From: Asparagopsis taxiformis
Taxonomy: Eukaryota; Rhodophyta; Florideophyceae; Bonnemaisoniales; Bonnemaisoniaceae
NCBI GenBank assembly: GCA_030407315.1
Contig: JALQPE010002004.1
Location: 124,001 to 188,000 of the forward strand
DNA: 64,000 nt
Direction of reading: 5' to 3'
Under the pieces are notes generated by a model. The model was not told the origin of the DNA and did no database searches. It was given only the letters and a program-made list of their open reading frames with translations. Of the stretch, positions 1 through 64,000 are shown in pieces (positions within the stretch are counted from its first letter, which is position 1; each line of letters starts with the position of its first letter). Position numbers and translations under genes: made by a program.

Positions 1-1828
1 TTGCATCGCATGAGCAGAGGAACTGACAGTAATGATAAGGTTTGGGAATAACTGAGGGAAGGAGAGCATGGTGGTGCGAACAACACAAGGTTTGAAGATT
101 CATGAGAGGAGGAGGATGTTGCCTTAACATTTTAGATAGGTATGTTGTTTACAGAGGTCCAACGAGGAAGTACAACAAATTGTGATATTCAAAGTGTTGA
201 AGTCTTTCAAGAGGTGTTGTTGGTACGAAAGTTGCAAGTGTACAGACACTTACTCGGGATGTTTAAATGTGCTGGCAATTCAAAGGCATTTTGGTGGGAG
301 GACCGTTGAGATGGGAGGAATCTATTTTGAGATGAGAAGAAGGGAGGGGGGGTTGAATTTGCTAACAGCGGTTAAAAAACAATCTTGCCATAGATAGCTG
401 CTGTGAGTAGTGTTACAGTGGGAAGAAACGGGAGGATGAGAAGGGTGAGAGAGAATTGAAACGGCATTGTCATGAAGTAGTGTAAACGAGGAAGATTCTA
501 ATGAAGTTGCTATTGCTACGTATTATATATTGGTGTGGTATGGTAGTTAATGACGTGACAATGGCGGGAAGATGATAAAATCAGGGTGCTCGTGGTCGGT
601 GGGTGACGGCTCGTTTGCACTGTAAACGGAGGGAGCATACAGTAGCGGGAGAGTGGGACCAATGAGGAGGGCGATGGGAAACATGGGATTTCTACGCTGT
701 AAAGTGGAGCGTTTGATGAATGATGAGACGCCAATTGTGAGGAAAGCGGGGGCTAACAGCGGCGAAAATCAAATGGAGTTAGCAGCCTTGTGTTTCACGC
801 GAGTGCGAACTGTCTCGTCTGAGCGGAGCACATCAATTCATATGGGTATGACAATTCAGAGCGGGTGGCGTGGCGCGGCAGTGCGCTGGAATGGTTGGTG
901 TGCTTTCCCGGAGGCACGTGTAAATCGAGCGGGAAACGAGGCGTGCAATGTCTGACTGGTGACGTTTGGGAACATAAAGGTGAGTCTCGAGAGCGGTGCA
1001 AGTCAATCTGTGGGCAAAGCATTGAAATTCTGTGGTCGTGTAACGGGCCAATGCGCCCATTAAAGCGCACGCACCATAGATGTTGAATGGAGCTAAATTG
1101 TGGATTCAAGCGCCCAAATGCCTTTATTCGTCTATTTTTAGGTCGCGCCCGAAATAGCCGGCGCGTGAATGGACAGGCATATGATTAAAATTTGCTTAAA
1201 ATCAATCGATTGTTTAAAACGCTGACGGTGTCACCTGTGTCAGTCACACAGCGCTGCGCGGCGCGCTGCGGCGCCCCAGTTTTTGCTGTCCAAGACCTGT
1301 AAGTAGTAACATAACATAGCGCTACGCCGCGCTACACGGTGCATCTAAACTCGACTCCCTTGCCTCATGATTTTCCTCGAATCCCGCTTCTGCCGTGCGT
1401 CATACTTTGCCATATTTCCGCCCCGCAACACACCTCCCCGAGACAGACAGACGCGCCCATACCAACACGCTGCTGACTGACTGACTGACTGAAACAGATC
1501 TCTAGTCAGTCTGCCGCACTGCACTGCGCTGCGCTACGCTGCGCACCACCACTCGGCACAGGGTTTAAGTCTGCGACTATCACACGTAAGATCAAAGCTG
1601 TGCCTAGCACTAGCACTAACAACAGCCAGCACAACCCAAACCCTCAGCGAAAACAAGCGATGACCTCGACCGTCGTCTGATCTGCCGCCCGCTTATTTCT
1701 TACCTCGGTCACCTCTCCGCTGCCCGCTCCTCCAGCTGGCGCCCCGGCCAGATCTCACCCACGAGCACATGACGCTACCCTTGTCCCGTCAAAATAACCA
1801 CCCAAAAACACTCCTCCCCCCATCCAAC
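1..1828. other. Intergenic / 5' flank without a convincing gene
   Basis: Only short open frames with no recognisable domain are present on either strand. The right part (about 1230-1700) is rich in GC and CA tracts and is probably the promoter and 5' leader of the transcription-factor gene that follows. No tRNA or rRNA was recognised. Confidence 0.5.
1473..1492. repeat. (CTGA)5 microsatellite
   Basis: Five perfect tandem CTGA units lie in the leader region upstream of the bHLH-like gene. A related (CAGA) stretch sits about 30 bp before it. Confidence 0.9.
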
Positions 1829-2266
1829 ATGGCAAACGTTTCCGCTCAGCCAGACGAAGATAATCCACCAAAGGATTCCTTTGATGCCTCCTCCATCCGC
1901 TCCCATCCAACGCTCCAGCAACAAACCACCCCAAGAACCACCACCGCTCCCTTCCATGTTCAACAGCCGCCCTTTGCCCAGCAAAACATCCTTGGACAGC
2001 CCACTCCTCCTCAATATTCCGCACCAATTGACAATCGACCACGCGACCAAATCAATCCGCGTGCCATTCCGACCTATGACAAGTATGCTGATAAATCACA
2101 CCAATTTTCAGAAGACCTATCCATGACCAATGTTCCACCACCCACAGATGAAGACCCTTCCACAAAGGAGCAATTCGATACCGCAGCAGCTCTCCGACAA
2201 ACACCCACCGTCCCACCACAAAATGTTCAGCGCACAACCATCTCTTTCACTCAACAACAACAACAA

Positions 2267-2298
<32 letters not shown>

Positions 2299-3541
2299 AC
2301 AGCAACAACAACAACAACCTAACATGCTCGGCCAGCCGAGTTCCCTCATGCAGCCCGGTCCTATGGGCTCCACTGTTCAGTACGCACCACCTGTTGATAC
2401 CCGACCGCGAGACCAGCTAAACTACGATCTATTCCCGGAAATCAATTTACCCTCCATTGGACCAAGCGGTCATGATCTTGCCCGCGAGGGTGCAACTCAT
2501 TTTGCTGTGGACCCCAAAGCACCCCAGGGTGCTATCGAGAGAAAACAGGCCCAAGAGGGCAGCTTTTACGGTCACCTGTCAGCCCCAGGCGCCTCGTCAC
2601 GAATTACCAAACGCACTAGTCGCGGCGAAGTTCACGAACACAGCTCCAGTCCATCTGTCCAATCACCGCCACAACTGGGCCTCACCGGCCAATCCAGTCT
2701 CGAGCGAAGAAAGGCGCATCGAGCGTATACGCAAAAAAGCAGGAACAAAGTCAACTCAAGATTTGAAGCTCTTCTTGACGCCTTACCTACGCCCCCTCCA
2801 CGTTTGAATCCTCGATCAAAGGCAGAAATTTTGGAATACGCAACCGAGACCGTGATTCGACTCGTTTCACAGAATAACAAACTTGAGCTCCATTTGGCTC
2901 TGTCCAGTTCACCACAGTTAGAAGCATGGCTAACCGACCAAACGCAGAGTGCGCGCACCGTCCGAGAAGTTTGTCAACCTATTATGCGATTATTTACGAT
3001 TGGCTTGGAGTGGAAGGGCGCCGAGGTTTGGGCAATTGATTCACGTGCACCTATGAATACAGCAGCGCTAGGACAAGCATGGACATTTGTTCCACCTCCC
3101 TCAGGACGGAGACCATCAAGAGAGGAGGAGGCAAAGATATCGGAACTGGGAGGATTTCTCGACTCGGGGAAGGGTGCATATTATTCGACGACATCAAACG
3201 AGGCGCTCGCTGTTGTGTATCGAACGGGGAAGCCTGCATGGTTAAGTTGTGAATACAAAACACAGGTTGGGTTCGAAGAGCAGGAATTCAACACAGACAG
3301 AACTCGTCTCGCCCAAAGCTATGGAATTTCTGATGTCCTGTTTGTGCCGTTAATACTCTACAATCACGTTCAAATCGTAGTGACCTTTTACAATATGAGG
3401 TCACGAAGTCCATCAGGAAACCCAGCATTGCATCCACAAATCGACCCGAAATCATCTATCAAAGTCGCGTCTGAAGCAATAGGCATCATTGCTCGTCGTT
3501 TCTGTGCGCTGCCAGGTGTGAGCGAATTTGCGGAACAATGA
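1829..3541 (+). CDS. bHLH-like transcription factor with polyQ tract and GAF-like C-terminal domain
   Basis: The predicted protein has 570 aa. The start at 1829 (AACATGGC) has better context than an in-frame ATG 60 bp upstream. The N-terminal 200 residues are low-complexity Pro/Gln/Thr and contain an imperfect internal duplication with a 22-Gln run. A bHLH-like segment follows at about residues 292-350: a basic stretch with His, Lys and Arg, a first helix (NSRFEALLDALP), a Pro-rich loop, and a second helix (KAEILEYATETVIRLV). The usual E-box-contacting Glu is replaced by Thr. From about residue 366 to the end, the pattern of an amphipathic helix, a W/G-rich strand region and a final helix resembles a GAF/PAS-type sensor. 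Probable nuclear DNA-binding regulator; the sensor fold is inferred from pattern only. Single exon. Confidence 0.75.
2252..2317 (+). repeat. CAA/CAG tract encoding 22 glutamines
   Basis: Mixed CAA and CAG codons give an uninterrupted polyglutamine run inside the second copy of the N-terminal duplication. The interrupted codon mix should make it less prone to slippage than pure CAG. Confidence 0.97.
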
Positions 3542-5511
3542 AATGTACGGACCTCTGTTTCACTAACTAAACGACAGTAGTACAGAACCAAATGTGTCAA
3601 GCCAATGCAGCCAGAGGTACGGTTTTCGGGACGTCCGACAAGAATTGTGACTGTATTGCGTGCCGTATTTTCGTATATCCACGATACGCGTAATGTGAAT
3701 TCTAGCCCATATTGTGGGTTGAGAACAGCAGCAAAGTCGTGGAAACGAACTACCTAGGTATGTGTTACACGCATAGCTGTGTCGCGTCGGTGTGGTCGGT
3801 CAGGGAGCAAAATCGCTAATACGCTTCAACTATTGATGTCATTTGCTGAGAATCTGACGAGCCGATGTACGATTGTGAAGTTTGAAAGGCCGGAATAGTA
3901 TCGTATTGAAACGATAGGTACATGGCGTTGTGTTGAAATTAACGGAGAGAAGGTAAGCGGATGGTCTTGACAACAATAAAGATGTAATTGCACCACTTAG
4001 AGGAAGCAACGTTTGAGCGAGAAAGAGAATGGGGCGAATAATGAGATGAGTGGCTGTTCGAACTTTTGGGGGCAGAGGGGGCGACGGTGTGGTCGGTATG
4101 GCTGCAGGGAGCGAATTGCACGGGAAGAAGTGGGATGGTGGGCGGGCAAGCGGAAGGGAGCGTGGAATTTAAGAGCTGGAGTGTTTTATCGAACAAGTCA
4201 GAGGGAGATTACAATTGTTGATTGTATGGGGCGGTGATCTCGCGAAGATTAGATAAATTGTGAGTGTGTATGTTACGAAGACGGGGCGTTGTTGTCATGA
4301 GATAAAATGGGGTTCACAGTGGGGCCTTTAGATGTTTGGCGGTCAGGAATACGGAGAGGGTTGGGGACGAGAGATTCCACCGAATGACAATTAGAGCGCG
4401 CTTGAGTTGAACATGCCGCTTGAGTAGGAAGTAATAGGATTCGTTGTAAGCGAGCGAACGATTAATACAATTCCACTGGGTGCGTGGAATGTTTAGTCAA
4501 CTGTTAGAGCAACGGCGCGCGGTCTGTTACAGCGGTCTCGAGACTTTGGGCAAGTCAGGGCGGGATAATATTTATGATAGCTGGTTGGTGACAGATGACC
4601 TGTTGCTAACATTTCATCTGTCATGGTCTGGTCCAATCACTTGTGCGTCCAACATGAGCGCGGAAAGCCAGGCATCTGCTGCGCCTGCTACGGCGGACAA
4701 CTCTTCTCATCACGTCACAGACAAGATACCAGCTTCTCTGAAGCATGAGAGCACAATCGAACGGCTCGTCAGCCAAAACGTCCACTCCCTCGGCTCAATT
4801 CACGTGCAATCAAACGCATGTTACAGCAGGTATTGTACAACTGTTTCTAGCATGTGTCGATCTTCTCGTCCCAATGTGACGTTTCTACTTGTAGCGATGT
4901 GGACACCAAGTGCGCGTACCCACAAATCAGTCGTGTAACAACCCGCAGAATTACACTGCCCTCGTGACTGCACACTGCACTGCGCCGCCCACCTCGCCTC
5001 GTCCTGTCGGACATGGGTGGAATTCGCGCCGACAGCCGCGCTAGCAGTCATAAACGTAGGTTGCCTTTTGCAGCAAGCTGCAGTGCAGTGCCGTGCACAG
5101 CTGTGGACAACATGATCCGCTCAGCACGTGGAAGAATGCGTGAGATTGATGTTTGTTCTTTAACACCTGTCTCCCCCTTTATCACACTTGCCGCTGCTGT
5201 CGGGGCATTGATATACCATTGTATAGCTGGAAGGGAAAGGTCACTTTAAACACCTGACGTCGACCCGGCCCGTGCTTCACTTACACTCGCATCATGCGAA
5301 CCGCATGGGCATCTCCAATTGTCTAATTACATAATGTCAAAACGAATTGGTAAATTACAACGACTGTAAATTCAACTTCATCTACTGTGCTGCACCAAAT
5401 TATGTGCCCTGACACTATTCTTTTTACAATTTTCCCGTTTTCCCCGCTTCACACAGTTTCTCCCTCCCGCTATCAACCTCCGCGCAAGACTTCATCAAAC
5501 ACACGTCCGCC
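3542..5511. other. Intergenic, no gene recognised
   Basis: About 2 kb between two plus-strand genes. The longest open frame (about 150 codons near 4480-4938) shows no domain and a residue composition unlike the neighbouring proteins. The segment 5400-5511 is pyrimidine-rich and is probably the leader of the golgin gene. Confidence 0.5.
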
Positions 5512-7974
5512 ATGGAGGCCGAACTAGCCGCTGTTCGCAAGCAGTTGGCCGATGTCGAGGCTGATGCCGAGCGGCGCATCGATGCCGTCAAGCGTCAGCT
5601 TATTGAGGCAAAGACAAAGGCCAAAGCCGTTATTCAGCGCAGCATGGCAGGCGCAAATGACAAGATTAATCTTTTAACCGAGCAGAACCGACTCCAATCC
5701 GATGAATTATCCCAGCTCAAAGCCATGCTTCGTACTGCCGAACATGAAAAGGCCACAATTGCCAACACGTCTTCTCTCCTGCAAAATGAACTTGAAGACT
5801 TACGATCGCGCACGCCATCCAATGCTGACAACAGCGATGCGTTGAGAGATCAAATTTCTGAATTGCAGAGTGAGCTGCAAGAAACTAAACAACAACTTGC
5901 AGACAACGATACTAAGTTCACCGCTGACCGGCGAGCCTACAAAGAGCGATCCGAGAGCGATTCCGCAAATATTTTGCAACTGAATTCCCAGCTGGAGGAT
6001 GCTAAAAATCAGTTGGCTTCTTTACAGCTTTCTATTTCTGAACAAAAAACAGAAGCACCACCGGTAGCTGTGAACGACGCAGCGGAAGACCAAACCTCTG
6101 TGTCAAAGGAGGTAGCGAAGCGGGAAAAAGAGCTGAAACATGAAGTAGATGAATTGACTGCAAAAGTTGGACAGTTGCAGTCGCAACTCGAAGAAGCACG
6201 ACAGGAGAAAAACACTCTACTAGAGAGCCAAGGTGCCATTATTGAAAAACTAGAAAGCGAAAAATCTAGTGCAGAGCAGAGGTTGCGAGATACCGAAGAG
6301 AGCGTGAAGAAACTGGAGGCTGATGTGGTAAAGAGCGAAAATGCTCTGAAAGCAGAGAGAGAAATGGTGTCTACTACGGAGAAGGCAGCTTCAAACTCTA
6401 TGAAAGACAGCAAGGAGGACAAGCTTATGCAGGAAGCTAAGATTGCGGAGCTGGAAAGAGTTATAGCCTCGAAGCAGGCTGAGATTGGGAAAGTCAGAGA
6501 AAAAGCAAAGATTTATCTCAAGGAGTTGAATGCAGAAAAGAGGGACATGGAGTCTAAAATGAAGCAGGACGTAGAAGCGCTGCGAAAGGAGCTTACAGAA
6601 GAACAGCAGAAGATTGCTGCTGCAGAACAAAGGGCAGACAATATTGGCTCTGAATTGGAGAGCTGTCTTGTCCTCATCAGAGAAAAAGAAAAGAGTCTAC
6701 AAATGTTGAGAATGGCAATCAGTACAGAGAAAAAGACTGCAAGTGAAGCTGTGAAAGAAACAGAGGCATTGCGGGTAGAGTTTTCTAAATACAAGGAAAG
6801 AGCGCGTATTGCTCTCCAAGAAAAACAAAGTGCTGTAGCTAATTCTGACGAAGCAATAGAGGCTGCCACAGTTTCTCTTCGAAAAGAGCTCGAAAGTTCT
6901 CGGAAGGAGATGAGCGAGCTACGGGACAAAGTAAGGGCGGCGAAGGCAGATACTATGAAATTTGAGGAATTACTAAATCGTGCTCAAAGAGCAGAGGCTG
7001 CCGTTGATCTCTTGAGGGCAGATGCCAAGGGATCTTCCACAGAAAACTATGGAAAGATTGATATGCTGGAAGAGAAAATTTCGCAACTGAAGAACGAACT
7101 GAGTGCTGCACACAGCGCGACCGGTGATGCGGAAGCGAGACACGAAACAACAAAAATGCGCCTCGAAGCCCTTGAAAAAGCATTGCGAAGTGCTGAACTA
7201 CGTGCAGAAGAAGCCGGGCGTGTTGCCAACAAGACAATAGAAGGTCTGGTAGCTAAGGTTGCTTCATTGGAGGATGCTTTGGAACGGGCACAAGAATCCT
7301 CCAAAGCGGCCCAGCGGACGGCTGCTGCAGCGGCCAAGGCAATGGCATTTTCTTCATCTCCTGCATCGGAAGAAGAGGATGGTCCTGAGCGGAGACCGGC
7401 AAGATCTCCCCAGACCGCAGATCAATTTGAGCCTTCTTCGCCTTTCCAGATTCCAGCTGCTGTGGATAATGGTCCGTCATCATTTGCAGCTGTCATGGAT
7501 GGCCATTCTGATAGTCTTGGTTTGAATCCAATTGGAAATGATTTGACAGGTCCAGGTGGAAGTGATGATGGTGTATCAGATGGAAAGCTGCGGATGAAGG
7601 AGCAGGAAAATGCAGTTTTGACCGGGCAGCTTGCTGAGCTTGGGGCCCTGTTGGAAGATGCGCAGCAGGAGACAGAGTTGCGATCTGAGCAGGCCTCATT
7701 ACTGAAGGCAGAAGTCCGAATGCTAGAGGCTAAACTAGCAGCAGCGGAGAAGCTTCAGAATGGAGCTCCATTCAGTTACTTGCGAACAATTGTTGTGCGG
7801 TACCTTGAGACAGACGACCCTACTCTACTACCTGTAATCGCGAATGTACTCAGCTTTACAAAAGAAGAGTCAGCGCGGATCAAAGAAAGCAGGGCAAATG
7901 CGTCAAAAACATCGATTGCTGGTAGTTCGCAGAAATCTGGGTATTTCTCACTATCTTTTTTGGGCTCACGATAG
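5512..7974 (+). CDS. Golgin-type coiled-coil protein with C-terminal GRIP domain
   Basis: The 820-aa protein is almost wholly heptad-repeat coiled coil (residues about 1-610 and 690-750), very rich in E, K, A, Q and L. A Ser/Pro/Gly-rich flexible break lies at about 615-695. The last part, about residues 753-797, fits the GRIP domain: YLRTIVVRYLE, then LLPVIANVLSFTKEE, with the conserved Tyr that binds Arl1-GTP. GRIP golgins tether vesicles at the trans-Golgi, with Arl1 recruiting the C-terminus to the membrane. A short Ser-rich tail follows the domain. The start ATGGAGGCC (CCATGG context) begins directly with coiled coil. Single exon, convergent with the next gene. Confidence 0.85.
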   Translation: MEAELAAVRKQLADVEADAERRIDAVKRQLIEAKTKAKAVIQRSMAGANDKINLLTEQNRLQSDELSQLKAMLRTAEHEKATIANTSSLLQNELEDLRSRTPSNADNSDALRDQISELQSELQETKQQLADNDTKFTADRRAYKERSESDSANILQLNSQLEDAKNQLASLQLSISEQKTEAPPVAVNDAAEDQTSVSKEVAKREKELKHEVDELTAKVGQLQSQLEEARQEKNTLLESQGAIIEKLESEKSSAEQRLRDTEESVKKLEADVVKSENALKAEREMVSTTEKAASNSMKDSKEDKLMQEAKIAELERVIASKQAEIGKVREKAKIYLKELNAEKRDMESKMKQDVEALRKELTEEQQKIAAAEQRADNIGSELESCLVLIREKEKSLQMLRMAISTEKKTASEAVKETEALRVEFSKYKERARIALQEKQSAVANSDEAIEAATVSLRKELESSRKEMSELRDKVRAAKADTMKFEELLNRAQRAEAAVDLLRADAKGSSTENYGKIDMLEEKISQLKNELSAAHSATGDAEARHETTKMRLEALEKALRSAELRAEEAGRVANKTIEGLVAKVASLEDALERAQESSKAAQRTAAAAAKAMAFSSSPASEEEDGPERRPARSPQTADQFEPSSPFQIPAAVDNGPSSFAAVMDGHSDSLGLNPIGNDLTGPGGSDDGVSDGKLRMKEQENAVLTGQLAELGALLEDAQQETELRSEQASLLKAEVRMLEAKLAAAEKLQNGAPFSYLRTIVVRYLETDDPTLLPVIANVLSFTKEESARIKESRANASKTSIAGSSQKSGYFSLSFLGSR

Positions 7975-8248
7975 CAAACTCATGTTATGTTTAAAGCAGT
8001 CGAGTAGTTGCGCAAGCGTACAGTCAAATATTGTTCCCTACGCGCTCGAGACAGCAATCGCCAAATTCCGAACAGCGCTCTGAGCTTGTGCGTTTCGAAA
8101 TACCTGCTGAGCTTTCTACAGATATCAAAGTTTGAACAAGGCTAGCAACCATGCTGCGACCGATATGTACTATTAAATTGTTGATAACTCTTGAAAGCTA
8201 GGAAACTGTAGCAAAGATTCCTCATACAATATATTCATCAGTGAAGAG

Positions 8249-9694
8249 TTAGAATCCAAACGAGAATGAAGCATTAACTTGAGGATCATCCACACTTCTA
8301 TCCGTGCTCGAACGTAAAGACTGCCACAGAGCAGTCTTTCTCTTTTTGGAATCTGATACACCACATCCTTGCAAATCCTCCCTGCACACATTCGTCTTGC
8401 GCAGGCCTGGAAACTTCTCCAACACGGCGCTTTCGAAATTGTCACGTACAAACTTCTTTTGCTCATCATTCCGACATCCACTGATATCGGCCGGTCGGTC
8501 GCGTAACCATTGTGCAACGGTCGCAAAATGCACCTCACTGACAAAGTTCTGCGTAAGCGCAACAGTCATTTCAAGGTTGAGAACACAATGCCACCATCCG
8601 GCCGGTACAAAGATCATCTCTCCACTTTTCACCACACATTCCACCGCATTGTATTGACGTAACATGTCCGCGTCATAGAAATTAGCAAACCACTCGGTCA
8701 CGCTAACGGTTGTACGGACGTCTCCGCCGTCTGCAGTAGGATGCACACCGGGTGGAGGAGAATCTGGGGGGAACATAACCCATTTCTTCGAGCCTGACAG
8801 CACGGCGTTCCACGCCGATGTGTGGTTGGGATCTTTGTGGAAGGTCGAGCCGGATCGGGCGGGACCTATTATGAGCCAACTATTGTCTGGACGCTGATTG
8901 CCGAGAGCTTCAAAGAGGTCGGGCTGAAAGTATTCGGGTACTGTATATCCTTTTGCAAGGTCTGGCGCTATGGAGGCAAAGTCTCTGTCGAAGATGTACA
9001 ATGGTTGATCGTCGCGATTTTGGACATTGTGGGCGTAGGCACTGTAGTCGGGCAGGGTGAAAGTATAGCCGCCTGCATGAAATTTGGTGTTTGGATGGGA
9101 GGCGACGAGTGCGTCGAGGGTCCAATTAGCTGCCGGCCAATTGGTGACAACACCGCGGATGACCACGGGACGCGATTCAGTTTCGAATTGGGCGCGGAAC
9201 TGGGCTCGGGATGTGGCGGGATATGATATGCGTGGTATGTTATCAAGTGCAGTCCAGGATGGGAGAATAGGATGAGTGAGGAGGAATCGTTTGTGAAAGA
9301 GGACGTCTGAGTACACGATAGATTTAGGTGTGTAAGGAGTGCGCTTTGATCCGGACAGATAGGCAAAGAGACGGTACCAGGAGTTATTGTAGGGGACTTT
9401 GGAAATGGCCGAGGGCGTGTGGACGGTGAAGGTTAGTCTACGCCAGAGATCATCGTCGAGGGCAAAGGCTCGGGTGTAGAGAGAGGTTTGGGAGAGGTTG
9501 AGGAGAGCGCGAATTGTTGGCTGTGGATCGGTTGATGCGAGGAGTGCTTCTAGAATTTGGGAGATTAGAGCGTCGGGGAGTTGGGAGAGCAGACCGAGGG
9601 AGCGAGCGCGGGAAATGGATGCGCGGTGGGATGTTAGCAGATTGCCAAGAGGGTGGATGTTGGAAGGTGCCATGGTGCGGAGCGAGGACAGCAA
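8249..9694 (-). CDS. F-box-like plus JmjC domain oxygenase (JMJD6-like)
   Basis: The 481-aa protein has an F-box-like segment at about residues 35-90 (LPDALISQILEALL, then LWRRL). A JmjC domain of the JMJD6 type spans about 150-390. The Fe(II) ligands H286, D288 and H369 are visible in FHKDPNHTSAW and VPAGWWHCVLN, with the conserved GSKKWVMFPP strand between them. JMJD6 relatives hydroxylate lysine or demethylate arginine using 2-oxoglutarate. An F-box would link the enzyme to an SCF ubiquitin ligase, as in plant F-box/JmjC proteins. A second in-frame ATG seven codons downstream is equally usable. It shares a short divergent promoter with the ubiquilin gene. Confidence 0.85.
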   Translation of the reverse strand: MLSSLRTMAPSNIHPLGNLLTSHRASISRARSLGLLSQLPDALISQILEALLASTDPQPTIRALLNLSQTSLYTRAFALDDDLWRRLTFTVHTPSAISKVPYNNSWYRLFAYLSGSKRTPYTPKSIVYSDVLFHKRFLLTHPILPSWTALDNIPRISYPATSRAQFRAQFETESRPVVIRGVVTNWPAANWTLDALVASHPNTKFHAGGYTFTLPDYSAYAHNVQNRDDQPLYIFDRDFASIAPDLAKGYTVPEYFQPDLFEALGNQRPDNSWLIIGPARSGSTFHKDPNHTSAWNAVLSGSKKWVMFPPDSPPPGVHPTADGGDVRTTVSVTEWFANFYDADMLRQYNAVECVVKSGEMIFVPAGWWHCVLNLEMTVALTQNFVSEVHFATVAQWLRDRPADISGCRNDEQKKFVRDNFESAVLEKFPGLRKTNVCREDLQGCGVSDSKKRKTALWQSLRSSTDRSVDDPQVNASFSFGF

Positions 9695-10105
9695 GGTACG
9701 AGTTGAGGTAATCTAAGATTCGGAGGAGGAATGGTGGCGGACGTGGGAAGCGCTGCCGCCGCGATATTTCACAAATGTTGTGGTCCAACGATTTGCTGCT
9801 CACGGCGACTGGAGCGAAAATGAATCAACACGTGTAAGAAATTGGTTGGAAGAATGGTTCAATTAAGAATCAATTTAAAATGAAAGAAAAGAATTATACC
9901 GAGCGATTGCCGTTACACCAAAGTGCAGCGGCACACTCCAGCATTCCAGGTATGATAAGTGCGAGAACGATGGCAAGGAGACACTCGTTCGCGCACTGCG
10001 CTGCAAAACAGTGAAACCTCTTTGTCCGCTGCCTTATCTAATCCGCGACCGTCACAACAGCACCTGCTCCGTCCCATCGGCAGTTCTCGTTTGCTCCCTT
10101 TCCAA
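9695..10105. promoter_or_regulatory. Bidirectional promoter region between JmjC and ubiquilin genes
   Basis: About 410 bp separates the two divergent start codons. There is no clear TATA box on either side. An open frame runs upstream from the ubiquilin start, but the ubiquitin-like fold begins exactly at the ATG at 10106, so the upstream extension was not used. Confidence 0.5.
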
Positions 10106-12154
10106 ATGACGCTCACCATTACCGTCAAGAATACCGCCGGTGCGCGCTTTGAACTCCAAATCCCCGCTCTCACAGAGACTATTGCAGACTTCAAACAACG
10201 ACTTTCACCCCATACGGGTATCCCTGCACTGCAACAACGTCTCATCTTCCGCGGCCATATTCTCCGAGACACCCAGACGTTTGCTGATATCCGCGCAAAA
10301 CATGGTCTCGAGACCGGACATACCATGCATGTCGTACCGTCCCGATCTTCGTCCTCACCCTCGCCGCCCGCAAACCCGCAGACTTCCTCCATTCCATTCA
10401 ACGCCCAGCAGCGTCCGTCGCCCTCGCCCACAGCCCCGTCTATGGGTGGCGCCCCGCTCGGTGGTTTCGGAATGCCCAGCTTTCAGGAAATGCAAAATCA
10501 AGTCATGCAAAATCCAGAGCAAATGCAGGCCGTGCTCAATTCTCCCATGATGGACCGCCTTATGAACAATCCAGAGTTTGCTCGCCGCATAATGATGGCC
10601 AATCCTCAAATGCGCGAATTGGTGGAGAGCAATCCCGAAATTGCGCACGTTCTTAACGATCCCTCCACTCTGCGTGAAATGATGCAGATGGCACGCAACC
10701 CGAGTTTGATGAATGAAATGATGCGCAATTCCGACCGTCAAATGGCCAACATTGAAATGATGCCCGGTGGTTTCGATGCCCTTCGTCGTATGCACGAGAC
10801 CATCCAGGCCCCGCTCATGGATGCTGCCCAGGGAGGTTTCCAGCGTGAAGCTAACAATACTGCTGAAGAAACCAACCCATTTTCTTCGCTCTTCCAGAAT
10901 ACGCCTTCCAATCAGCCAATGCCAAACCCATGGGCCCCCAATAACACCGCAAACCAAACTCCACGTAACCAGCCCACTACTGGCAATGCCTTCGCCTCGC
11001 TCTTCAACAATCCACAGCAGACACCGTCCAATGGTACAGAAGCGCCCCAGCCCCCTCTCGGTCTCGGCTCAATAGACACAGACCAAGTCATGCGTATGCT
11101 GGAAAATCCCATGATGCAGCAAATGCTTGAAAGTGTATTAAGCGATCCGCAGATGTTCGAGGCTTTTGTCGCAAGCTCACCAGAATTTCAACGAATGATG
11201 CGTGGTAACCCGCAAATGGCACAGATGTTTCGTAATCCGGATATGATGCGCACACTTCTCAACCCTGAGTTTATGCGCAGCATGCGCTCTCTTCAGGCTG
11301 GAGTGAACAACGCTAATCCATCTCAGACGCCAGCCACCAACTCCCGTGACACCAATTTTAATTGGTTGAGGCCAAGAACTGAAAACGCAGGTGCCGGAAC
11401 AACCGAGGCCACCACGCGCATCCGTACGTTGAGGGATGCCATGCGGGGTCCGCAAGATCTTCCTGAGTTTTTCCAGCGTGTACGCGCAATTGCCTTCCCG
11501 AATGAAGAACACACCGGTCCCGCACTTTCCCCCACTCCATTTTCGAACGACGCACCTGCCGTCGATGGCGGTATGCCAGCTCAGATCCTGGCACTCATGA
11601 ATACGATGCGTGGTGCACAAGACCTACCTGAATTCTTCCAGCGTGTGGGCACTATGGCGAATGCCGCTCCGTCCGGCCCGCCACTCTCCGCCGTACCATT
11701 CACAAATCCTACCACCGGCACACCCAGCCCAGTTGCAGCAGAAGTACTTCGAGCTCTCCGGGAAGCTATGCGCAACCCATCGGCTTTTTCGCAGAGGAGT
11801 GCCGGGACGGATGCCACACGTTCGGGTGCAAATGGATCAGCCAATGAGGGCACAGGTTCGACAGCTGCTTTGGACGGATTCATGAGAATGATGCAGGAAA
11901 TGGGTCCAGTGAATCCACAGGAACTCACGAATTTGATGCAGAGGATGCCAGGTGCTAATGGTAGCGGTGGTCCGAATGGCACCGCAGCACCGACAATGTC
12001 TCAGGAGCAACTGGAGGAGTTGTACAGCTCACAGTTGGCGCAATTGCGAGAAATGGGCTTCCTCGATACATCCATGTGCTTGCAGGCGCTGCAGCAATCG
12101 CGAGGAAATGTGTCGGCTGCAATCGAGAATCTGATCAACAGATTCGGGGGCTAG
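10106..12154 (+). CDS. Ubiquilin / Dsk2-type ubiquitin receptor
   Basis: The 682-aa protein has the ubiquilin layout. A ubiquitin-like domain spans residues 1-75 (ITVKNTAGARFELQ, then QQRLIFRGHIL). STI1/heat-shock chaperonin-binding repeats lie at about 125-235 and again at 330-395, with many NP, MM and MRNP motifs. The C-terminal UBA domain (last about 45 residues) has the QLREMGFLD motif. Ubiquilins shuttle ubiquitinated or misfolded membrane proteins to the proteasome; the UBL binds the proteasome and the UBA binds ubiquitin. A Pro/Gly-rich linker at about 440-570 holds an extra repeat family not usual in ubiquilins (see findings). The start was chosen where the UBL strand begins. Confidence 0.93.
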   Translation: MTLTITVKNTAGARFELQIPALTETIADFKQRLSPHTGIPALQQRLIFRGHILRDTQTFADIRAKHGLETGHTMHVVPSRSSSSPSPPANPQTSSIPFNAQQRPSPSPTAPSMGGAPLGGFGMPSFQEMQNQVMQNPEQMQAVLNSPMMDRLMNNPEFARRIMMANPQMRELVESNPEIAHVLNDPSTLREMMQMARNPSLMNEMMRNSDRQMANIEMMPGGFDALRRMHETIQAPLMDAAQGGFQREANNTAEETNPFSSLFQNTPSNQPMPNPWAPNNTANQTPRNQPTTGNAFASLFNNPQQTPSNGTEAPQPPLGLGSIDTDQVMRMLENPMMQQMLESVLSDPQMFEAFVASSPEFQRMMRGNPQMAQMFRNPDMMRTLLNPEFMRSMRSLQAGVNNANPSQTPATNSRDTNFNWLRPRTENAGAGTTEATTRIRTLRDAMRGPQDLPEFFQRVRAIAFPNEEHTGPALSPTPFSNDAPAVDGGMPAQILALMNTMRGAQDLPEFFQRVGTMANAAPSGPPLSAVPFTNPTTGTPSPVAAEVLRALREAMRNPSAFSQRSAGTDATRSGANGSANEGTGSTAALDGFMRMMQEMGPVNPQELTNLMQRMPGANGSGGPNGTAAPTMSQEQLEELYSSQLAQLREMGFLDTSMCLQALQQSRGNVSAAIENLINRFGG

Positions 12155-12486
12155 TTGGCCTTCTCGCCGGTAAAGTATACTGTAGGTCTTGATTTATATG
12201 AGTTCACCAGCCGGCTAGCAGCGCGGTTTTGCGTCGTATGTGTATTTGTATCAGAGTGCGGGAGATAAGGAACAGCTGGTGGAAGCGATAAGGTAAAACG
12301 TGTACCAAGGCGCTGCGTTGCAAGATTAGTAAAAGCTGTGGAACGTTGCCATCATGCTTGTCCATTACGAAGCATGATGGAATGCAATGCTTTCATCTGA
12401 AACCAACTCGCAGGTGTACATAATTCCTTTCCCTTTCGTCCGGACCGTGAAATTGTCTTTACACTAAATATCAGTCCTCTGCAAAA
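12155..12486. other. Convergent 3' flank
   Basis: A 332-bp spacer between the stop codons of the ubiquilin and BRO1 genes. It should contain both 3' UTRs. A short inverted pair around CATCATGCTT / AAGCATGATG at about 12350-12380 could form a hairpin. Confidence 0.5.
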
Positions 12487-14910
12487 CTACTGGCGCCCCC
12501 ATGCACCTGGTCTGCCGTTGTACGGCGTTTCAGAGTTGAACGTGTTCGGGTGCTGTCCCGGTCTGCCTGCCGAATGGTTTGCGCCTCCCGAGTATCCATC
12601 GCCAGTGCCAGGTGGATAGTCGGGGCCGCCGTAGTATCCACCACCTGGCGGGTAATTCGATCCATCATGAGCGGATGGTCGATTTTCGCTCAGTTCCCGA
12701 GCTTCTGTTCTTCGCGCTGTGACAAAACCTTCGACGTCCCTCTTCAACATACTGACTTCGTCCTGCTCTTTGGAGTAAAAGTTAGTCCCTTGCTCCAAGT
12801 GTCCCATTAATTCTCGGAACTTTTGTGCAGGGGCTTGCAGTTTGTATATTTCAGTCATTTTGCGATGTGCGGCAGCACTTGTACCATCGGAAGGCGGTGG
12901 CAACCGTAAACGCACACCGGCATCAGACAGAAATCCAGTAGCGCCCTCCATGTTCTCACGACATTTGGCAGCTCGTTTCTTCAAAGCCCCATATTCCCTT
13001 TCCATAGCTTCTGTGCATTGCTCAATATCAGTTGCCTCATCTGTGATACCAGCCGTAACTGCGTACGGATTCTCCAAATGCTTTTTCTTCTCAAATTCCT
13101 GCACGATAACTTCCTTCTCAGCCAGATAAGTTTTGGCTGTCGCAATTTGCGGCCCTATTTCTGCAACCAGCGCTTCTGTGCGCCGTTGGATCTGTAACGG
13201 ACCGGTAGGTATTGAATCTGCACTCGGGGGCTCAAATCCTGCAATGCTGATTCTATCCACTGCAGCAATTGCGTCTGCGTTGAAGTCGGTCTGACTGGCA
13301 ACAATCTTGTCAGCATTTGCGGCCTGCTCCATTTTTCCACGAATCCTTCTCAGTTTTTCTGTGTACGGCCCTGTTAGTGCATAACTGGGTGGTCTTGTGA
13401 CTTGTATCCGCACTCGCAGCTGACGATCCTCAGAATCCTCAGTATGCAGCAACGACTCAATGGTGTTAATCTGCACCTTGGTCTCACCAGCCATGTTGAT
13501 CACTTCTGCCTGCAATTCTCGTAAAACCCGCATGCCTCCACGTTGATGCACCCAACGCACGGCCTCGATTGCCGCACGTTCGTCCCGCTCCGACGAATTG
13601 CTCGGATTAGTTTCAACAGCGGTTGCAGGTACTGCAGCGCGGGCGGTGCGCAGGGCAGTTGCCGTCTGCACGACAACTTCCTGAAGACGAGACCCCTGCG
13701 TTGTCAAAGACGCAACCTCGTCAGCAATGCAATTTGCCACGATTTCCGCGTAGCGCGCTGCGACGCCGGACAACTCTGGCTGTGTTGTACCGGGCTCCGG
13801 TAGGTTGTCCAGAGACCGAAGTTCGTCTGGGACGGGTTCGCGTTGCAATTCTTCCATAACGGGCGCTGGTTTAACCGACTGACGCGAGGCAATTTCCGAC
13901 ACAGAGGTAGCGGGGGACGCAAAGTAAATCTGACGATTTTCCTCCTGTACCGACCTGTCGCGCTCGTAAACGTTGGCGCGAAGCTGTTCTAGGGCGGCGA
14001 TGAGTTCGTCTCGCAACGTAACAACGGAAGCGAGTGAGGAAACATCTAGCGAGCGAATTGTTTGCAATCCTGCATCAACCGACGCTTTAGCCATTGTGAG
14101 ACGCGTGAGCTGTTGGGGCATGTCATGGGCCTCCCCGCACGCGGACGCCTGCATGGATTCTGCAACACAATCGAAATATGTCTCAAGAGCGGCAGCAGGC
14201 TTGCCCACCAGGCCATTGATGCAAGTATTGACGACATCGGGGTGTCGACACGAGTCCTTAGCAACGGCGTAGAAATCACGGGCACCAACGGCAAAGCGAG
14301 CGAGAAAAGCGGAGCGATTCTGGCTCTCGTCCTTGGTGATCAAGTAGAGCATCTGCTGGGCGTTTCCCAGCATGGCCATCTCCAATGCGCGCAGCGTCTG
14401 CGGGTAGAGGTCGCTGGTGACGGCGCGAATGCCGCCGGGGGTCGGGAGGGCTGCGGCGGCGCGAAAGTAGCCAGCAGCGACCTGGAAGGCCTTTGCGGCG
14501 ACGCGTGTGGCGGTCGGGTCGGTGCGACGGGCCTGGTAGGCGACGACGGCCAGGGAGGCTTCGCAAACTGCGAGGTTGAAAAGGGCGGAGACGCGGTCGA
14601 TTTCGAGCTGATGTAGGGCGCAATGATTGTTGCCATCAAAGGCGTTGACCCAGAGCAAGGCGACGGGCAGCTCGGAAATGGCGGTGGTTTGCGACACGTG
14701 GTTCAAGGCGGCGAGATAACGTTTGATTCCGGCACGCGTCGCTTCGGTTGTCGGCGGCTCGTGCAGCGCGGCGCGTAATGTTTGGAATTTACGACAGGCG
14801 GTGACGGTGTTGGCCGCGGCTGATTCGCCGCGTGATGTCGCGATCGCATTGTACAGCGCTGAGTTGACGTCCACTTTTTGCGCTAGCTTGGCGCCGGGGA
14901 TCAGGAACAT
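12487..14910 (-). CDS. BRO1-domain protein (ALIX / Bro1 / PalA family)
   Basis: The 807-aa protein starts at MFLIPGAKLAQKVDV, where BRO1 domains normally begin; an open extension of 45 codons upstream lacks similarity and was not used. BRO1 domain at about residues 1-370 (with the IKRYLAALNHV and LWVNAF segments and an NLAVCEASLAV helix), a long helical V-domain at about 390-740, and a Gly/Pro/Tyr-rich tail (about 755-807) with PPGGGYYGG-like motifs. Family members bind the ESCRT-III subunit CHMP4/Snf7 through BRO1 and act in multivesicular-body sorting, membrane repair, cytokinesis or pH signalling. The Pro/Tyr-rich tail is the usual partner-binding end. ALIX versus PalA/Rim20 cannot be decided here. 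Confidence 0.85.
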   Translation of the reverse strand: MFLIPGAKLAQKVDVNSALYNAIATSRGESAAANTVTACRKFQTLRAALHEPPTTEATRAGIKRYLAALNHVSQTTAISELPVALLWVNAFDGNNHCALHQLEIDRVSALFNLAVCEASLAVVAYQARRTDPTATRVAAKAFQVAAGYFRAAAALPTPGGIRAVTSDLYPQTLRALEMAMLGNAQQMLYLITKDESQNRSAFLARFAVGARDFYAVAKDSCRHPDVVNTCINGLVGKPAAALETYFDCVAESMQASACGEAHDMPQQLTRLTMAKASVDAGLQTIRSLDVSSLASVVTLRDELIAALEQLRANVYERDRSVQEENRQIYFASPATSVSEIASRQSVKPAPVMEELQREPVPDELRSLDNLPEPGTTQPELSGVAARYAEIVANCIADEVASLTTQGSRLQEVVVQTATALRTARAAVPATAVETNPSNSSERDERAAIEAVRWVHQRGGMRVLRELQAEVINMAGETKVQINTIESLLHTEDSEDRQLRVRIQVTRPPSYALTGPYTEKLRRIRGKMEQAANADKIVASQTDFNADAIAAVDRISIAGFEPPSADSIPTGPLQIQRRTEALVAEIGPQIATAKTYLAEKEVIVQEFEKKKHLENPYAVTAGITDEATDIEQCTEAMEREYGALKKRAAKCRENMEGATGFLSDAGVRLRLPPPSDGTSAAAHRKMTEIYKLQAPAQKFRELMGHLEQGTNFYSKEQDEVSMLKRDVEGFVTARRTEARELSENRPSAHDGSNYPPGGGYYGGPDYPPGTGDGYSGGANHSAGRPGQHPNTFNSETPYNGRPGAWGRQ

Positions 14911-16222
14911 CTCGGGACGGATGTGGTGCTCGCGTTGCGCAGAGGGCTGGTCGATCAGTGGGTAATGCGCGGAAAAGGTGGGCAATTTATCGGCGAGTTC
15001 ATGGTCGTCTACGAACACGAATGCCAACAATGTGCGGTGTGGCACATTCCAGATTGCAACGTCCAGTCGTGTAGTGAAGGATAAAAAATTCTCAGGTGGA
15101 TGTTGGCATTACAGTAGGGTTTGTGGTTGTCATAACAATCGTTGTGTAGACGTGTGTAGGCGCACGTCGGAGCACAGCGATGTTGAGGAGCGGCAGCATG
15201 ACATAACATTGGTATCTCTTGCGTTAGTGACAATCATGGCGCCGGTTTCTCTGGTGCAACTGGGTGCATGTTGTGTGCACGCTTCTTCCGGACCAGATCA
15301 GGTACGTTTCACACGCCCGAGAGGCGACGCCGGCAAAATATGCACTGCTGAACGGGTTGGATGTAGCGGCATAGTTGGCACGCTACATGTTTCTGTTGCA
15401 GTTGCCGGAACAGATGGCGCATGAATTGGTCTATAACAACGGGACGATTGTGGAATACACGAGCCAAAGCCGCAATGTGTAACAAAAAAGTAGGAGCGTT
15501 TATACCTTTCCCCAAGTGCAAATGGATTTCACTTGTAGCACTTGCTTGAGCACAACACAAAAGAAATGTGCAGACTGCACATCTTTGTGCTGTTGACAAA
15601 CTTCGACATCAAGTTGTACAAAGATAGGTACGATACAAAGTTATTGTCCGTCATGTAAGTTACGAGCGTACGGACTAGTTCCGAAACGATCCATGCCTGA
15701 CACTATCGACGTGTACCATACGGACCACCGTGGATTGGTCCGATAGGCCCTAAACAAATAAACGAACATTTGGGTTGTAAGCCACATCTGGTTTGCAATT
15801 TTGCTGCCCTGGCAAATTTCAATTTGGATGCGCGTGTTCAAATAATCGAGGGTCGTCTCCGATGAGCATCGGCCGCACCAAACCACACAATTTGTCAGGT
15901 TTGTGCGGAAAGCGCTGTGGAGGATAGGGCGGCAACATACGTTGCACGCTTAAAAATAGCTCGGCGTGGAGGATAACGCTGTTCCGTAGTGCTGCATTCT
16001 TTACGTGCCATCAATGATACATGTGTAGCTGTCATCATTCGCTGAGTGCATTCCCACTACGTCAACAACGATGCAGCTGCCAGGCCATGGCCAAAACGCA
16101 TATCATGTCAAAATTTACATTTCCTAAATCATCCCGCATTGCGCTATTCCGCAGTCTGCCGCCGCAATGGACTTCTCCATGGCATAAGCCTTTGGCCAAA
16201 CAAGCAAACACCAGTATACAAC
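14911..16222. other. Intergenic between divergent genes
   Basis: About 1.3 kb with no domain-bearing frame. It should hold the promoters of the BRO1 gene (left) and the small membrane-protein gene (right). Confidence 0.5.
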
Positions 16223-16648
16223 ATGCTGCCCCTCCTACACAATATTCTCGCAGGTCTGGTTGGCACAGTAACAAGTGTCGTCACCATAATGGCCGTCCAG
16301 ATGCTCAGCAGCAAAATGTACCCCATACCGCCAGATCTCGACTTTTCGGACAAGGACGCCGTGCGTCGGGTCATGAGTCAAATGCCGATCGGCGCATATC
16401 TCATGCTCCAGCTATCCTATGCTCTGGGCAGCTTTAACGGCGGCTACGTTATCGCCTATCTGGCTACTTCGTCGATTAGACAATTGCTGTTGGCGCTCGG
16501 TGTTTTCCTTACACTCTGTGGCATGCACAACCTCATATCTATCCCGCACCCCATCTGGCTCGCTGTTCTTACAACAGTGACTTACATTCCAATGGTATAC
16601 ACTGGCGGGTTGGCTTCAGCACGAGTCCATTCGCGTGTCATGGACTGA
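16223..16648 (+). CDS. Small four-helix membrane protein of unknown function
   Basis: The 141-aa protein starts at MLPLLHNILAGLVG; the longer open frame upstream is not hydrophobic and was discarded. Four predicted transmembrane segments lie at about residues 6-28, 56-78, 84-104 and 112-130. A polar loop after the first helix contains YPIPPDLDFSDKDAV and then a Pro-Ile-Gly-Ala sequence. The motif IPHPIW precedes the last helix and a conserved-looking GSFNGGYVIAY lies in the second. From memory this pattern (YPxPxxLDxxD, PxGA, GxFxGGxxA, PHPxW) occurs in uncharacterised bacterial membrane proteins, so bacterial ancestry is possible. No function is assigned. Confidence 0.65.
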   Translation: MLPLLHNILAGLVGTVTSVVTIMAVQMLSSKMYPIPPDLDFSDKDAVRRVMSQMPIGAYLMLQLSYALGSFNGGYVIAYLATSSIRQLLLALGVFLTLCGMHNLISIPHPIWLAVLTTVTYIPMVYTGGLASARVHSRVMD

Positions 16649-17006
16649 TGAATAATCGACTTGAGCGTGAGTCATGTGATGGAAACAAGCCTTACAATTG
16701 TTCACGAGGTCTCATTTCATGTAAGCCAAATGTTTGCTCCATTACTGTAAGACTATCGCTTACACCACCGAAAATTCACCTGGCTCAACAACAAATCTAG
16801 ACATCCTCAATGTAAATCTTCCAAACTTTCAAAATATTTCGAAATGTGCGCCTATTTGCAACGGTGGCCTTGGCCTGTGCAATCGACTTGACAGAAATTT
16901 CCGTCTGCGACTTAGCGGTAGTTGTGCTGTCCTTCGTACATCACAAGTACGCGACCACTCCCAACGTATCGTTGATCGCGTGTCAAACGAATCGCTTATT
17001 TGAAAA

Positions 17007-17622
17007 ATGTCAAGTGACACAGTAGGTACGTAAACGACTACTACAGACGTTTCACAATAAAACACGCCTGTCGACAGCAAACTGACAAAACGCAGGCACA
17101 TCCAAACAAGCGCCGGGACCAGGCAACGGCGGCAAGTGCGAAGACTACCTATGGACGCAGACGCTATCAGAGCTCACCGTGACGATTCCGGTCGCGGCGG
17201 GCACGACGGCGCGCCAGCTCAACGTCCAGATAACCGACAGCAGTCTGCGCGTCGCGATGGGCGACGTTGTGTTTGTCAACGGCCAGCTGCACGCGCGCGT
17301 GCGAGCGGATGAGTCGATGTGGAATCTGGACCGGGAAGACGGCTGTGTGACTGTACATCTTGAAAAAGTAGATGGTATGGCGTGGTGGCCGTGCGTGATC
17401 CAGGGTGATGCGGAGATCGATATTGCCAAGGTTGAACCGGGTAACAGTAAATTAGATGATCTGGACGGCGAGACGAGGGGAATGGTGGAAAAGATGATGT
17501 ACGATCAGAGACAGAAAGCGGCTGGATTGCCGACGAGTGATGAGCAGCAAAAGTATGCGATGTTTGAAAAGTTCAAGCGCGAGCATCCGGAGATGGATTT
17601 TTCAAATGCTAAGCTTCAGTAG
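17007..17622 (+). CDS. NudC / CS-domain protein, two exons
   Basis: Exon 1 is 17007-17025 (MSSDTV plus one base). The intron is 17026-17095 (70 nt, GTACGT...CGCAG, with ACTGAC 11 nt before the end). Exon 2 is 17096-17622. Splicing gives 181 aa and makes the reading frame enter directly into the CS-domain start YLWTQTLSELTVTIPV, the hallmark NudC motif. It continues through WNLDREDGCVTVHLEK and the WW-containing strand to a C-terminal helix ending MFEKFKREHPEMDFSNAK. NudC proteins are Hsp90 co-chaperones acting on dynein/LIS1 and other clients. A naive single-exon call would start at a GTG inside the domain and lose its first strand. Confidence 0.88.
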
Positions 17623-17724
17623 CAATTTATTAAAAGGATGCGCAGCGCGTGTCGATACGAGCAAACATCCAGCTATGTACAAATATGAATTTACAAATCG
17701 AAAAAAACGAACGGGACGAATCGA

Positions 17725-18156
17725 TCATCGTCGAATAGTAGAAATTAAAGAGGATCTTGATCGAATCTGTGCGCGAACCTTGGCCTTTGCTCTGAGCATC
17801 ATACGGACGATGCCGTTGACGTCCTTCTCGAGCAGTTGAACTCTGCGTCTGAGCAATGGACTGGCGCCGTTGCCCATGACACCGAGGAGGCCCTTCTCAG
17901 GTGCGACCATGTTCTTGCGCCGACGCGCCTCAGCGGCGAGCAGTGCGACGCCGACCACGTCGGCATCCATGGTTCGAGCAGTGCCGGCCAACACGACGGA
18001 CTTCCACGTCGTTTGGTGCGAGGCGGGCAGCGTTGGGGGGCGCGGCGAGCGCGGGCGTCGCGGCGGACGCGCCGGCTCGGCGATAGACTGTGGGGAGTGA
18101 CGGAGAAGTGAGGAGCATGGAAGCTCAATGGGGAGCAGCGGGAGCACGGGGCGCAT
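17725..18156 (-). CDS. Possible small basic protein, unknown
   Basis: This open frame of 143 codons is convergent with the NudC gene. The first half is rich in Pro, Arg and Ser, like an organelle-targeting presequence. The second half (about residues 60-143) contains ADVVGVALLAAEARRRKN and a basic helix LEKDVNGIVRMMLRAKAK. No family was recognised. Several overlapping frames are also open here because of the high GC content, so it may not be a gene. Confidence 0.35.
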   Translation of the reverse strand: MRPVLPLLPIELPCSSLLRHSPQSIAEPARPPRRPRSPRPPTLPASHQTTWKSVVLAGTARTMDADVVGVALLAAEARRRKNMVAPEKGLLGVMGNGASPLLRRRVQLLEKDVNGIVRMMLRAKAKVRAQIRSRSSLISTIRR

Positions 18157-20947
18157 GGTTGGTGCGAAGGAATGTGGGTTGTGGCGCGGATGGGAATTTG
18201 TGTTTGGTGGTTTGCATTCGGTTGTTGATGGTGGTGGGTGGTGGTTGAGGGCGAGTATGGGTGAGGAAGATGATGGTTAAAGTAGGAAATTGGGAGTGCG
18301 AGTAGTAGATTGGATTGGATGTTAAATGCGTGTAAAATTGTCATAGTATGTCCATTTTGTGAATATTTGTATGATAGTTTTTTTTAATTCGACAACGTCC
18401 GGAAATAATGTTGGCAGAAATATACGACGGCATGTAGAAAATAGGGCCAATGAATATGTATGCAGCGCGCAAACACTCGCTGCGCACGCTGGAACAAAGC
18501 CGCTTGCAGGAAGGGCAACGTCGGATGGCTGTCGTGCTGTGTTCACAATTTTTCGCTTTTATGACACGACATCCTCAATGGCGTCTACGTCACCTGCCAT
18601 CATGCACAGGCGGCGGACCGGGTCCCTAGCGCCCGGCCCGGCCTGACTTGCGCATCGGGGTGCCGCGCACTGGACCGCGCGCGTTACAATTACCAGATCA
18701 TATTCGGGCCCATTTACGTTTGTAGCATGATCATTCGTGGTACCAATCATACGCGCCAGCCGCAGCCGCTCTTGAAAGCTTACATCGAATGAAAATAACC
18801 ATCGGTCCAGCCCGCGGTCCTACGAGGACCGTCCTCGACAGTGCTGTCGTCAATGTACCCGATCTCTCGGCACCTGAATTCATTGTTCATTCCCGTATCC
18901 CACGGCGCGCACGCATCTGCGCCTGTTCATTTCATACCTTCTCTTCTAGCACATGTAAGGCATTGAGGAAATCAATCAATCTCCCTTGCTCGTGCTTCCA
19001 TTTTTTTTGATTAGAGCTAACACGCCCGACCGCCTCCAACTACTTGAAACGCCTCTCTCTGGAGAATCGACATGTACGCGCGCTAGTAGGCACAAACTGG
19101 TGACTGCTTTGTCGCGCTCGATCAGCAGTTTCGAATCGCAGCGTGATTGCGTGCGGCTATATATCGGGAAAACAGGTGCTATAACAGGGAGAAGACTTGG
19201 ACCTGGACGTCGATCGGCATTGCCCGCATTGTCATGACACGCATACCTCGTATCACATCGACCAAGCCGTCAAACAAGACAGCTGAGGACGCCCCAAATT
19301 TGTGAAATTTGCAGCAAGCACGTACAGAGCGCTATACAAATGCAATTCAAGTGTGGACGTCATTTGATTGATGCAAACTAGGCCAGACCGAGACAGCTTT
19401 CCGGCAAAGTGTGAGAGCATGCTCTCCGCCGTTTCTCAATCTTTCGGTATAGCATACGAGAAACACGTCAGAATAGTGCGTGTGCACGTCGCCTGGCACA
19501 TACGAAGATGCGCTGCAAAGTCCAACGCACGAGCACGGAGTTGAACCGGATTGTCAAGCATCATGGGGACCATTGGATAGCGACGCTGGCGGATTATTGG
19601 CGATGAATAATAGTTTGTGCGAGGCCTGTGTGCGACACGGGCATAGCGCAATGTCGAGTGCTGCGACGGGTGCAGCTTTGTGGAATGGTCCGATGGGGCA
19701 GACATGGCTGTGGGTGGCGCCGAGTTGGTTGATCCTGCAAAGTCATCTTTCCAATATACAGAAATGCATTGTCATCTAATTTTAGCTAACGGCTTGATTC
19801 ATCATACCATTTGATCCACCCGTAAATTCATCACAGAAATTATTGAATGTCGCGCAGCCATTGGTCAGGCTGTCGTTGTGCAGAAAACGCGCTCGCAACT
19901 TGGCCGTCGCCCTTTCCGACCTGTACACACATGTCGCGTCAGCAGAAATGATTTGCGGAGCCGCAGGAATACACTACTGACATGCTAAAATTGTAGCATG
20001 TTTGCATTGTTGCCCATATACAGTACTGTAACACTTTCCTTCATTTGTCTTGTACCGCAGATTACAATGTTAGCAAGCGGTGGGCCCCTAAACGAACCGC
20101 CCAACATTTTCAACGTCGCCATTGCGATACTGCTTAGTATATACCGCACTAGCATTAGACTGCGAGCGAAAGAGCCACAACACAAAAAGAGCGCCCGCCC
20201 ACTGTTATACATGTTACGAATGCCTTCTTGTTGCCAAAAGCCACACCATGTATAATTCACTCGCTGGCTGACCATCAAGGTTGTTCAACTTACAATCGTC
20301 ACCGAGCCAAAAACACGCACTTAAAATTGGCGCAGCGCAGCACAGCACAGCACTGAAAATGCCTTCGCATACCCGTTTCTTGCATTAATCATCCACTTTA
20401 AATATACTTGTACACATGCATGTCGATTCCGGAAACCTTTCCGTCATGCACCGTTGTCGGCACGAGCACAATTGCGAGATTGCACGCGATTGTACAGTAA
20501 GGTCGACTTGCAATTATCACCGTAAACGGCAGGCCACGTAGAGAAAAGCAGCGTTGGACCGATTGCGCGCCGCGGCATTGTGCAATATCACGCATGGGCG
20601 ACGTTGTTCACTTGAGAGCTGCACCAACTCGATTCATATATGGCCTTGGCGCCCTCCCAGGTCCAGGCATCGGAGCAGGTACTATTTCCGGCTAATCTCA
20701 TATACCGTAGTGTAAGTAACACAACGCGCCATGATTGGCGCATCCACAAAAAATATCCACAAATTTACACGTGTCCATCGTGAAAACCTAGACCAGTTTC
20801 AAGCACAATCCTACAAGCTGCAGATCTTGCTCATCAAGTTCGAATTAAACTTCCCATTGCCTCATCCCCAAACCGCTCCAAAACGCGCATCATGCATCGC
20901 ACACCCATGGCGCGCCCCTCCGACCCAGACGTCAGCATCCATCCACC
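18157..20947. other. Long intergenic stretch, no gene recognised
   Basis: 2.8 kb with only short frames lacking domains or consistent codon use. It contains GCAGCGCAGCACAGCACAGC at about 20331-20350. No LTR, terminal inverted repeat or tRNA was recognised. Confidence 0.45.
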
Positions 20948-21820
20948 ATGACGATGCACACCCTACTCCTGCTATTGCTTCTCCTGTTGCAACGCGCGCC
21001 GTCCGCAATCGCGCATGCGCCCGGCGAAGAATTCACATATCTATCCATGTTTCTCCACCCGGACGCTCGCAGTGGCGGAAAATTGGACTATGAAACGCTA
21101 GCCAAGCAATATCTGAAAAAGGAGACGATATCAGGACGACGCGGCCGTCGCAATCTCGCCGCGATCGACGAGGCCATTCTCGGGCTGGAAGGCGGCGAAA
21201 CAAATGCCGCCCCGGCCCCGCTCCCGCAACAGCCGGTTAGCGCTGTGCATGACGAGACGCCCAAGGCGCATGCAGAAAATATGACGCAGCTTGCTTTGGC
21301 ATTGGTGCACGTCGTGAAACAGAACAAGGCGCATTCCATGGTCGACGTGCCGTGTCGCGCGCACGCGCATTGGATGCCCGCCGCGCTCAGATTGATTCGG
21401 GAGCGCGATCCGACCTTTCGATACTATTGTGTGGACACCAATCGTAACGTAGTGCGTCGCATGCAACAACGCATGGCGATGGACGGCGCGCAGTTTGTGG
21501 TGAGCCGGTTCTGGAAACATGATTTGCCTCGTGCAGATCTGGTCTTTTCATGGGCGGGGCTGGATCAGATGCATGAGCAGAATGTCGTGCAGTTTGTGAG
21601 AATGCTGGCGCGGGCTGGTGATCGACATTCGCTGGTGTTGATTGGTAGTCGTGCGGCGCGTCAGGATGGTTTGAATGGCACAGATGGACGGGGGATTGAT
21701 TTGATGAGTTGGCCGTTTAGTTTGCGTCAACCTTGGAGTGTTATTTCGGATCTTTCGACGGATGGTAGTGGCAAACAACTTTATGTTTATCGACCGCGTG
21801 ATATGCTTGCGATGGAGTAA
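20948..21820 (+). CDS. Secreted or luminal class I methyltransferase-like protein
   Basis: The 290-aa protein begins with a clear signal peptide: a Leu-rich core over residues 5-14, then a likely cleavage near AIAHA. The mature part carries a Rossmann methyltransferase pattern: a first strand with MVDVPC, then an aromatic WMPAAL helix, the YYCVDTNRNVV strand that usually ends in the acidic ribose-binding residue, DLVFSWAGLDQMH in the position of motif IV, and a late SWPFSLRQPW. This layout matches an algal and invertebrate family with VPCGDxxWM at motif I. Here the GD pair is replaced by Arg-Ala-His, so SAM binding may be altered. Compartment (ER, Golgi, wall) is inferred from the signal peptide. 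The GMP synthase gene follows 170 bp downstream on the same strand. Confidence 0.65.
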   Translation: MTMHTLLLLLLLLLQRAPSAIAHAPGEEFTYLSMFLHPDARSGGKLDYETLAKQYLKKETISGRRGRRNLAAIDEAILGLEGGETNAAPAPLPQQPVSAVHDETPKAHAENMTQLALALVHVVKQNKAHSMVDVPCRAHAHWMPAALRLIRERDPTFRYYCVDTNRNVVRRMQQRMAMDGAQFVVSRFWKHDLPRADLVFSWAGLDQMHEQNVVQFVRMLARAGDRHSLVLIGSRAARQDGLNGTDGRGIDLMSWPFSLRQPWSVISDLSTDGSGKQLYVYRPRDMLAME

Positions 21821-21991
21821 GATAGATGTTGTTCTCAACGACTATTAGAGCTTCTAAAAATTACTAGAAATCACACCATTTGTAGACCTCGCCGCGCCGT
21901 GGATCAAAAAGTCGGTACGACACTGCACGTCTGAGCTGAACGATAGACTCGCCCGCGGTCACTCTCGGTAACTAGACCACGCCCGACCAGC

Positions 21992-23550
21992 ATGGATGAC
22001 ACCTTCACATCATCCCACGAGGTCATTCTCATCCTCGATTTCGGCTCCCAGTACACCCATTTAATTGCGCGCCGTCTACGAGAATGCAACGTATACTGCG
22101 AATTGCAGCCGTACAACCTCTCCATCGCCCAAATCAAGCGCATAAACCCAAAGGGAATCATCCTCTCCGGCGGGCCCTCCTCCGTCTACGAGCCTGATGC
22201 ACCGCACGTCGCCCCGGGTCTCTTCGACCTCGCATACCCCGTGCTGGGCGTCTGCTACGGCCTGCAGGAGATGGCCTGGAATCTCGGCGGCCGCGTGGTG
22301 CCGGGCTGCAAGAAGGAGTATGGTCATGCAGAGGTGCGTGTGAATGACGCACTTTCAGACGCGCTGTTTCAAGATTTGTCGCATACATTTCCGTCTGGAT
22401 GAGCCACGGCGACAAGCTTGAGACGCTTCCCGATGGGTTTGTGGATGTGGCTACAACGGCCAACACTGAACATGCCGCTGTGGCACATCCAGATCGTAAG
22501 CTCTACGGCTTGCAGTTCCATCCGGAGGTGACGCACACGGAGAACGGTACCGCGATTTTGAACAACTTTGTGTCGAATGTCTGCGGATGCGCCGGCGATT
22601 GGTCTATGGCCGATTTTGTTACAGAGGCTAAGAATGCGATTAGGAATATGGTCGGCGATGGCATTGTTATAGGTGCTGTGTCGGGTGGTGTTGATTCGAC
22701 TGTGGCCGCCGTGCTGATGAAGGAGGCGATTGGAGATCGATTCCATGCATTTCTGGTGGATAATGGTGTGCTCAGGAAGAAGGAAGCTGCGGAAGTGATG
22801 GACCGGCTCGCCAATCGATGTGGTGTCAATTTGAAGTTTATTGATGCCGCGGATATGTTCTTACAGCGTCTGTCAGGCGTGACGGAACCAGAGAAGAAGC
22901 GTAAGATTATTGGCAATACTTTCATAGAATGCTTTGAGAAGGAGGCTTCTATACTGGATGCTGATTTTTTGCTACAAGGAACGCTGTATCCTGACGTGAT
23001 TGAATCGGTTTCGCATAAAGGGCCCTCCGCGACTATTAAGACGCACCATAATGTTGGCGGGTTACCGGCGCATATGAAACTCAAGCTTATTGAGCCGTTG
23101 CGGTTTTTGTTCAAGGATGAGGTGCGCAAGCTGGGTCTAGAGCTAGGAATTGAGGAGGAGAGTATTTTCAGGCATCCATTTCCGGGACCAGGTTTGGCAA
23201 TTCGCATTCTAGGGGAGGTTACGCCGGCGAGGTTGCAGGCGTTGAGGGAAGCGGATGCCATATTTCTGGAGGAGTTGCGTGCGTGTGGATTGTATAGGCA
23301 GATTGGTCAGGCTTTTGCCGTATTGTTACCTGTCAAGGCAGTGGGCGTGATGGGAGACAGGAGGACGTATGAGGAAGTCATTGCCTTGCGTGCAGTCAAG
23401 ACATCGGACTATATGACGGCTGACTGGTTCGATTTGCCCGTCCCGATGTTGCGAAAGACTTCAAATCGGATTGTGAATGAGATTCCTGGCATCAACCGAG
23501 TGACATACGACATTACTTCCAAGCCGCCGGGAACCATTGAATGGGAGTAA
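21992..23550 (+). CDS. guaA: GMP synthase (glutamine-hydrolysing), interrupted by a one-base frameshift
   Basis: GMP synthase converts XMP, glutamine and ATP to GMP in purine synthesis. The first frame (21992-22402) holds the class I glutamine amidotransferase start, [23 protein letters not shown] and the nucleophile C88 in GVCYGLQ. The second frame (from 22393 on) continues exactly where family members do: VWMSHGDK, then [12 protein letters not shown] with the catalytic His/Glu, the ATP P-loop SGGVDST, and the C-terminal dimer domain ending KPPGTIEWE. The frames meet at 22391-22393, where one base appears to be missing. Everything else is intact and the total length (about 519 codons) is normal, so a sequence error or a recent inactivating deletion is more likely than recoding. 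The symbol is the bacterial name; eukaryotes often use GMPS or GUA1. Confidence 0.9.
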
Positions 23551-23676
23551 ACTATGTGATTTCGTAGAATAACGTGGAGTTGCATCAGTGGAGAGCACGC
23601 CCTGTTTAGATATTATAGTACACGAGTGTTTTCCCATTTGAGAAGTCTGAACTACACAGTAACTAGCCGCTCACAT

Positions 23677-26554
23677 CTATGAACTGTTCCTAATGGACCT
23701 ACTCGCGAGCGGAATTTTGCCTGGTGCTGATTCAAAAGCTGAAATAAGAGAGGATAGCGTTACGTCTAAGTTCTTACCTGAGTAGACCGATAGTTTGGAT
23801 CGGACTATATCTTTCTCGAGAGATTGTGCTTGACACGGATCGAAAAATGATTGCACCCTTTCAATAACATCCAGGGCATGACCTTTCCGTGATTGGCTTT
23901 GTCGCAAGTGTTCGTTGTCACATTTGGGGTCCGAGCATTGACCGTGTAATTCATTCAGGCAGATGGTCTTCATCGGGTCGATGTTGTGTGTCCATGTGAG
24001 GGACAACGGACTCACATTTCGGCGATCTCTAGCCCTGGTGTGTACTGGAACGCGGAGCAGAAACCTTTGAAGTATGGATTATGGCATGAAAAACGGTAGT
24101 GAAAGAAGATTTGGGCGAGAAAATGATAAGTGGAGACATATTTTGAAAGTCGCAGAAACAAGTTGTGGAAAGGTTTGTCAGTATATGCCGGAGAATACAA
24201 AGTTGTTTTCGACTGCAATTATCAGTAAAACCAAGCATCAAGGAAAAGTGGGTATCGTACGATCGTAAACCAGTGAGGCAACTAGTGAAATAGTCACCAT
24301 TCGAAGGAGAGTATGGGGAGGGCTGCAAAATGGCATCGCAGTTGTTAGGTTCAAGCAATGATACGGTTGGTTCGATATTTTCAACATCGCAGTTCAAAAT
24401 TTGTTCGCAAGTAGAGTTAGAGGCATCGCGCGTAGTAGCTGAAAGGGTCTGATCGGTATTTTCAGTTTCACTGATACAGAAGTCCAAGCGAGGGAATAAG
24501 TCATCTGAATTGGGGATATCGATGAGAGAATTGCGAATACGTTCGGCAGCTCGACCGATCTTTTGAAAGTCTTGCTCTGCATCATACACATCCAATTGCG
24601 CTTCTTGTAGCTCTTTCTTCAACCATCCGAGCCTTTGTCGCTTGAATGACAGTTTTGCAGCTGCCTGAGCCACCGAAACATCAGCTGCATGGACCAACTT
24701 GGAGTAGTCACGCAGCATGGTAAGTTGCTGCTCAGCAGTCCTCAAATCAGTCATCAGCTCTTCGATTCTAGCAGATTCGTCGGCAAAACGATGGATTTCA
24801 GCAGCGCAGATGTCCAGCTTGCGGTCATTCCACGGGGTTTGCACAGCTTCTGCAGCCGGAGAGGTAGAAATATCCTTTTCCGATTTTTCTTCGTTCGACG
24901 CAATCGGCTTGCCTTTGTGCTTGGATTCCGTCTCCACATAGTATCGTGTTCGTCTCTTGGGTTGCTGTGAAGCTGAGTGCTTTGGAGCAGTTGGAAGTTT
25001 CTTCGAAGATCTTGCAACTTTGCCATTTTCAAATGAACGCGTCGAGTGAAGTGCATTGGAACTAGACACTTTTTTCCCCGCCAACTTTCCCGGGGAAGTC
25101 TTGAAGGTATCCTCGTTCGGTTTGCGATTTTCCGACGCAGATACGCTTGCTCCATTCGCTGGTTTCTCCATTTTTTGTTTTCGAATTCTTTCCAGGAGGG
25201 CAATCCGTTCCTTCAATTCCAAAATGGGTATCCGAGAGCTGCCTGGAAGTTTTGAGCTGGATTTGGGAGGTTCATCGGTAACAGTTTGGGATGATGGCTG
25301 CTGTGGCTGCGACTTTCCTGCAAGAGCAGCGGGACACTGACCAAGTTGCACCATACGAATTTTCATCTCCTCAACTTTTTCACTTCTCGAAAGACGCTGT
25401 CGCTTGACCATATACTCTGCTGGCAGATTGATCGGATGTTCCTCATCGTCTGACTCATCATCCGAAATATCAAAAATGAGGCAGGTTGCGCGTCGTTTAC
25501 GGGTGTTTGTCGGAATCTGTTGCTTATGTTCTGATGGTTGTTGCACGACAGGGTCCAATTTAGCAAGCACAGTAGTAGGCTGCACAGGGTCCGATGGGTA
25601 GGACTTTAATGGTGCTCGACTTTTTTCTTTCATGCTCATCAAAACCTTTTTACGAAGTTCGACAAGACTCTGTCGTTTGTTAGGTTTAGACAGTAGATCA
25701 TCAGTGTGGGCAGGGTTGGACTGAGGCGGATGGTCAATATGTTCATCGACGGATATGGGCCTTGCGGTATGGTCAACATGATTGATAGTGACGTGATCTT
25801 GGTGCACAAGGTTCATTGTGTGTGCATCATGGAAATGGGACGTGGTGTTCTGCAAAGACGTATGATGATTGGGCGAAGATGGCGTGTTAGAACAATTGTG
25901 GTTGGGAGCTGAAAGATTGATTTGCTCAGATATGAGCTGTTGAGCGGTGGATGGCGGTTGAGGCCATTCACGGGGAAAGGCGGGAGTGGACAAGGGTTTA
26001 TGTTGCACATGCGAAATTTGCTGCGGGCACTGCACAATTGAACGCTGAGCTTCACCATAATCAGTTGAATACTGCGTCTTGTCATATTGGGCATCAAATT
26101 TGGCGGCAGCATTGCGCTGATGCGAATCTGCAAGGGACGACTGTTGTTGCATCGACAGTAGATTGCGCCTGCCATGGAAATGGGGCTGTGAAAAATCGTC
26201 CGGGACGGTGTGCTGTTGATGCGAGTTGACAAACTCGCAGGTGGGGGTTGGAAAAGAGGCTGGATGGGAGGTCTGGGGAAAGGGGGGATACGACGAGTGG
26301 TCATTGTACGGAAGCGGAATTGACGGGGGGAAATGGTCGGACGAGAAGGGCGGAGCGGCGTCTGGATATTGCACGGGCGCATGGAAAGCAATGGACGGTA
26401 GCTGATTCAATGGGGGGCAATATACAGCGGGTAGGTCCGGTGTCGGTGTCGGGGATGACGTTGCCGAACTGGTCGATACAGTGACGGAGGGCGGTGTGTT
26501 GGGAAGTTCGAGAATTTCACCGTCCTCCACAGGCGGCTTGGTGGGATTGGACAT
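23677..26554 (-). CDS. ZFC3H1/Red1-like nuclear RNA surveillance protein, probable two exons
   Basis: Exon 1 starts at 26554. Its first about 280 residues are low-complexity Pro/His/Ser. Basic stretches follow (KRQRLSRSEKVEEMKIRMVQL, split by low complexity) and a coiled coil lies at about residues 600-680. The last exon contains SLTWTHNIDPMKTIC and a Cys-x7-Cys-x4-Cys-x3-His finger (24000-23880), which matches the zinc finger specific to ZFC3H1 and fungal Red1, including the preceding SLTYSxxIDP-like strand. Exon 1 near its end reads DYFTSCLTGLRSY, like the conserved segment before that finger. An intron is needed in between: candidate donors are 24231 (GTTTTA) or 24260 (GTACGA), candidate acceptor at 24045. 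Relatives link the Mtr4 helicase and exosome to nuclear polyadenylated RNA decay. Confidence 0.7.
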
Positions 26555-28216
26555 CGTGCGTGAGGGAACAGGACGGGCTTACCGCATCCATAGAGTAAAG
26601 TCGACGTCTGTTGTTGCGGCGGGATGTTGGACGTGTGCTCGCGGTGCGCACACGATTGGTTTTTATCTGCGCGACGCGGCACAGTTGTCGGTAGCGACGT
26701 CAAGAGCGTTGTAAACAACGGCTGTGGATTCGATGGCTGCCGCGGCTGGCATGCCGCAATGGAGCACCTTCTGCACATGCCACGTGTACAGGTGAGTAGC
26801 GCGAGTTTTTGCGTTTTAAATGCGATGCGTTTCCACCATAGATCCAATTTATGCGAAATAAAACAATTTTTTTGAGAGCTTATTCAGGGCAACTGTAAGT
26901 TGATTCGAGACGTGATCGCACTCGCTGATAGTCAATCATCTTTCTGCCAGGGTTGTACCGGTCGCAATATTTGACACTTATTTTGCAAAGGCCACGAGGC
27001 GTGCCTTTAATTTTGTCAAGAAGGCTTACATTTCCAGTTCAGATGGCTCGCTGGAAGGAAGATAACGATTTGTGGACCGTCGCTTCGCGTGTAACACTGC
27101 TCGATGACGACCTTTAGGTGGTGAGAAGTGTCAGTGTATTTACCTATCCTAAGTGTTAGTGTTTGCTGTCGTCAACGTCGGGTTGTCCCGTTAACACGTT
27201 CAAGTCATTCTGATATAGCTATGTGTTATGGGTCGTCAAAATCTTGTATCTACTGGGCCCGAGTCTACGAAAACGATTCGATTGAGCTGAAGGACTACAA
27301 TTGTTCAAGCAAAACTGAAAGGATGTGACTCGTGGGGAATAAAGCAATATTGATAGTTCAACAACGATGGCTCACAAGTTGTTGAGTCACTGAAGGGATG
27401 TTGTCGTAATACTGTGGTTTGTGTGGGTGGTCCGACTCGCACAAAACGCAAGCTGCGAAGAAGGCATATTGTATGGAGCACATCAGCAAACATAAAAGTG
27501 GGCATTTTGTTCTAAATGGGTCGAACAACTCCAGGTTTGACACTTTACAGTTTGCTTCTGGAAAGTACCTATTTTAATATGCAACCAATTTAATGCACAG
27601 GGCCCTTTCAAAGCATATCTAGCAGTAACGGCGCGATACAACAGCAATGTATTCCTATGCTACGTGATGTTATTCCAGATTCGGGGCAGGAAAACTTGGG
27701 AGATGAGCATCTTATCAACATCATGTACTATCAACCAAGTGGCGCTGTATGCATTCAGCGATTCGCATTTGTTCTCGCAATTAATGCCATACCAACACTA
27801 CCATCTCAGTTGAAGCTCGCCCGCACCTGGCCACAGTCGATTTCAAAATTGAGCGCCAATTTGGTCGCGAGCGCAGGACACCATAGTAGCTCTCGTGAAT
27901 GTGCCCGCGACAGCACGAAAGGGTCGCTTTGGGCGCGCAAGTCGCAATTAAGAAAATCATAAAATTTTACGCCGTTAACATGCGTAACAATAAATTTAAA
28001 ATATTCGCGGACAACTTGCACCAAAGCGAAGCAGCAGCGCAACGCAACGCAACACATCACAGTGCACCGACTTACTCACCCGCTCATCTTTGCCACAATC
28101 GACCTTGCAAGCAATCCCGCCCGCACCGAGCAGCGCGCCATTGTCCGAGCAGTTGTGCAGTCGACAGATTGCTCAATTTCCGCGCCACCAATCCGCCATT
28201 GATCCCGAGCATCGCC
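26555..28216. other. Divergent intergenic region
   Basis: 1.66 kb between the divergent starts of the ZFC3H1-like and BET genes. An open frame runs into the BET gene from 27899, but it is compositionally unlike the protein and was not included. No other gene was recognised. Confidence 0.5.
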
Positions 28217-29641
28217 ATGGTCGAGAAGCGCGTCGCGCGCCGCAAAAGCGCCTCACCGGGTATCAAGCAGGAAAACGTCACCAAATCACGCACCCCATCT
28301 CGCAGACGCCGTTCCCGTCCCGCCCGTCCAAAACCCGAGCCCCAAGCCGCCGAAGAACCCGTCGAGGAGGTCATGGAGGAGGGCCACGGCACCGACGTGG
28401 ATGATGCACCTGGCGTCAAGCGAACTACTAAACGAAAGCGCGAATCCGTACCCTCCAAGGACGCTCTCCGCGCCTCCCAGCTTTTCTGCTTCTTCAATGA
28501 CTTGCTCATCGAGCTCATTGCCGACCCCGCATGTGACGCCTTCCTCGAGCCTGTTCTCAAGCTATGGACCGATGACGACGTCCCCGGCTACAGGGAGAAG
28601 ATCAAAAAGCCAATGGACTTGGGCACGATGACCCAGAATATGCGCGAGGATGTTTACATCATCTCCGAGCCCGGCGAGAAGGGTGTTATCGAGTATAGCT
28701 TTGATCACAAAGCGTGTGCTGATGATATACGTCTCATTTTCCAAAATTGTATGGCTTATAACGATCCCAAAAGCGAAATTCATAATACTGCTGCCGGCCT
28801 TTTGCAACAGTTGAATCAAAAGATTCTCAAGCATGACAAGATGGCCCGCCTCAAGGAAATCGCTACCAAGAAGGCCAAGCGTGAAAATGAGCGCAAGCGC
28901 AGAAAGCTCGCTGAAGAAGAGGCCGCAACCGCTGCAGCTAGTGCCGCCAGAACAGCTGCGTTGCTTGCAAAGGCCAATAAGGACGCCGCAGACGCCGAGA
29001 AGAAGAGGCTCGAAGAGTTGAGACGAAAGGAGGCAGAATGGGCCGCCAGGCTAGAAGCAGAAAAGAAAGCCGCTGTTGCGATTGCTGTTCAAGAAGCGCT
29101 TGCGCAGCAGAAGAAGGAAAATACTCGCCAGTCCAAGCTGGTCAATACCAGCAGTGTCAGTAGTGATGAACATGAAGGTGTCGGGGAGGTCACCTTTACT
29201 TTTGTTTCAACTACTGGTATGGAAAAGAAGAGGGGGCGAAAGAGTGCCGTTGTCATGGAACTGGAGGCTCGCCATGACGAACTCATGAAGAGAAGAAAAG
29301 TCATGGTGGAAGCAACAGTTCAACTTGAGAAGCAAAAGCAAATTGAGATGACTTTTGAGGAAAAGCAAGAAATTTGTGAACAAGTTGCAGCTCTTGACTT
29401 TATCCGTATGAAGGAGATTGTGAACATAATTGCCAGAGGAATGAACCGCCCTGACATTTTGAACGAAGTCGAAATTGATCTCGACATCGACAATATTGAT
29501 AACGTGATTCTACGTGAAATCCAGTGTTTTCTCAATAATCCCGTTGCCGCCACAGCAAAAGGTGCTCTGCGGCAAGTGGAAGCAGAAATAGCTGATATTG
29601 AAAGTAATCTTGTTGGCATTCGCTATTACAAACCAAATTGA
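28217..29641 (+). CDS. Bromodomain and NET domain protein (BET / GTE family)
   Basis: The 474-aa protein starts at GCCATGG (MVEKRVARRK). After a basic, Pro-rich N-terminus with likely nuclear signals (SRRRRSRPARP, KRTTKRKRES), a single bromodomain spans about residues 85-200. It includes the helix with PMDLGTM and the acetyl-lysine-binding Asn in NCMAYNDPKSEIH. A long basic/alanine coiled coil follows (about 215-310). The NET domain at about 375-440 has MTFEEKQEICEQV and a DLDIDNIDN-rich end. One bromodomain plus NET is the plant and algal GTE/BET arrangement. Such proteins read acetylated histones and recruit transcription complexes. Several residues at the bromodomain start diverge from WPF, so ligand affinity is uncertain. 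Confidence 0.88.
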   Translation: MVEKRVARRKSASPGIKQENVTKSRTPSRRRRSRPARPKPEPQAAEEPVEEVMEEGHGTDVDDAPGVKRTTKRKRESVPSKDALRASQLFCFFNDLLIELIADPACDAFLEPVLKLWTDDDVPGYREKIKKPMDLGTMTQNMREDVYIISEPGEKGVIEYSFDHKACADDIRLIFQNCMAYNDPKSEIHNTAAGLLQQLNQKILKHDKMARLKEIATKKAKRENERKRRKLAEEEAATAAASAARTAALLAKANKDAADAEKKRLEELRRKEAEWAARLEAEKKAAVAIAVQEALAQQKKENTRQSKLVNTSSVSSDEHEGVGEVTFTFVSTTGMEKKRGRKSAVVMELEARHDELMKRRKVMVEATVQLEKQKQIEMTFEEKQEICEQVAALDFIRMKEIVNIIARGMNRPDILNEVEIDLDIDNIDNVILREIQCFLNNPVAATAKGALRQVEAEIADIESNLVGIRYYKPN

Positions 29642-29927
29642 CGCGCTGAGTCGCCCATGTTGTACTCTGCCGTTAACTTTTTCTAATGCCTATAACCCGT
29701 GCAGCCCTCATTCCGCCCATGAATCTGAAGAAACAGTTGGTGTCGTCGTGATGTGATATTAATAGAGGGAAGCCAAGCCAACGGGATGTGTATGTCATGT
29801 TTATTCCAACATAAAGTAAATCAATTGAAACTGCATCATTGCCGTTTGTGCACAAACAACCCGTCCATCGACTTGTTTCCTGTGGGATGTTGAGAGTGCC
29901 AAACGTTATTCACGCGCCGCTGCGTCG

Positions 29928-30392
29928 CTACTTCATCATTTTGTGTATTTTCCTAACTGCTTGTTTCTGAATAACCTCCTTTCCCTCTGCTTGCACCTGC
30001 GGATCGCACAATTTGTCCACAAGCTTCTCCTGAAACAGGTTGATGACGTTTGGCTTCGGAGGTTTAGCATTGTTAGCAGGGGACTTGCCATGTTTCGCCG
30101 GGCCTAAGCGCGCTCCGAGCTTCACTTTCGGATAGCCTGCAGGAGTTTTGTTCAGTTGCGGACTCGCCTGAGAAAAATGGGTTCCAGGAGGATAGTTTGA
30201 GGAAGACGGTAGAGAAGGATTCGGCGTGTTCTTTCCCTTCTCTATCAGCTTCAAAGCATCTTCCTTGAGTCCGCGAATCGTAGCGCTGGAGCTCATAATA
30301 TGTCGAAGCCTAGTCTTTTCTCTCTTGAGAAGCGCCAAGAGGTCGCAAATTTGACCTCTTCTGCTTCTGTACTCTGCCATAAAACAAGGCAC
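29928..30392 (-). CDS. Small basic protein A with C-terminal EKLxxKLxDPxVQA motif
   Basis: The open frame has 154 codons; possible starts are 30392, 30380 and 30296 (MSSSATIRGLKEDALK), the last resembling the MSS start of the paralogue at 31532. The middle is Pro/Ser/Lys-rich with YPPGTHFS and AGYP elements. The C-terminus is an amphipathic helix with QEKLVDKLCDPQVQAEGKEV. The same C-terminal pattern ends the proteins at 31110-31532 and 36665-37750. No known domain was recognised. Function unknown; the motif looks like a short docking or oligomerisation helix. Confidence 0.55.
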   Translation of the reverse strand: MPCFMAEYRSRRGQICDLLALLKREKTRLRHIMSSSATIRGLKEDALKLIEKGKNTPNPSLPSSSNYPPGTHFSQASPQLNKTPAGYPKVKLGARLGPAKHGKSPANNAKPPKPNVINLFQEKLVDKLCDPQVQAEGKEVIQKQAVRKIHKMMK

Positions 30393-31109
30393 GAACGTGC
30401 TTCTATACTGTCTGCAGAGAGCAATAATATTCGGGGTGGGCGTGGTCGCTGTTCTGGAGGTTGGCAGTTACAGCTGTAGTAAGCTGGGAATCTGTCCTTG
30501 CTGTAATCGCGATGTTCTATCATAGGGCTCGCCTTACTGGTGGTTTGTCTAAGCCAAATCAGATTTCAAACCGACGGTTTAGAAGTTTCGTCACGTTTTT
30601 TTCCGTTTGCCATTTCATATGTTGTGTCTACCTTGTGTCTAAATCTAACAAGAACATCAGCCATGGGCCTAATCTGCATCTCTTCTGGTATTCATTCATA
30701 CCAGATATGAGAGTTCCATGAAATCAGAGACATTCTATGCTCACTAGTGCATCATACTATGGTTGAATTTTAATTTGACTATGGTTGTGATGCTTGACTA
30801 CCCTAGGAATCCCAAAAGAGTCATGCTTAAAAGGAGCCAGTATGCGCTTTGCTTAATATGAAAGTATAATGTGACAAAGTCGATACATGTCACAGCATAA
30901 GTCAGAATAGCTTCAAACACGACTGCTTTAATCAAACAAGCAAACATATCTACCATGATAACGGAATGGCATTCACTACATACGCGGCGAGAAGAAATAT
31001 CCAGTGAACTCAAACGTCATTTATTCAAAAGTTAGGTAGTTAGCAAAATGTCTAAACGCATGAAGCGTCCTATTCTACAGAGATTCATCGCGAAAAGCTT
31101 TAAAAAAGA
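30393..31109. other. Intergenic, no gene recognised
   Basis: AT-richer spacer between two members of the small gene family. It presumably contains the promoter of protein A and the 3' end of protein B. Confidence 0.45.
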
Positions 31110-31532
31110 TCAAAGTTCTTTCATAAACTGCTTCAAAAGAATCTTCTTTGCTTTAGCCTGAACAGCAGGATCATTCAACTTTTGCAAAAGCTTGTCCTGC
31201 ATGGAGCCTCCTCCAGAATGGCCTGTAGAACCTGTAGGTGGTGCGCTCGGATAGGATTGCTGTGGCGGAACGCCATTACCGTATGGATACTGCTGTTGCG
31301 GCGCGCCGTTCGGATATGGATATGCGTTGGGGTACTGTTGGCCATTAGGAGAAGGATATGCTCCTCCATACGGGGCGCTTGGACCGGTGGGATAACCTGG
31401 GGGAGGGCCTTGAGGCTGTTGAGAGGATGATTGTTGAACTTGGCCTGCGACTTCTGCTGCTTTTTTGCCAAGTCTTTTAATCCAGTCTTGCTGACCAGAC
31501 GCTCTTGAGGTAGTGTGATCTTGGGAACTCAT
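31110..31532 (-). CDS. Small P/Y/G/Q-rich protein B with shared C-terminal motif
   Basis: The 140-aa protein starts with MSSQDHTTS. A short helix (DWIKRLGKKAAEVAGQVQ) is followed by about 65 residues of Pro-Tyr-Gly-Gln-Asn repeats (PPGYPTGPSAPYGG, YPYPNGAPQQQYPYG). It ends in an amphipathic helix with QDKLLQKLNDPAVQAKAKKI that matches proteins A and C. A TATA box lies 79 bp upstream, which supports this as a real gene. The low-complexity part resembles phase-separating or prion-like segments. Function unknown. Confidence 0.65.
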   Translation of the reverse strand: MSSQDHTTSRASGQQDWIKRLGKKAAEVAGQVQQSSSQQPQGPPPGYPTGPSAPYGGAYPSPNGQQYPNAYPYPNGAPQQQYPYGNGVPPQQSYPSAPPTGSTGHSGGGSMQDKLLQKLNDPAVQAKAKKILLKQFMKEL

Positions 31533-31610
31533 GGTTGGTGTGATGTATTGGGTTGTGCTGTTGTGGATTTGTGTGAGGTGATGCAGGGGGTGTTTGATGT
31601 TGCGAGTTTC

Positions 31611-31618
31611 ATTTATAT
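31611..31618 (-). promoter_or_regulatory. TATA box of gene B
   Basis: ATATAAAT on the minus strand, in the context GATATAAATG, 79 bp upstream of the ATG at 31532. Confidence 0.55.
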
Positions 31619-32857
31619 CTGCAGTGAGATTAGCAGACAGTGTGCTGGAGAATCCAGAAAGTTTCATGGCGAGCAAGGATGCGTGCTGGTGCATGTGCGT
31701 GTATCGTCACAGAAATGGACCGCGGACCAAAAACATTCGGAAAAAAGCTATTCATATGGCTCTTATATTTCTTTTACGTGGCGAAAATAAATTGTGAATG
31801 GCTGGCGGTTGTCGATTGGTTGTTTACGTCCAAGTCCAGCAACGTCAAAGGCGCTCAAATATTCGTGCCAGCTATCATTTAATATGTGACGTCGGCAGTC
31901 TTTTTCGGGTAACATAAGTTGCAGAGGACTGGTAGGAAGCCCGCTATTCTTCATCCACACGTTCTGGCTTGCCAACGGATCCACAATGTCTCAATTCTTC
32001 GGCAGTTTATGAAACAGGCGGATGGCATTGAGAAGATATACGGTTTGATCCAGATGCATCACCCTGGCGTAATTCCGTGCCTTTTTGAACATCAAGCGTA
32101 ATTTGCTGATGTTTGTAAATCATACTATACGATGAGCATGAGACATGGTGCCATCACCGCTTCTATATGGAGTTATTATGAGTCTACGAAGCATGTACTT
32201 CTATTGACAAGTCTTTCCAAACACACAAGCAATGGGCGGAAGACAATACGTACCCAAGAAAAAATAAGACACATATGAAAAGATTTTGCTTGACAAGCTT
32301 CCAGATTGGCTCTCCAATCTGATGAGTTTTTCGGGATGAGCACAATTCTTCCACTCCCACACTGCGTACGTACTGTTTCGGAGTTGTCTTTCCTGGAAAA
32401 TAGAAGATCCGCAATAGCTGTAGTCCACCTGAATGATCACATATGACAGAATATCCTGAAGGCCCTCGTCTGCTTTACTTCCGATTCCGGTACTTCTTCA
32501 GAGAGCAGGGGTAACAACAGCAGCAAAAGAAAAGTTCATTGAGACTATAAGAGTTGGTTCTAGAAAGATGTTGCAATTTATTCAGTAGAGTACAAGTATC
32601 AACGGCTTCGGAGAAATAGTAAATTTGAATAACAAAAAAGGCGTCTTCGGAAGGCTCACCGCTAATATCAAGTCAAGAAGGTTAAGTCTGTCCAAGTGCA
32701 TCGGCGATATACAGCGAAAATAGTTGTCGCGCAAGGCATCAGTCAAGAGAACGGCACTCTTGATGAACAGATGGTATATCCTCAAACCAAAACCACGTGT
32801 GAAGTGGATGTCCATAGAAGATTGCTCAAAAAGCACAAAGTGAATTCCATCATCATC
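31619..32857. other. Intergenic, no gene recognised
   Basis: 1.2 kb of AT-rich sequence. Only short frames without a domain are present. Confidence 0.45.
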
Positions 32858-33091
32858 CTACTTGGAAGAATGTATCATGTCTTTTGCCTTGGAAGCAAAA
32901 GAGAAAACCTTGTGATGAAATCTTGTGCGCCATCCTATCTTCTTCTCGGGAGGAATTACTTTAACAGGTTGTTCACTGAATGTGACTCGCTTCTTTTCCA
33001 TGACCATGACCTGCGTGTCCATGTTTGAGGAATCTGGTGTGAGAATAGAAGAATTCATACTTAGAGGAGGGTTTGCTTCTCGTTGCTGCAT
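32858..33091 (-). CDS. Possible small protein E with RVxF (PP1-docking-like) motif
   Basis: The frame has 77 codons, with a second possible start at 33058 (MNSSILTPDSS). It contains MEKKRVTFSEQPVKVIPP, in which KKRVTF fits the classic protein phosphatase 1 docking motif (basic residues, then R-V-x-F). It ends in a basic Trp/Phe-containing helix (GWRTRFHHKVFSFASKAKDM). A TATA box lies just upstream. Short length keeps confidence modest; a spliced extension cannot be excluded. Confidence 0.4.
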   Translation of the reverse strand: MQQREANPPLSMNSSILTPDSSNMDTQVMVMEKKRVTFSEQPVKVIPPEKKIGWRTRFHHKVFSFASKAKDMIHSSK

Positions 33092-33120
33092 GTTTGTATT
33101 GAAAAGATATGATTTTGCTG

Positions 33121-33128
33121 CTTATATA
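33121..33128 (-). promoter_or_regulatory. TATA box of gene E
   Basis: TATATAAG on the minus strand, 30 bp before the first ATG and 63 bp before the second. The spacing fits the second ATG (33058) better if transcription starts about 30 bp after the box. Confidence 0.5.
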
Positions 33129-35003
33129 GCAGTCAAAGGGGATAAACCAATTGTCTCTGACATATGGCGCATGCTGCTCTGGTGTGCTGGATGAAATAGA
33201 TTTGGGCAGTTAATGTTGGATTTCAGTTTCCAGCAATGGCATTTTGCCAGGTCAGCATTCTGGTGTAATATTATTGTGGTACGCGAGACCGAGAAGCGTC
33301 CGGAAGGAAAAAAGATTGGATCGACGGTGGAGGTTTACCTGGTAAAATGAAACATGTTGCATTAGGAGCATTGCGGATCATGCTATGGGCAATTATCAAC
33401 TCATTTTTCCGTGTTTGACGGTGAGCGATTTTTTCCTTGTTGGAGTCGAGCTTTTTTTTCGCAAATCCAACATTCTTGACATCTGCAGCTAATCGCACTC
33501 AACTTACACAAAGGCTGTTAGAAGTCGTGGTTATTCTCCGTTATGTGCCACGACAACTCCTCTCCGTTGGCAGAGCGCCGCGGTGATCACATTGGCAACA
33601 CATCGTGCGCATGCTTCCGTTTTCTTGTCGACGGCATTCTACCGGGCAAAACGAGTCACGGAGTGTGGTCCGCTGAACTTCTGATAACACCGATTTCGAC
33701 AACGCTGTTTGCGATATTCGCCCAGAATGAAATGCACTCGTCCTTCGAGTAACATCTACGATGCGAAGGTATCATTATATTCTCGTCTTCTTCTGATATT
33801 CCTACGTCGGAGCTGCATGCGCAAATGCCAATTTGGATATCTAGATTTTGTCGCTCTCCGGTTGGATCAAGCGCCACAAACAGCGTTTAATATGGAACGA
33901 TATTGTTAGACCCGACCGTAGCATCCCCATTTCCAATAGATCCCCAACCAAATATACACGGAATCGTGCTCTATATGAGCAATCACAGTGCACCATGTAA
34001 TTCATTGCGTGTCAAAGACAGCATGTTCCGCAATTGGTGGCTTGCCAGAATATCAGCAAGTGACGTTCAATTTGAGGCCCACTTCGCTCGATCAATCGTG
34101 CTCGATATAGAATCGTCCAAATCACAGCAATGTTACTGATGTCATGGCCATGTCGGGACCGCGATGGAAGGGTGCATTTTGTTCGTCTTAATATCGACAC
34201 GTGGTCCAAACCTGTCATTTGCTCTTTACAACTCGCGCTGTATTGCAAGGTAGTCATCCTGCTGCAGGATTGCCTACACACTCCAAAATCATTGTTTCAA
34301 GGTAAATCAATAGAGCAAACACAGTTTACGATAATACAATCAGATTGTTTTCTCGACAGGCATTGAACGTGCAGGTTTCGGATTTTATATAGATCCCGAG
34401 GGCTTGTTTTCTCACATCGAACACGCTGACCCATATTCTTTCCTGTGGAAATTTGCCAACAACAACGAAGCATTGTGCAGTATAAATCGCCCTAGAAGAT
34501 AGGGTTCAATGTACGGGTGGCAAGTTTTGGAACGGAACCCAATCTACGACAAGAAGTTTGGCACGGTGATGGATGTCTCGAGTTTTGACTGCGTGCCCAC
34601 TAGAGCATTCGCTCAATTTTCAAACTGCAGTGGACTTGCTACTCCAGATGCCAATAACATGCTAGTGATGCTAAGAATTGTTCCTTGAACTTCTCCACCA
34701 ACTGCTATATCGAAATTGTGCACATCAAAATTAAAATCCAATGCTCGCTGGAAGGCATACAACGGGGATGACGTATTATCTCGCAAACGATATTTAAGCC
34801 TATTCCACATTGGTATCCATTTAAACAAGAGCAATGAAGCAGACGAAGCGTTTAAGTCTTTCTGGTGGTCCTCGGGTCGCAAAAGAAATTATGGAGGCTT
34901 TCGACCTACGATTTCCACACACTGCCAATCGATTATGGTTCCGGGCAAGCAATATTGCGAATTACATCTGTGCTTTCATTATCTATTGTACGGAAGATTG
35001 ACA
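33129..35003. other. Intergenic, possible gene remnants
   Basis: 1.9 kb without a supported gene. A minus-strand frame at 33498-33271 holds a Lys-rich segment and a donor-like AG/GTAAAC at about 33341, but no matching acceptor exon was identified. TATA-like sequences occur on the plus strand (ttttatatag near 34384, agtataaatc near 34479) with no gene after them. Confidence 0.4.
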
Positions 35004-35516
35004 TCATAGCAATTCAGAAGCGAGATCAAGAGCGAATCCCAGCACCTTTCCAGCCTTCTTTCCTCCTCCTCCAATCTTGCTTAAAGCTTCCAAGGTCGAA
35101 GATGGAACAGTTGCAGGTTTGTAAGGCTTTGAACCAGGCGTCGGATAACCCGGTGGTGGTCCTGAAGGTGCCCGGGTCCGCTCTTTAGAAAAGTAGGTCC
35201 CTTTCGGGTAGCTTGAAGGCGAAGAATGATGCCTTGATGGTGATGATTTTGATTGATTCGGTTTTTTCTCTTCCTTCCGAGTCGAAGGTTTGCGACGTTC
35301 TGCAAAGCGTTTTCGGTTATCGTCAGCGTGTATTTTCAGAGCGGATGTTCGCTGTTGTCAAGATGATCATTGCTTTTTCACGGATGTTTGTCCCTTACCT
35401 GAATTCCGTCGCGGCATGGCAGCGCTCTTTCTATCACCGGAATGCCCTCCACTGCGGTTCTTTTCGTGCGTGGACTCTCTTTTTTCTCGTCGCTTGTCTT
35501 TGGTACCCGAATTCAT
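35004..35516 (-). CDS. Small basic protein D, two exons, related to protein A
   Basis: Exon 1 is 35516-35399 (MNSGTKDKRREKRES...). The intron is 35398-35300 (99 nt, GTAAGG...TTTGCAG, with GCTGAC 25 nt before the end). Exon 2 is 35299-35004. The spliced product is 137 aa in one frame, very rich in Lys, Arg, Ser and Pro. The centre has SSSYPKGTYFSKE and PPPGYP, aligning with SSNYPPGTHFSQ and AGYP of protein A. The C-terminus differs: LSKIGGGGKKAGKV followed by a hydrophobic FALDLASELL. Exon 2 has no ATG of its own, so ORF-based calling misses it. Function unknown. Confidence 0.6.
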
Positions 35517-36664
35517 TGTCGACGTGTGCAGACTGAAGGGCCGAAAGGGAACAAACAGTGTTGCTGTGCAGCTCAGTGACCCCTGATATTTTAAGGGAGA
35601 GGATGAAAAGTGTGTTGCGACTCTACAGTCTTTAGCTGTCTCGTGAGACGGACACCAAGTCGAAAAGATGGGGAGGAATAAGGTTGACAATTTCAAGTCA
35701 CATTTTCGCAAACGCGCACAGTTCAGTTCCACGGTGAGTAGCGGCTAACCAACGTGGAATATCGAAGTATTGGACAGGAAGAGATCAAAGTTTTATATAT
35801 ATTTGGTAGCTGGGGCCTCTTTCCAATAGGCTAGAAAATCTGATTCTGATACATCTGATGTACGAGCTCCACACATCCAGCAGTGATGCAGTTGTCTCTC
35901 CCACACGCTGTGTCACCTTATTTCCATCATGAACATTTGCAGAGGGCTGGTGATCATCGCAATCAACGATTTGCATGTGACACAACACGATAAAACAACA
36001 ACTTCTTTACTCGACAAACATTGGAGTGAAAGATCGTGGGATAATTCTACATGACAATGGAAGTTTGCCGATACAAATCTTCTCTATACGAGTTATGTTA
36101 CCCTGTGATGATTGCCGTTTATTGCATCTGTGCATATGTCTATGCTCACGTTTCTGGATGCAGAACCTGACAGTATCTAAACCACTGACGTTTGTAACAA
36201 TGAGTTGATTTCGATCACTCGAGACTGCAGAGACATGCAGCTATGGGCACCACACGAATTTATCATGATCCCTAGTTTAGAATGAAAGAGCTAATTCCGA
36301 AATGTTGATACTATCTGCTCACTCTTCGAAGTTTACAGAGTTGGTGTCTGTAGTACAATTTACGATTTCAAATTTCCAAGCTGAACATAATTCTCCACTA
36401 TCCCTCAAAACACTTGAGTTGCACTTTTCCCAGAAAGACCACATGGGTTCACTCTAGAATCGGGCTTAACCATCAGATGCCACTGAGATTCATCACCGAT
36501 AGATGCGCATTCCCATGTCGCAGAAATGGGAGCTACAAGCGGACACATACTGTGAGACACGGTATTTCTAGTTTACGCCTACATACAAATCAACCAAGCT
36601 GGGCAACAAATTCCCACACGATAATATATTATGGACCGTACCCGAGCATTGCGCGAGACTAAGC
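35517..36664. other. Intergenic, no gene recognised
   Basis: Contains minus-strand TATA-like sequence (ATATATATAAAAC at about 35791-35803, TTAAAATATC near 35590) upstream of gene D. No protein-coding frame is supported. Confidence 0.4.
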
Positions 36665-37750
36665 TCAAAACGGCGAACCACCAAATGTCTTAGCACCCTG
36701 CTCCATGAGGAATTTCTGTGCCTGTGCCTGCAAATTAGAATCACCCAGAACCTTGGCCATAAGTTTCTCAGGAATTGATTGGTTGCCTGCGTCGGACTGG
36801 GATCCCTCCGCCTGAGACAAATTCTGCGCTTGGTTTGCTGCATCGCCGTACGGCTGCTGAGGAGGTGCACCGCCATAACCGACAGGAGCGGATGCAGACC
36901 CCTGGTAGCCTACTGGCGCCGGCTGGGCGCCTTGCGAGGCGTCATATGTTGATTGATAAGTTGGCTGTTGTCCTTGCGGCTGGTACTGCTGCTGTGCGTT
37001 AATAGTAGGGGCCATTTGCGAAGCAAATTCTCCCGGGGCCGTTAGAGCCTGGGTGTCAGGATATCCGGACGGGGTGGCGGCCTGTGTCGGAGGGGGAGGG
37101 GGCTGCCCTTGATATCCCATTACGACAGGAGCGGGTAACTGTTTTGGTGCGGCGCTTAGAGCGGCTGTTGCTGTTGGTGGTGGGGGTGGCTGGCCAGGGT
37201 ATCCCGAGACGGGGGATGCGAAGACGCTTGATGCTTGTTGCGGCTGCTGCGGCTGCTGTTGTTGTTGCTGCTGTGAGTTTGCAGTTGGTGGAGGGGGTGG
37301 CTGACCGCTATAGAGCAGTCGTCCACTAGCATCGGTTTGATACTTTTGGGGCTGTATCGATTGAACAGAATAGGGCTGTTGCGGTTGCTGCACGGTCTGC
37401 ATTGTGTATGGAGACTGCATCTGTGTGTACATTGACGGGGACTGAGCAGCGTACATGGAGGGTTGTTGTGGGGTGTATGCGACTGTTGCGGCAGTCTGAC
37501 CATAGACGGTTGACGGTGTGATGGGCGGAGACATGGCGGGTGAGAGGGGCGAATATGTTGCGGCGTAGGGCAATTGTTGTTGAAGTTGTTGAAGCGGGAG
37601 TTGTGGGAGTTGTTGTTGGTAGGGGGCTTGAATGTATGTGGTCGGTGTTGCGTAAAAGGGAGTCGGCGTCGCGTAGGGGGAGGGGTGAGCGGGTTGGGGC
37701 GCGTAAGGATAGCGCTGAAAGGGGGCGGCGTATTGCGTCGGGTACGCCAT
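36665..37750 (-). CDS. P/Q/Y/A-rich protein C with GQPPPPPT repeats and shared C-terminal motif
   Basis: The 361-aa protein starts at MAYPTQYAAPFQ; the longer upstream frame is not of the same composition. Almost the whole protein is low complexity: Gln/Pro/Tyr/Ala-rich, with polyQ stretches and three copies of a repeat ending GQPPPPPT (SGQ, PGQ and QGQ variants). It ends in IPEKLMAKVLGDSNLQAQAQ, followed by FLMEQGAKTF, which aligns with the C-terminal helix of proteins A and B. The polyproline runs could bind SH3, WW or profilin-like partners. Function unknown; composition suggests a scaffold or condensate-forming protein. Confidence 0.7.
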   Translation of the reverse strand: MAYPTQYAAPFQRYPYAPQPAHPSPYATPTPFYATPTTYIQAPYQQQLPQLPLQQLQQQLPYAATYSPLSPAMSPPITPSTVYGQTAATVAYTPQQPSMYAAQSPSMYTQMQSPYTMQTVQQPQQPYSVQSIQPQKYQTDASGRLLYSGQPPPPPTANSQQQQQQQPQQPQQASSVFASPVSGYPGQPPPPPTATAALSAAPKQLPAPVVMGYQGQPPPPPTQAATPSGYPDTQALTAPGEFASQMAPTINAQQQYQPQGQQPTYQSTYDASQGAQPAPVGYQGSASAPVGYGGAPPQQPYGDAANQAQNLSQAEGSQSDAGNQSIPEKLMAKVLGDSNLQAQAQKFLMEQGAKTFGGSPF

Positions 37751-38889
37751 GTGCGTTGCGGCGGGTAGGAGGCTTGGGTATAATTTGAGTACGGATGGTA
37801 GGTTCATGTGGATCGGCGCGAGTTTAAGGCGCCGCGTGGAAGGCCGGACATGCGGGAAGATGGAAGAAGGAGTGGCGCGCGTGGGTGCAGGATTGGTGTG
37901 GTGCACGGTGTTGGGGTATTGGCAGGTAGAACGATGGATTGGCACCTGCACAGAGACTATAGCAGCCTACGCGCCGTTGGGACAGTGCACATATTTTTTG
38001 GGTGGAAGAATTGAAATATTTTGTGAAATATGATGATTCATCTTTCCACCGCACTTCTGTGATTCTCTGAATTGTGACTGGGGCACAGAGGAGCACAAGT
38101 CTATTACCCCGTGGCCCAAACTGCAATATGTGCAATGCACTCAAATCAATTTCACGCGTGTCACGGAGCATGAGCGCATCTGTCCCTATTCCGAAAGGGC
38201 CGGACCGGACCAGACCAGACCACGAGGGAACAGGTCACATCAACATGCCTAGCGACTTTGCGACTTGTATTCGTATGGTCGTCGACATCCTCTGCTCTTC
38301 TCCCCTTCCAGCATCCGTCAACGCTGTCATCGACTGCCGCATTTATACCGTGAGACTTGAATCAACAGTCGAAACGCGTAAACTTTCATGGGATTGTCGA
38401 CTGAGCTTTCGCCGTCCCAATATACGTTTCCGTCGCGCCGATACCCCGTCCTCATGCAATATTTTCGCATCATGATTCTTATTACCTTTCTGCTTTTCTG
38501 ATCAAGCAACGGTCGATTTCAAGCTCGAAAAAAACTAAAAAAAAACTCTCCCCAATCTCATCAATGCTCAAGGAAACGTTTCAGAGTTGTTCAACCTCAT
38601 TTGCTGTTACTAATAGAGCTCTACAGCTTTCCGCTTCCCGACAATCTCCACAATTTATTGCAAAAACTAATTTCTACACATGTCACACAACAGCAGCTCG
38701 CGGCTGAAACAAATTTCAAACTCAAACCCATGATTCATCACTACTTACTCGATGAAACTGCCCAAAACAAAACTACAAGCCAAGGCACTCTTCCTACAAG
38801 CACCAGCCCATCTCCAAACCAACAGCATCCTGAACGAAAATTCCGCTCCCTATACATAATGTACATTAGCACATCGCACCATCCCTGCC
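37751..38889. other. Divergent intergenic region
   Basis: Between gene C and the C2H2 gene. From 38601 to 39119 an alternative plus-strand frame of 172 codons is open and overlaps the zinc-finger frame (see findings). Otherwise nothing recognisable. Confidence 0.4.
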
Positions 38890-39686
38890 TTGCTATGCAT
38901 CTACCCCTTGTACCACACATTGTTTGTAGAAATGAGTGCCCACATATCTATCACATTGGCCCTTCCGTCGTCCAAAACTTCCCTTTCGAAGGAACAACAC
39001 AACTCCATGAGCCAATGTTTCCAGGATATATCGACCAATCCATCCCTGGAAGCAATGTACATTCGCCAGAGACAGATGTACTGGTACACAATTATGGGAA
39101 CGAAAAGGAACTCAGATGAATGCCATATGAAAGATCCCAATTCTGTACTAGTGCTTCACGACCAAACCTGCCCGTCACGAAAGCGAATGATGGAAACTTC
39201 TATCGAGAACAATTCTGCAGAGCACTCCTTCAGACAAGTCAAGCAGTCTAGGAAGGAAGCAAACGTATATTCATCAAGCACAGAACGGAAGCGTCCATTT
39301 CGTTGTCTTGAGTGCCCATCTCGGTTTACAGTCAAGGGGCATCTCTCACAGCACGTTCGATACGTGCATCACAAATGGAGGCCACACAAATGTACCCAGC
39401 CCGGATGCTCATCTTCGTTTGGTACCCAGTTTGCACGAAGTCAGGTAAGTTGAGTGACCATCCTATGCGAATTGGAAATCGATTCGATTCGGCTAACGAA
39501 CTCATATCTTCCCCTTTGATTCTGAACAATGGTATTTCCTATTTGATCCAAAAATAGCATATCTGGACAGTCCATGAACGGAAGAAGCCATTTGTGTGCC
39601 CAAAGTCTGATTGCACTTCTTCTTTCGGACAACGCTCGCATCTGAACAGACATATTAAGCGACACAATGAAGTAGATGGGCGGTAA
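38890..39686 (+). CDS. Three-finger C2H2 zinc finger protein, two exons
   Basis: Exon 1 runs 38890-39444, the intron 39445-39557 (113 nt, GTAAGT...AAATAG, CTAAC inside), and exon 2 39558-39686. The spliced protein has 227 aa from the first ATG or 213 aa from 38932; the start is not certain. Fingers: CLECPSRFTVKGHLSQHVRYVH; CTQPGCSSSF...SQ joined to HIWTVH; CPKSDCTSSFGQRSHLNRHIKRH (all C2H2, TFIIIA-like spacing). The intron falls inside finger two, and only the spliced form restores its two His ligands, which confirms the junction. The region before the fingers is basic and Ser-rich. Probable DNA- or RNA-binding regulator. Confidence 0.8.
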
Positions 39687-41264
39687 TACAAATGGAATTT
39701 AACGAAACCGTCTGAATCATGTACATAAGATAACTGTTTGGCAGATTGTTTACAGAAAAATGGCTGCGGTGTGAAGGGATTGATGCGAGTGGTGTAGCCA
39801 TAGTGGAGTATTGTATTGGAGAAGATGGGCGACAAAATTTGTGGATAACATAGAGGCTAAGAGATAAGTGGAATGAAAAATTATGCAATCGTGGACATAG
39901 AGGAGAAATTGGTGATCGCACAATGTGATCTCTGGTTGTGCGGTATTCCACACATAACCTTAGGGTCGAGTATCTTTCATGGCACCTTAAGGGAAGGATA
40001 CTTTGTCTTACCTGATGCTCTCTTGCAAAGGTTCCTGATTCAGAAAGCTGACGCAAGACGTGATGTCCCGGCAGGTTTACGGCGCTCGTTAATTCCAAGT
40101 ATCCGGCTGTGCGTTATGGGACAGAAAACCTGAGACGCAACTTTTATAGCTCGTTCATCAATCACACATTTCTAGCTGGTGATTCAGAGCACACGACAGT
40201 AGCGGTTTACATCAATGAGGTTGATGCAAGAGGATACGGAAATTTGATTGCGCGATAACAGACGCTACTCACCGATCGTCTCATTGAAGTATCTCCTTAT
40301 GTCATGCAATCGACAGCAAGAGGTCTATTAAATCTAAATATACACATAAGCCATCCAACGCCTGACAAAATGCGTGGAAAGGGCATGTGGAGAGTACCAC
40401 AAGATGTTATACATTATACATAGACTGTAACGAATCATTACATGCGGGTGGACGTTATAGTTGGGCTCATGGTTGAAAATCCTGGTGTTTGCTGCGTGAT
40501 ACTACCCTCTGCCCGTTTTGCAGACATGTGATGAGCGAGTACCTGGTTACAGTGCATGATTTTCAGTGAGTCAACGCTGAACCATTGTTTTTGTGTCGCA
40601 GTGGCGCAGTTCGTCGCACATGTGTGCGCAGCGCAATGCATGGATTGATGTAGTTTCAGGTCGCTCGTATCGTTTCTGCAATTCCATTGGATGCACACGA
40701 CGATTGCTGCCAAATCTATGGGCGCCACGCCTCCAATCCGTTCAATTAATTTCTTCTATTTTCCGACGTGAATTCATCTCCCGCTCGCAGTCCGAGACAT
40801 ATAAAAGGGAGATACTCCCTCGGTTTTGTCAGAGTACTTGCAGAAAATCGTTTCGACGCAAGGCTGAAGCATTGCCAGTGACCATCAGTTCAAGCGATTC
40901 TCATCCATAGGAATTGTAGACAAAAATACTTGCTCTCATTTCACTGGCTGTCCTAAACATTTCCCGAGGCCCGGACGGCGTCCCAGTCTGATCATTCCTT
41001 AAATTTAACAGCAAAATACAATGGGGAATTTCTCAATACAGCCATTGGCCGTTCAGTGACTGCCTCAGCCGAGCACTCATCTCTGGTCGGCGATGGTTGT
41101 GTCAGTACACACTGCACCAATCGTACGCTCAGAATCTAGCAAAAATTAAGTCCGTTCAACAAAAGGTTCGGCCGCCAACACCGTCCGTCTACATATACAC
41201 GTTCATCGCTCACCGTCGTCCTCACGACATCCAGTGCTTCTAGCTTTTGCTTGCATCATCCAAC
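39687..41264. other. Intergenic upstream of S-adenosylhomocysteinase
   Basis: 1.58 kb without a supported gene. It contains a good TATA box at 40800 that has no ATG within 200 bp. A weaker ACATATACAC at about 41191 lies 70 bp before the AHCY start. Confidence 0.45.
40800..40807 (+). promoter_or_regulatory. Orphan TATA box
   Basis: TATAAAAG in the context ACATATAAAAGGG. The next ATG is over 200 bp downstream and opens no long frame. It may drive a long AHCY leader or a non-coding RNA, or be chance. Confidence 0.35.
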
Positions 41265-42737
41265 ATGTCTACCACGAAGACGACAACCGTTACTACCACT
41301 CCGATTCCGGAAGGCGAATACAAGGTCGCAGACCTCTCCCTCGCCGACTATGGCCGTAAGGAGATGGATCTCGCCGAGGTTGAAATGCCCGGGCTTATGG
41401 CCTGTCGCGAAGAATTCGCTGAAACCAAGCCGCTTGCCGGCGCCAAAGTGATGGGCTCGCTCCACATGACCATTCAGACTGCCGTCCTCATTGAAACTCT
41501 CAAGGAATTGGGCGCCGACCTCCGCTGGTGCTCCTGCAACATCTTCTCCACTCAGGACCACGCCGCTGCTGCGGTAGTTGCAAAGGGAACCTCCTCCGTC
41601 TTCGCATGGAAGGGAGAGTCCCTCGAGGAATACTGGTGGTGCACCGATCGCGCCCTCACCTGGCCAGATGGTTCCGGTCCGGACCTTATTGTTGATGACG
41701 GCGGTGACGCTACCCTGCTTATTCACGAGGGTTTCAAGGCTGAAATCGCCTATGAGAAGGATGGCACACTCCCGGATCCTGACTCCACTGATAATGCAGA
41801 GTTCCGAATTGTCCTCAAGACCATTCGTGACGGACTCGCTAAGAACCCCAAGCGCTGGCACAATCTCGTCGACAAGTTTGTCGGCGTGTCTGAGGAGACA
41901 ACTACTGGCGTTCACAGGCTTATTGAACGTGCTCGGGAGGGTTCGTTGCTCTTCCCTGCTATCAATGTCAACGACTGTGTCACCAAGAGCAAGTTTGATA
42001 ATGTCTACGGCTGCCGTCACTCTCTTCCTGATGGAATCATGCGTGCGACAGATGTCATGCTTGCTGGAAAGACTGTCATGATTTGTGGATACGGTGATGT
42101 CGGAAAGGGATCTGCTCAGTCCATGAAGAACGCTGGTGCCCGATGCATCGTCGCTGAAGTTGACCCCATTTGCGCACTTCAGGCTACCATGGAGGGCTAC
42201 CAGGTTGCTACACTGGATGATATGGCTGACCAGGTCGATATCGTCATCACGACCACCGGTAACAAGGATATTGTCAGGGTTGAGCATATGGAGCGCATGA
42301 AGAACAATGCCATTGTTGGAAACATTGGTCATTTTGATAATGAAGTTGACATCGCTGGATTGGAAAACTTCCCTGGAATCAAGAAGATTGAAATTAAGCC
42401 CCAGGTCCATCGCTGGGTTTTCCCGGATAACCATGGAATCATCATGCTGGCTGAAGGTCGTCTCCTCAACTTGGGATGTGCTACTGGTCATCCAAGCTTC
42501 GTCATGAGCTGCTCCTTCACCAACCAGACTCTTGCACAGATTGAGCTTTACGAGAATCGTGCCTCTGGAAAGTACGAGAATAATGTCTACATTCTTCCCA
42601 AGGTTCTCGATGAAAAGGTCGCTCGTCTCCATCTCAAGCACCTCAATGCTAAGCTCACTGTGCTCAACAAAGAGCAGGCGTCCTACATTGGCGTCAAGCC
42701 TGAGGGTCCCTTCAAGCCCGATACCTACAGGTATTAG
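41265..42737 (+). CDS. AHCY: S-adenosylhomocysteinase (adenosylhomocysteinase)
   Basis: The 490-aa enzyme hydrolyses S-adenosylhomocysteine to adenosine and homocysteine, clearing the inhibitor of methyltransferases. Seen: the substrate region with [14 protein letters not shown] and [13 protein letters not shown], the NAD-binding loop CGYGDVGKG at about residues 272-282, [10 protein letters not shown], and the C-terminal KPDTYRY that closes the neighbouring NAD site. The plant/bacterial-type insertion ([19 protein letters not shown] to about [11 protein letters not shown]) is present. The start at 41265 (AACATGTC) is preferred over one six codons upstream. Codon use is strongly biased, as expected for high expression, and this creates a long antisense open frame that is not a gene. 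Confidence 0.97.
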
Positions 42738-42829
42738 TTATCATAAGTAGCTGGTGTGGAGTGTGGTTGGATCCATGCCTATTGATTCCTTCAGGTGTGT
42801 CGACATGCTCCATTAAACTGAAACTGTTG

Positions 42830-42849
42830 GGATAGAACTAGTTCTATCC
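42830..42849. repeat. 20-bp perfect palindrome downstream of AHCY
   Basis: GGATAGAACTAGTTCTATCC reads the same on both strands. It lies 93 bp after the AHCY stop, probably within or just after the 3' UTR. It could form an RNA hairpin with no loop to spare, or be a dimeric protein site. Confidence 0.8.
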
Positions 42850-43199
42850 TCGTATCGAAATTGCTATCCACTTGCCCAAAGTATTGCTACTACGTTGACC
42901 CGTTCATGGTGGCGACACGGTCATTGGCTAGTCCCATAGATAAGTAATGCTGATAACAATTGACTGAATTGTGCTAGCTAATACCCGCTCTGATGCAAGT
43001 AGATCTGGCCCCTGTTCCGTCTAGGTTATGTTGCGATACTGTTGTCCATCAGACGCATAACTGTCTTCTTGAAATTTTTTGCCCTAAGGATCCAAGGAGG
43101 GTAACGTTATTCGAAATTAAGAAGTCCTCGTGTACCTTGGTGGTACCTATAAGTGATGACTACTGTTGCACCTTGACCAGTTCTTCAGGCAATTCGGTG
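42850..43199. other. Intergenic, nothing recognised
   Basis: AT-rich 3' flank of AHCY leading into decayed Sel1 sequence. Confidence 0.4.
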
Positions 43200-45540
43200 T
43201 TATCATCACCTAAATTTTTTGTTTAGGTTAGCTATAGCAGCAGCCCTCGCGCTCTTATAGGATTCCAGCTCATCTACGTCGCCACACCACTCTTTGCTCA
43301 TGTACTCTGCACTCTGACGATCACTCTTGCAAATCCAGACATTGAAAAATTTATATGATCTGCTATGCAATTTTACTCCGTCTTCGTTGTTTCGAGTCCA
43401 TGTATGCCGGTATGTATTTTTGTAGCCAAGCTCACGTTATTGCCGAAATAATTTCACAGTTAGATCCATTCGCTATACGGCAAGCAATGGGTTATTCATC
43501 AACCCTGATTTTCCTTCAGCAATCATTCTTGCCAGATCTACGAGCAAGTTATTCTTTGTGCGTCAGTTTCTCGAATGGTCGAAGTTCATCTGACATAGAG
43601 TAATAACGCTGTCTTTGACCGGTTTCCTTGCCAAATGCATTAGCTCACTAGTTTCCCGCATTCAATTTAAGAGTCATGCACAATTCAACAATGAGAATGT
43701 CCTGGTCACCTGGTCCTTCAACCGGGAAAATTTCTGCAAAACCATGGTGCTCACATCATTCGATTTCTCAATATACATTTCACACAGCAATGGGGAAAAA
43801 AAGTTTTTCGGTGCTCATGATGCATCACGAATCATTGCTGTTGCTAGATTCGCTAGTTCGTACCAGGAGCAGATACTTGCATCAACGCTCTCCTTGCATA
43901 GTTCGAAGGCTCGAACAACATCAGTACCAAAGCCCCGAGTTCATACCAACAATATTTCTGCTGAGACCACGTTTGCCTCAGGACTTCGTGTTATGTCGCT
44001 ATCATTTCACATATTTAAGCTGTTTGTCAAAACTTCTTTTCCATCTCCCTCGGAATAGGGATTGTTGCCCTGTCATTTGATAGATCTGCGAGACGATTGA
44101 TCCTGCACTTAGCAACACCTCTGTGAAATGTTTGCCCAGATCCAAAGCTCGATCGACGTCTCCCGATATTTTCACTTGCAGAAATGAACTTTCCAACAAG
44201 GTTGATGATCGCTTTCAAACACTTTCCTTGCTCAGCGCTAGCTTGTAGAAGCCTCTCCCCTGCTGATATGTTCTGCTATTGTTTGCATCCTCCAAGCGCC
44301 CAAGGCACACCAGATTTACCACGCAGAAACGGTCGAGTTCTGATTTATTGTTTTCCGGTACACTTCCAGCGCGTAATCAATATCCTTCTCAAAGTCTTCT
44401 GCTCCTGACAGCAGTATTTTCAGGAAACTGGAAACCACATAAATGTCCCATTCTCGACTCATAGCTTCTACAGTCGTACAACGAGCACAATATGCTCCTC
44501 TATCCCTAAATCCCATAACTAAACTCCTAACAAAGATCGTTAATGACGCCAAAATACTGATCTGCACGACGGAAATATCTCTTGTACTACGCCATAATCT
44601 CCACGTCCCATTTGACCTCTGCAGCTCCAGTCAACGGAATTTCTCCGATGCCAAAGACGGCAGCGAAGTCGGTGTTTTGATTTATGTGCCTCTCATAGCG
44701 CTGTACTCTGAGCATCTCATTTCTTACAATTCTCTGCTTTCTTGATAACACATTTTTCGGTAGATCCAGGTTGTAGCTTTTGCATACGCTTCCTTCATAA
44801 ATAGATTCTCAATAAAGAGTCAAAACAGAACCACTGTCCGTCGTTGTCAAGCGTTTCTACTTCCAACAGGATCGATAGAGAGTGGCCGTTGCGTATCTAT
44901 CGTTATGCTTATCAATATAATACCCCACATTTGTCTCCCTAATATCACGTTCTACTCGAATCGTAGTGACAGCCTTTTTTCTTCACTTTTCTTTTCGATA
45001 CATAGTTCCAATGGTTTAAATTCGAAGTCTTAGTCGCTTGCAACATTTTCTGACCCACACACTAAAAGTTCGATAAGACGCAATACTGTGAATACACATT
45101 AGTTTGTATCAGGACCATTTTGATTAGTTGCAGGGCTAGTAGAATACCCTTCTCGCTACCGTCTTGCTTTCTTACTAACAACTTCAACACGGCCATAGAC
45201 AGAGAGGGGATACAGCATAGGCGGAGCGTTTGTCGCGTCATATAGTTTTCCTCAGTAATCATTACACCTAGCTTTGAATGCTGTGTCCTGGAATGTGCAG
45301 GACTTGGTCATGCTCTATTGAAAAGTTTCTTCGTTCATAGTTCTCAATGCAATTGTAGAGCTCGAGAGACGTCGCGTATGACCCTGCCTGTTCCAGCCGG
45401 AAGCAAGTCTGTGTTTAGAGATGTTGTCATTGCAAACGTCGACGCCTTTCTGATACAAGTCAGCAGCAACTTTTCCTTAACTGCGTTTCACAAAGATATC
45501 GGCTAGTTTGAACCTAGCATCTTGTTTTTTTTGCTCTTTG
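43200..45540 (-). pseudogene. Decayed Sel1-like repeat gene
   Basis: Read on the minus strand, many segments match the algal Sel1-like repeat (LAxLLxxGAxGVxxDxxRAvxLYxRAI), but in shifting frames with stops. Clear pieces: DARFKLADIFVKR then VAADLYQKGVDVCNDN near 45500-45420; MAVLKLLVRKQDGSEKGILLAL near 45200; ATLYRSCWK near 44880; RYERHINQNTDFAA and LTGAAEVKWDVEIMA near 44700-44600; LLSGAEDFEKDIDYALEVYRK near 44400; FGTDVVRAFELCKESVDAS near 43900; NLLVDLARMIAEGKSG near 43530. Repeats are spaced near multiples of 108 nt. Sel1 proteins are helical-repeat scaffolds, for example in ER-associated degradation. The many stops and frame changes mark it as a pseudogene. Confidence 0.65.
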
Positions 45541-45869
45541 ATGCGCATTTAGAGCATATTAAGAACACGAGGCATATCTGGTACAATTTTCCCCGATAAA
45601 GAACATCTGAGAAGGGTAGTACAACACTTATGTGATTTTGTTCACCAATAATTGCTGAAACAATTGAATGGCCTCTGGATAGTGCACTTTTTGAGGCTGT
45701 TAATCATGGTCCTTGTCAACTTGTAGGGAAGTTGATATCAATGAGGTAAGCATAGTGTGATATAGGATGCCATAGTACAATTTTACATAAGTTTAACGCT
45801 CAATGAAAACGTGTGTTCTTTTTCTTATATCAAGGTTGATGTAAGTACTTCTGAATGGGCCTTGAGGAT

Positions 45870-46195
45870 GTGCATCTTCTGTATCAACCTGTGCTTTTGA
45901 ACAGCGAATACTAAGTTGGAAATTCGGGGTTGCAAGTGCGAGAGGCCAACCTGAACCAGATTTTACTCCAATTATTCTTCTTTGTCATCCGCTTTTTCCT
46001 CGTTCCTTTTCATTTGGAAGGGGTATTGTGCGTTTGGTGCTGCTCATACCACCTAAAGACTACGAACCAGATCTAGAAGTTATCTCAAGGACGATGATCG
46101 GCACATTATGCGAAAGATTCTCAAATTTATTCAGTGACAAGTCTGTTGTCACCTATTGGGGGAAATGGTATCGCCATATCCAAGTGTTAGTTTGA
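45870..46195 (+). pseudogene. Open segment without a start, gene remnant
   Basis: About 105 codons are open and protein-like: FEQRILSWKFGVASARGQ, then PIILLCHPLFPRSFSFGRGIV, then LVLLIPPKDYEPDLEVIS and LCERFSNLFSDKSVVTYWG, ending in a stop at 46195. No ATG or good splice acceptor is evident at the 5' end. Family not recognised. It may be a final exon or a fragment. Confidence 0.3.
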
Positions 46196-47608
46196 AAATA
46201 AATTTATCTCAAAGTTTTACTGGGCCGCTAAAAACCTGCATGCCTTTCTCAAAATATCTCGAGTGGTGTTCCAAGTTATGACTGGGCCTAGTCGGTTTAC
46301 CAACTTCAGGGCATGCGAAAAATAGTGCAATTCTAAAGTTTTGAATAAATTCGAGGACAGCTCATATATTATTTCACATCAAGAGGGAGATATGGAGCTA
46401 CAGCTTTGAAAATAACACACTGTACAGTACATCATACGGAAGCTTAGTACTGTAACATAGGCTGCGTCCTTCCTCACAATCTGCATCTAAATTGAAAATT
46501 TGTCGACCCAAAGATGTTGGCGATAATTTGTGTACAGCGTTGCAGCAAGATGCTTGTGCATACAGTTGCATATGCGCATGAGAAAACGTCACCTTGTGGT
46601 GTTCCATCGCAACGATGGATTCCATTCCTGTGTGATCCTGTAAATTGCATAGATGAGGGGTTGCGGGCGCTGGATGTCGGTTCTCTGTGCGAGATCCACC
46701 GATATTTTAAAGTCATGATTGACACATGAGATGGAAATTGGAATAAACAACTGCACGGCGAACCTTGCCGTGTGCACCATCGTGCGTTCTGTACCGTGAA
46801 CCGGAGGGGTTGATGACGTGGATACAGTTCAGCTGCCTGTAAGAACACTCGATGACAAGATCCTGTCGATATTCTCGTAATTTGGGAGATACAGCCAGTG
46901 TGATTCTAACTGTGACTCTGTGTAGAACGTACAGACCAAAGCATCCAAAGCGGAAAGTCCAATTAGTAACCCAACAAATATCTCTACCGTAGGTGTGACT
47001 TCGATAGTTGAATGGTCGAGGGCGTAGATATCTCTCACATCAGGTCTACGCTTAGCCACATAAGAGTTTTCATATCCAAGACGACACCACTCGCTTGAAA
47101 TTGCGCACACGATACGTCAGTACTTTGGTGTCATTGCATCAAGAAACAGAGCTTTCAATACTGCAAATCTATTGGAGGCGCTCTCGATACAAACCTTGAA
47201 AGTTACCAATCATTCAACAGTTTTCCCGCCTTCCTATCGACCACCATTAGACACGTTTCCCAATTTTCGGACACGTCTCTCCATTGCGATGAAATGTCTC
47301 AATTTAAACAATTAATCATCGCTCCGCATGCGTCACGTATGCGTGCCACACACACGCGCAATAAACTTGATCCAACAGCAACCAACTCTCCCACCCTCCG
47401 CTCAATTCTTCACCACATCCGTTGTGCAACCATCCGCCTTCCAGTCTACCCACCCTGCATTCTGCGCACAACCCCCTATTTCCGCTACGACTGTCCCGTC
47501 CGCCTCAGCCCCATCTTCAATTTGATAGCCCGACACACCTGACCTTTTATCTCCGCGACGCATATCCATCTGTTGCTGCCAGTGTAAACCACAGCACTAC
47601 GTCGCAAT
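46196..47608. other. Intergenic upstream of the giant helicase gene
   Basis: 1.4 kb with no supported gene. A minus-strand frame (47110-46829) is hydrophobic in part but lacks a family match. 47220-47600 is pyrimidine/CA-rich and probably the promoter and leader of the next gene. Confidence 0.4.
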
Positions 47609-50600
47609 ATGCCCCGCACGAAAAACGGGTCTCGCAACCGTCGTGCCGATGCCGCAAACAAATCAGGTAACAATAGACCTGGTAGAAAGGCCGCATCCAG
47701 TCGCCAGCAGAAGAATCTTCAAATCTGTCATGCCTTCCAACAAGTTGGCACCTGTTCCAGAGGTGATGCGTGCCGCTTTCAGCACCCTGCACCACCCCAG
47801 TCTCAATCGGTAGACCGCTCATTATCCGAGCCCTCACGTCTCGTCGCAGATTTTGCTGCACGCATATCAGCAACCGTTCGGAACAGAAAATTTCGCCTTT
47901 CCCTTGATGATCCCCATACTCGTTCTCTGTGGATGCAAACATGGGCCGCATGTGCCTCGAGTACGAACATTCCGTACGGAGCAGATCTTATTCGTGCACT
48001 CATGAAACTACCAGATTCTACAGCTATTTTCCCACCAGTTGCACATGTTCTACAGGTGCTTCATGCAGTTAGTAAAATGTGTGCACAGAAGTCGGGGCAT
48101 GTGATGGCAACACTACAGATTGTCGCTGATGTTATCGAGAGTCGCTTGATGCATCGAGCTGATCTTGTGCCTGTTCACTCTCTGAACGTCTGTATAGATA
48201 CCGTGAAAGATCTGCGCATTGCTGTACATACAGCACTTCTTCATGTATTATCAGATGTTTACCAATCTGAAAGAGCATCTCATCTTCTCGGTCGAATGCT
48301 GTCGCTGCTGGAGCGCTACGCTCGACAACTTGAGAAGCAAGAAAATGATGGAGAGAGAAACGATGTGTATGCAAAGGAGCAAACAGCAATCGCATGGATT
48401 GGGTGGCGCAACCCGACCCTATCATGGCTGCAGTTCGGAAAATGGTTAGACATCCCTTCCGTAAGGGACGAATACGAAAGCATAGATGACTATGTTGACA
48501 AATCATGTCAACTTGTCACTATGATGACATTCTACTGGGGTGCAGGAGCCCTGTTTCCAAAATGCCGTCACAAAGGACCCGACGACCGCACATGTGACCA
48601 ACCCCTCGTTAGGTATATTCGAAACTCGAACAGGTCATGTGGCCGGAAGCTGTCCAAAGGTTCTATATGCAACTCTCCAGTTAACTGGGGTTGCTCTCGT
48701 CATAGTCATGACGCGTCATGTGCCAGATGCCTTCGTAAAATCCAAAATGGATTGGTGGGACACCCAGGGCATAGGGCATCCACAGACATCTATGATGCTG
48801 TTGTAGAACGTGAGACAAGACGCCGCGACGGATATGTATACATCGTTTCCGGTTTGAAATCGCGGAAGCCACCCTCCATAGCCCCTAATTGGAAAACTAC
48901 GTACCGTCTGAACTGCTGCGCCCTCGTCGCAGTGATCAGACTCAGTGCATCCTACCAGCCACTTTCACGCGAGAGCCGCATTGAATGGGCAGAAGTAGTT
49001 CCCGTCAATATCAAGGAAGGTTCAGTGACTGACTTTCAGAACCGGAAAAATGGTCGTATGGCATTCAGATTTCTGTCCAAGACAGATTTGTCAACTCTAG
49101 AGGTGAATTCTGAGCCACTGGAGGCCGGAACTCACCTTGCCATTATTGACCTGCAGGTTTTTGTTCCAGAGGTTATCTCCGTGTTATCTACTACTTCCGA
49201 TTCAGCATTCGGGAACCACTTGAAACAATTGCCGTTTTCTGAAAGGCTGATCGGCAGTGAGCCTCTTACGCCTATGAAGTTGGGATCTCAAAATGTCGGA
49301 GAAGTTCTTGCCGACGTTGTTGCAAGTACAGAATTGAACGTGATCAGAAAACTACCACACTATCAACAAAAAAATCTTCTCAAGGAGCTTACTGCCCTCG
49401 CAAAACGTTTCAATCTTTACGGGACTCAACTTGAGGCATTCTCTGCTGCGCTTTCGACATCTTTGCATTGTACGCAGGGGCCACCAGGTAAGTCTTTTCA
49501 GTTCTGTTTTTCTTATTCAACTCGCTCATCTATCGCAACGCATCTTTTTGGGCTAGCTATGGGAATTGTATTTTGAACATAACGTCCATGAACCAGATGA
49601 CCTGACTTTTTCGTTCTATTCAATGTGTGTCAGGAACTGGAAAATCTTATGTGGGTGTTGCACTGATTCATGCTCTTGACATTATTCGTAGCTATGCTAT
49701 TGGGGCTGGTGATACCGTGGGGCCAATTGTTGTTCTGTCATACAAGAACCATGCATTGGAGGAAATTCTTCTGGATGTACTCAAGAGTAGTAAACGAGGA
49801 GGAATATCCAGTGGATTGATCCGTTGCGGAAGGTCCGAGGATACCCGTCTAGAACAATACGGAGAGAAGTCTTCTCCAGCAGAAAGAGCAGCAGAAAAAG
49901 TCCTCACCCATCGCATTTCCTGTTTGCGCACAGTGCAGAGAGTGTCTAGAGACTGGTATTCGTTGAGCTCAATACTATCTTCTGCCTCTACAGGCGATGC
50001 GCAAAACGAGTTGAGGTCATGGAAACCAATTCACTTACAGGATGACACATTTTCCGGACATGAACCATTTGCTGTTTCGTTTATTCAAGCAGTAATTCTC
50101 AGTCTTCGATCAGACGATTCAACCGAACATAAATCTCATGAAGAAGCGTTTGAAATCCTTGCAGCGCTACCCGGAGGGTCTATTGGACTTTCTGTTGGTG
50201 AAGAATGTGCGCTTTTGGAAAAGATTAATGGACTTCAGACAGACATGGAACACTGGCATGCACCACCAGACGTTTGTAGGCCAGTATTCCTCCTGGAGAA
50301 TTGGCTAATAGGTCGTACTCCTCCTCCACGTTGCCAGGCCAATCGAGAAGGCGAGAATGGATGCCTTCTGAGTTCCCCACGTGAAGGTTCCTACTGCGTA
50401 GAACTTCATGACTGCAAATTTTCGAGACCATGCGAACGGCGGCGTATCGAGGGGATTTTGTTCTGTAATCATCACCGCTGCATGGTTGATACTGAAACTG
50501 AGAATCCATGTCCCAGACCAAGGGTTGATGACAGTACTGTTTGTCTTGAACATGCGTGCCGTTGGTGTCTTCATCTTCACCGCTCTCCGATTCTGCCAAG

Positions 50601-53600
50601 AGTTGATCAAGCATGCACAGAACATACATGTAGAGAAGATAAATGCGGCAACATGTATCTTTCCAATATGCTTCCGTTTTGTCGGAAACATTGCTGCCGC
50701 ATATGTGGTTACGCTTCAGTGAATGAGGGGATTTTCAAAGTCATGTCAGTTCGAAGAACCGAGGCCTCAGAATTCTGTGAAGACCACAAATGTATAGTTC
50801 CTGATTGTACAGGCTATCGTATCCATGATCATATGCGGCAAGATTTTTGTGGTCTTCATGCATGCGCTGTTTGTCATGGGAAGCGCCAGTTGGTCGATAA
50901 GAATATTCCTCATTCTCGAGTCTGCCCGGACCACCGCTGCAAACATGTGGACCCTGCTACGAAAGTGGAACTATGTCAATATGCAAAGGAACCTGATTCC
51001 CTCTTTTGTCGAGGTCATATATGTCAGTTCTGTCGCGATGAAAAACTTCCCTTAAATCGACAGGTAGAGGACTTTCCCCCGCGTAATGCCTGTGCTATAC
51101 ATCTGCTTTGCAGTCATATTTCCGTGCACGGTGAAATGTGCAATTCCAGAGTACCTCATCCACACCAAAAATATTGTTTGGAGCATGTCCAACGAAAGAA
51201 AGGTAAATCTCGCCTCAATGATGGCGTAGGTGTCAAGAGGCAATGTGAAGGGACTACAAGCAAAAGGAAACGGTGTAAGTCGCGAGGATTTTCCGACAGC
51301 AAAACCTATTTTTGCGATGTGCATCTCGATCAAGCCCCAGAATCTTCATCGGAATCTGAAAAGGAAGATGACTTGGAAGATGGATATGAAAGTGCTGCTT
51401 CCAAGGAAAGGGCCGTTATCGATTGGGAAGAATCAGAGGGTGAGCTGTTAAAGACTGTAAATGCTACTCTCTCGCACGATCCTTTGGAAAACCAAGAGAC
51501 TGGAGACCGAACAGTCCAAAACCAACGTTCTTCTATTGGAAATGATCTAAAGGGGTCTGATGCGGACGATTCTGTCACTTCCGAAGATACTGTCGCTTCT
51601 GAAGATACGGCCATTTGTCCTGGACTTGCGCATCCTATTGAATCATCAAATGAAGAGGTGAACAAAGATCGACCTGATGCATCAGATGCTGATTTGCGTA
51701 ATTCTGATCTCGCAACAAATGGAAAAATGTGTGGGGTGAGTGGCTCCTCTACTGGCTCACAATCCTTTTGCCCTAATCATATTGAACAGGGGAAGTCTCA
51801 AGATTTGGAAAGCCCTATCGCTGCTGAAGACGAAAAAGTATCCTCTGATTTAGCTGAATCAGACGAGGAGGATAGTTCTACTAACACAGTCTCCTCTGAG
51901 GACTCCAATCGAGGGGTGGAACGAATTGTGTTTGGTACCTGTCCTGATGAGCTAGATATCGCAAGCTCTGAATCAGACTCTAGTGGTAGCGAGCTCCCAG
52001 AACAACTGCAGCACCTCCGAGACATTGTGGGAGGCGATGAGGCATCTGGTTCAGAATCTGAAGAAGATCTAGCCCCTATTAACGATGAAAAAGAACTTAT
52101 TGGCGAGACGTTCACTAGTCAGCCGGGCGCGTGGAGCTGGAATCAGCCGCTTTCGGAACGATGGTACTCAGCTGCTGTTCTACTGCGTCGTGTTTGTATG
52201 AATGTTGATGCATTATTGAAGCTGGCTGATGGATATGTTGAGCGAGCCAGAGATGAAAGAGCAGAAGCTTCCGCATACACCTTGAAGATGGCACGGGTGA
52301 TCGGCGCCACAGTTGTTGGTGCCACGAAACGTTTGCATGCAATTCGAGCTTCAGAACCCTTCGCCATGGTTGTCGAGGAAGCCTGTGAAGTTCTCGAACC
52401 TACCCTTGTTTCTGTTCTTGCAGTGAAATCGCTTCGCAAGCTTGAATTAATTGGGGATCATCGCCAACTACCTGCTTTCGTTCAACAAAGTTGGTTTGCT
52501 TTACAGATGACCCATCCGTTTCTAAAAGTTTCTTTATTTGAACGACTTGTGAAGAGTGATGCGAACATGGGAGGAGATTCTGCATGTACAATCCTTGATG
52601 AACAACGAAGAATGCGACCAGAAATATGTGACCTTACGAGAGTTGAATATTCTGACGTTGTTGATATCCAGGATAATAAGGTTACAATCTCCCAGCTGGT
52701 TGGCGATCGAAGCCGTTCTCCCACACTCATCGAAGAGAGGAACCTTTGGCATAAGAAGGGCTCGGTTATTCCAGGCGTCAAACAGCAAGTATTTTTCTGG
52801 AATCTCGACTTTAAGGAACAACGTGCAGCTGTTGGGCTTTCGCGTTGCAATCATGGTGAAGCTGAAGCATGTGCTTCCCTTGTGAACTGGCTGATGTATT
52901 GCGGTGTACCACCTAATGCAATAACCGTTATTACGCCATACAAGGGACAAAAGCTCACCATCATCCAGGAATTACGTCGGAGAAAAAGTTCTAATCAGAG
53001 AATTACGGATGTCTTTGTTTCCACTGTAGATCGGTATCAAGGGGACGAGAATGATATCGTAATTCTATCCCTTGTGTCCACGCGACCAGGGAACCGATTT
53101 GTTGCTTTGCGGAATCGCTTTATTGTGGCGTGTTCCCGGGCACGCTTAGGTTTTTATATCCTTGGTTCTTCTCATGCTGTTTCCAAAACTGTTCGAGGAG
53201 GCGACGGTCCATCTCACTGGTGCCGACTTTTACAGGACTTGGAAATTCCTGGGAAGCCTTGCTCAACAAATCAAAACATGCGAAGTAAGAACTTTCGAAT
53301 TGGACGAAAGCTCATGTTACGTTGTCCACGACATGAGGAGATTGAAAAAGAGGTATCGAACGCTAATGAGATACCTCAAAATATCAAAGAGACTGGGAAT
53401 TTTTGTTCTATTCAGTGTTCTTTCAAGCTTCCATGGTGTGGTCATTCATGTTCACTTCCGTGTCATTCTATCTCTCGCATAGCCCATTCATCAAACTGTG
53501 AAGTTCCTGTACTACGGCCTTGTTCGCGTCATCAGAATGTATCACTTATTTGCTCCGATGTCAAGAAGGAGATGGAAAAAATGCATTCCTCGCTTGGAGA

Positions 53601-56600
53601 GGCTCTTGAAAGTTTCAAATGTGAAGTTGAGATGGAATATTACCGTTTTGACTGTTCCCATTCAGTTATGATGCCTTGTCACGCATATGATTCGCTCATG
53701 CTCGATGGGTCAAGACTTTCTCCATGCACTAGGATAGTAGGAGACTATGTGCATCCATCATGCGGGCATGTACGTGAAAAACCGAAATGCTTCGAACGTC
53801 TGAAGTGGGAAGATGAGCCTCCTCTTTGTTTTGAAAAGGTTGTTCATGAGCGCAAATGTGGTTGTAAAGCACAGATGGCTTGTCATAAAAGGATTGCAGA
53901 GCTATCAATGGATAATCCGCCTCGCTGTCAAGAAGCAGTCGTCACATCTAGACCGCGCTGTTCGCATCGTATCTCGATACGCTGCTACGAAGCGACTCTT
54001 CTTCGTGACCTTTGGTATGAAGAAGAAGGTGAGAGTATATTATCCAATCCCCCGCTTGTCATTCATGGACTCGATTATGGTCGCTCGGAGTCCGCCCTGA
54101 GCAAATTATATCCATGTTTCGACAAAATCCTTCCCACATGTGGTGTCATGACGTCATATCGCATGTCTTGTGGCCACATCAGGACTGGTCAGTGTTCAGA
54201 AGTATTTGAACTTGCAATGGGATTGAAAGATGAACCCGTCTGTAGAGACAAATGTAATTTCAAAAGCCCGATATGCGGCCACAATATTGAAGCTTCTTGT
54301 AGACTGCGAAGTATTTCTCAAAAGAATCAGGCATCTGTCTGGAGGGAGATGAAGAACGACGAAGGTGTGTTCAAGCAAGTCGCCACTGAAGCTGATATTT
54401 TAGCCGCACTTCCTATCGATTCGGATCTGAGCAAATTGAACAAGTTATGTCCCAAGTCCGTGTCAGTAATTCTAGGTTGTGGGCACGAGGTTGATGGAAT
54501 ACGTTGCTCTAATATCGGGTTGATTTTGAAATCGAAGAAGCTACCATTGTGTAGGACACGAGTTGAAATTAGCCGTTCATGTGGTCATGTTTACCAAACG
54601 ACATGCTCTCAACTTGGTGAGCAACCCCCTCCCTGTACCAACCCTGTGGATGACTGGTTTACTTTTCCGTGTGGGAAGTTAAGTCATAGGATTCAACCGG
54701 GTACATGCAGTGAACTTTCTCGGCTTCAAAATCTCACGTACCCTAAATGCGAGACCCTGGTTCGCTGTGTTCGCGCACGATGCACGCATTCTGTTGAAGT
54801 CCCATGCTATCATGAGATCGATGCCAGCATTGCTCTCCCTGGGAAGTGCCTCGACCCAGGGTCAACATCACTTATTGTCGAATCAGATGTGGACTACTGT
54901 GAGGAACGAACTGGTTTTGTGGACTGTTTAGAGCCCATTATGTACCGCAGGCAATGTGGCCATGTCGAAAGTGACGTGCCGTGCAAACTTGCTTTTGATT
55001 GGTCTGCATGCATTGAAGACCCTCCTCCATGCCAGAAGCTTGTTGAGATCGATTCTCCTCTATGCAAACATTCCCTACAAGTCTCATGTTGTTTCAAAGG
55101 AACTATGTTAGCCTTGAACCCATGGGGCGGTGAGCCACCAGAGCGCATTGTTTTACATTTAGGTGATGATGTCACTACCTGTCCAGTCGTGAATGAATAT
55201 TGTGCTCCTGTTGAACCATCTAAGCAGATGATCTCATTACTCCATTGTGGTCGCACTACACGCATGATATGGTCTTGTGGACATGAAGAAGATGTACCAT
55301 GTGAAAAGGTTTTTTCTGTAATCCACACACCCTGCACGAAGCTAGAGAGCACCCTTTGTACTACTTGTGAAAATGTCATTGAAATGAAATGCCATGAATT
55401 ACGCGATGCGTCGTTTCCCATTATCTGTAAGAATCTCGTGGAGAAGAAGTGCTCCACCTGCAAAATCAACTCAACGAAGGTCGAATGTTACCGTGAAGCG
55501 ACCTGCTGCGAAAAAGAAGTTCATGCTGATTTGTCCTGCGGACACCCAGTATCCTGGAAGTGTGGGGACGTTGATCCTCGCACTAAGGTCGATACCGAGC
55601 CTTGTATTACTTGCACACGATTGGAATGGGAAACTGCGTTGAGTAGAGTTGGAGATTTCTTGGAACATCAAAAGAAAGAGCACTCTTTGACAAGAGCTGT
55701 CAAAAACGCAATACATGCAAGTGCAGCAGAAGCAAGAATGGGTAAAGCAGAAGGCCCCAAGCAATCTGGAGTGTTCAATGCACCACTGCTCTTTGAAGAA
55801 CTGAAAACCAGAGTTCTGAATACACTTCCTTCCTCAAGTGTAGTGAATCAGAAAGATCGAACTCCTGTGGACGTTGAGCCTCTACTAAGAGCTTATTTGG
55901 ACATTGCCCAACGTCATTCAGATTTACTTGGGGAAGCTATTATTAACGAAGCAGATGACGGAATTGTTGTTGGTCCCCCTCCAGACATCTCTGATGCAGA
56001 AGGTTCGTATAACATTATATATGAGGTGATTGGCGAGGGGAACCCGAAATATGTCCTTCGTCCAGTTGAGACACAGTATGGTCGTGGGGTGCGAGGAAGG
56101 GCTCTCAACATTGAGAGACTCTATAAAGATTTCTCCGAAAGAAGCGGAGGCGACTTCAACATAGTCGTTGCAGCTGCATTGAACTACCGTTGTGCAAGTG
56201 ATGTCAAACCATTTCGACCAGAAAGGTCGGACATCAAGCATGAAAAGAATACTGCGTCCTTTGCAAAGCAAATCAGGAAACAAGATAGGAAGGCAAGGAA
56301 AGTCATGCAGCAATATATCGGAAAAGGCTTTGATTACGCTTCGAGGGCTGATGAGTCGCTTTCACATGTATATTGGATTCCAGATTGTATTGTACCTCTG
56401 TTTGAGCTGACATTGGAGCTTCAAGAGACATGTCAGGTATGTATGGAAGAGGTTTCTCGTCGGGCAGGCTGGTTCTGCCCAAATGTACACTTTCTTTGTC
56501 GCGAATGTTTCGTCAATTATGCTATGCAAGCAAAACGTCCGGATGCTATTGCCAGTGCAATTAATGAAAATGGGATGTTGCGATGTCCAGAGAGGGGATG

Positions 56601-57192
56601 TGATACGATATATGAGCCTCTTCTTCTACTATCCCAGCCTCATGATGCCTCGCAGGAAGAATTACATAGCTGTTTCGAAGCGCTTCAGAACTTGAAACTT
56701 ACTATCCATACGAAGCAGGAAGTTCATGCAGCATTGGATGAGCAGCGTAGACAGCTTGAGGCAGAGTTCCAACGAATTCAGCATATCGAGGACCGCGAAG
56801 AAAGGAGGGCTGAAACTTTAAGACTAGAAATTACGGATCGAATTCTGACGTTGCGTTGTCCGAACAAGGCTTGCAGAAGAGCATTCCTAGACTTTGACGG
56901 ATGCTTTGCAGTGAGGTGCTTATTCTGCGGAGTAAGTTTTTGTGCTTGGTGCATTGATTATTACAGTGACGATGCTCATGCTCACGTTCTCACATGTGCA
57001 GAATCGACAGCTCCTGGCGAGTACTATGAATCGCTCGAAGCTTTCAACCGGCACCAGAGACAGCGCCGTAAGAGGCTCCTGGTTGAAAAATTAGGGCATG
57101 AAGATACAGATGTTCGTAACCGCACACTCAAGCTTATTCGAACCGACCTGGAAGATCTTGGTATTATACTTGATGCTAGTCATTGGACTTAA
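47609..57192 (+). CDS. Giant ZNFX1/NFX1-type SF1 helicase with CCCH, CxxHxC and CGH zinc-finger arrays and a RING/IBR-like C-terminus
   Basis: Exon 1 is 47609-49487, the intron 49488-49633 (146 nt, GTAAGT...TGTCAG, CTGAC at 49602) and exon 2 49634-57192; 3145 aa in one frame. Domains: CCCH finger C40/C49/C55/H59; SF1 helicase with Walker A GPPGTGKS (about 624-631, spanning the splice junction), motif Ia VVLSYKNHALEE, motif II VVEEACEV (about 1539), GDHRQLPA, DEQRRMRPEI, VDRYQGDENDIVILSLV and VACSRARLGFY (about 1793). Between Ia and II is an insert of CxxHxC fingers (about 860-1195) and an acidic Ser-rich stretch (1195-1455). About 13 CGH/CxH fingers of NFX1 style lie at 1836-2622. A RING-like and an IBR/RING2-like module lie at 2893-3085. 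ZNFX1 relatives bind RNA in small-RNA inheritance or antiviral defence. A ubiquitin-ligase role for the C-terminus is inferred. Confidence 0.88.
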
Positions 57193-57372
57193 CTCCAGCT
57201 TCAGCGAGTAGAGAAAGACCAGTTAAATGTGTGACATAGTTGGGGGATTTACTATTGACAATCGTTTACATGGCACGTAAACCAATAGATAGTAGTGAAC
57301 TATGAACAGTCTCAAGACTTTTATACACTGTGAGTATAAAGACAAAGGTTATGGAGGAGACCATAGAAAGAA

Positions 57373-58788
57373 TTACTTTCTCCTCTTCTTCGACTTTGCC
57401 TTGCCTTTTCCCTTGGTGTTGACTGTCGCCTTACGCTTGGTGGTCTCCTTCGGTACGCCACTGTTGTTGTCGAAGGAATCCTCACAAATTTCTAAAATGG
57501 GTAACTTGTCAAAAATTGATTTCTCCTCTTCTGCATTTTCACCAGTTCCCACTTCAACAATCATACCGCAGAACGCTCCACCCATAGCCACCTGTTTGGT
57601 CACCAGCCCCTCCAGACTATCAACCGCCTTGGGCTTTGTCGAGCTCTTCGGCACTCCCTTTCCATATCCGAGTTCCCCAAACGTCGGCGAACCGCCCCAA
57701 GTGATGACACTGCGTTCCGACGCCACAGCGGTCGACGACGGACCGGACGACATGCTTCTGATCACCCAACCCTGCAAGTCGAATATTGGCTTTGGATACA
57801 TATTACTTTCGCCCGACTTTTTCGTCACGCCCCACATGTACATGGACTTGCGCTGTGTCTGAATCGCGAAACTAGACGACGCACCGGCAGTAATCGCATC
57901 GATCGAATACACATCTGCTTTGAAAGTGTCGATCAAACGCGGTCGAAGCTCATCCTTCGGAGTTGTATGTCCGAGACGTCCATACCCGCCAAAGCCCCAG
58001 CTCCAGACCTTTCCATTTTCATCGAGCACAAGCGCATGATTGGAGCCGGCAGCGATCTGTTTAGCGCGAACCCGTCCAGACTGGGCGCCGAATGCATCGA
58101 CAGGAACAGGCGTCTTCTCCACGGCATACACGACGCGGTTACCAGTTCCAATCGTCTCGCCGGTGCGACCCTGTCCCAGCTGGCCGTACTGGCCGCTGCC
58201 AGCTGCGAACACGGCGCCGGATTTGGTGGCGATCAGCGAAAAGTCAGCGCCAGCGGCGGCCTGAACCGCGTGCTCTGCGGGGGGCAGGGCAACAATCTGC
58301 CATTCAGAGACTTCTGGCTGGCGCAGCTCGGTTGTGGATCCATTGGCGAGCTGGCCGAATGCATTGTGGCCGACGGAGAAGGCGCGCCCGCTATCGGAGA
58401 CCAGAATGGTGTGCTGGCGGCCGCATGTGGCATGAACGATGCGCTCGGAGGGGTCGAGGGGCGGCTTGAGAAGCACGGGATGGTGACGACTGATGAGGTC
58501 CGGTAGGCCGAGCTGGGCAGAGTCGTTGCGTCCTAGTCCGTACGCGGCGCCTTTGTCATCGATGAGCACGAGGTGGGCGGCGAGCGGACCGGTGTAGATC
58601 GAGACAAAGGTCGTGTCAGACGGCAGACCTGTGAAATGCAGACGTGTGGGGCAGATGAGCTGGGGTCCCGGACGGGAGTTGCCGCGGTTGGCCACTGCTT
58701 TGGGGAGCGTTTTGCGTCCGATTAGATCCCAGGAGGTTGAGCCGGAGAGTAAGAAATGAGTTTTGGGCACAGGCGATTGCTGGGTCAT
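57373..58788 (-). CDS. RCC2 (TD-60)-like RCC1-repeat protein
   Basis: The 471-aa protein opens with the RCC2 signature GSTSWDLIGRK, then about seven RCC1 beta-propeller blades (e.g. GRNDSAQLGLPD, GHNAFGQLANG, GSGQYGQLGQG, GFGGYGRLGH, PTFGELGYGKG). It ends in a basic nuclear-signal tail rich in Lys (KGKGKAKSKKRRK). RCC2 acts in mitotic spindle and centromere function and Rac/Arf signalling in animals. In algae the role is unstudied as far as I know. The stop is 180 bp from the stop of the giant helicase gene on the other strand. Confidence 0.85.
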   Translation of the reverse strand: MTQQSPVPKTHFLLSGSTSWDLIGRKTLPKAVANRGNSRPGPQLICPTRLHFTGLPSDTTFVSIYTGPLAAHLVLIDDKGAAYGLGRNDSAQLGLPDLISRHHPVLLKPPLDPSERIVHATCGRQHTILVSDSGRAFSVGHNAFGQLANGSTTELRQPEVSEWQIVALPPAEHAVQAAAGADFSLIATKSGAVFAAGSGQYGQLGQGRTGETIGTGNRVVYAVEKTPVPVDAFGAQSGRVRAKQIAAGSNHALVLDENGKVWSWGFGGYGRLGHTTPKDELRPRLIDTFKADVYSIDAITAGASSSFAIQTQRKSMYMWGVTKKSGESNMYPKPIFDLQGWVIRSMSSGPSSTAVASERSVITWGGSPTFGELGYGKGVPKSSTKPKAVDSLEGLVTKQVAMGGAFCGMIVEVGTGENAEEEKSIFDKLPILEICEDSFDNNSGVPKETTKRKATVNTKGKGKAKSKKRRK

Positions 58789-58997
58789 GATGGGAGCGTA
58801 GGTGTATGGAATTGCTTGGCTGGCCGGAGATTGTTGGGCGACGACAGATTGCTCGTGTTATGAGTACTTGTGTCGAAAAATGGCGGGAGTTGTTCCATCA
58901 TTGGCAATGCACAAATCATACTCACGTGATCTTTCATTCATTTACCCCGAAATTTATCAAAATTCACTCTAAACAGTATGTACGTACTGTACTACCA

Positions 58998-61900
58998 TCA
59001 TTGCGCTGTCTCTTGGCCCTTGTCACCTTCGCCGCCAGCAGGGTCGTCTTTTTCATCCTTTTCCTTTTCATCGTCTTCATCCGTGTATCTGAATGGCTCC
59101 GGAACTGGAACGTCCTCTCCGTCCTCCTCTTCATCCACAATTCTCGCCACCTGCACCCCAGCTGCTGCTTGCGTGCCTCCAGTTCCCGTGCTTCGTGGTG
59201 CAACTGTCGATAGACTCTGCATTTGCACCAGATTCTCTTCCTTGCCTGGTGTCAGGTCACGAACCATCACAATACCACTCGTTCGGCCCTTGACAACCGG
59301 CTCATACCGTTTCACTGCTCCGTCCTTGTCTGCTATTGAAATGTCCCACGAGATGTACTTCTCCTGAGTAGGCAGCACTCGACATGGATTCTCAAACAGC
59401 GACTGCGAAGTCGTTTCAACTTCTTCCTCCTTCTCAACCTTACTTTCCTCCATGGGCGTCGCTTCATTCTCAGTTTCTTTCACAACTACTGCCTCCTCTC
59501 CAGCCTTCTTCTTTCGCCGCGCCTCCCTGGCTTTTGATTTTGCCGTAACACTCAGCACAGCCGTCGGTGCCCGTGTAGCCTCCTTACTCTTCTCCGGCGG
59601 TCCAGATGGTACATACGCGTATATTCCTTCTTGCACATCACATTGCACCTTGAGTTTGGGCATCTTCACGTCCTTGTTCAGAGCAATCAGAGCAGATGGC
59701 TTAATACTCAGTCCAATGAAATGCACCATAGGATACCAGTACCAGAACTGCGTAAACATAGCTAGCCCAACAATAGCTGTCATACGCGGATGACCAGTGC
59801 TACTCGTCAACGCAATCACACCGTTTCGTCCACCAGCATCCGCCACACCTGCCGCCACAACGGCACCAAATCGTGTAACAGCATCCTCAAGCTTCGCACT
59901 CCATGTCGCCTCAAAAGTCTTGCGCATCTCACCAGCCTTTGGTGAACGCTGCTCAGTATGGTGCATGTACACAAGTGCCAAACCAATGAGCGCACCTTGT
60001 CGCACAAAATCAGTCGGATCTGCCGTAAGCCTTTCAAGCATATCAACCGCTGCCGGCATACCTGTTCCCATGCAAGCAATTCCAATCGCAATCGCTGCAC
60101 CGTACCTAACATGAGCATGGCAACTCTCAGCAAGCAGTGCAACGATACGCGGGAGAAGCTTGGGGTGTCTGAACAGCACAAAACCAAGCGCAATTACCGC
60201 AGCACGACGTACATCATCGTTCACATCGGAAACCGCCGAGTGCAAAAGTGATCGAATCGCCTTATTATCAGCCGTCCCACAGTACGCAAGCGCAATAGCA
60301 TACATTGCACCATAGCGAAGAATGGGATCACTGTTGCTGTTCATAGTTTCAATGGTATCTTGAGCCTCATCTTCTCGACCGTAGCAGACGAGGGCCATAC
60401 CGACGGCGAGACCACGAGAAATTTTCTCATGCTCCGTTCCGGTTGCGTAGGCAAGCATTTCAGCACAGACGCGTTCTGAGCCCGAACCCAGAGCTACAAG
60501 TCCCATTCCAAGACCAGCAGCCTCACTTGCAACGGCATGGTCAGTATATAGTACATTCTTCAACTCTTCATAGTACTCATTTTCATCATTACCACCATCC
60601 CAAGAGGCCATCATAGACAAACCTAGGCCAAGACATGCACCATGTTTGACAACATCACTGTCAGTCGCACGAAGACCTTCGAGCAGATATTGTTTAGCTG
60701 AAACCGTTTCGCCATTGGGCTTCACGTTGAGGGTGGCATCCCGACCGCCGGTCGCCGCGATGAGACCAAGAGCGTAAAGCGCGCCTCCCTCAGAGTACGC
60801 AGTACCCAGAGAGCCGCTGCCACCACCGGCAGATGGCAGATATGGAGACAGTAAATTTAGAGCTGCGGAGGTATGACGACCATGAATAACCCCAAGGCAT
60901 GAAGTAGCAGAGAATTTAGCCCACGCCGTAGCGCGTGCAAGCCATTCGAGATTGTCTCGCAAGAAAGTATCAATTGCAGTGCCACTATGTGCGATAGCAT
61001 TGGAGAATATCAACGCGGAGTGACACACACTGCTTCGACCATCGAGCGCTTGCTTGATCTTCTTCAGTAGATACGGATCGGACCGGTTCTTACTGCATAG
61101 GAAATCGAGGTATAGCTCAGCTGCTGCATCACCATTGAGGATTTTACGCAACTTGGTAATCTTGATTTCTTCATTCGTTAGTGGAGTTGGTTCTGGAGCC
61201 GAGGCTGGTGCAGTCTCCTCTGCAGCTGGGGTATCGGTTTCCATTGGGACAGGAGAATTTGCATCTGCCTCAGTCGAGTTCTGTGCCGCAGGCGTCGTGG
61301 CCTCGCCGGACGCTGGTGCAGATTCCTCTACGATCGGTCCAGTAGGCGCGGCTGCTGAAGAAGATGCAGTAGGTATTTTGGGAGCCGGTAGCATCGACAT
61401 GACTTTGGAAGCAAAGAATGGAGCGTCATTATCCACAATATCAAAAGCAATTTGTAAAGCAGTCAATTCTAAATCCGACTCATTCTCGCGACCGCCAACA
61501 TTTTCCTCTCGAACAAGGCTCATAAGCACTTCGGCTACGCCTTCAGCATTACCAACAAAAGCGTAGCAGTTTGAAACAGCAATGTAATTACGCTTGTCTT
61601 GAGGAAAGTGCTTCATGTGAATCATAGCGATGAGATTAAGCACACGGCCGCGATACGCCCGTGAAGCAACCAGTGTTTGAGCACATTCAAAGCAATAGGA
61701 AAGTGCCTCCATACGAGACTCGTCAGTTTTGCAGCCACCCAGAATGGCCAATTCGACTTTGTCAAGACGGCGCGATTCAATGGCGACACCGATAGCCTCA
61801 TGGATTTCTCCTTTGCGGATACAGCCTTCCAGCACGCGCTCAACGACGGATTCCAACTCTGCCATAAAGGCGTGATGAGCACTGGAAGCGGCTTCATCCG

Positions 61901-62285
61901 AGGCTGCGGCTTCACTCTGCCTCACTTTCACTGCGATGTATTCATCGATGCAACGCGCGCGAAGAGTATTGGCAAATTCGGTTTCAGCATCCACGTCGAA
62001 CAGGACACCTGCAGAAAGTGCGTAATGCAGTGCCTCATCGAGCGATCCGAGATGGAAGTTGACCTTTGCGGCAACGATCGCAGCGAGATTTTTGTCAGGG
62101 AAGGCGTCGTCTTCGGAAAGTTCTTGGATTTTATCGACTGCACCAGAAATCTCTGGCCAGAACGAATCGGCTAGAGCATTGAGAGAGCGTAGTGCGTGCG
62201 CTTGTAGGATCGGCTCTTGTTCCTCCAGCAGAGACAATGCTGGTGCCGCGGAACTAGGGACAATCGATGCGAGTGCTACGCTCAT
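58998..62285 (-). CDS. RPN2: 26S proteasome regulatory subunit RPN2 / PSMD1
   Basis: The 1095-aa protein forms the base-scaffold of the 19S regulatory particle. The start at MSVALASIVPSS was chosen; 16 further codons upstream are open but unlike the family. An N-terminal helical rod is followed by the toroid of proteasome/cyclosome repeats (GGALYALGLIAATGG, HGACLGLGLSMMA, AAGLGMGLVALG, YGAMYAIALAYCG, YGAAIAIGIACMG). An acidic/Ser-Ala-Pro insert lies at about 310-385. A Lys/Glu-rich insert follows at about 930-985, and the C-terminus is acidic with PFRYTDEDD. It is longer than human PSMD1 (953) mainly through these low-complexity inserts. Tandem with the RCC2-like gene, 209 bp apart. Confidence 0.95.
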   Translation of the reverse strand: MSVALASIVPSSAAPALSLLEEQEPILQAHALRSLNALADSFWPEISGAVDKIQELSEDDAFPDKNLAAIVAAKVNFHLGSLDEALHYALSAGVLFDVDAETEFANTLRARCIDEYIAVKVRQSEAAASDEAASSAHHAFMAELESVVERVLEGCIRKGEIHEAIGVAIESRRLDKVELAILGGCKTDESRMEALSYCFECAQTLVASRAYRGRVLNLIAMIHMKHFPQDKRNYIAVSNCYAFVGNAEGVAEVLMSLVREENVGGRENESDLELTALQIAFDIVDNDAPFFASKVMSMLPAPKIPTASSSAAAPTGPIVEESAPASGEATTPAAQNSTEADANSPVPMETDTPAAEETAPASAPEPTPLTNEEIKITKLRKILNGDAAAELYLDFLCSKNRSDPYLLKKIKQALDGRSSVCHSALIFSNAIAHSGTAIDTFLRDNLEWLARATAWAKFSATSCLGVIHGRHTSAALNLLSPYLPSAGGGSGSLGTAYSEGGALYALGLIAATGGRDATLNVKPNGETVSAKQYLLEGLRATDSDVVKHGACLGLGLSMMASWDGGNDENEYYEELKNVLYTDHAVASEAAGLGMGLVALGSGSERVCAEMLAYATGTEHEKISRGLAVGMALVCYGREDEAQDTIETMNSNSDPILRYGAMYAIALAYCGTADNKAIRSLLHSAVSDVNDDVRRAAVIALGFVLFRHPKLLPRIVALLAESCHAHVRYGAAIAIGIACMGTGMPAAVDMLERLTADPTDFVRQGALIGLALVYMHHTEQRSPKAGEMRKTFEATWSAKLEDAVTRFGAVVAAGVADAGGRNGVIALTSSTGHPRMTAIVGLAMFTQFWYWYPMVHFIGLSIKPSALIALNKDVKMPKLKVQCDVQEGIYAYVPSGPPEKSKEATRAPTAVLSVTAKSKAREARRKKKAGEEAVVVKETENEATPMEESKVEKEEEVETTSQSLFENPCRVLPTQEKYISWDISIADKDGAVKRYEPVVKGRTSGIVMVRDLTPGKEENLVQMQSLSTVAPRSTGTGGTQAAAGVQVARIVDEEEDGEDVPVPEPFRYTDEDDEKEKDEKDDPAGGEGDKGQETAQ

Positions 62286-62930
62286 TGTGGTGGATTGCGC
62301 AACACAGAGATTCTGAGCTGAGCGGTTGGACACTGAGAGGAAAGTTTATCTCGCAAACACGGGCGTGTAGTCAGCAAGATGCGTATGGACGATGAGATGA
62401 TAGCGGGGGGAGGCTGTAGAGTTGGGTAGGCGAATAACAATGGCCAATTGAAGGCCTTCCAGACGATGAAATGGGGATTTCTGCACCCATCGTTTTGGAC
62501 CGGCTCTGACAAAAATGCTGGAACCGACAAGGACAGCCTGTCTTGAAACGGATAAGCCAATTGCGACATACTGTACAAATTATTCCAAAATCTCTGCAAC
62601 TGTCCTGGCTGAATGATGCCTGAAAACGATTCTGCACGTGACGAAGACAACGGCATTGAGTTGAATAGCCCCTATCCCTTCAAGTCTCTTTATTTTAGAC
62701 AACTGTTCTCATTGACCTTTTGGTCCTCACTAAATGCACAGGCATAGGGAAGAAAGGGAGGAGCGACATAACGTCAAGTCGAGGGTAATGAAGTGTTGCA
62801 TTTCCAGAGTTTACTTTGCAGAGCTGATTTAGTCTTCGAGGAAACCAACTTTCGAAACGCTGCACGACAGATGAGCTCCCGAGCCAAATGTCACGATATA
62901 CAAAGTGGGTTGATGAGGCATCGGAACGAT
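62286..62930. other. Spacer between eS8 and RPN2 genes
   Basis: 645 bp containing the eS8 3' UTR and the RPN2 promoter. No other gene was seen. Confidence 0.5.
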
Positions 62931-63694
62931 CTAGGACTTTGCGCCAGCCTTCCTCTTCTTCTGCATCGCCCTCATGTAGAATTCAAGCTCTTTCCCTTCG
63001 AGAATATATCCATCAGCCCTACCACATTGACCCGGACGCGATGAGATGGAAGCAAGGAGCCTTCCGGATTGGAAGAGATCGGCAACATGAGTGTCTAGTT
63101 CCAATTTATCTTCGCGGTTCTTCGCTTGCTTCTCAAGTGCTTTCTTGGAAAGCTTAATGGCATCCGCATCAACTGTCTTCTTCTTTCCAAGATCGATTCC
63201 ATAGTGCCTGTTGTAGTACTGACGGAAGGGGGTGGCATCAATCTGGACAATGCATCCCTTGACGAGAGTATTGGTACGCACCAATTCGTTGTTTGAGGCG
63301 TTGTACATGACATTCAAAATACGCGTCTTCTGAGAGATACCTTCAGAACCCCATGAGTATACGCCAGTTTCCAGTCGGAGCGCACGATGCTTGAAGTTAC
63401 CGCCACGGACGCGGACGGGACGCACGAGCTTGGAACCAAGCTTGGTCATTGCAGGCTGACGACCCAATTCATACTTTCTCTTCTTTCGGGTGTACGGATG
63501 CTTTCCACCCGTCAATCGGCGCTTATGGCGCGAGTCGCGACAGATACCTGCAGAGATGATCGTAACGCATCAGGAAGAACGTCAGTATGGACAGGTTTTA
63601 ACTCGGCGTCGATCTGGTGCGGCGCGCGACGGATTCTGCACAGGGGATACGGGAATTGTTGGAGAAGGAGCAGGTGTGTTTGAAACTTACCCAT
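62931..63694 (-). CDS. RPS8: 40S ribosomal protein eS8 (RPS8), two exons
   Basis: Exon 1 coding sequence is only four bases (63694-63691, ATGG). The intron is 63690-63548 (143 nt, GTAAGT...TCTGCAG, ACTGAC 36 nt before the end). Exon 2 is 63547-62931. The spliced protein has 206 aa and begins [17 protein letters not shown], matching the universal MGISRDxxHKRRxTGGK start of eS8, then [38 protein letters not shown] and [23 protein letters not shown]. It is a structural component of the small ribosomal subunit. A single-exon call would begin at an internal ACG/ATG and lose the first 12 residues. Confidence 0.96.
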
Positions 63695-64000
63695 GATTGA
63701 TTGCGAAAGGGGCGCTCGCTGATGGCAGGACGGACGCGAAAATGGAAAATTGAGCAGCGGAGAAGGTGTAGTACAGGAATGTAGTTGTGATGAACGCGCA
63801 TCGACGTCGGGCGATAGACTAGATCGGATTTAGGTCTTTGATCTAATTCGGCGGCGACGGCGGCCCGATAGGGCTATTTGTATGGAATAGAGTACCGTTC
63901 GGGGTTTTTTGAAGATGTGAGATGGACAATTAGCTTTACACGTGGAAGAATAGTATGGATGGTGCAACGTGGCCAAGCGGTCATAAATAAATTGGTAGCA
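63695..64000. other. Promoter region of eS8
   Basis: Upstream flank of the eS8 gene, with a pyrimidine-rich minus-strand leader near 63700-63770 and no clear TATA box. The last 40 bases contain a TGGCCAAGCGG sequence like a tRNA A box, cut by the window end. Confidence 0.4.

Follow-up and report, generated by a model that had tools for sequence, protein, structure and literature searches.

Human ZNFX1 is described in PMC13270118 as an RNA-activated ubiquitin ligase (E3) whose activator is long single-stranded RNA together with ATP; in that paper's account of Grabarczyk 2025 and Squair 2026, the helicase and the E3 lie in one chain. The broad idea of a helicase and an E3 in a single polypeptide is therefore not new, and the report of the RNA-activated human enzyme is recent. 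Other described proteins come close in different ways. RNF213 is presented in PMC12075652 as a giant ATPase with a thioester-forming E3 that acts in cell-autonomous immunity. The Helicase/Plant I subfamily of RBR ligases, ancient according to PMC2904391, carries a DEAD/DEAH helicase and a full RBR in one chain. Finally, PMC12687431 describes ADP-ribosyltransferase-family proteins that work with an E3 in the PARP9/DTX3L/PARP14 system.

How does the Asparagopsis taxiformis protein encoded in the window (the whole stretch of 64,000 nucleotides that was analysed) compare with these systems? It shares with human ZNFX1 an SF1 helicase, ZNFX1 being the closest by sequence, a Cys-rich array behind the helicase and an E3-like end in the same chain. 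The human E3 is of the RZ type, whereas here RZ was not found; the Asparagopsis protein has a RING1-Rcat tail, an ART-like domain, a CCCH finger and an inserted array, and its helicase falls in a different helicase group from the RZ-bearing proteins. RNF213 likewise combines a giant ATPase with an E3, but uses an AAA core and an RZ finger instead of an SF1 helicase and RING1-Rcat. Members of the Helicase/Plant I subfamily also join a helicase to an RBR ligase in a single chain; theirs is a DEAD/DEAH helicase with a complete RBR, whereas the helicase here is of the SF1 AAA_11/AAA_12 ZNFX1 type and the ligase has no IBR. PARP9, DTX3L and PARP14 are separate proteins with a Deltex-type E3, in contrast to an ART-like domain that sits in the same chain and has no conserved His. 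The PADLOC model of MkoA, the anti-phage helicase of Mokosh, matches the helicase part (2.3e-36), and the rest is not common to both. With a probability of roughly 0.7, we take the Asparagopsis protein to be an SF1 RNA helicase related to ZNFX1 and equipped with a thioester-forming, RNA-dependent E3 of its own, whose activity is predicted.

The gene lies on the forward strand, as do all of its features given below, and joining and translating its exons yields 3145 codons plus a stop, with no internal stop. Exon 1 (47609..49487), delimited by the open frame, the splice site in the sequence and the joined translation, covers residues 1-626 and ends one base into codon 627; exon 2 (49634..57192) supplies the other two bases of that codon and continues through residue 3145 to the stop. 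Between them, a single GT..AG intron of 146 bp (49488..49633) falls inside Walker A, and its splicing restores the motif at the GPPG/TGKS junction. Both exons and the intron were recovered, and the coordinates and length of the spliced frame in the first-pass annotation were right. One stop-to-stop frame runs for 2528 codons, and several homologs of 3000-3300 aa have an identical part order. Judged from sequence, the long frame and these homologs rule out a giant reading frame of chance origin and speak strongly against several distinct genes; because several such relatives keep the same order, we take the locus to be a single gene.

Most of the parts that the annotation had listed ahead of the tail are present. 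A CCCH finger at residues 38-60 (47720..47788) passes the Pfam zf-CCCH cut-off (24.7 bits, cut-off 20.5), and a Cys/His cluster read from the translation lies at residues 319-374 (48563..48730) in a segment present in homologs. The main SF1 helicase motifs, labelled I, Ia, II, III, IV, V and VI, were all located, with motifs I and Ia in residues 624-670 and motifs II-VI in residues 1539-1797. AAA_12 (110 bits) and AAA_11 (39 bits) both exceed their cut-off of 27, and the second part of the helicase, comprising the end of AAA_11, AAA_12 and motifs II-VI, maps to residues 1496-1806 (52240..53172). Motif II reads VVEEACE in the Asparagopsis protein, IIEEAAE in P0106 and IVEEAAE in P0115; a pattern search for motif II in P0104 gave no match. 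The inserted finger array is a CxxHxC-type Cys/His array between motifs Ia and II, at residues about 860-1190 (50332..51324), which is kept in many homologs and matched no Pfam family at E<=10. It is followed by an acidic, Ser-rich spacer seen in the translation at residues about 1191-1450 (51325..52104), which is probably disordered. In all, motifs Ia and II stand about 870 residues apart, this acidic stretch included. The array annotated as NFX1-style exists as a CGH...C array at residues about 1855-2640 (53317..55674), recognized in the translation and by hhalign to animal ZNFX1 tails, but zf-NF-X1 falls below its cut-off (8.2 bits, cut-off 22.7) and the label rests on similarity to the animal ZNFX1 profile. 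The Pfam profile search that the annotation had proposed returned AAA_11 and AAA_12, left zf-NF-X1 below its cut-off and gave IBR, likewise below its cut-off, as the best name for the last finger of the protein.

What kind of module is the C-terminus? The annotation had claimed a Cys-rich, RING/IBR-like module and had proposed a structure prediction for it. An AlphaFold2 model of the tail (residues 2725-3145, with 30 homologs) has a mean pLDDT of 88.9. RING1, at residues 2893-2952 (56431..56610), is of the RBR type, and its model matches RNF216 in structure comparison. In the place of the IBR, DSSP of the model assigns a predicted helical hairpin to residues 2967-3031 (56653..56847), followed by a domain resembling Rcat (RING2) at residues 3035-3081 (56857..56997), to which Pfam gives the names IBR, IBR_1 and IBR_2. 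An IBR/BRcat between RING1 and Rcat is absent: residues 2950-3034 hold one cysteine, the non-conserved C2973, and are predicted to form helices. The module is ligase-like, but reads better as RING1 and Rcat than as RING and IBR. Homology and the confident tail model bear out the pairing of a ZNFX1-like helicase with a ubiquitin-ligase-like end in one chain, with that correction to the nature of the end.

The candidate catalytic cysteine is C3050 (codon at 56902..56904), which aligns to the GC position of CUL9, ARIH1 and ARIH2. In a tail alignment of 66 rows, consisting of the Asparagopsis protein and 65 homologs after five partial homologs were dropped, C3050 is invariant and the other RING1 and Rcat Cys/His positions are invariant or nearly so. 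Because nine conserved Cys/His exist besides it, C3050 looks spare. The RBR ligases RNF216, parkin, ARIH1/2 and CUL9 share the RING1 fold and an Rcat-type domain with a Cys at the catalytic position, whereas they possess an IBR/BRcat where the Asparagopsis protein has a predicted helical hairpin. RBRs usually have a His two residues past the catalytic Cys, whereas Ala replaces it in 61 of the 66 rows. One of the invariant residues H3075 and H3077 may be spare, and our guess is that it could serve as the base.

Could the tail instead work as an ordinary RING E3, or serve as a zinc module with a structural role, RING1 recruiting the E2, the last finger acting as a scaffold like an IBR and C3050 being kept for folding rather than for catalysis? 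The Pfam names point that way, since across 20 members the last finger is called IBR_1 in 19, IBR_2 in 11 and IBR in five; the best label for the Asparagopsis finger itself is IBR (E 0.00056, 20.4 bits, below the cut-off of 24.3). Its opening is an IBR-like C-x4-C (C3035-x4-C3040), and most rows have no His two residues past C3050, which also suits a scaffold. Furthermore, canonical RINGs have a linchpin directly past the last RING Cys, and K or R occupies this place after RING1 in 25 of 66 rows. Against this reading, the Rcat spacing C-P-x1-4-C-x9-C-x4-C-x1-6-C-x4-C-x2-C...HxH-x3-C, with its C-x9-C-x4-C core, fits 64 of 66 rows (the first pair is C-x2-C in 44 of the 64), and the third finger of two RBRs from the same genome reads C-x2-C-x9-C-x4-C-x1-2-C-x4-C-x2-C. 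The spare look of C3050 also tells against a folding role, and the BRcat/IBR is described in PMC3940038 as lacking the catalytic Cys despite its Rcat fold.

Profile comparisons bear on both readings. In the RBR proteins P0123 and P0124, which have an IBR above the Pfam cut-off after a RING below it, the 66-row profile matches the third finger (E 2.2e-27 and 6.9e-29) and not the IBR (1.6 and 0.72). Their third finger is 44-45% identical to the Asparagopsis protein over 121-124 residues, and the RING1 profile barely matches their RING1 (0.12 and 0.0037), which is of another type than that of the family. These two proteins, with the same type of Rcat, also give weak DEAH11-KH matches (E 0.014-0.045). 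Of the three arguments for an Rcat, the others being the spacing and the PDB profile search, these third-finger matches are the strongest. For the two RBRs from the Asparagopsis genome, L011 is picked up through its third finger by the 66-row profile (E 1.9e-4; best of 200 shuffles 2.4), whose listed matches do not include L012, and L012 is picked up by the RING1 profile (E 1.5e-4; best shuffle 0.075), whose listed matches do not include L011. Against PDB sequences, a 20-row Rcat profile matches CUL9 (2.6e-5), ARIH1 (0.0012), parkin (0.0021) and ARIH2 (0.0022), with weaker matches to HOIL-1, HOIP, RNF4 and the unrelated eS27, ADF and a viral glycoprotein. In CUL9 the third domain, which by its order is RING2, reaches 27.3 bits and the preceding domain -10.3; in ARIH2 the values are 21.1 and 2.9. 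In one parkin fragment the IBR almost equals RING2 (12.7 vs 14.4 bits). The last finger is thus better read as an Rcat with a Cys at the catalytic position, putatively catalytic, and we consider a plain RING or structural module unlikely.

Just before RING1, residues 2742-2890 (55978..56424) are predicted to adopt an ART/PARP-like fold on the basis of AlphaFold2 models with Foldseek and VIA matches. The assignment is at the level of fold, and a sequence-level search for ART/PARP in these residues gave no support. A conserved catalytic His or Glu is absent: at best, a column has His in 23 of 70 rows and Glu in 24 of 70, and the column of residue 2870 has E or D in 34 of 70 rows and Ser in the Asparagopsis protein. 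The modelled domain is most likely a binding or regulatory module and not an enzyme. PARP-type pieces are fused to the helicase/E3 family at three positions in P0122, P0044 and P0108: after Rcat, between helicase and array, and after the helicase.

How might a helicase with its own ligase work? The helicase and zinc arrays would grip RNA under ATP control, RNA binding being suggested by the family only. RNA engagement would free or align the tail, a switch that we propose because of the analogy with human ZNFX1, where long single-stranded RNA and ATP activate the E3. E2~ubiquitin would bind RING1, and the ubiquitin would pass to C3050 and from there to the protein itself, neighbouring RNP proteins or possibly RNA. 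Such transfer would mark or cluster the bound RNA. A precedent for RING1-to-Rcat transfer in the absence of an IBR was not found in the literature. By analogy, a one-protein role in RNA surveillance or defence, as the annotation had suggested, would be a fair inference.

Using the helicase-array part as the query, we detected 207 homologs. Among the best 120 of these, the two closest are 54% identical, and the nearest named relatives are the red algae Gracilaria domingensis (49%), Agarophyton chilense (47%) and Chondrus crispus (46%). The C-terminal module is present in 70 of the 120, including the named entries Agarophyton, Chondrus, Chrysophaeum, Ochromonas, Ectocarpus and Cymbomonas; Agarophyton and Chondrus are red algae, Chrysophaeum is a pelagophyte and Cymbomonas a green alga. 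In the Gracilaria entry the module is retained as far as the GC position, in the Dinobryon entry RING1 is retained and the end is broken, and the Chromera entry stops before the module. In the 141-Mb Asparagopsis assembly, the module occurs once at E<=0.01. The same genome contains a 1519-codon open reading frame with an SF1 helicase end (AAA_11, AAA_12), for example L010:2075-6631 (-), where a repeat-coding stretch adjoins it. The same 42.6-bit score recurs in 26 of the 50 AAA_11 matches listed, so this frame seems to exist in many near-identical copies and may be a mobile element or an expanded family.

A phylogeny of the helicase core, also proposed in the first-pass annotation, was built with FastTree from helicase second halves (111 of 121 sequences, shorter or weaker matches dropped; midpoint root, no outgroup). 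It places the RING-Rcat group apart from the RZ-bearing group. One group of 21 tips holds six RZ-labelled proteins, a conifer protein that bears a PARP and 14 tips with no label (split support 1.0), a second of 10 tips holds six AAA-labelled and four unlabelled ones (support 0.998), and a third of 80 tips holds 68 with a RING-Rcat head (support 0.946). The RZ and AAA labels are precomputed Pfam annotation, confirmed for P0082 and P0090 (AAA) and P0106 (RZ). The group of 80 joins the AAA group with support 0.98, apart from the RZ-holding group of 21 (support 1.0). The remaining 12 of the 80 look truncated because all end within 116 residues of the last matched segment. Head type follows clade in the helicase tree. 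P0082 and P0090, named Mayamaea and Rhizoclosmatium, belong to the neighbouring helicase group and have, by Pfam, several AAA+ modules (four AAA stretches and three, respectively) with AAA_lid_6 at the end instead of a ligase.

The helicase itself is nearest to ZNFX1 by sequence comparison: among PDB sequences, exon 2 matches ZNFX1 9q9z best (E 1.5e-34). Aquarius (8.2e-21), yeast NAM7 (1.6e-18) and human UPF1 (7.7e-16) come next, and IGHMBP2 and SEN1 match as well. These further SF1 matches, and the fact that zinc arrays often bind nucleic acid, would suit a housekeeping RNA or DNA helicase whose Cys-rich tail does nothing but bind nucleic acid and plays no part as a ligase; the retention of C3050 and most RING1/Rcat Cys/His positions across all 66 rows makes this quite improbable. 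In hhalign comparisons with profiles of 20 animal-type ZNFX1 relatives, the region before the helicase matches with a probability of 98.5 over 205 columns, which include the end of the P-loop, and the CGH array behind it matches animal ZNFX1 tails with 99.7 over 513 columns, a value that may be inflated by its Cys-richness. The match begins only near residue 395, which bears on whether an ARM-type fold is present at the N-terminus. That the protein is a true ZNFX1 family member, acting in the same way through an undetected RZ-type finger, would fit the resemblance of helicase, pre-helicase region and array, but is already disfavoured and highly improbable. A search for ZnF_RZ at E<=10 drew a blank in residues 2860-3145 and in residues 1870-2630, as did one of exon 2 at E<=0.1, while this library recognizes RZ in the sponge protein P0106 (E 1.1e-20). 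The ZNFX1 domain PF25396 gave no match at E<=0.1, and the tree splits the RZ-holding group from the AAA and RING-Rcat groups.

A broader reading is one that we put forward tentatively. An old superfamily of ZNFX1-type helicases would carry group-specific heads: an RZ E3 in animals, AAA+ repeats in another group, and an ART-preceded, IBR-less RING1-Rcat in red algae and several protist groups. On that view, the Asparagopsis protein is a transthiolating E3 that RNA would activate and whose type is undescribed, the hairpin doing the job of the IBR and the ubiquitin chemistry perhaps being tied to ADP-ribose. In human ZNFX1 the pairing works with a different head, and helicases and RBR ligases have met before in the 'Helicase' RBR subfamily described in PMC2904391. 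If true, the broader reading would point to an old solution that couples RNA-helicase action with the transfer of ubiquitin and has an exchangeable catalytic end. Moreover, it would provide an RBR-like enzyme that naturally lacks an IBR, making the need for an IBR directly testable.

Literature searches returned no paper joining ZNFX1, red algae and helicase, and none joining NFX1-type zinc finger, ubiquitin ligase and algae. An IBR-less RBR was absent from the literature matches listed, which are a small part of all matches and hence a weak indication; a viral protein has been proposed as an 'atypical RBR' (PMC6901176). We found no description of a protein that joins an SF1 ZNFX1-type helicase both to a RING1-Rcat lacking the IBR and to an ART-like domain, and what is new here is the ligase head and its group. 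Elsewhere in the window, genes for an RCC1-repeat protein (57373-58857, -) and the proteasome subunit RPN2 (58998-62345, -) lie downstream on the opposite strand, and a ubiquilin-like gene (9959-12154) and an ALIX/BRO1-like gene (12487-15108) lie further away. All four are probably ordinary neighbours.
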